From the IMG/VR virus record IMGVR_UViG_3300027754_003140, positions 1 to 26,867 of that record: a stretch of DNA of 26,867 nt; one strand, 5' to 3'. How positions within the stretch are numbered: the stretch's first letter is position 1; each line of letters begins with the position of its first letter. Both the position numbers and the translations under genes were made by a program. This document shows positions 1-26,867 of the stretch, in pieces. The stretch comes from a virus. Under the pieces are notes generated by a model, which was not told the origin of the DNA, searched no databases, and saw only the letters and a program-made list of their open reading frames with translations.

Positions 1-886
1 GTAAATCAAGAGGCTTTAAATTATATCCAATTTGAGTAAAGAAATATTTGTGATCAATTTGATATGGCAGTTCTTTAATCCAATTGCTAAATCTACAATT
101 ACAGCTACCATTTTTTAATAGATTTGCGGATCCTATACAGAAACAGTCTCTTCCCCACCAACTAAATGATCTTGCCAATTTAACGATTTCTTCTATATTT
201 GAACTAACCATTCCGCCTTCACCTGTGGTAATATGATGTGCCGGATAAAAACTACAACTAGTAGCAACAGCATATTCACATAAATCCTTACCTTTCCATT
301 TACTTCCAAAACTATCACAACCATCCATAATAATTTCTAGTTTGTGTGTTTTGGCAATCTCAATAAGTCTATCCATATCTGGCGGGTTACCTAATACAGG
401 TGATACAAATATAGCTTTAGTATTCAGTGTGATCTTTTTTATTAATTCATCCAAATCAAAGTTTAATGTATTATATTCAATATCTACAAATACAGGCTTT
501 AAATTATTTTGAATGATAGGATTCAATGTAGTTGGAAACCCTACTACAGACAATAAAATTTCATCAGTATCAATCCACTTGAAATGTTTTTTAAGAGCCG
601 CAATCATTACAAGATTAGCAGAACTACCAGAATTAACCATTACAGAATACTTCTGATTTATCTTTTTACTAAATTCTTGTTCAAACTTGTACACCTTTTC
701 ACCACTACTAAACCACTTACCAAATAATAATGAATCAATCGCTTCAACCAATTCATCATCATCCATCAATGGACCAGAGTAAAATACTTTATTTCTTACA
801 CCCTTTAAATTATGACAGTATTCAGGTATAAACTGTTCTTTTTTTACTTGATTTATAAAATCTATTATAACTTGTTTTTTATTCAT
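1..886 (-). CDS. rfbH: RfbH-like CDP-4-keto-6-deoxyglucose 3-dehydratase (3' end outside window)
   Basis: The first 295 codons of a DegT/DnrJ/EryC1-fold PLP enzyme; the C-terminal third lies beyond the window edge (the family is about 430 residues). The region that normally holds the PLP-binding lysine reads SFYPAHHITTGEGG (about residues 212-225), with His217 where aminotransferases have Lys. This is the signature of the E1/RfbH 3-dehydratases, which remove the C3 hydroxyl instead of transaminating. Four cysteines in two CxC pairs (C248/C250 and C262/C264) match the RfbH-specific [2Fe-2S] segment, and GYNLKPLDL follows as in the family. These cysteines separate it from ColD, the GDP-sugar dehydratase that also has His but no cluster. 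The ATG at 886 is 1 bp after the stop of the upstream reductase gene, so they are co-transcribed. Family is clear; the nucleotide carrier (CDP or dTDP) is not shown by sequence. Confidence 0.85.
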   Translation of the reverse strand, partial: MNKKQVIIDFINQVKKEQFIPEYCHNLKGVRNKVFYSGPLMDDDELVEAIDSLLFGKWFSSGEKVYKFEQEFSKKINQKYSVMVNSGSSANLVMIAALKKHFKWIDTDEILLSVVGFPTTLNPIIQNNLKPVFVDIEYNTLNFDLDELIKKITLNTKAIFVSPVLGNPPDMDRLIEIAKTHKLEIIMDGCDSFGSKWKGKDLCEYAVATSCSFYPAHHITTGEGGMVSSNIEEIVKLARSFSWWGRDCFCIGSANLLKNGSCNCRFSNWIKELPYQIDHKYFFTQIGYNLKPLDL

Positions 887-887
887 A

Positions 888-1751
888 TTATTTCCAATTA
901 TTTAAGCAGTAATCAATTGATTCTTCAACGGTTTTCATTTTAATTCCAGTTTCTAACAACTTGCTGTTACTCATAACACAATTAGAACGTGGTGTTTTTG
1001 CATAATTTTTATACAATTGTTCTTCATCAATCAGTGTAAAATTTTTATCCTTTGCAATAGTCATCTTTAACTTTTCAATCAGAATGTCAGTAGTAATATA
1101 ACCCGTATTTGTTACGTTATAAATACCAAAAGAAACTTTATTTGTGAATGTTTGTATACAAGCAGTTACAAATTCTTGTTTGTTGCTAATTGAATTTTCT
1201 GATTGTAATAACTTATCATATTTTAACATTTTACTGATATAATTCCGTGAATTATTATTTTCTTCAAATGGAATTCTCAGTCTCCAAATATAATTTTTGT
1301 TCCATTTTGATACTATCTTCTCAGCAATTGCCTTTGTTCCACTATAAAAACTACAATTGTTGTGTTCAAAACTAAAATTTGGTTCATCTTCTTCCGTAAA
1401 TGGTTCTCCATCTACCCTTCTTCCAGTATAAATGCATCCACTAGATACATGACCTAATGTAATATCGTTTAACATACACCAATCAGTCAATATTTGAGGC
1501 CAAATGATATTACCTTGAATAGTATCTTCTTTGGCCAGTTCACACGCATCTACATTTGGTTTACCAGTATATCCAGCTGCATTAATTGCCACATCAATTT
1601 TAAGATTTCCTGTTTCTTTATGCCACTTATTTAAGTCAAACAGAGTTGTATTAACCGCACTGGGCCAACAATAAAATTTTAAATTTAATTCGGTTAATTG
1701 TCGTTTAAATTCACTTCCAATATATCCAGACGATCCAAATAATAATATCAT
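888..1751 (-). CDS. RmlD-like NAD(P)-dependent sugar-nucleotide reductase/epimerase
   Basis: A 287-residue extended short-chain dehydrogenase. The N-terminus has the Rossmann glycine motif GSSGYIG (G6, G9, G12), then INAAGYTG (about 56-63) where the family has NxAAxT, a serine pair at 103-104 in HVSSGCIYTG, and the catalytic YxxxK as Y136-S-G-T-K140. Length and motif order fit dTDP-4-dehydrorhamnose reductase (RmlD) and related 4-ketosugar reductases. The ATG overlaps the stop of rmlA by 4 bp (ATGA), typical of translational coupling. With an RfbH-like enzyme next door, the substrate could be a 4-keto-3,6-dideoxy sugar rather than 4-ketorhamnose; sequence alone cannot decide. Confidence 0.8.
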   Translation of the reverse strand: MILLFGSSGYIGSEFKRQLTELNLKFYCWPSAVNTTLFDLNKWHKETGNLKIDVAINAAGYTGKPNVDACELAKEDTIQGNIIWPQILTDWCMLNDITLGHVSSGCIYTGRRVDGEPFTEEDEPNFSFEHNNCSFYSGTKAIAEKIVSKWNKNYIWRLRIPFEENNNSRNYISKMLKYDKLLQSENSISNKQEFVTACIQTFTNKVSFGIYNVTNTGYITTDILIEKLKMTIAKDKNFTLIDEEQLYKNYAKTPRSNCVMSNSKLLETGIKMKTVEESIDYCLNNWK

Positions 1752-2590
1752 AGTAGTTTAGTTAAATAATTTTTATATTCACTATTAGGCATTTTATCAA
1801 CTATATTAGACAGTTGTTGTTTATTAATAAACTTTTTTCTATAACAATCTTCTTCAATACAACCAACCTTGATTCCCTGTCGTTCTTGTATCGTTTGAAT
1901 ATAAGCACCACTTTGATATAAAGAATCTGGCATACCAGCATCCAACCAAACAGTCCCTCGTGGGAATGGTATAACAGATAGTTTTTGTTTTTCCATATAA
2001 ATACGGTTTAAATCGGTTATTTCCAATTCTCCTCTTCTAGATGGTTTCAAATTCTTAACGCATTCAATAACATTGTTATCATAAAAATACAAACCTGGTA
2101 CTGCAAAATTACTTTTGGGTTCTTTTGGTTTTTCTTCGATAGAAATTACTTTATTATTATCATCAAATTCTACTACACCATAATCACTCGGATTATTTAC
2201 TTGATACGCAAATATGATAGCACCATCTAATGTTGGTTTGATTTTAGCCATTCCGTGAAAGATATTATCTCCCAATATTAAACCAACAACATCATCTTTA
2301 ATAAAATCTTCAGCTATAATAAATGATTCAGCAATTCCCCTCGGTTTATATTGAACCTTATAACATATGTCCAAACCTAAATGTTTGCCATTTCCAAATA
2401 ATTTTTCATACAATGGCAAATACTCTGGTGTACTTATAATGCATAATTCTCGTATCCCACAACTAATCATAGTACTAATAGGATAATAAATCATTGGTTT
2501 ATCATAAACAGGCAATAGTTGTTTATTTACAACCGTCGTAAGTGGATACAATCTACTACCAGTTCCACCAGATAAAATAATTCCTTTCAT
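1748..2590 (-). CDS. rmlA: Glucose-1-phosphate thymidylyltransferase
   Basis: 280 residues, close to the ~290 of RmlA. It joins dTTP and glucose-1-phosphate to give dTDP-glucose, the first step to dTDP-deoxysugars. Visible motifs: the nucleotide-binding GGTGSRLYP (8-16), NKQLLPVYDKPM (22-33), KPRGIAESF (82-90), the metal-binding LGDNIFHG with D108, then DYGVVEFD, IEEKP, PGLYFYD, EITDLN and WLDAGMPDSL. All are standard for RmlA and distinguish it from RfbF-type cytidylyltransferases. It is the first gene of the three-gene sugar operon and its 5' side faces a 38-bp divergent intergenic gap. No RmlB (4,6-dehydratase) is in the window; it may lie beyond position 1 or be supplied by the host. Confidence 0.92.
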   Translation of the reverse strand: MKGIILSGGTGSRLYPLTTVVNKQLLPVYDKPMIYYPISTMISCGIRELCIISTPEYLPLYEKLFGNGKHLGLDICYKVQYKPRGIAESFIIAEDFIKDDVVGLILGDNIFHGMAKIKPTLDGAIIFAYQVNNPSDYGVVEFDDNNKVISIEEKPKEPKSNFAVPGLYFYDNNVIECVKNLKPSRRGELEITDLNRIYMEKQKLSVIPFPRGTVWLDAGMPDSLYQSGAYIQTIQERQGIKVGCIEEDCYRKKFINKQQLSNIVDKMPNSEYKNYLTKLL

Positions 2591-2594
2591 GTAT

Positions 2595-2602
2595 TATAAA
2601 TA
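2595..2602 (+). promoter_or_regulatory. T4-type late-promoter octamer TATAAATA
   Basis: A perfect TATAAATA, the -10-like consensus of T4 late promoters, lies 26 bp before the ATG of the plus-strand gene at 2629 in the 38-bp divergent gap. In DNA this AT-rich the octamer can occur by chance, and none was seen before the minus-strand virion genes, so this is tentative. Confidence 0.3.
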
Positions 2603-2628
2603 AAATTTAATATAAGTCTATCATATAT

Positions 2629-2970
2629 ATGATCATGGAACAAGTAATTTTTTTTATATTATTCTTAAACATAGTTTGGTTTGAAACCGAAGCATTTGTT
2701 GAATATATTCGTCTATTTGGTTTGAATTTGTTCAAAGTCAAAGATTATAGTGTTGCAAAGCAGGATAACTTTGAACTAACATATCATTCATATCTATTAC
2801 AGAAACACAACAACTTTTTTACGCGGTTAATAACATGTCCAATATGTTTCACAACATGGTTGTCTTTGATATTAGGATTGTGTTTTTTGGAAAACAAATT
2901 CGATTTTACCATTGTATTTGCATCATCTCTAATATTATATCATATTTATAGAAAAGTATCATTGTGGTAA
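2629..2970 (+). CDS. Small membrane protein with a CPIC motif, unknown function
   Basis: 113 residues, on the opposite strand to most of the window. A hydrophobic N-terminus (about residues 4-17), a central polar part, then LITCPICFTTWLSLILG (about 68-84) continuing into a second hydrophobic stretch and a third near the C-terminus (about 92-107), so it is likely an inner-membrane protein. The Cys-Pro-x-Cys pair at the start of a helix resembles small DUF1360-type membrane proteins, but I cannot assign the family firmly. ATG 2629 is used; an in-frame ATG at 2635 is equally possible. No Shine-Dalgarno is visible. It overlaps the next gene by 7 bp. Confidence 0.6.
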   Translation: MIMEQVIFFILFLNIVWFETEAFVEYIRLFGLNLFKVKDYSVAKQDNFELTYHSYLLQKHNNFFTRLITCPICFTTWLSLILGLCFLENKFDFTIVFASSLILYHIYRKVSLW

Positions 2971-3251
2971 TAACTAATGTAACGCAACTTTTCTATTTCT
3001 TGAACAACAACGGATTTGTAGGTTTGCATCCCGTTTTTGGTCAATTTGTAAATTGCATAAATGACTTCAATGGAATATGTAATTGTAATGGAAAACAAAA
3101 AAGTGATAAATTATCCACATGTTACTCACTATACAATACATGTTCTCAAATATTACCTTCGTTTAAAAGTCAATTATTTGCAAAGTTTCCCGCCGAAGCA
3201 TATATTCAACTATCCAACAATGGATCGGTATTGAATACAATTTCTAGATAA
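2964..3251 (+). CDS. Small cysteine-rich protein, unknown function
   Basis: 95 codons starting at a GTG that overlaps the preceding gene by 7 bp; its end overlaps the convergent dNMP-kinase gene by 8 bp. The middle of the protein carries ICNCNGKQKSDK, with further cysteines nearby, which could bind a metal or form disulphides. It uses the space between two genes exactly and its composition is protein-like, so it is probably a real gene translated with its partner at 2629. No family is recognised. The non-ATG start and lack of a ribosome-binding site reduce certainty. Confidence 0.55.
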   Translation: MVITNVTQLFYFLNNNGFVGLHPVFGQFVNCINDFNGICNCNGKQKSDKLSTCYSLYNTCSQILPSFKSQLFAKFPAEAYIQLSNNGSVLNTISR

Positions 3252-3870
3252 TTCTATCCAAACACTTGTTGACTATATCCGTAAGGTATACGCATTCTTT
3301 CATTTTAATTGTATTGTTTGATGTTGATGACACATCCATCCATTCTACTGTATAATCTGATAAACCTCTTATAAGAGGGTCATTAATTCGTTCGTGGTCA
3401 TTTGGGGGTTCAGTATACTTTCTGGTATCATCTGATAGAACTGTATATTTGCTTATATGCACTAATTTGCCCTGCAATTCATTCTGAATCCATTGAACTT
3501 CATCTTTTGGATATTGAGCATATCGTATATCTGATACTAATACGATGTCACTTGGATCATTTTCTATTTCTTTATATAATAATGAGGTCCAATAACGACC
3601 ATCTGTTTGTTTTCTTTTTACGCCACCATACCACACTAAAAATTCACGAAAAATGCTTTTCTCCTCGGTATTCTCACTAAAGACATTCAGATTCAGCTTT
3701 TCCTTGACAAACTGTTCACAATCTTTTTTAAGAAAATAAGCAAGTGCATATTGTTTTGCGCTATATCCTCGATTATTTAGTTCTTGTATTGCGATATCAC
3801 AAAACAAATTTTTACCAGCTCTAGCTAAACCTGATATACCGATAATTTTTTTAACATTTGTTTTACTCAT
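3244..3870 (-). CDS. Deoxynucleoside monophosphate kinase-like P-loop protein
   Basis: 208 residues with an N-terminal P-loop G14-LARA-G19-K20-N21 in a GISGLARAGKN context, the form found in phage dNMP kinases (T4 gene 1 type, ~240 residues); Asn replaces the usual Ser/Thr after Lys. A later VLVSDIRYAQYPKDE segment (about 112-126) looks like the Walker B/substrate strand of this fold. It would phosphorylate dNMPs to dNDPs, complementing the ribonucleotide reductase in this window. The start overlaps the stop of the clamp-loader-like gene by 8 bp, so it is the last gene of that operon, and it ends convergently against the plus-strand gene at 3251. A generic adenylate-kinase-like fold with another substrate is the alternative. 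Confidence 0.7.
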   Translation of the reverse strand: MSKTNVKKIIGISGLARAGKNLFCDIAIQELNNRGYSAKQYALAYFLKKDCEQFVKEKLNLNVFSENTEEKSIFREFLVWYGGVKRKQTDGRYWTSLLYKEIENDPSDIVLVSDIRYAQYPKDEVQWIQNELQGKLVHISKYTVLSDDTRKYTEPPNDHERINDPLIRGLSDYTVEWMDVSSTSNNTIKMKECVYLTDIVNKCLDRII

Positions 3871-4393
3871 CTTTTAATAATTTGTTTATCTCCTTCTCAG
3901 TTTTTCCATATTTGGAACATATACTGACAAGGTATTCTATACCAATTTGGTCTTTGAATAGAACTTTACAATAATCTCTCGCTTCATCTTTACCTATTTG
4001 TAAGTGAGACGACAATAAATCTATCAATTCCTTATTGGTCTTGGATTTGGTTGATTTGATCCATTTACAAAACTTTCGTCCACTGGGAACCAAGTCACAA
4101 CAAGCTTTATAAAATTGTTTATTTGGAACTACTTCCATAAACTGAGACAGGTATGCGATAGATTCAATACTATCGGGATCCATACTCAGTCCCATCAAAA
4201 GTGTATATTTACTAAAATCCCGTTTTTCTTTTTCCGTCAATTGATCATAATAAGATTCGGATTTATTCTCACGAATATGATTGATGTGATCAAATAATGT
4301 CTTACTCTTCGTTGAGATGTTGTTCTCTTCGTTCGATGTCGTCAAGTCTTTCTTGGACTGTACGGACTTTTTCTTTTTCGGGATTTTTGACAT
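3863..4393 (-). CDS. Probable gp62-like sliding-clamp loader small subunit
   Basis: 176 residues, near the size of T4 gp62 (187). After a lysine-rich head (1-30), the order is LFDHINHI (33-40), a Tyr/Asp-rich stretch with LTEKEKRDFSKYTL where gp62 proteins have 'SFNPYMVNRWLSM', then MGLSMDPDS, an acidic helix, LVPSGRKFCKWIKSTK (101-116) and a C-terminal part resembling the gp62 zone that contacts gp44 (about 120-176). In T4-like phages gp62 with gp44 loads the gp45 clamp for the polymerase. No gp44 or gp45 gene is in this window. The first ~30 codons overlap the upstream membrane gene by 92 bp, unusually long. I recognise this from motif order, not an alignment; a gp62 profile search would settle it. 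Confidence 0.6.
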   Translation of the reverse strand: MSKIPKKKKSVQSKKDLTTSNEENNISTKSKTLFDHINHIRENKSESYYDQLTEKEKRDFSKYTLLMGLSMDPDSIESIAYLSQFMEVVPNKQFYKACCDLVPSGRKFCKWIKSTKSKTNKELIDLLSSHLQIGKDEARDYCKVLFKDQIGIEYLVSICSKYGKTEKEINKLLKDE

Positions 4394-4667
4394 TTGATTT
4401 TAGTTTATTGATTCTGTTACGAATTGTTGTAATTACCAATGATATATCCTTTTGATTTTTATACAAAGATTTTATCTCTTCGGATAATTTGAACGATCTT
4501 TCATCAAGAATGTCCACTTTTTCCTCCAACGTTTTAATCTTATAAAGAGAAAATAGCGCCAGCAGTGTAAATACTACTGGCGCTATATGGATATATAACA
4601 AAGATAATCCACAAACAAATGTCAATATTACGATCTCAATAACCATTTTCGATTTCGATTTCTTCAT
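4302..4667 (-). CDS. Membrane-anchored coiled-coil protein, unknown function
   Basis: 121 residues from ATG 4667 (a TTG 9 bp upstream at 4676 is less likely). A basic N-terminus, then one or two transmembrane segments (about residues 8-39), then a long charged helix with heptad-like spacing (about 44-121) predicted to be coiled coil. It would sit in the host inner membrane with its C-terminal rod in the cytoplasm. The reading frame contains a strong terminator-like inverted repeat (4553-4586) and its last 92 bp overlap the next gene. Single-span coiled-coil proteins occur among phage holin/spanin and host-takeover genes, but nothing here points to one role. Confidence 0.6.
   Translation of the reverse strand: MKKSKSKMVIEIVILTFVCGLSLLYIHIAPVVFTLLALFSLYKIKTLEEKVDILDERSFKLSEEIKSLYKNQKDISLVITTIRNRINKLKSNVKNPEKEKVRTVQERLDDIERREQHLNEE
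4553..4586 (-). terminator. Terminator-like 14-bp inverted repeat inside a coding region
   Basis: Arms 4553-4566 and 4573-4586 pair over 14 positions with one wobble/mismatch and a 6-nt loop; the stem core is GCGCCAG/CTGGCGC, much more GC-rich than its surroundings. Read on the minus strand it is followed by TTTCTCTTTATA, a U-rich tail as in intrinsic terminators. It lies within the membrane coiled-coil gene, so it may attenuate transcription of the downstream clamp-loader-like and kinase genes. Confidence 0.55.
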
Positions 4668-4788
4668 TAGAATCAAATGTCTTCTTTTTACTATTCGAAT
4701 CAGAAAACTTCTCTTTTTTATTTTCTTTTTTGGCAGAACTCTTTGAATTCTTTTTAAATTGAGAGTCTCTTCTATATGTTTTTCCCAT
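4636..4788 (-). CDS. Tiny lysine/serine-rich protein beginning MGKTYRRD
   Basis: A 50-codon frame from ATG 4788 to TGA 4636. The product starts MGKTYRRDSQFKKNSK, is rich in Lys, Ser and Glu, and turns acidic at the end (NEEIEIENGY). It fills the gap between the basic 70-residue protein and the membrane gene and overlaps the latter's start by 32 bp. Very small, basic, disordered proteins of this kind are frequent in large phages. No function can be assigned; the reading frame may be missed by callers with a length cut-off. Confidence 0.5.
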   Translation of the reverse strand: MGKTYRRDSQFKKNSKSSAKKENKKEKFSDSNSKKKTFDSNEEIEIENGY

Positions 4789-4820
4789 ATACTTTTAACA
4801 GTTGATGTAGTTGTCTATTT

Positions 4821-5033
4821 TTATCGTTTGCTAGCAGCCTTCTTTGTGGAACCAATGACACGTGAAAGTGCATTCACTTGTCGTCCATTGAGTTCAATTC
4901 GCTTGTCATTTTCAACGATAACCAACTTGGTAGCACGCTTGGTACTAGCAAATGGAACGACGATATGAGCACGAACACCCTGAACTGAAGTTTTTGCAAA
5001 TGCGGTGCGTTTCTTATTATTTGTAATAACCAT
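4821..5033 (-). CDS. Basic 70-residue protein, unknown function
   Basis: A small basic protein with alternating beta-type segments: FAKTSVQGVRAHIVVPF (about 12-28), KRATKLVIVEND (about 32-43), RIELNGRQVNALSRVI (about 45-60) and a KKAASKR tail. Codon use is more GC-rich than neighbours, which often marks highly expressed phage genes. It is the first gene behind a good sigma-70 promoter (5097-5125), with a ~60-nt A-rich leader. The basic tail suggests nucleic-acid binding, but no known family is recognised. An overlapping plus-strand frame (4759-4968) is judged a shadow. Confidence 0.7.
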   Translation of the reverse strand: MVITNNKKRTAFAKTSVQGVRAHIVVPFASTKRATKLVIVENDKRIELNGRQVNALSRVIGSTKKAASKR

Positions 5034-5096
5034 ATGTTTTTCTTTTTTTGTTTTTTTGTTTTTTAGTTAGCAAAACTTTATTACTAACATAAACTA

Positions 5097-5125
5097 ATCA
5101 TATACTACTTTTACCCGATCGTCAA
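5097..5125 (-). promoter_or_regulatory. Sigma-70-type promoter for the 5033-3244 operon
   Basis: On the minus strand TTGACG (5125-5120), a 17-bp spacer and TATGAT (5102-5097). It sits just after the stop of the UV endonuclease gene and ahead of a ~60-nt leader containing GTTAG/CTAAC arms and a long A-rich tract before the ATG. Confidence 0.75.
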
Positions 5126-5138
5126 CATGTTTATTTTT

Positions 5139-6050
5139 TTATAATTTGTATTGGGTTTCAAACTTTTCAATGGCATAGTCTTTCGCTTTAAACTCAAATT
5201 CAACATCAACATTATTTTCAAATAATTCTTTATGTAAAATATATACATAATCTGAATGTGATCGGTCTGTTGGGCTTGATTTTCCATTACTATAATGAAA
5301 TACAGGTTTATATTTGCCCCAAGTTTCTATACACATTGATATAGCTTTTTCAGGAGAAATATTTTCTGGATTATTTAATCTAAAATGATGTGAATCATAA
5401 GTAATTGGGATTCCCGTTTTTTGATAAATTAAATTATACAAATTGATCAATCCCCAACTATTAGTTTTGTCTTCTAGTTCCAAAACAAGTCTGGATTTGA
5501 CGTTGTGAGGTAACGAGTTGTATACATCAATAAATCGTTTGGCAATTTCTTTAATATCACCTTTATAAGAATTCATATGAATATTGATAGGTGCATCATA
5601 CGATTGAGGCAATTCCATTAAATCCATCATATCTCCATGAACAATCAATTCTTCCACTGATTTTTTGACAACACTTGGATTGGCACTCGCAGGCACAACA
5701 AATTGATCTGGATGCGTACTGCAACGCATATTGTGTTTTTTGATAATATCAGCACATAATTTGAATTCTTGTTTGATGATATCAAAATTATAATTATTCT
5801 CCATACACAGATTTGCATCTGGAAGAGTCTGAAGCGGCATCATGCCGCTGCTAATTCTATAATTCCATTTTTTGGAAGCACAAAATTCTAGAGTTTTTCT
5901 TGTTACAATTACATTGTTGAGAGTGCGATCTGCTACAATACGTTCTGCACTTTTTCGCTCCAACGCAAGAAACCGCGTTCTGGTCATGGTATTGGCATGA
6001 ATACCACTTTCTTGTAATTTTAAACTAATGCAACACAATGATTTTTTCAT
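5139..6050 (-). CDS. uvsE: UV-damage endonuclease (UvsE/UVDE family)
   Basis: 303 residues, the usual length for bacterial UvsE. This metal-dependent TIM-barrel enzyme nicks DNA 5' of UV photoproducts to start alternative excision repair. Family motifs are all present in order: RISSGMMP (65-72), THPDQFVV with H113, H138 and H158 on successive strands, LELEDK with E191/E193 (190-195), YDSHH with D219 and H221/H222, FHYS with H252, SHSDY with H265, and E284/E286 near FKAKDY. These match the ligands of the three-metal site of the family. It is monocistronic, with its own promoter at 6108-6136 and a leader that shares a 29-nt element with the AAA+ ATPase leader. Confidence 0.92.
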   Translation of the reverse strand: MKKSLCCISLKLQESGIHANTMTRTRFLALERKSAERIVADRTLNNVIVTRKTLEFCASKKWNYRISSGMMPLQTLPDANLCMENNYNFDIIKQEFKLCADIIKKHNMRCSTHPDQFVVPASANPSVVKKSVEELIVHGDMMDLMELPQSYDAPINIHMNSYKGDIKEIAKRFIDVYNSLPHNVKSRLVLELEDKTNSWGLINLYNLIYQKTGIPITYDSHHFRLNNPENISPEKAISMCIETWGKYKPVFHYSNGKSSPTDRSHSDYVYILHKELFENNVDVEFEFKAKDYAIEKFETQYKL

Positions 6051-6061
6051 CTTTTTTGTAA

Positions 6062-6090
6062 GAAGGAAACCCTTTTAGCTTTAACCTAGG
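6062..6090 (-). promoter_or_regulatory. Leader element shared with the AAA+ ATPase gene (copy 1)
   Basis: Read on the minus strand: CTAGGTTAAAG, then CTAAAAGGG, then TTTCCTTCTT, ending 9 nt before the uvsE ATG. The copy at 11210-11238 matches 24 of 29 bases at nearly the same distance from its ATG. The AAGG/CCTT halves can pair around a 4-nt loop, so it may be an RNA element or protein-binding site controlling translation. Confidence 0.5.
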
Positions 6091-6107
6091 GGTCGTCGAC
6101 TTTAAAT

Positions 6108-6136
6108 AGTTTACACGGCAATTTAAAATAAGTCAA
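6108..6136 (-). promoter_or_regulatory. Sigma-70-type promoter for uvsE
   Basis: On the minus strand TTGACT (6136-6131), 17-bp spacer, TAAACT (6113-6108), starting 4 bp after the stop of the DruA-like gene. About 57 bp separate the -10 box from the uvsE ATG. Confidence 0.75.
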
Positions 6137-6139
6137 GAA

Positions 6140-7315
6140 TTATCTTCCGACTTCATTGAAATACTTAGACTTAACTTCGTCGTAAGACATACCCATCATT
6201 TTATTATAAAATAAAATATCAGATTTGAGATTATTTTCTGATTTTAGACGTTTATATCTTTCTATGGCTTTGGGTTTCCACCAGTCTATAATAGCATTAA
6301 TATCTTTCTTAAATAACTCTTTCATCACTAATTTGTCTTCAGTAATTTTATTTTGAAGAAATTCTTTGGTATTTTCATAAAAACAAGAATAATAAACACC
6401 TCGGTGAAATCCGTGTGTAAATTCGGATGTCCGTATTCCCAATGTTTGAAAGATCATAGCAATAACTCTATTTTTGGCTCCAGTAACAGGACCACTCACA
6501 CCCTCTTTTTGAGTCATTGCTTCATTATATTGTTGCGATTTATTTTTCTTTACCCATTCGTGCCATACGTCATATACACTATCATCTGGTTTAATAGACA
6601 TTTTACCCGCACTACTACCACATTTGTGCCACCATTTTAAACTATTATACATACTAAAACTGCCATACAGACTTGTAGTTGTTATTCCTACTAAAGTTTC
6701 ATTATATAATTGTTTCCATAACTCTCTAATTTTGGAACTGGTCACAAGAGCAGCAACCAATTTACCACCCAAGAAATTATAACCAAATGGTTGAGTGCTC
6801 ATGATGCAGCTACCAATAGCACTATTAGTAAGTTTTTTATCCGTCAAACGATTTTCAGATGTCCAACCTATATAATTGTCTCTATCTGTAATAGCAATTA
6901 CATCGCTGGAAATACTAACTGCTCCCAAATAACGAGGATTATCTATATTACCATCAGTAATCAAAAGTTTTATGAATCTTCCGGGAGTTTGAACATATTC
7001 CATCGTGTGACAGAATATTCTTAACATTACCCAATCTGTATCTAAGGTTTCATTATCTACATAAACAACAGTAGGATTAATTGCATTAATCTCATCAATT
7101 GTAAGTTGCTCATTATTAATATCAGTCGGAGTCCAAATTTTGGCTTTTGTCTGTGAGGATCTATTGATGTAAGTATCCAGAGTTTGTATTTCCAACCATT
7201 TCTTATAAAATGTCTGTTCCTCTACAGACATATTCTTTAAAAAGTTCATATTATCCAGAAACTTTTTCTTGTCTAAATCAAATTCACACTCTCCAAAAAA
7301 CTCATTAAAACTCAT
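6140..7315 (-). CDS. DruA/DUF4338-like protein
   Basis: 391 residues. The central part has the layout of DUF4338 (the DruA domain of the Druantia defence system and related phage proteins): RYLGAVSISSD (128-138), RDNYIGW (145-151), FLGGKLVAAL (181-190), W200 and Y204, TTTSLYGS (212-219), then a conserved GVSGPVTGAKNRVIAMIF region (272-289) and FHRGVYYSCFYENT (303-316). The protein is longer than the domain and its N-terminal ~100 residues are not recognised. The biochemical activity of the family is not well established. It lies 5 bp after a small unknown gene, with no druB-E-like helicase or methylase nearby, so it is not a Druantia operon. A stand-alone phage version is more likely. Confidence 0.55.
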   Translation of the reverse strand: MSFNEFFGECEFDLDKKKFLDNMNFLKNMSVEEQTFYKKWLEIQTLDTYINRSSQTKAKIWTPTDINNEQLTIDEINAINPTVVYVDNETLDTDWVMLRIFCHTMEYVQTPGRFIKLLITDGNIDNPRYLGAVSISSDVIAITDRDNYIGWTSENRLTDKKLTNSAIGSCIMSTQPFGYNFLGGKLVAALVTSSKIRELWKQLYNETLVGITTTSLYGSFSMYNSLKWWHKCGSSAGKMSIKPDDSVYDVWHEWVKKNKSQQYNEAMTQKEGVSGPVTGAKNRVIAMIFQTLGIRTSEFTHGFHRGVYYSCFYENTKEFLQNKITEDKLVMKELFKKDINAIIDWWKPKAIERYKRLKSENNLKSDILFYNKMMGMSYDEVKSKYFNEVGR

Positions 7316-7320
7316 AATAT

Positions 7321-7539
7321 TTATTTCTTACGAAAGACTAATTTAAATTTAATAGTCAATTCGTTATTAGTGGATTTAACTTCTTTTATTTCCCACTTTT
7401 CTTTTAAATCATCAAGATATAGATTTCTTCCATCTTCAACATATTGCAGTGGAAGTTCCATATCATACAACTCTTTTTCTTTGTATACCAGAAACTTTTT
7501 CTTAAATTTATCTAAATATAGTATGATAATATCTTTCAT
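7321..7539 (-). CDS. Small charged protein, unknown function
   Basis: 72 residues, Lys/Glu/Leu-rich with a likely alpha/beta fold: KDIIILYLDKFKKKFLVY at the start and ELTIKFKLVFRKK at the end. It is the first gene after the bidirectional terminator at 7633-7679 and lies 5 bp before the DruA-like gene, so the two are probably co-expressed. A leader of about 95 nt between terminator and ATG has no clear promoter. No family is recognised. Confidence 0.6.
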   Translation of the reverse strand: MKDIIILYLDKFKKKFLVYKEKELYDMELPLQYVEDGRNLYLDDLKEKWEIKEVKSTNNELTIKFKLVFRKK

Positions 7540-7632
7540 ATTTTGACGTGTAATCTTACGACATTGTAAGGTGGACCATCATATATATTGATATCAAACT
7601 TAAATCCTCACTGATGGACGTTATCCTCCAAA

Positions 7633-7679
7633 GAAAAAGTGCCGTATATCGTGATAGATTTGATATACGGCACCTTTTT
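7633..7679 (-). terminator. Intrinsic terminator (works in both directions by sequence)
   Basis: A perfect 12-bp stem (7639-7650 with 7662-7673, core GTGCCGTATATC) around an 11-nt loop, flanked by AAAAA and TTTTT, so either strand gives a hairpin followed by a U run. On the minus strand it ends the transcript carrying the AAA+, VWA and GGKGRP genes. Confidence 0.85.
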
Positions 7680-7701
7680 ATCACCAATCTTTTTCAGATT
7701 C

Positions 7702-8094
7702 TTATGCAAGAATCTTTTCAGATTTAGTTACATTTGAGGTTGTCATGGTTTCAATTTTAGAAGACGCAGACTCCGACTTGATGTTCACAACATTGACGGT
7801 ATAACGGTCGTGTAGAAGAACTTCTGCATTTTTAGCAGCTTCAATCGCATTTGAAGAAATCGGATTCATTGCGAATGCGATTGTTGGACGACCCTTTCCT
7901 CCGTGCATAGTTCCTAGATCTGAAATAAGTCCTTCGTCAAGCGCATTCTTGAGACGAACCCGTAGTGTGATTTCCTTGAAATCACTATTATCTGCATTCA
8001 ACGTCTTAACCGTAAAGAACGTATTAACACTTGGCCACTTAATCACTTGATTAGTTTTGTTCTTACGATCAGTCTTCTTAGTTGCGTTACTCAT
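7702..8094 (-). CDS. Small winged-helix-like protein with GGKGRP motif
   Basis: 130 residues: a Lys/Thr-rich head, then FFTVKTLNADNSDFKEITLRV (about 26-46), LKNALDEGLISDLG and HGGKGRPTIAFAMNP (64-78), and a low-complexity Ser/Thr/Glu tail. The pattern 'helix, ITLRxRLKxALDEG, loop, GGKGRPxxxFA' looks like the recognition helix and wing of a small winged helix, so a DNA-binding role is plausible. Codon use is GC-richer than neighbours, suggesting good expression. It has its own promoter (8143-8171), one of the few clear ribosome-binding sites in the window (AAGGAA 7 nt before the ATG) and a strong terminator after it, so it can be made separately from the VWA gene upstream. Confidence 0.65.
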   Translation of the reverse strand: MSNATKKTDRKNKTNQVIKWPSVNTFFTVKTLNADNSDFKEITLRVRLKNALDEGLISDLGTMHGGKGRPTIAFAMNPISSNAIEAAKNAEVLLHDRYTVNVVNIKSESASSKIETMTTSNVTKSEKILA

Positions 8095-8142
8095 ATTAGT
8101 TTCCTTTTTATTTTTTATTGTTTAATTTTAACCGACATATTA

Positions 8143-8171
8143 AATTTAACACACTCGACGACTTATGTCAA
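8143..8171 (-). promoter_or_regulatory. Sigma-70-type promoter for the GGKGRP gene
   Basis: On the minus strand TTGACA (8171-8166), 17-bp spacer, TAAATT (8148-8143). The -35 box overlaps the TGA of the VWA gene. Downstream, GGTTAAAATTAAA resembles the start of the leader element seen before uvsE and the AAA+ gene. Confidence 0.75.
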
Positions 8172-10243
8172 TTCTTTTGTAAAAACATTTTATTAATTGT
8201 TTTAGCAATGTCAAAAATATTTTCAATGTTCACAAATGACGCATTTATTCCATACATTGTTTTAAACATATTACGGATCTTATTATCTGATTCATTTTCA
8301 AGTTTACCAGAAATATATGGTGAAGTGTATTGTTCTTTAATAAAATAACTCAAAATTTTATATCCACGATCACGAATTTTGTAAACTTGTTGACGTGTAT
8401 GTATGGCCGCTGGTTCTCCTGTATAAGAAATAGAATTATTGTTTATGTCTGAATAATTCATATATGGCTGACCATCACTGAAATTTAGAAAATAAAAATC
8501 TTCTTCAGTTGACATCGGCAATTCATTCATAATTGATTCATAACAAAGTCCCTCAGGAGTACAACCAGATGGATAAATATATTTAAATAAATTCTTTACT
8601 TTACTGATTTTATCTGTATCTGAATCATATGCAATAACTACATATGGAAGGTCCATTCCACGGGATGCTATAAATGTTGTTCTGAAACTAACACTTGCTC
8701 GAAGATTATCAATCATTGATGCGGCTTTACAAATAGCAACCACCGACGTCATTGTTGATAACCATTTTTTACCTGACATACTGGTACTTGCGTCTACGCT
8801 AATATGTATATATGACTTGTTGTATTTATCCACATCCATTGAATAGAAAATGTTCTCATTTTCAAAACTCAATTCAGACAAAATCCGTTTATCTACTCGT
8901 CCAGATGGTTTGCGCATATACTTCGTAGTATTACTTTCATTACGCAATTGTAGTTTTCTTCCCAAAACTGTACCCTTGATAATTCCTAAATTGACAGCTT
9001 TAGTCATCTTCTCATCTGTGACTGGTATATGTTTCATTGGATCTTTAAGTGTCAATGGAAATAATTCACTACTAAGTAGTTCATAATTCATTTTCTTGAC
9101 AACGATGCAATCCACACTATGAGAACCATCTGATTTAATATAAGTAGATCCTACAGTTGACAATGTAATTCCGGACTTATCAATAGAATCTAAAATTTTC
9201 TTTTCTTTGGAGGTAACTTTCTTCTTTTTAATGTTTCCTGCCAAAAAATTTTTCTGTTTTTCAAGTGCCTTTTTAATCTTGTTAAGTTTATTATCAGAAA
9301 CCTTGGGGTCATTTCCAATATTGTCTTTTACAGTATCTTCCTTAGAAGACGCAACTCGATTGGTGTCGCCACCAAGAACGTCGTCAACCGATTCATTCTG
9401 ATTGGAAGATTCATCAGAATCTTTAGATTCTTCTGATGTAGACGAATCCTCTGTGGATTTTCCTTTTGTATCTGATTGTGCAGATGACTTTTCTTTCTCA
9501 TCTTTATGTTCTGTTACATTCTTTAATATAACTTCACACACGTCATATGCAAGTAACAATCTATCGGTTGGAGTTGTTAACCTATCAATTTTTGATAAAT
9601 TAATAAGTTTCGCAATATCACGAAGACCTGTCAAAGCCTCAAGATCAGTATTGACATTATTAAAATTGATGATACGAGATTCATAACTTGCAATACTAGG
9701 ATTTCTATACAATTGACTCCTCAACATTTCGTCAATTTTGGGACTATTGAAATATGTATCATACAAAGCGGTATAATACCCACGATAACCAGGAGCATTT
9801 TTGTATACAAAATTATCAATATAACGATCCTCAATATAATTGAGGATGTTTTTTGTTAGAATATGAACGTCTTCTTTTGAAATTTGAAGTTTCTCAGAAT
9901 ATTTATACAAGATATTAGGAACCTTCTGCCAAATAGTTTTGAAAATATCAAAATCAGACAATACAACGTGACTACCTTCGTGTAGAGCTAGTCCTACAGC
10001 AGTATCAAAATCTTCCTTTTTTACAATATCGGAAGAAATATAAACAGACTTTCCATCTGTGAAATTATCTCCTCCGTCATTGAAAAATACAGGAATATTT
10101 TTGTTAGTCAAAATATGAACAAAGTTACTAATAGCTCTACGAGCCATAGACAACTTAATCAAATTTGTATTAATTGCACCTTGTTGATCAACTTCATCAA
10201 ATTCAAAATCTTCCAACCAATAGTCACTGTATGATGTATCCAT
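8168..10243 (-). CDS. Large VWA-domain protein with an HExxH motif (CobT-like partner of the AAA+ ATPase)
   Basis: 691 residues in three parts. (1) N-terminal domain with an HExxH motif, H88-EGS-H92, in LALHEGSHVVLSDFD, typical of a zinc peptidase or peptidase-derived fold. (2) A Ser/Asp/Glu/Lys-rich low-complexity linker (about 245-345). (3) A C-terminal VWA domain with a complete MIDAS metal site: D484-A-S486-T-S488, T562 in GCTPEG and D590 in FSDGQP. MoxR-type AAA+ ATPases usually work with a VWA partner as a remodelling machine, and CobT of the cobalt chelatase has the same acidic-linker-plus-VWA layout. It follows the AAA+ gene by 10 bp. Whether the HExxH site cuts protein is not shown; the substrate is unknown. 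No cobalamin genes are present, so a chelatase role is unlikely. Confidence 0.85.
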   Translation of the reverse strand: MDTSYSDYWLEDFEFDEVDQQGAINTNLIKLSMARRAISNFVHILTNKNIPVFFNDGGDNFTDGKSVYISSDIVKKEDFDTAVGLALHEGSHVVLSDFDIFKTIWQKVPNILYKYSEKLQISKEDVHILTKNILNYIEDRYIDNFVYKNAPGYRGYYTALYDTYFNSPKIDEMLRSQLYRNPSIASYESRIINFNNVNTDLEALTGLRDIAKLINLSKIDRLTTPTDRLLLAYDVCEVILKNVTEHKDEKEKSSAQSDTKGKSTEDSSTSEESKDSDESSNQNESVDDVLGGDTNRVASSKEDTVKDNIGNDPKVSDNKLNKIKKALEKQKNFLAGNIKKKKVTSKEKKILDSIDKSGITLSTVGSTYIKSDGSHSVDCIVVKKMNYELLSSELFPLTLKDPMKHIPVTDEKMTKAVNLGIIKGTVLGRKLQLRNESNTTKYMRKPSGRVDKRILSELSFENENIFYSMDVDKYNKSYIHISVDASTSMSGKKWLSTMTSVVAICKAASMIDNLRASVSFRTTFIASRGMDLPYVVIAYDSDTDKISKVKNLFKYIYPSGCTPEGLCYESIMNELPMSTEEDFYFLNFSDGQPYMNYSDINNNSISYTGEPAAIHTRQQVYKIRDRGYKILSYFIKEQYTSPYISGKLENESDNKIRNMFKTMYGINASFVNIENIFDIAKTINKMFLQKN

Positions 10244-10253
10244 ATGGTTAGGA

Positions 10254-11201
10254 TTAAAATGGAGGTTCAGAATTGTTCAACGGATCATTAATTAGATTAT
10301 TAGGCGAAGTGTTTGGAATATATTTTTGAACAACCTGTTTCATATAGGTACGTTCGCTGTCAACTCCGCCATCATTCATGAAATTTGGATAAATTGCAGT
10401 TTCTGCAATTTCAATCAAATCAAAACCATCCAGAATAAGTTCACTCATTTCAACCGTAGACCGAGTAGGAATGAAGTTGGTAAGCTTACTATCTTCATTC
10501 TTCATTTGTTCTCGTGTAAGACTTGCAATTTCGCACACAGCAGACAGAGTCTTTAATAGAGATTCGTCGGTAATGGAGAAACGAGTCTTCAAATATTCAA
10601 ATTCAGTTTTAAAATCCATTGGAGTCATTTCAATCTTGATTGGAAATCGACTCATCAGTGCTCGATCCATAACACGGGTAGCAGTATATTCATTTCCAAT
10701 ATTAGCGGTTCCAATAAAACAAACACCTTCAGCTACCTTAACCACTTCACTGTCTTGTTTTTCATCAAGCCTCAAATAACGTTGAATGTCATCCAATACT
10801 GTCATTAATACATTCCACGCGTCATGATGAGCCCGACTGATTTCGTCAAGAAGAATTACAGCGTTCGGAGTCTTGATTGCCTTGACAAAGGTAGATTCAC
10901 TGAAAAAAGTTCCTATTTCTTTGTTATAATGAGTATTACCAATCAGTGATGCCCGTGCATCTTGTGTGGCACCCAAATTAAAATAAAAGTAAGGACGTTC
11001 CAATGCGATGGCAACAGATTGCGCTGCCAACGTCTTGCCACATCCCGTAGGGCCAACAATCAAAATATTTTTTCCACGATATACCGATCTTACCAAATAC
11101 TTCCATTTGATGTTATCAATTACAAGTTCCGATGGCTTAATCGTATGACTATCTTTGATTAGAGATTTGATGTCTATGTTCTTGATGTTCGGTTTCTTCA
11201 T
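10254..11201 (-). CDS. CobS/MoxR-type AAA+ ATPase
   Basis: 315 residues from ATG 11201; an in-frame TTG at 11228 would add nine codons but lies in the conserved leader element, so it is rejected. Walker A is GPTGCGKT (50-57), Walker B AVILLDE (114-120) followed by ISRAHHDAWNVLMTVLDDIQRYLRLDE-type sequence in which the CobS/MoxR signature is easily seen, sensor 1 is GTANIGNEY (164-172), and an arginine finger candidate is R185 in ALMSRF. Phage homologues are often annotated 'CobS', but their true substrate is not established. It is the first gene of an operon with the VWA/HExxH protein and has its own promoter and upstream terminator. Confidence 0.9.
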   Translation of the reverse strand: MKKPNIKNIDIKSLIKDSHTIKPSELVIDNIKWKYLVRSVYRGKNILIVGPTGCGKTLAAQSVAIALERPYFYFNLGATQDARASLIGNTHYNKEIGTFFSESTFVKAIKTPNAVILLDEISRAHHDAWNVLMTVLDDIQRYLRLDEKQDSEVVKVAEGVCFIGTANIGNEYTATRVMDRALMSRFPIKIEMTPMDFKTEFEYLKTRFSITDESLLKTLSAVCEIASLTREQMKNEDSKLTNFIPTRSTVEMSELILDGFDLIEIAETAIYPNFMNDGGVDSERTYMKQVVQKYIPNTSPNNLINDPLNNSEPPF

Positions 11202-11209
11202 AATATTCG

Positions 11210-11238
11210 AGGAAGGAAATCCTTTCAACTTTAACCAA
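11210..11238 (-). promoter_or_regulatory. Leader element shared with uvsE (copy 2)
   Basis: Minus strand: CTTGGTTAAAG, then TTGAAAGGA, then TTTCCTTCCT, ending 8 nt before the AAA+ ATG. It matches the uvsE leader copy (6062-6090) at 24 of 29 positions, with the same AAGG-NTTT-CCTT pairing potential. Confidence 0.5.
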
Positions 11239-11263
11239 GTGGAGGAATTCCGACCATGTGTTT

Positions 11264-11292
11264 AATATAATCCACATTTCTCTAAAAGTCAA
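11264..11292 (-). promoter_or_regulatory. Sigma-70-type promoter for the AAA+/VWA operon
   Basis: On the minus strand TTGACT (11292-11287), 17-bp spacer, TATATT (11269-11264), immediately downstream of the terminator that closes the previous transcript. The transcript would carry a ~55-nt leader. Confidence 0.75.
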
Positions 11293-11324
11293 ACAAAAAA
11301 ACCGTCAAAGTAAATTGACGGTTT
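11292..11324 (-). terminator. Intrinsic terminator after the charged unknown gene
   Basis: Stem AAACCGTCAA (11299-11308) with TTGACGGTTT (11315-11324), 10 perfect pairs and a 6-nt loop, followed on the minus strand by a run of T. It separates the nrd/PAS/Mom region from the AAA+/VWA operon. Confidence 0.9.
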
Positions 11325-11386
11325 GATTTTAAATGTAAATTAATCTTTTAATTAACGATTTGATTTTAAATGTAAATTAATCTTTT
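11322..11386. repeat. 28-bp direct repeat, 37-bp period
   Basis: Two identical 28-bp copies at 11322-11349 and 11359-11386, starting TTTGATTTTAAATG and ending TTAATCTTTT. The second covers the stop codon of the gene ending at 11377 and the first runs into the terminator stem. It looks like a local duplication of the gene's 3' end. Confidence 0.85.
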
Positions 11387-12006
11387 TTTGGTCTACCTTT
11401 TCCTTTGAAGGTTTTTTGTTTGATTATAATTTTATTATCTTTTTGCTTTGGATATTTGTAATCTGCAAATTTACCAACATTCCTCTTACCATCTGCACTT
11501 TCATCTTTTACACTATGATCTACTTGTTTCTTTATTTTTTTATCTGTTTCTTGTGGTTTGTCAAGATTCTTCTTTCCTTCTTTGTCTTCCGAATTCACCG
11601 AACACTTTTCCCACTTCTTTTGTCCAAAATCAGGTCCATTTTCTTTGAGAGTTTCAGTGACATACTTTTTCAACTCTTCAAAATTTAAATTAAATTTCTT
11701 GGTTCTGTCGGTTTTGTTTTTAAAATAAATTACATTAAAACTGTCATCTGTCATTGGATAGATACTAAAATGGTGAGGGTCACAATCACATACATTATAT
11801 CTCTTATTGTCGTCATAAACAACTTTTGCATCCTTGTTTGCCTTGGAAACTTCCTCGGCTAATTCTTCCATCTTGGCTTCCAATGATGGTTGTTTACTGA
11901 ATTTCATTGATTTCAATGATTCATTAACTATTTCTTTTATTGCTTTAACGACTTTTAATTCAGAAATACATTCACGAATGAGTTCTATTAATTGGTGTTT
12001 TGTCAT
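11377..12006 (-). CDS. Charged protein, unknown function
   Basis: 209 residues. The head MTKHQLIELIRECISELK is a short amphipathic helix of a type seen at the start of many T4-like phage proteins. A middle part (about 60-125) contains VCDCDPHHFSIYPM, with two Cys and two His that could bind metal, followed by a beta-rich segment. The last ~80 residues are highly charged and disordered, ending FKGKGRPKKD, similar to an AT-hook. DNA association is possible but unproven. It lies 15 bp after the Mom-like gene; a TTGATA-N17-TATATA sequence at 12013-12041 would start transcription at the start codon itself and is not called. Confidence 0.6.
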   Translation of the reverse strand: MTKHQLIELIRECISELKVVKAIKEIVNESLKSMKFSKQPSLEAKMEELAEEVSKANKDAKVVYDDNKRYNVCDCDPHHFSIYPMTDDSFNVIYFKNKTDRTKKFNLNFEELKKYVTETLKENGPDFGQKKWEKCSVNSEDKEGKKNLDKPQETDKKIKKQVDHSVKDESADGKRNVGKFADYKYPKQKDNKIIIKQKTFKGKGRPKKD

Positions 12007-12021
12007 ATGTTATATATATAA

Positions 12022-12804
12022 TCAAAAATATAAATTATCAATGTTATTTTCAACTGTTATTTTCTCTATTTCTTCAACATAAGATCCTACCTTTGGATAG
12101 GGTAATATTGGATGTTTTAGTAATTTTGCGAGCTTTTTGTTCTCTATTTTAGACGAAATGAACTTAATATATCGATGTTTACCACTTTCTTTCTTTCTCC
12201 AAAAAGTTCTTCCTATCTTTATTTTCAATTTATCAACCCCATGACTTCCCCACTTAGAATATACACTTCTACTATGTATCCACTTATAATTAGGGGGGCC
12301 TGATAAACTAACACTATAATTAGGCATTAAAGCTATATCTATATAATTGTCTCCCTGATACAAAAATCCAGTTGCCTGATAGATTATTCCAACATGTCCA
12401 ACTTCACTGTCTGCGTAACTCAATATACATTTAATCTTTGGGTAATCCTTGTTTATACAACGAAAAGATTCAGCAATACAGTAACTCTCAATATTCTTAC
12501 CATAAGAATCTCTAATCCAAAGACGGGTCAATTCAAATACACTGTCATTGGTTATTTGTTCACTAATACTAGTGCTACAATTTCTACCAACCGAATTTCC
12601 ATATACCAAAACCCCAATCAATTTAGAATTAAACCCACCAAAAAATGTGCTTTCAACGTATTCTTTATAATATACACCATATGCAACACTACAAAGAGTC
12701 CATTTGTGGGTATAGTGGTTCTTTTCTATTAACTGTCTCGCTATTTTCTTATCAATTGGTTTCAAATAAACCAATGACGTATCACAGTAAGATTGTTCTC
12801 TCAT
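12022..12804 (-). CDS. Mom-like DNA modification protein (GNAT-related)
   Basis: 260 residues. The order of motifs matches phage Mu Mom and its relatives: an N-terminal ARQLIEKNHYTHKW segment (22-35), LIGVLVYG (62-69), ELTRLWIRDSYGKNIES (91-107), a run of helix, and ILSYADSEVGHVGIIYQATGF (127-147). Mom is an acetyltransferase-fold enzyme that converts adenine in DNA to N6-carbamoylmethyladenine, protecting phage DNA from many restriction enzymes. The C-terminal ~80 residues (after NYKWIHS) are basic and may be specific to this lineage. It lies 29 bp after the PAS gene. Mu's Com regulator has no visible counterpart here. Confidence is high for the family and moderate for the chemistry. Confidence 0.75.
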   Translation of the reverse strand: MREQSYCDTSLVYLKPIDKKIARQLIEKNHYTHKWTLCSVAYGVYYKEYVESTFFGGFNSKLIGVLVYGNSVGRNCSTSISEQITNDSVFELTRLWIRDSYGKNIESYCIAESFRCINKDYPKIKCILSYADSEVGHVGIIYQATGFLYQGDNYIDIALMPNYSVSLSGPPNYKWIHSRSVYSKWGSHGVDKLKIKIGRTFWRKKESGKHRYIKFISSKIENKKLAKLLKHPILPYPKVGSYVEEIEKITVENNIDNLYF

Positions 12805-12812
12805 AACAAATA

Positions 12813-12841
12813 ATGTTATAACAAAACAACAAATTAGTCAA
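12813..12841 (-). promoter_or_regulatory. Possible promoter for the Mom-like gene
   Basis: On the minus strand TTGACT (12841-12836), 17-bp spacer, TAACAT (12818-12813). The -10 box is only 8 bp from the ATG, so transcripts would be almost leaderless; the -35 overlaps the end of the PAS gene. Confidence 0.3.
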
Positions 12842-13421
12842 CAATCTTTATAATTCCCATGTAACCATTATTATTTACAGATTTATTAGCAATACAATAA
12901 ATATTATATATTTTAGCGTCTCTATCAATCATTCTAAATATATTTTCAAAATCTCTACCATCTGTCACACACGTTTCCCAATATTCACTCACTCTTTCAC
13001 GGTCCTCTGGATGTATTGCATTCTTCCAACCATTGCCCAAAAAGTATTTATCGTCTCTCTTTAACCAATCACAGTATTTTTTGTTTGTCCAAAGACATTT
13101 ACCATGATTGTCGCTCTCAAATACAGTTATGTTTTGATTGTCCAATAGCCAACGTTGTCTATCAAAAATCCGAGTGGTTAAAATGGTATTTTCAGACAAT
13201 TGTTTGTCCATTTTGTTGATCTTGTCTTTGATACTAGATCCGTGATTCGGCGTTAATTCTTCAAATATATGGTTTATTTTCTTATACATTTCTTTTCTCT
13301 CAGCTATCCCCTTTGAGGTGATTCTGACGATTTTATATGCCACGGTCAATGCACTACCTATTGCCAATATTATTGAGGCCACAATTGACAAGTTTTGGTT
13401 GAATAAATTTGAAATTTCCAT
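12834..13421 (-). CDS. Membrane-anchored PAS-domain protein
   Basis: 195 residues: a transmembrane helix (about 9-32), a charged, helical linker (about 35-90) and a C-terminal PAS domain (about 95-195). The PAS part shows ITVFESDNHGKCLWTNKKYCDWL, GNGWKNAIHPEDRERV (129-144), FENIFRMIDRDAKIYNIYC and the final GYMGIIKIVD strand. PAS domains sense small molecules, light or redox state, usually passing the signal to an output domain. Here there is none (no kinase, cyclase or HTH), so it may act by binding a host protein at the membrane. It has its own promoter, with an inverted repeat over the -35 box, between nrdB and the Mom-like gene. Confidence 0.8.
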   Translation of the reverse strand: MEISNLFNQNLSIVASIILAIGSALTVAYKIVRITSKGIAERKEMYKKINHIFEELTPNHGSSIKDKINKMDKQLSENTILTTRIFDRQRWLLDNQNITVFESDNHGKCLWTNKKYCDWLKRDDKYFLGNGWKNAIHPEDRERVSEYWETCVTDGRDFENIFRMIDRDAKIYNIYCIANKSVNNNGYMGIIKIVD

Positions 13422-13454
13422 AGTTAATGATAATAAATATAATAAAAAACACTA

Positions 13455-13483
13455 ATAGTAGCATTTTTTATACGAAGTGTAAA
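13455..13483 (-). promoter_or_regulatory. Sigma-70-type promoter for the PAS gene
   Basis: On the minus strand TTTACA (13483-13478), 17-bp spacer, TACTAT (13460-13455), 33 bp before the ATG. The -35 box lies in one arm of the inverted repeat at 13478-13496. Confidence 0.6.
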
Positions 13484-13496
13484 TTAATTATTTACA
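13478..13496. repeat. Perfect 7-bp inverted repeat over the -35 box and nrdB stop
   Basis: TGTAAAT (13478-13484) and ATTTACA (13490-13496), 5-bp spacer. It covers the -35 box of the PAS promoter and the stop codon of nrdB. It could be an operator for a small dimeric repressor, or chance in AT-rich DNA. Confidence 0.4.
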
Positions 13497-14550
13497 ACTT
13501 AAATCCGTCAAATGCCCCCTCACTGATATTATTATCTACGCCTTTTACATAACTACTCAATTCCGTTTCTTGAGGTGCAACCTGTAGTTTCTTACTATCG
13601 TAATAACTATCCAACCAACCAGCCAACGGATTAGTTTTGGCATTGGGATACAATTTCTTGTAACCAATACTAGTCAATCTGTTATTCGCTAACCATTCAA
13701 TATAATTTTTTAGACTTTCCGAAGTTAGACCCACTAGATTGCCCTTACTGAATAGATAATCTGCCCAATCTTTTTCCGCTTCTACAGCAATTTCATAGGC
13801 TTTATATACCTTATCTTCATTCTTTTTAACAATTTCTTGAAATCCTTCATTTTCATTGTTTGCCCAATTTTTCATGATATTTTGAGTAATAGCAACATGA
13901 AGGTTTTCGTCACGGGAAATAAACTTAATAATTTTACTATTACCCTCCATCTTTCCACGATAACCAAAATAGAAACTACACGCGAACGATACGTAAAAAA
14001 TCAACCCTTCTGTAATTTGAGTTGCCAATACAGCATCAAACAATTGTTGTTTGATATCATCAGATGGAGTCAATAATTCATCATATTTTTTACTAATAGC
14101 CTTTGCACGTTTTACAATTTCTGGGTCTTCCATGATACTATCAAAGAACTTCGTAGCATCAGGATATACATTATTTAAAATATAAGTGTAACTATTGCTG
14201 TGAATAGTTTCAAAGAAACTCCATGTGTTCATGCAAATTTCCAATTCCGAATTGGTAACATGTTTCATTAACTCATGAATACCACGACTCAACATGCTAT
14301 CCGTCATTGTTTGAAACTTAAGATTACTATCAAATACAAACCTTTCTTCATCGGAAAGATTCTTGTAATCGCTAATGTCCTTGACCAATGAAACTTCTTG
14401 GGGTCTCCAAAAAAAATTTAATTGTTGATCGTAAAGGTCGTAGAACTTAGTATATCTAATTTTATCATATCGTTGCAATGATAAATCTTCGCCCAAAAAC
14501 ATTGGATTTCGTAATTGATCTATGTTCTTTTTATTTAATACAGTTTTCAT
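13492..14550 (-). CDS. nrdB: Class I ribonucleotide reductase, small (radical) subunit
   Basis: 352 residues. The di-iron ligands are all visible: D84 in TMTDSM, E114 and H117 in FFETIHSNSY, E181 in TEGLIFY, and E215 and H218 in SRDENLH. Y121 aligns with the radical tyrosine (E. coli Y122), so it should be a tyrosyl-radical Ia-type enzyme rather than a Tyr-less variant. The C-terminus ends in an acidic/aromatic tail (EGAFDGFKL) that would dock into NrdA. With NrdA it reduces ribonucleoside diphosphates to deoxy forms for phage DNA synthesis. It lies 12 bp after nrdA in the same transcript. Confidence 0.95.
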   Translation of the reverse strand: MKTVLNKKNIDQLRNPMFLGEDLSLQRYDKIRYTKFYDLYDQQLNFFWRPQEVSLVKDISDYKNLSDEERFVFDSNLKFQTMTDSMLSRGIHELMKHVTNSELEICMNTWSFFETIHSNSYTYILNNVYPDATKFFDSIMEDPEIVKRAKAISKKYDELLTPSDDIKQQLFDAVLATQITEGLIFYVSFACSFYFGYRGKMEGNSKIIKFISRDENLHVAITQNIMKNWANNENEGFQEIVKKNEDKVYKAYEIAVEAEKDWADYLFSKGNLVGLTSESLKNYIEWLANNRLTSIGYKKLYPNAKTNPLAGWLDSYYDSKKLQVAPQETELSSYVKGVDNNISEGAFDGFKL

Positions 14551-14562
14551 ATATACGTATGA

Positions 14563-16851
14563 TCATATAGCACAAGCACCACTCTCACAACCAGATTCTT
14601 CAACAATAGGCTGTTTTATTTCGTCGGTCGTTTGATCCATTGCGGTTTGTTTATCTCCATCGTCAGTATTAGCATAATATAATGTTTTTAGTCCATATTT
14701 ATATGCCGTCAAAATATCTCTAATTATAATTTCAATTGGTACTTTGTTATCTTTATATCTAGACGGCACGTAATATGTGTTTGTTGATATTGCCATATCA
14801 ATAAATTTTTGCATTGCTGCCACATTTTTTAATTGTCCGTCGTTGTCAGGCATATCAAATGCCAATGTATAATTATCTTTATATTTTTCAATATTTGGCA
14901 CAACTACTGGTAAAATATTCGCTTTTGAACCCTTAAATGAAATCAAAGATCTAGGTGGTTCTATACCATTAGTTGAATTAGAAATGACAGCCGAAGATTC
15001 ACATGGCATTTGTGCCATCAATGTAGAATTCCTCATACCATATTTCTTTATATCAGATCGTAAACTTTCCCAATCCATGTGCAACGGCTCCGTCACAAAC
15101 GAGTCAATTTCTTTTTTGTATGTGTCAATTGGTAGTATTCCATTGCTATACTTAGTTTCATTAAACTTTTCACACGGACCAAATTCTTTAGCGAGTTGTA
15201 TGCTAGACTTAATCAAATAATAACTTACTCGTTCAATTTGCGATGAAATGTAATTGGGGGATTTTTTATCATAATGTTTCAATCCTTCTTTAGCCAAACA
15301 TGCGGCTAAATTAGTTATACCAATCCCCAAACTACGTCGTTTTTTTGCAAAATTACTTGCTGCTTTTACAAAATAATTTTGATAATCTATCAACGAATCC
15401 AACATTCTTACTGAAATATCACACGATTTCTCCAGATCTTTATCATCTTTTATGTTTAAAAGATTCAACGCTGCCAAAATACACACACCAATTTCTCCGT
15501 CACCATCATTTAAATCTTTAATAGGAATCAAAGGATGTATTATTTCCGTACACAAATTTGTAGTATCTACATGGGCATTCCACGTTCCATGATCGTTTGC
15601 ATGATCAACAAACATTATATATATTCTACCAGTTTCAAATCTTTCTTTTGCCAACAAAAACATCAATTCTTTAGCAGGAATTTTTTTCTTAAATTTAATA
15701 TTTTTATTAGCCTCTGCCTTTTCATATAATTCTTTGAAATTTGGCAATCCAAAATTATTCCACAAACTCGGACATTCGTGGTAACTAAACAATGTTATAT
15801 CTTCATTTTTAATGAATCTTTCAAGAATCAATTTGTCTAGTCCAATACAGTAGTCCAATTTCCTAACTCTGTTGTCGTCTGTACCGGCGTTGTTTTTTAA
15901 TACCAAAATATCTAAAATATCATAATGAAACCATGCGAAATTGGTGGTTCCTCCACCGCCACGTAACCCATTCTGGTGACACGACTTAACTGTGCTTTCA
16001 TACATTTTTAGAAATGGAACCGGACCAGTGTGAAGTAATTGTCCATTTTTTACAGGAGAATTAGTAGCTCTTAATCTAGATGGATTTATCCCAATTCCAT
16101 ATCTACTCGCGGTAGCTAATCCTATAGCCGAATTATTAGCAAAAATACTTAATAATGAATCATCAATTGAAAACAATGCACACGAAGCATAACTCTTCAT
16201 GATCGTTCTGACTCCAGCCATAACAGGCGTAGGCAAATTAATTTTGTGCTTACTAAACGCATTATAAGCATTTCGTATGTATTCAAGTCTATTTTCTTTA
16301 TATCCACTAAATAATGTCATTGCAATCAACATATATGCGAATTGCGGCGTTTCATATATTCGTTTAGTGTTTCTGTTTTGAACCAAGTATTTATCACATA
16401 ACTGTTTGATTCCGGCATATGAGAACTCAAAATCTCTATCATGTTTAAGAAACTCATCAATTTTATTGAATTCATCTGCGGTATACCAATCAAGAATTTC
16501 TCCGTCATATACCACCTTAGAAATGTTTTCCTTGACAAGATCATACAATTTAGGTGGATTCTTTCCTCCCCAAACTCTTTTTCTAAGTTGATAATTCAAC
16601 AGTCTGGAAGCAACATATTGATAATTTGGCTTTTCTTCGCTGATCAAATTCGCTGAAGCTTCAATCAACATACTATGTATATCTTTGGAAGTCATGCCGT
16701 CAAAAAACGACAAATGAGCATTCATTGCAACTTCTTCAAAACTAACATTTTTTATATTCTCAGTTGACCACTGTAATATTTTGTTAATTTTGTCCGCGTT
16801 AAAAGTCTCAAGCTTTCCGTTACGCTTTTTAATAAAAATTTCTTTATGCAT
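14563..16851 (-). CDS. nrdA: Class I ribonucleotide reductase, large (catalytic) subunit
   Basis: 762 residues from ATG 16851. An upstream in-frame start at 16902 would add a hydrophobic stretch encoded across the promoter and is rejected. An ATP-cone is present at the N-terminus (about 3-92; FIKKRNGKLETFNADKI), suggesting allosteric control by dATP/ATP. Catalytic residues: C224 (ASCALFS) and C457 (GEIGVCILAALN) for the redox pair, N432-L-C434-T-E436 for the thiyl radical, proton transfer and substrate. The C-terminal C755-ESGA-C760 pair receives electrons from thioredoxin or glutaredoxin. No intein or intron interrupts the gene. It is first in the nrdA-nrdB operon behind a promoter at 16874-16902. 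Confidence 0.96.
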   Translation of the reverse strand: MHKEIFIKKRNGKLETFNADKINKILQWSTENIKNVSFEEVAMNAHLSFFDGMTSKDIHSMLIEASANLISEEKPNYQYVASRLLNYQLRKRVWGGKNPPKLYDLVKENISKVVYDGEILDWYTADEFNKIDEFLKHDRDFEFSYAGIKQLCDKYLVQNRNTKRIYETPQFAYMLIAMTLFSGYKENRLEYIRNAYNAFSKHKINLPTPVMAGVRTIMKSYASCALFSIDDSLLSIFANNSAIGLATASRYGIGINPSRLRATNSPVKNGQLLHTGPVPFLKMYESTVKSCHQNGLRGGGGTTNFAWFHYDILDILVLKNNAGTDDNRVRKLDYCIGLDKLILERFIKNEDITLFSYHECPSLWNNFGLPNFKELYEKAEANKNIKFKKKIPAKELMFLLAKERFETGRIYIMFVDHANDHGTWNAHVDTTNLCTEIIHPLIPIKDLNDGDGEIGVCILAALNLLNIKDDKDLEKSCDISVRMLDSLIDYQNYFVKAASNFAKKRRSLGIGITNLAACLAKEGLKHYDKKSPNYISSQIERVSYYLIKSSIQLAKEFGPCEKFNETKYSNGILPIDTYKKEIDSFVTEPLHMDWESLRSDIKKYGMRNSTLMAQMPCESSAVISNSTNGIEPPRSLISFKGSKANILPVVVPNIEKYKDNYTLAFDMPDNDGQLKNVAAMQKFIDMAISTNTYYVPSRYKDNKVPIEIIIRDILTAYKYGLKTLYYANTDDGDKQTAMDQTTDEIKQPIVEESGCESGACAI

Positions 16852-16873
16852 AAACTGTTTTTTGTATAAGATA

Positions 16874-16902
16874 ATTAGAAAAAAAAAGAGAATTAATGTC
16901 AA
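16874..16902 (-). promoter_or_regulatory. Sigma-70-type promoter for nrdAB
   Basis: On the minus strand TTGACA (16902-16897), 17-bp spacer with a run of nine T, TCTAAT (16879-16874), 22 bp before the ATG. No NrdR-box pair was noticed around it. Confidence 0.6.
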
Positions 16903-16963
16903 AAATATTTTTAAAAATTTTTACTTTTTACATCTTTCCCAATTTTTATAGATATAACATTTA

Positions 16964-18346
16964 TTACGACTCGTCGTCGTTCATATGAGTATTCCACTTT
17001 CCACTCATCATCTTCTTGACAAGGTTCTCTCCTTGATTCATTTCATTTATAACACCCATACCTTCTCTGCTATTCTCAGAGAAAATTTGAATGTCACCAC
17101 AACCAGCATTCATCTTGCTTGGGAAGGTTTGTCCATCAGGTCCGAAACGATTCTTAATAATATGAATACGAGCTGTGTTGTTAACCTTGTCTTGGACTTT
17201 ACGACTCAAACTCAAAACAAAATCAGCAGTCATAATCTTACGATATGAATCAGAAATATTATTTGCCTGAATAATATCTTCGTCCATCGCGGCCCTGTTG
17301 CTCTGAGACGCGGTCCAAATTGGGAGCTGCATTTCCCCCGCAACTCCGCGTAATTCTTCATAAATACCACCAGCTTCACTGTAACTGTTGCTGTTGCGGT
17401 CGCTTTGTGATGGACGTAGAATATCGGCATAATCCACTATAATCACATCAATCTTGGTTCCAAGAATTTGAATTCGTTCGGCATGAAGTTTCAAACTATG
17501 AGCAGATACAGTTTTAATTGGGAAATATTTGATAATCAATTTTCCAGGAACTTGAGCAATTTTCTTTTTGACGGCATCTACATTGGATCTGATATTTTGG
17601 AAATCAATTCCAGTAAAACACGCGTCATAACGAAGACCGACATAATTTTCATTCAACTCCAATGTATAGTGAAGAACATTTTTTCCCTGTTTCATTGCTT
17701 CTGCACCAAGTTTTGCGAGCAGCCAGGATTTGCCCGAGCCAGCACAGGCAGTAATGACTCCCAATTCACCACCGGAAAGTCCGCCGTCCATAATCGTATC
17801 AATTTCTACCCAATTCGTTTTGACAGTATTACGAGCCATCATGCTCATGCGTTTTTCAATGTCAACATCATATTCATGACCGATATTTCTTTCCATACCA
17901 GCCTTCATTGCAACATCAACTACATTCTTAATTTTATCATATTGACCATTCTTTAAATGATCGACGCTTTCCATAATAGCATTTTTAAGCTTTTGATTCT
18001 TACAAAATTCAAGAAATTGTTCTTTGATAAACTTTAAATCGCTATCGGTGATTTTTTGATAAACCAATCGTAATTGATCCACTACTGTCTGTTTCAACAG
18101 ACCATTTTCAATACTATCCACCTTTACTTTAAAAACAGCAAGAGTTGGTAGTTCTTTATATCCCAAGAAATAACTCACTGTTTCTCTGACAATGAATTGA
18201 TGTGCATCAGTCTCAAATGATCCCGGCTCAATTATATCACTAACTCTTTCAATAAATGTCTTATCACTCACAAGAGCGCTAATGCACTTAGTTTGAAAGT
18301 CCGCGCCAAATTTCTTTAGATTATCTACAATATATTGTTCACTCAT
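16964..18346 (-). CDS. Replicative DNA helicase (DnaB/gp41-like)
   Basis: 460 residues. An N-terminal domain (about 1-150) is the primase-interacting part, followed by a RecA-type motor: Walker A ACAGSGKS (200-207), the catalytic glutamate region LHYTLELNE (225-233), Walker B VIIVDYADIL with D305 (301-310), and the polar ASQSNR motif (346-351). A late KNRFGPDGQTF segment fits the arginine-containing nucleotide-contact region. It would form the hexamer that unwinds DNA at the phage fork. The acidic tail (NDDES) is short. It lies 68 bp after the 5' nuclease gene; no convincing promoter is in that gap. Confidence 0.92.
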   Translation of the reverse strand: MSEQYIVDNLKKFGADFQTKCISALVSDKTFIERVSDIIEPGSFETDAHQFIVRETVSYFLGYKELPTLAVFKVKVDSIENGLLKQTVVDQLRLVYQKITDSDLKFIKEQFLEFCKNQKLKNAIMESVDHLKNGQYDKIKNVVDVAMKAGMERNIGHEYDVDIEKRMSMMARNTVKTNWVEIDTIMDGGLSGGELGVITACAGSGKSWLLAKLGAEAMKQGKNVLHYTLELNENYVGLRYDACFTGIDFQNIRSNVDAVKKKIAQVPGKLIIKYFPIKTVSAHSLKLHAERIQILGTKIDVIIVDYADILRPSQSDRNSNSYSEAGGIYEELRGVAGEMQLPIWTASQSNRAAMDEDIIQANNISDSYRKIMTADFVLSLSRKVQDKVNNTARIHIIKNRFGPDGQTFPSKMNAGCGDIQIFSENSREGMGVINEMNQGENLVKKMMSGKWNTHMNDDES

Positions 18347-18414
18347 AATTTAAAAACCTATCACGGTTTGTATAACTCAATGTTACATCCAATTGACATA
18401 TCTACAAGGATTTT

Positions 18415-19482
18415 TTACACCACGAACGAATTTACTTTGCCAAATACTTCTTGAATCCAAATTAAACTATTTGGAAAGTTATTTTGCATACCATCTTCCA
18501 TCAACAATTTGCCAAAGTTAAATTTATCCAATTTTTGCAGTGGCTTTTCCATTATTTCATTGATTCGTAATTGACTGAATGTTTGAATTTGAGTGTCATG
18601 TAATTGCATCAATTCATAATTTCGTTCCATTGTAGATTTATTATCCAAAATAGTATTATACAATTTATACTTGCCTTTGTGAGTATCACTATAATTGTAT
18701 ATTTCTTGCAAGGAATATTGTTTTTCTTCTGTAAATATAGGAAAACACTTTAATATGGTTTTTAGTCCTGCTCCTTGTATTCCATCAATATTATCACTGG
18801 TATCACCTTCCATGACACGATAATTAATGAAATTAGAACAACTAATTCCATACTCTGTTAATATTTCTGCACATCCATACATCTTTTTCTTAGTAGGACT
18901 CCATATTTTAATTTTGTCACTCGCAAGTTGAAGAAAGTCTTTGTCAGCACTCATGATAGTCACGTTGCTGTCCTTGAAATATTGTTTGGCTAAATACGCA
19001 ATTGTATCATCTGCTTCAATATTATCTATTGCCATAGTTGTTACTGGCAAAGTGTCCAAATACTTAACTGTCTTGAGTAATTGAACTTTTATATTCTTTT
19101 CTTCTGTATCAGGATTACTTAAATCGTCATATGTTCTGTTAAGACGAATTTTACTCTTTCTTCCATTCTTGTATTGTGGATAAATCTTTCTGCGTTTCAA
19201 TGATCCACCATTTCCATCTGAAACTATAATAATTCTAGTTGGATTGATCAATTTTACTGCATAACCAATACTTTTTAAACATCCAGAGATACCGCCAGTA
19301 TGATTACCATTTCCGTTCATTTGTGGAGATGCGCAAAATGCTCTCAAAAAAGTGTTCATGAAGTCTACGATCAAAACATCAGAGTTGAGAGTCCGGTTAA
19401 GACCCCCAACTCTATCAGATGGCTTAATTTGATCAAATAAACTAAACAAACGACGTTTCTCGCTGTCAGTTATATTGCTCAT
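18415..19482 (-). CDS. 5'-3' exonuclease / flap nuclease (T4 RNase H-like FEN)
   Basis: 355 residues with the PIN/FEN metal site: D40 in VLIVDFMN, D89 in VSDGNGG, E156/D158/D159 in NIEADD, D180 and D182 in MSADKDF, D227 and D230 in GDTSDNIDGIQGAG, the last also marking the helix-hairpin-helix. The basic stretch SLKRRKIYPQYKNGR (94-108) is the usual DNA-gripping/arch region. It would remove RNA primers and flaps on the lagging strand. The start is 1 bp after the uvsX stop codon region, so it is translated from the same message. Confidence 0.92.
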   Translation of the reverse strand: MSNITDSEKRRLFSLFDQIKPSDRVGGLNRTLNSDVLIVDFMNTFLRAFCASPQMNGNGNHTGGISGCLKSIGYAVKLINPTRIIIVSDGNGGSLKRRKIYPQYKNGRKSKIRLNRTYDDLSNPDTEEKNIKVQLLKTVKYLDTLPVTTMAIDNIEADDTIAYLAKQYFKDSNVTIMSADKDFLQLASDKIKIWSPTKKKMYGCAEILTEYGISCSNFINYRVMEGDTSDNIDGIQGAGLKTILKCFPIFTEEKQYSLQEIYNYSDTHKGKYKLYNTILDNKSTMERNYELMQLHDTQIQTFSQLRINEIMEKPLQKLDKFNFGKLLMEDGMQNNFPNSLIWIQEVFGKVNSFVV

Positions 19483-19483
19483 T

Positions 19484-20632
19484 TTATTCTTCGCTTACAA
19501 CAACATCTTCGCCCGTATCAACTACAGCATCTTCCACAATTTGACTGTTGGGATCTTTGTATTTCATAATAACTTCATCACAAATCTTCAAATAAATTTC
19601 TTCATTTAAAGCCGCATCAGTCTTCAATGTAGACACGAAATCCTTAGATTGAAACTTCCATTCTTCTCCGTTGTCCTTTTTGTATGTGTAATACGCACCA
19701 CCTTGTTTAATCAAATCATTATCTTTTAATACTTTGATCCAACTACTATAGTCAGCAATACCACTGTCAAAATAGATGTCAAAATTTGCCTGTCTTTGTG
19801 GCGGACCCATTCTGTTTTTTACAACAACTGCTTTACACACATTTCCGATTACTTCCTCATCTTTCTTGAGTTTGCCAATATTGTTCAAACGAACACGAAC
19901 ACTGCAGTGATATGCGAGAGCTTTGCCACCGCTTACTACGTACTGATCGCCGAATGCCATCGCTTTCAAGTTCTGACGCAATTGATTTGTAAATACAATC
20001 AACACTTTTTGTCGTCCAATCATCGTGGTAACCTTTCTCATCGCCTTTGAGATAATGATACTCTTACCCGTCGCATAACCATCTTTGCCGTGGTCACTTT
20101 CCAATTCTACTTTGGTACTAGCGGCAGCAACGCTGTCCACAATAATAGTGAGAATACGGTCTTTATTGCTCTTACGAACAATTGCAATCATCTGTTCCAT
20201 CTTTTCAAAAATATCTTCAACAGTTTCACATTGAACATACAATAACTTAGACAGATTGACTCCTAAACTCTTCCAGAACTCAGGTGCGGCAGAATTTTCG
20301 GTGTCAATAACCACAGCAACTCCGCCTTTTTTTTGGGTATCTGCAACAACATGCGCCGATAACAAAGATTTTCCGGTTCCTTCTAATCCATTAAATTCCA
20401 CCATTTTACCTACAGGCAAACCGCCGTGAGGACGGTTGCTAATGGCTAAATCTAACATTGATGATCCAGTTCCAATCCAATCGGATATTTCAGCAGGATT
20501 TTCCTGTTCGTCCAAAAAATAAGCGATTTTACCGCCATCTTTATTTGCTTTGTTTAATTCATTGGCCAATAATTCAACCAATTCGTCTCTCGGTGGGGAT
20601 TCCGTTTGTGTAACTTGTGATTTCTTTTTCAT
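19484..20632 (-). CDS. uvsX: Recombinase UvsX/RecA
   Basis: 382 residues, close to T4 UvsX (391). Walker A GLEGTGKS (82-89), the DTENSAAPEFW segment (110-120) with the catalytic Glu region, Walker B ILTIIVDS (160-167), and the loop 2 area TNQLRQNLKAMAFGDQ (215-230) followed by GGKALAYHCSVRVRL. It forms filaments on single-stranded DNA for strand exchange and recombination-primed replication. The acidic C-terminus (about 360-382) resembles the regulatory tail of RecA. It lies between ssb and the 5' nuclease; a strong hairpin 18 nt before its start codon separates it from ssb. Confidence 0.93.
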   Translation of the reverse strand: MKKKSQVTQTESPPRDELVELLANELNKANKDGGKIAYFLDEQENPAEISDWIGTGSSMLDLAISNRPHGGLPVGKMVEFNGLEGTGKSLLSAHVVADTQKKGGVAVVIDTENSAAPEFWKSLGVNLSKLLYVQCETVEDIFEKMEQMIAIVRKSNKDRILTIIVDSVAAASTKVELESDHGKDGYATGKSIIISKAMRKVTTMIGRQKVLIVFTNQLRQNLKAMAFGDQYVVSGGKALAYHCSVRVRLNNIGKLKKDEEVIGNVCKAVVVKNRMGPPQRQANFDIYFDSGIADYSSWIKVLKDNDLIKQGGAYYTYKKDNGEEWKFQSKDFVSTLKTDAALNEEIYLKICDEVIMKYKDPNSQIVEDAVVDTGEDVVVSEE

Positions 20633-20650
20633 AAATAATATAAAGAGTTT

Positions 20651-20681
20651 GGGTGGTAATATACATTATATACTACCACCC
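20651..20681. repeat. Hairpin between ssb and uvsX
   Basis: Arms 20651-20663 and 20669-20681 (GGGTGGTA core) pair at 12 of 13 positions around a 5-nt loop. The following minus-strand sequence AAACTCTTTATA is not a good U run, so it may be a weak terminator, an RNA end-protecting or processing structure that lowers uvsX relative to ssb, or both. Confidence 0.6.
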
Positions 20682-20698
20682 AATATTAAACAGTTATT

Positions 20699-21520
20699 TT
20701 AACTATTAAACAAATTATCAAAAGCCTTTGTCAAGTCTTCTGTATTTGATTTTGAGGCAACCGCTGATGGTGATGTGGATGTCTTGGTGGGCGTTGCCGA
20801 CGATGCTGATTCGGGAATAACAACGTCATCATCCGACGCAATTCCTACAATGGTAGGGGTCTCGGCCGCATTTTCTGGATTCAACCAAGCTTCCATTGCT
20901 AACTTTAGTTCGTCATATGACGGCTCTTGGAACAAATCAAGAATATTCGCTTGTTTTGTTAGGATGTCTTTCTTAGACGGATCGATTGCAAGTGAAGCAT
21001 TTGGCTTAGGACGAATTGTGGTTTCTGGAAAAGTCTTTCCAGATTCCTCGGCGGTTCTAAACTCAACAACGATATCACGTCCATTTACCAGATCGGTAAT
21101 ATCACCGTAATCTTCATCAGTAATAATGCCCATCAATTCTTGATACACATTCTTACCAAATCCCCAAAACCTAACACCTTGATCTTCTTCACCTCGAACC
21201 AAAACAGGTACATAAGTACGCATCTTTGGCTCCATCTTTCTTCCAACCTGCCAGTCCTCTTTATTTCCAGTCTTTTTCATACGATTGCTAAATTCAACAA
21301 TCGGATCAGGACGATTAAAAGAATCCGGACTTAGATAGGTTTTGTTATTGATTCCATAATGGAACTTCAATTCAATGAATGGATTGTCAGGTTGAAACTT
21401 GTAAGGAACAATACGAAGAACTTGCTTACCTGGAGTTGGTTTCCAAACGCAATTGGTTTTTTGATTTGCATTTGAAAGACTATTGAGACGGTTTTTAATT
21501 AGAGACAAATTTAATGCCAT
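20699..21520 (-). CDS. gp32-like single-stranded DNA-binding protein
   Basis: 273 residues (T4 gp32 is 301). The N-terminal basic segment LSLIKNRLNSLSNANQK is like the gp32 cooperativity domain, and the core has the gp32 pattern: VWKPTPGKQVLRIVPYK (25-41), FIELKFHYGINNKTYLSPDSF, RTYVPVLVRGEEDQGVRFWGFG and YGDITDLVNGRDIVVEF. A Pro/Ser/Thr-rich linker (about 225-262) leads to a short tail TEDLTKAFDNLFNS, which would contact other replication proteins. Cysteines of the T4 gp32 zinc site are absent (the only Cys is in NCVW), so it is a zinc-less variant. It has its own promoter and a ~78-nt leader with features suggesting autoregulation. Confidence 0.82.
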   Translation of the reverse strand: MALNLSLIKNRLNSLSNANQKTNCVWKPTPGKQVLRIVPYKFQPDNPFIELKFHYGINNKTYLSPDSFNRPDPIVEFSNRMKKTGNKEDWQVGRKMEPKMRTYVPVLVRGEEDQGVRFWGFGKNVYQELMGIITDEDYGDITDLVNGRDIVVEFRTAEESGKTFPETTIRPKPNASLAIDPSKKDILTKQANILDLFQEPSYDELKLAMEAWLNPENAAETPTIVGIASDDDVVIPESASSATPTKTSTSPSAVASKSNTEDLTKAFDNLFNS

Positions 21521-21561
21521 AAGTGTTTATTGTTTAATTATTAAGTGTTTTAATTATTAAT

Positions 21562-21588
21562 TAGATGGCTCACACGAACCATTATCTA
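21562..21588 (-). promoter_or_regulatory. Leader hairpin of ssb, possible autoregulatory operator
   Basis: On the minus strand TAGAT-(AAT)-GGTTC-GTGT-GAGCC-ATCTA folds into a stem with a 3-nt bulge and a GTGT loop about 40 nt before the ATG. Downstream the leader is nearly all A/T with a repeated TTAATAATTAAA, and two ACAC sites could pair with the loop. The layout recalls the T4 gene 32 operator. Confidence 0.4.
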
Positions 21589-21605
21589 TAACTAATACAC
21601 TCATA

Positions 21606-21634
21606 AATATAAACCGAAGTGGCAAAAACATCAA
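21606..21634 (-). promoter_or_regulatory. Sigma-70-type promoter for ssb, -35 box inside the homing endonuclease 3' end
   Basis: On the minus strand TTGATG (21634-21629), 17-bp spacer, TATATT (21611-21606). The first bases of the -35 box overlap the stop codon of the endonuclease gene. Confidence 0.65.
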
Positions 21635-21653
21635 CTAATTATATCAAAAATTT
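21631..21653. repeat. Imperfect 23-bp direct repeat, copy at the 3' end of the homing gene
   Basis: Matches 22561-22583 at 20 of 23 positions. Both copies encode the C-terminal DIIS plus TGA stop, one for the endonuclease and one for the neighbour gene, so the mobile gene is bracketed by the repeat. Confidence 0.8.
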
Positions 21654-22560
21654 TAGGTTCTTTTGTTGTATGGTTTTTAAAATTAATCCAATCATTTTCC
21701 CAAATATATTTTATATTATATCCAAAACTTTTCAATTTTTTGATTCTATCAAATGTATTATTATACAACTCTTTAAAGGTTTTTTTATTACAATTATTTA
21801 TTTCAATATGATTAAATACATCAGGATTTCCGTGCCAAAAATCACCAAGAAATTCATAAATGGTTCTTGTTTCTGGTTCGTACCCATCTACATTAAATCC
21901 ATTTATAGTTATTTGTCGGTTTTCTTTTTTAATTCCCAAATAATTTAAAAATTCTATTTCAAGTTTAGAAGATTTATTGTTACATACTGGACACCCCATT
22001 CCCATTAAATGGGATGAAGGTCGTTGTTCAAAACATCCATGTTTTTTACATGAAATTTTAACTTTAATATGTGTATTTTTGTATACGACGTTTGAATAGT
22101 CATATTTATTTTCGTGGATCAAATTAGCTTCGTCAGTAAATTTGTAAACATCTTTCTTTGAAAGTCCGCTACATTTTTTACATCCATATCCTTTTAAGTG
22201 AGAACCCGCACATTGAATGAATTCTCCGTGATATTTACAAATTATTTTAATTTTAGATTGATTGTTTATATAATCAACCAAGCAGTAATCGTATTTGTCC
22301 GAATGTTTAAATTTAGCTTTTTGAAGAAACTCTTCAATAGAAAGTCTTTTTTTATCAGATACTTTCAAGTATCCGCACTTTTTACATCCAGCTCCACTTA
22401 AATGATGATGTGGTGTTTGTAAAAATTCACCGTGAATATAACAAATTATTTTTACCTTTTGACTTGATTTTATATAAAAAACATTTGAATAATCATACTT
22501 ATCGAGGTGTATCTCTTTGGCGGAGATTAAAAAATCATCTTTTGTTTTTTGATTGGACAT
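21631..22560 (-). CDS. Free-standing homing endonuclease (zinc-repeat + EDxHD nuclease)
   Basis: 309 residues. Three copies of a ~60-residue unit (about 1-63, 73-132, 138-192), each with a KYDYSxV strand, a C-x2-HG-x-F turn, an H-L-x-G-x-GC-x2-C end, so each probably binds zinc and reads DNA. The C-terminal part (about 196-309) has VDGYEPET with D225 and YEFLGDFWHGNP (235-246) with H243, like the EDxHD (PD-(D/E)XK/Vsr-related) homing nucleases such as I-Bth0305I. It starts directly after the stop of the previous gene with no gap. Its last codons and stop nearly repeat that gene's end (see repeat). It is a mobile gene between two conserved phage genes, not inside an intron as far as can be seen. 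Confidence 0.85.
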   Translation of the reverse strand: MSNQKTKDDFLISAKEIHLDKYDYSNVFYIKSSQKVKIICYIHGEFLQTPHHHLSGAGCKKCGYLKVSDKKRLSIEEFLQKAKFKHSDKYDYCLVDYINNQSKIKIICKYHGEFIQCAGSHLKGYGCKKCSGLSKKDVYKFTDEANLIHENKYDYSNVVYKNTHIKVKISCKKHGCFEQRPSSHLMGMGCPVCNNKSSKLEIEFLNYLGIKKENRQITINGFNVDGYEPETRTIYEFLGDFWHGNPDVFNHIEINNCNKKTFKELYNNTFDRIKKLKSFGYNIKYIWENDWINFKNHTTKEPKIFDIIS

Positions 22561-22583
22561 TCAACTGATTATATCCAAAAGTT
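22561..22583. repeat. Imperfect 23-bp direct repeat, copy at the 3' end of the neighbour gene
   Basis: Partner of 21631-21653. It forms the last codons (LLDIIS and stop) of the 130-residue gene; the endonuclease ATG follows with no gap. Confidence 0.8.
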
Positions 22584-22953
22584 TGATCGGAATTATTCTA
22601 ACAGATATTTCTCCGGTTAAAATGAGGCAGTTTGAATACAATTCCCAGTCCAATTGAAACTTATTATTAAACACGCCCTCATTTTCTTCTGATATTAATT
22701 TATTCATAGCATTGAGGGTATACAATGTGTTAGTTTGTTTTTTTCTGTGTAGTCCGATTGTGTTTGGAAATTTTTTAAAACTAGATCCTTCCATTACTTC
22801 CACATTATACGTTAAAAAAACGAATTCAGGAGACTGTGTGTTACCAAACAAAAAGAATTTATTTCCTGAGATAGTATAAAATTTTCTAAGAGTTGTCAGC
22901 AATGACTTATACTCGTTATTTGTACTAAAAGTGCAAAGGAGTTGTCTTTTCAT
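22561..22953 (-). CDS. Conserved-looking phage protein, unknown function
   Basis: 130 residues, apparently one alpha/beta domain: MKRQLLCTFSTNNEYKSLL, GNKFFLFGNTQSPEFVFLTYNVEV, TIGLHRKKQTNTLYTLNAMNKLI, NKFQLDWELYSNCLILTG and SVRIIPIKLLDIIS. The central sequence around HRKKQTNTLYTLNAMN is basic and might contact nucleic acid. I recognise no family. It overlaps the previous gene by 4 bp, so they are translationally coupled. Its 3' end is the site next to which the homing endonuclease gene sits. Confidence 0.65.
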   Translation of the reverse strand: MKRQLLCTFSTNNEYKSLLTTLRKFYTISGNKFFLFGNTQSPEFVFLTYNVEVMEGSSFKKFPNTIGLHRKKQTNTLYTLNAMNKLISEENEGVFNNKFQLDWELYSNCLILTGEISVRIIPIKLLDIIS

Positions 22954-23597
22954 TTTTTTCTAATGATGATTACTTTACCTAGATTTTCTATATATCTAGA
23001 CTTTCCAACAATTTCTCCCTCGGCAGTGTACCAAATTCCCTTTTTATGGCAGAAATTATTTGAAAGTGCTTCTTCCATTGAATATTCGGTTGTTAAAATC
23101 TTTTGGATAACTTGAGCATCTTGTTGTTTCTCTTGTGGAGTTCTAAGATCTTGTTCAACCGGCTCATTTGAAGATGTATCGGTCTTTACGTCAGTTGAAA
23201 CTGGTTCTGGTTGGACATCTGACGTTTTTTCTGTTGGAGCAGTTTGAATCTGAGGTTCTGGTTTTTCTTCAGGTTCGGTATCAAAAATATTTACCGAAGC
23301 ATCTTGTTGATCCTTTTTTGGATTTTCTTCAAAATGAGTTCCACGAGCAATAGCTTTTTGTTTATATTCCGCAGTTGGAAATGTAACCAACAATCCATTG
23401 ACATTGTATGCTTGACGTTCTGGATATTTTCCTTCCAGAATACAATTTCTTAACAATACAGTTTGTTCATATGACAACCCGTTCTGTTGTAAATATTCTT
23501 GTAATATATTTAAATGTACATCTTTTTCTAAAGAAAAAATACCATCGGAAATTCTTGGATCCAAACAAACTTGTTCTAATAAATCTTGTAAATTCAT
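22950..23597 (-). CDS. Protein with a Pro/Glu/Thr-rich linker, unknown function
   Basis: 215 residues: an N-terminal helical domain (about 1-95; LLEQVCLDPRISDGIFSL, LEGKYPERQAYNVNGLLVTFPT, YKQKAIARGTHFEENP), a disordered linker rich in Pro, Glu, Thr, Gln (about 96-160), and a small C-terminal domain (about 162-215; IQKILTTEYSMEEAL, KKGIWYTAEGEIVGK). The two-domain layout with a linker suggests a tether or adaptor. It is 1 bp after the preceding gene and overlaps the next by 4 bp, so the three genes 24738-22561 are likely one operon. Function unknown. Confidence 0.65.
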   Translation of the reverse strand: MNLQDLLEQVCLDPRISDGIFSLEKDVHLNILQEYLQQNGLSYEQTVLLRNCILEGKYPERQAYNVNGLLVTFPTAEYKQKAIARGTHFEENPKKDQQDASVNIFDTEPEEKPEPQIQTAPTEKTSDVQPEPVSTDVKTDTSSNEPVEQDLRTPQEKQQDAQVIQKILTTEYSMEEALSNNFCHKKGIWYTAEGEIVGKSRYIENLGKVIIIRKK

Positions 23598-23598
23598 A

Positions 23599-24738
23599 TT
23601 ATTTTAAAGTAACCTGTGGTCTTACATATTGATTTACGGAATTAAATTTGAAATTAACGGGGTCTATTAAAAAGTCATTTTTTTCATCAATAATCATTAT
23701 ATGAATATTAGATTGTTTATATTTGGCATACAATTGTTCTACCATCCCAACTTTAAATGATTCAATCGTAGGATATTTGGTCAAGAACGTACTCAACAAA
23801 GAATCAACATCTTCCGAAAATGAAATCAATTCTTCTGTATCTTGTTTGTCCTCAGTCCGTATAATTGTGACTTGATGTTTTCCCTTTGATAATACCGATT
23901 TTAAATCGTCAATTGATAATTTAAAATAAACATCCTTATCTACGTCATTTGCTTTAAATACAAAGTTTTTGCCCGATGACGATGCGGAAGATACATTTTT
24001 CTTCGAACGTTCATTAAAAGTATATTCTTTCAATTGTTTTATAAATGAATAAAATAATTGCAATTTTTTGGAACCAATGGATGCTTCCGCGTCATCCATT
24101 ACCTTGTCATACACATCAGACAATTCTTTAATTTTTTCACCGTCACGATATTCTTTGGAAGAAAATAGTTTTTTGAATCCAAATGTTACATATCTAAGTG
24201 AATTTATACTATCCAAATCCATATTGGTTCCAAATCGGATAGGAGATTTAGCTTTCTTTATTTTTTTAATTTCAAACTTTTTATTTCCGATTTCAATGTC
24301 ACCACTATCTCTTACTATTTTTTTAGAATCTTTCAATAGAAGATACAATGCAAATTCTCCTTGCCCAATTTGGTTTTTTTCAAAGACAATCAAATCTGGA
24401 TTTGATTTCATATATTGTAAAGCAGAAGAAAAACTTTTGTCAGTTTTGTAAAACTCTCTCATATGATTCACAAGCATTTCAAGATCTTTTGCAGATGGAG
24501 GTTCCTTGAAAAATTTAGTGTATCGGTTGGTAACATACGACACAATATCTTCAGTAGGTTGTTCTTGTTCGGTGAACAGCTCATTTAATTTGACGCGATC
24601 AAAATGTTTCAAATAATCATTTTTAATCAAAAATGACTCAAATTGATTGAGGTCATCAAAATTTTTAACATCAAAATGTATGCCGCCGTCTGGTCGCTCT
24701 GCAAAATATTCCAACAATATAGAATCAAAAGTTAACAT
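23599..24738 (-). CDS. Possible PD-(D/E)XK-fold nuclease-like protein
   Basis: 379 residues. In the middle the sequence IGQGEFALYLLL (124-135), SGDIEIGNKKFEIKK (145-159) offers E128, D147 and E156-I-K158, the spacing of a PD-(D/E)XK metal site (acid, D, ExK). The rest is Lys/Ser-rich and not recognised, including a ~150-residue C-terminal part. Such GExxL...GDI...EIK proteins are found in large phages and are often annotated as structural or hypothetical, so this may be an inactive fold. It follows the polymerase by 50 bp, with an inverted repeat in that gap. Confidence 0.45.
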   Translation of the reverse strand: MLTFDSILLEYFAERPDGGIHFDVKNFDDLNQFESFLIKNDYLKHFDRVKLNELFTEQEQPTEDIVSYVTNRYTKFFKEPPSAKDLEMLVNHMREFYKTDKSFSSALQYMKSNPDLIVFEKNQIGQGEFALYLLLKDSKKIVRDSGDIEIGNKKFEIKKIKKAKSPIRFGTNMDLDSINSLRYVTFGFKKLFSSKEYRDGEKIKELSDVYDKVMDDAEASIGSKKLQLFYSFIKQLKEYTFNERSKKNVSSASSSGKNFVFKANDVDKDVYFKLSIDDLKSVLSKGKHQVTIIRTEDKQDTEELISFSEDVDSLLSTFLTKYPTIESFKVGMVEQLYAKYKQSNIHIMIIDEKNDFLIDPVNFKFNSVNQYVRPQVTLK

Positions 24739-24739
24739 G

Positions 24740-24770
24740 TTACCATATAAATATATAAATATTATGGTAA
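24740..24770. repeat. 8-bp inverted repeat next to the start codon at 24738
   Basis: TTACCATA (24740-24747) and TATGGTAA (24763-24770), 15-bp AT spacer. In the minus-strand message the stem ends 1 nt before the ATG, so it could hide the start or act as an operator. Beside it is a short ATAAATTT tandem at the polymerase stop. Confidence 0.45.
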
Positions 24771-24788
24771 GTTTCTAATTTTATAAAT

Positions 24789-26144
24789 TTATAAATTTAT
24801 TTTGGTCATATTGTTATAATTTGTGCCAACATAACACTTTACAGGAAACCGATTGTTGTTCTCCATCAATGACTTTATATGTAATAATGTCTCTCGTTTA
24901 TCGTGTTTATGAGCATCAAACAATATGCTATCATAAGTATACAATACCGCTTTAGTCTTTTTATCATTTAGATACTGGTTGATTTGTGCAAGTGATTGTA
25001 TTCCGAATTCGGTTTCACTCGCTTGCAGAATATAATTGAACAGTTTATTCGGAGACGGTTCATTGATATGATTTTTAGTGATTTGACGCTTAAAAATCGG
25101 AGTTTCTACATATCCATATGTATTAAAGAAATTCCAACGATGATCAATATATTGTTTCATTTTACTATAAAATGGAATTTCCAATAACTCATCTGGAATG
25201 TTACCATACATACACTGGAAAGTAAGACTCTTTGACGCTTTTATTTCATCTTCTGTCAATTTATCTTTTCCATAGTAATATTGACCCAAGTATTCATAAG
25301 CATGATGCGGCAATTCATAGTTAATCAACTTAGCCACCAAATGTGGATGATATGCACCATAGTCAATCATGAACAACATACCATCATCACCGTGTCTACT
25401 AATGAAAGAGGATCTACATCCTGACTCTTTATTCAAAGCACTGTAATTTATCCCTCCAAATCGGTTACTTGGACGACCAGTGGATGTATATAGATTATAT
25501 TGTGTATATACATAGTCGTTGACTACCTTTACATTCTTATCCTTAAAGTGTTCATTAAAAGTGTCCACATTCACTTTTAAACCGTTATATTCAAGTACTT
25601 GGAGGTTTTCTGTGATAATGCCATTCAAATCATTAAAACTGCTATCTAAGCGTATATTTTTGACTCTTTTTAAAGACTCTATACACATTCTTTCAAACTT
25701 CTCCAAATGACAAGTCAGTGGTATTACCTTATTCAAATTGATATAACCATTGAACTTCTGTTTATAAAATCTATGAGCCTTTGTGTCATATTCACTGTAG
25801 TCTTCCACTTTGCCATCGGTTATAAAAAAGATAATATTGATGTCATACAGACTTTTTGCGGGCAACAAATGAGCAAACTTCTTTTTGTCAAATACCCACT
25901 TCTTTCCTGATAACGAGTTTAAATCGTCAATTAAACGAGATGTTTCAACCTTGAATGGACTGTCGTCGTGGTCAACACAGACTACATAGGTCTTCTGCTT
26001 TTGAATGTTGTAAACCATCAACAACCCACATTTTGCTACGCATGGGTGAAAATGATCGTCAATTTGAATTGCATCGCAAATTAAATCACAACAATCATTT
26101 TGTGCTAAAAATTCTTTATAATCGCTCTCACGCCTTACAACCAT
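24789..26144 (-). CDS. Divergent family-A DNA polymerase
   Basis: 451 residues. The palm is recognisable: TSTGRPSNRFGGINYSALNK (220-239) like the TGRLSS...NLQNI region; motif A MIDYGAYHPHLVA with D261 (259-271); motif B K305-x3-F309-x3-Y313-G314, with the same spacing as Taq K663/F667/Y671; motif C YTYDSILFD with D405. The usual HDE is YDS and the motif A Glu is His266, so it belongs to a divergent phage branch. The N-terminal ~170 residues do not show the DxE/YxxxD exonuclease motifs, so proofreading is likely absent or separate. It is half the length of Pol I. A TTGACA-N16-TACAAT lies over its start but is too close to the ATG to trust. Confidence 0.82.
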   Translation of the reverse strand: MVVRRESDYKEFLAQNDCCDLICDAIQIDDHFHPCVAKCGLLMVYNIQKQKTYVVCVDHDDSPFKVETSRLIDDLNSLSGKKWVFDKKKFAHLLPAKSLYDINIIFFITDGKVEDYSEYDTKAHRFYKQKFNGYINLNKVIPLTCHLEKFERMCIESLKRVKNIRLDSSFNDLNGIITENLQVLEYNGLKVNVDTFNEHFKDKNVKVVNDYVYTQYNLYTSTGRPSNRFGGINYSALNKESGCRSSFISRHGDDGMLFMIDYGAYHPHLVAKLINYELPHHAYEYLGQYYYGKDKLTEDEIKASKSLTFQCMYGNIPDELLEIPFYSKMKQYIDHRWNFFNTYGYVETPIFKRQITKNHINEPSPNKLFNYILQASETEFGIQSLAQINQYLNDKKTKAVLYTYDSILFDAHKHDKRETLLHIKSLMENNNRFPVKCYVGTNYNNMTKINL

Positions 26145-26181
26145 TTATTTATTGTAACAGAAACGTCTCCACTGTCAATTT

Positions 26182-26562
26182 TCAATATCCTCGCCAAAAT
26201 TCAACCGTATTTCTCAAAATATTGCGAATGCCAGGTATAGTTTTTTCTAAAACAGAAATTGAATAACTATTATAAGAAATCACTCCAATGTCGGTTAATG
26301 TTTTGCCATCGTTACTATTCTTTGGCCTTCCCGTTATTTTCCATGAAAGAGACGATTTTGTATACAATGTATTCGATACGTCAGCATAACCAACAGAGTC
26401 TACTTCGTAAATAGTATTGTCGTTTATTTTCTTTACAAAATAACGATTGATATATCCATTGAGATAATCATTTGCATTTGGTGACGGTTTTTTGTAAACA
26501 GGAAAATTTGTTGAAATTCCATCAAACGAAATATTTCTAGTATTATTTGGATATGTAATCAT
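26182..26562 (-). CDS. Probable virion protein, unknown function
   Basis: 126 residues from ATG 26562, whose A overlaps the last base of the preceding TGA (TGATG); a GTG at 26565 is the alternative. Beta-rich: DYLNGYINRYFVKKINDNTIYEVD (about 33-56), SLSWKITGRPK, TLTDIGVISYNSYSISV and a C-terminal TIPGIRNILRNTVEFWRGY. The pattern resembles small structural proteins of T4-like phages that sit next to baseplate genes, but I cannot name it. Stop-start coupling with the hub-like gene supports a shared assembly role. Confidence 0.55.
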   Translation of the reverse strand: MITYPNNTRNISFDGISTNFPVYKKPSPNANDYLNGYINRYFVKKINDNTIYEVDSVGYADVSNTLYTKSSLSWKITGRPKNSNDGKTLTDIGVISYNSYSISVLEKTIPGIRNILRNTVEFWRGY

Positions 26563-26867
26563 CACGTTTTATTTATGGGCTTATCTTTATTTATGGGCTT
26601 ATTGAGCAATGACCTGGCAGGTCTCAAATTTGCTTTGATACGAGTCTCCCAAGTATCTTCATTAATGGTGTGTGTTACATTTTCAACTTGAAAAACGACC
26701 TGATCGGAAGTATATGGTGGCGGAAGATTTAAAATCTTAAATATTTCAAATGTCTTGATACCAGCAATACCCATCAAACTCAATTCAACATGAATATTTC
26801 GTAACGGTGAATTATATATGTTTATGTTATTTTTAAGATCGCCGTCATTCAATAAAAATGTTAATAT
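26562..26867 (-). CDS. Baseplate hub/tail-like protein, C-terminal part (5' end outside window)
   Basis: The frame is open to the right window edge; the visible end is 101 codons plus stop. An internal TTG at 26852 is not a likely start because coding continues upstream. The motif order PLRNIHVELSLMGIAGIK, PPPYTSDQVVFQVENVTH and WETRIKANLRP is like the C-terminus of phage baseplate hub/gpD-type and related tail proteins ('...VFQVxxVxHxIxxxxWxTxIxxxxR'). The last residues hold a repeated DKPINK. Identification rests on this short segment. Confidence 0.5.
   Translation of the reverse strand: MLTFLLNDGDLKNNINIYNSPLRNIHVELSLMGIAGIKTFEIFKILNLPPPYTSDQVVFQVENVTHTINEDTWETRIKANLRPARSLLNKPINKDKPINKT
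26568..26602. repeat. 18-bp tandem repeat at the end of the hub-like gene
   Basis: Two units (26568-26585 and 26586-26602) of TTTATTTATGGGCTTATC, the second lacking the last base match. In frame they encode NKPINKDKPINK, so the copy number changes tail length by six residues. Confidence 0.8.

Follow-up and report, generated by a model that had tools for sequence, protein, structure and literature searches.

We describe a phage gene junction at which a free-standing putative homing endonuclease gene has probably inserted within the last codons of its neighbour, where the neighbour's TGA stop codon forms part of the −35 box of ssb. At the level of sequence, the locus displays an insertion, single-copy empty sites in relatives, a native copy of the neighbour's end on the ssb side, a conserved promoter position and an in-frame fusion. 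This provides before-and-after evidence of a free-standing endonuclease gene entering a compact phage junction with the downstream promoter kept. Keeping the downstream promoter is a constraint that has been stated for phage T4 (PMC2988022).

The sequence studied, here called the window, comprises 26.9 kb and comes from a single metagenomic record of an IMG/VR virus. Its minus strand carries a replication module consisting of pol A, two unknown genes, the 130-aa neighbour, the endonuclease, ssb (gp32-like), uvsX/recA, a 5'-3' exonuclease and DnaB (Table 1). As the initial annotation had noted, the endonuclease ATG follows the neighbour's TGA with zero gap, and the bracket that it placed around the insertion (21606-22583) is correct. 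The endonuclease stop codon and the ssb ATG are 110 nt apart. A second record, L001, has the same arrangement and is 99.96% identical to the window over 7188 bp; an exact pattern search for further copies of the window's own junctions returned this record alone. Elsewhere in the window, a Mom-family DNA modification protein is encoded at 12022-12804 (-) (Pfam Mom, 8e-44), adjoined by a pair of genes at 8168-11228 that appear MoxR/VWA-like by eye.

Table 1. Features of the neighbour-ssb junction in the window
Feature	Position	Strand	Remarks
ssb, gp32-like single-strand DNA-binding protein	20699..21520	-	Pfam gp32 1.3e-14
Hairpin with CGUGUG loop in ssb leader	21565..21582	-	Stem changes compensated across relatives
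−10 box TATATT, predicted ssb promoter	21606..21611 (21611-21606)	-	17-nt spacing kept; TATAGT in nearest empty relatives
−35 box TTGATG, predicted ssb promoter	21629..21634 (21634-21629)	-	TGA common to endonuclease stop (neighbour's stop in empty relatives); position conserved in empty relatives
Putative homing endonuclease	21631..22560	-	309 aa; three zinc-ribbon/treble-clef repeats and C-terminal Vsr-like (EDxHD/PD-(D/E)XK type) domain; ends ...EPKI-FDIIS
Repeat copy 2: endonuclease last codons and stop, relic of neighbour's ancestral 3' end	21631..21653	-	29 nt across stop identical to empty relative L002
Repeat copy 1: neighbour's present 3' end, CTTTTGGATATAATCAGTTGA region	22561..22583	-	20/23 vs copy 2; 22/24 vs empty site L002
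Neighbour gene	22561..22953	-	130 aa, conserved unknown; stop TGA abuts endonuclease ATG

The repeat recognized in the initial annotation is real: the 3' ends of the neighbour and endonuclease genes agree at 20 of 23 positions, and both proteins terminate in DIIS. It is only about 23 nt long, the DNA is A+T-rich and DIIS-like ends are frequent in the neighbour family, so we weighed whether it arose by chance or from a codon bias common to A+T-rich gene ends. This is extremely improbable, because the next-best pair among 300 (25 window genes aligned at their stops) agrees at only 15 of 23 positions, and because the score of 50 obtained for copy 2 in a relic test was reached by none of 100 shuffles.

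A scan of IMG/VR with the neighbour found at least 590 stretches encoding relatives, from which the best 80 loci were retained. The nearest of these (L002-L010) lack the endonuclease and run from the neighbour's stop through 108-109 nt to the ssb ATG. L002, the closest empty relative among the matches listed, differs from the window by 12-16% and carries the junction once, as AAACTTTTTGATATAATTAGT TGA TGTTTTTGC. The window's ssb-side copy, which is the endonuclease tail, reads AAAATTTTTGATATAATTAGT TGA TGTTTTTGC and is the same as the L002 junction TTTTTGATATAATTAGTTGATGTTTTTGC at 29 of 29 nt, whereas the neighbour-side copy, AAACTTTTGGATATAATCAGT TGA ATG, matches at 22 of 24. Compared with the empty relatives, the ssb-side copy also continues into the native ssb leader. 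Since the empty junction is single and the ssb side is identical to L002, it follows that the insertion split the junction and that the ssb side kept the ancestral sequence, including the promoter.

The initial annotation had placed the insertion at the neighbour's 3' end and suggested a comparison with endonuclease-free relatives; this comparison, with its single junction, bears the placement out. It had also proposed that the ssb-side tail arrived with the invader and restored an ssb promoter that had been displaced, thereby preserving ssb transcription. We consider that part very improbable, given that this copy shares all 29 nt with the empty site and passes without a break into the native leader. 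For the same reason, the ssb-side copy and the predicted promoter are best described as native DNA that was never displaced. By these alignments the extra copy is the one on the neighbour, and the endonuclease ORF reads in frame into the relic, FDIIS*. Relatives of the nuclease end in ...KYIWENDWxxFK....P.I.. with varied short ends, to which the window protein adds FDIIS*. Because family members end in ...P-x-I-x-x without DIIS, FDIIS is not a feature of the nuclease family.

The predicted ssb promoter, TTGATG-N17-TATATT, overlaps the endonuclease stop as originally proposed, and its position is conserved in empty relatives. Across 51 representative empty junctions, a TTGAnn-N16/17-TA(T/G)A(G/T)T element is found repeatedly, its −10 end lying mostly 75-100 nt upstream of the ssb ATG. 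In 11 of the 51, the −35 box contains the neighbour's TGA and begins exactly 4 nt ahead of the stop codon's end; this TGA is part of the ssb −35 box in the window's clade. In DNA this rich in A+T, a simple promoter scan carries little weight by itself (a mean fraction of 0.22 of shuffled sequences do equally well); it is the conserved position in empty relatives, not the scan score, that marks the promoter as more than chance. The neighbour needs its stop codon and 3' end while ssb needs TTGA, and a duplicate of the shared sequence therefore satisfies both after an insertion at this site.

These observations suggest the following course of events. A gene encoding a zinc-ribbon and Vsr-like endonuclease would have inserted within the neighbour's last codons. 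On the ssb side, the neighbour's ancestral 3' end would have stayed in place, as would the entire promoter and leader of ssb. The endonuclease frame would then have entered the relic, taking its last five codons and stop from it, and the neighbour would have retained or received its 3' end in a second copy. The protein, the stop codon and the promoter would thus all survive.

How the neighbour acquired its present tail is less certain, and here a cousin is informative. In L193, a different phage with a nuclease of the same family, alignment to the empty relative L139 breaks off 62 nt short of the neighbour's stop; it picks up again beyond the endonuclease, at 87% identity, within the native tail of the neighbour. 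The tail now carried by the L193 neighbour is 59% identical, compared with 79% for the gene upstream, and has LSNDMIKVIPIKLLEIINK in place of TGEPSIRILPIKLLEIINT. By sequence identity this neighbour tail is clearly foreign, with the native relic on the ssb side. We lean slightly towards the same explanation for the window, in which the neighbour-side tail would have entered with the element. It is also quite possible that nothing was carried and that the insertion event itself copied about 23 bp of the neighbour's end, by end-joining or template switching, after which both copies drifted. The window copies match the empty site at 22/24 and 23/24, and the three positions that separate the two copies are comparable to the 12-16% divergence from L002. 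Furthermore, identity to L002 is 89% over the last 63 nt of the window's neighbour and 82% over the gene upstream. The tail is thus no more diverged than the gene body, and for this reason the direction, carried or duplicated, is unproven in the window. Local duplication accords less well with the clearly foreign tail of L193 and with the other inserts at the junction, most of which have no duplicated neighbour tail (19 inserts tested). Strong, extended native relics occurred only in the window and L193. In the same test the duplicated tail was weak in L138, and the relic scores of L172 and L060 were above shuffles but out of register. One further candidate for a recoded tail, L063 (compared with L062), was rejected as ordinary mosaicism because its tail equals that of L152.

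The inserted gene encodes what the initial annotation had taken it for, an endonuclease; it belongs to a phage endonuclease family with a Vsr-like domain, according to both PHROG matches (endonuclease/HNH endonuclease, 5e-47 and 7e-39) and predicted fold. A match to the DUF4379 zinc finger (treble-clef) falls just below the gathering score. An AlphaFold2 model has a mean pLDDT of 86 and a low pTM of 0.41 (elongated). A PDB search by sequence gave nothing significant; by Foldseek, the best PDB match for the C-terminal domain is Vsr (1vsr; probability 1.00 over 95 columns, with a modest E-value of 0.014). Residues E201, D225, E236, D240 and H243 are invariant in the family and, compared by sequence rather than superposed on I-Bth0305I, are compatible with an EDxHD/PD-(D/E)XK-type active site. 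I-Bth0305I is intron-encoded, unlike the window's free-standing gene. The two are alike in that this EDxHD phage homing endonuclease has a modular DNA-binding region and a related restriction-endonuclease-type catalytic domain (PMC3943268); no direct sequence or fold match of the window nuclease to the I-Bth0305I structure was obtained, the best match being Vsr itself.

The nuclease domain is intact as judged by sequence families, conserved residues and predicted fold, and the protein may cut the empty junction and home. A tree of the nuclease family was poorly resolved, and junction nucleases form no supported clade, a pattern consistent with repeated entry. Since the window nuclease falls in no supported clade with other junction nucleases, phylogeny does not show cognate homing to the neighbour-ssb junction. 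A decayed or domesticated gene, no longer mobile and retained for the part of the ssb promoter contained in its end, seems unlikely: the ORF is intact, catalytic-type residues are conserved, and retention and mobility can coexist. T4 does offer a parallel: there, the presence of promoters within endonuclease genes favours the keeping of those genes (PMC2988022). A relative of the window nuclease also occupies another replication-gene junction, between uvsX and the exonuclease (L083).

The endonuclease is an optional gene between conserved genes, at a junction that is a hot spot for insertions. Three further scans yielded 127 distinct neighbour-ssb junctions, 103 short (empty) and 24 long; because sampling followed similarity to four neighbour queries, the occupied fraction is not a population estimate. 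After two isolate phages with other genes and one near-duplicate were set aside, 21 distinct occupied junctions stood against the 103 empty ones. Nucleases from at least three families are present in 15 of the 21. They comprise zinc-ribbon/Vsr-like proteins (window, L029, L127 and L193), NUMOD3 nucleases with an end that appears Vsr-like by eye (L025, L060, L138 and L271) and the endonuclease VII type (L061, L063, L151, L162, L167, L172 and L175), with a second, zinc-ribbon nuclease in L151. Four of the other inserts encode nothing but a small protein that has an RVINIPK-like motif at its N-terminus, and the remaining two are small or remnant. In almost every occupied junction, promoter-like sites keep an unchanged distance to ssb, and for most right-hand flanks of the inserts, alignment to empty relatives extends as far as the −35 region. 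Native promoters therefore appear, from these alignments, usually to have been left in place.

Some NUMOD3 nucleases, unrelated to that of the window, also overlap promoter-like ssb sequence at the end of their ORFs. This was seen in L138 (4680-4715), where the nuclease's TGA stop lies within the −35 box of TTGACG-N17-TATTCT, in L025 (6330-6360), where the best promoter call, TTTACA-N16-TAATAT, is at the nuclease's own end, and in L271 (4820-4880). The small protein, which begins ..(K)RVINIPKxDFDxIKxYCDxNxLDMxKWxVKNSLEK, recurs at the junction either alone or with different nucleases (L029, L061, L080, L127, L151, L153, L156, L162, L167, L168 and L172). Pfam and PHROG gave no match for the three members searched; to the eye, the protein resembles a ribbon-helix-helix DNA-binding protein.

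Nuclease genes are common near essential phage genes (PMC10448857). In T4, segG lies between genes 32 and 59, contains the gene 32 promoters and is listed among the endonuclease genes that ride on upstream transcription (PMC2988022). The window resembles this arrangement in that a free-standing endonuclease gene adjoins a phage ssb gene, and the combination of an ssb-adjacent endonuclease gene and promoter signals embedded in it is therefore already known. Unlike SegG, a GIY-YIG enzyme with promoters within its coding sequence, the window nuclease is zinc-ribbon/Vsr-like; here it is the stop codon that the −35 box overlaps, and the neighbour's 3' end is present twice. T4 MobE and Aeh1 mobE are likewise nuclease genes between essential genes with the downstream promoter retained; they belong to the HNH family and sit at nrdA/nrdB, and tail duplication is not described for them in the available part of the same source.

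Mobile ORFs (mORFs) of fungal mitochondria (Allomyces atp6; Glomus atp6, atp9, cox2 and nad3) replace the C-termini of genes: the endonuclease gene brings a substitute C-terminus, and a relic of the native 3' end, matching close relatives, is found downstream (PMC3630166). L193 fits this anatomy closely, with a gene body, an extra 3' end and a native relic downstream. In the window, too, the native relic 3' of the endonuclease matches a close empty relative (29/29, L002). The fungal replacements span tens to hundreds of bases and are clearly foreign, whereas the window copy is about 23 bp, carried or duplicated. The fungal nucleases also differ from ours, and overlap with a downstream promoter is not noted for them in the part of PMC3630166 available. 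No phage endonuclease gene duplicating or replacing its neighbour's 3' end at a promoter-shared stop was found in the literature searched, which was covered in part. Tentatively, endonuclease elements of the window's family might bring along a recoded version of the invaded gene's 3' end and so enter a promoter-shared stop without harm to either gene. They could then be a phage counterpart of the fungal C-terminus-replacing mORFs, at a junction repeatedly targeted by unrelated nuclease families. The junction serves as a natural experiment in which nucleases of at least three families occupy a single site ahead of an essential-type gene and many alleles of that site are empty. It allows a direct test of how these nuclease genes avoid cost.

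The ssb leader itself (21518-21605, -) has a recurrent structure. Along with about 23 relatives, it contains a hairpin with a YRNGUG hexaloop (CGUGUG, CGAGUG or UAAGUG) whose stem covaries on both sides. An Rfam search of the window gave no matches, and triplet matching did not discriminate a pseudoknot between the loop and downstream sequence. A/U-rich UUAA repeats run from the hairpin to the ssb start, a layout that resembles the autoregulatory operator of T4 gene 32 (PMC3014915).
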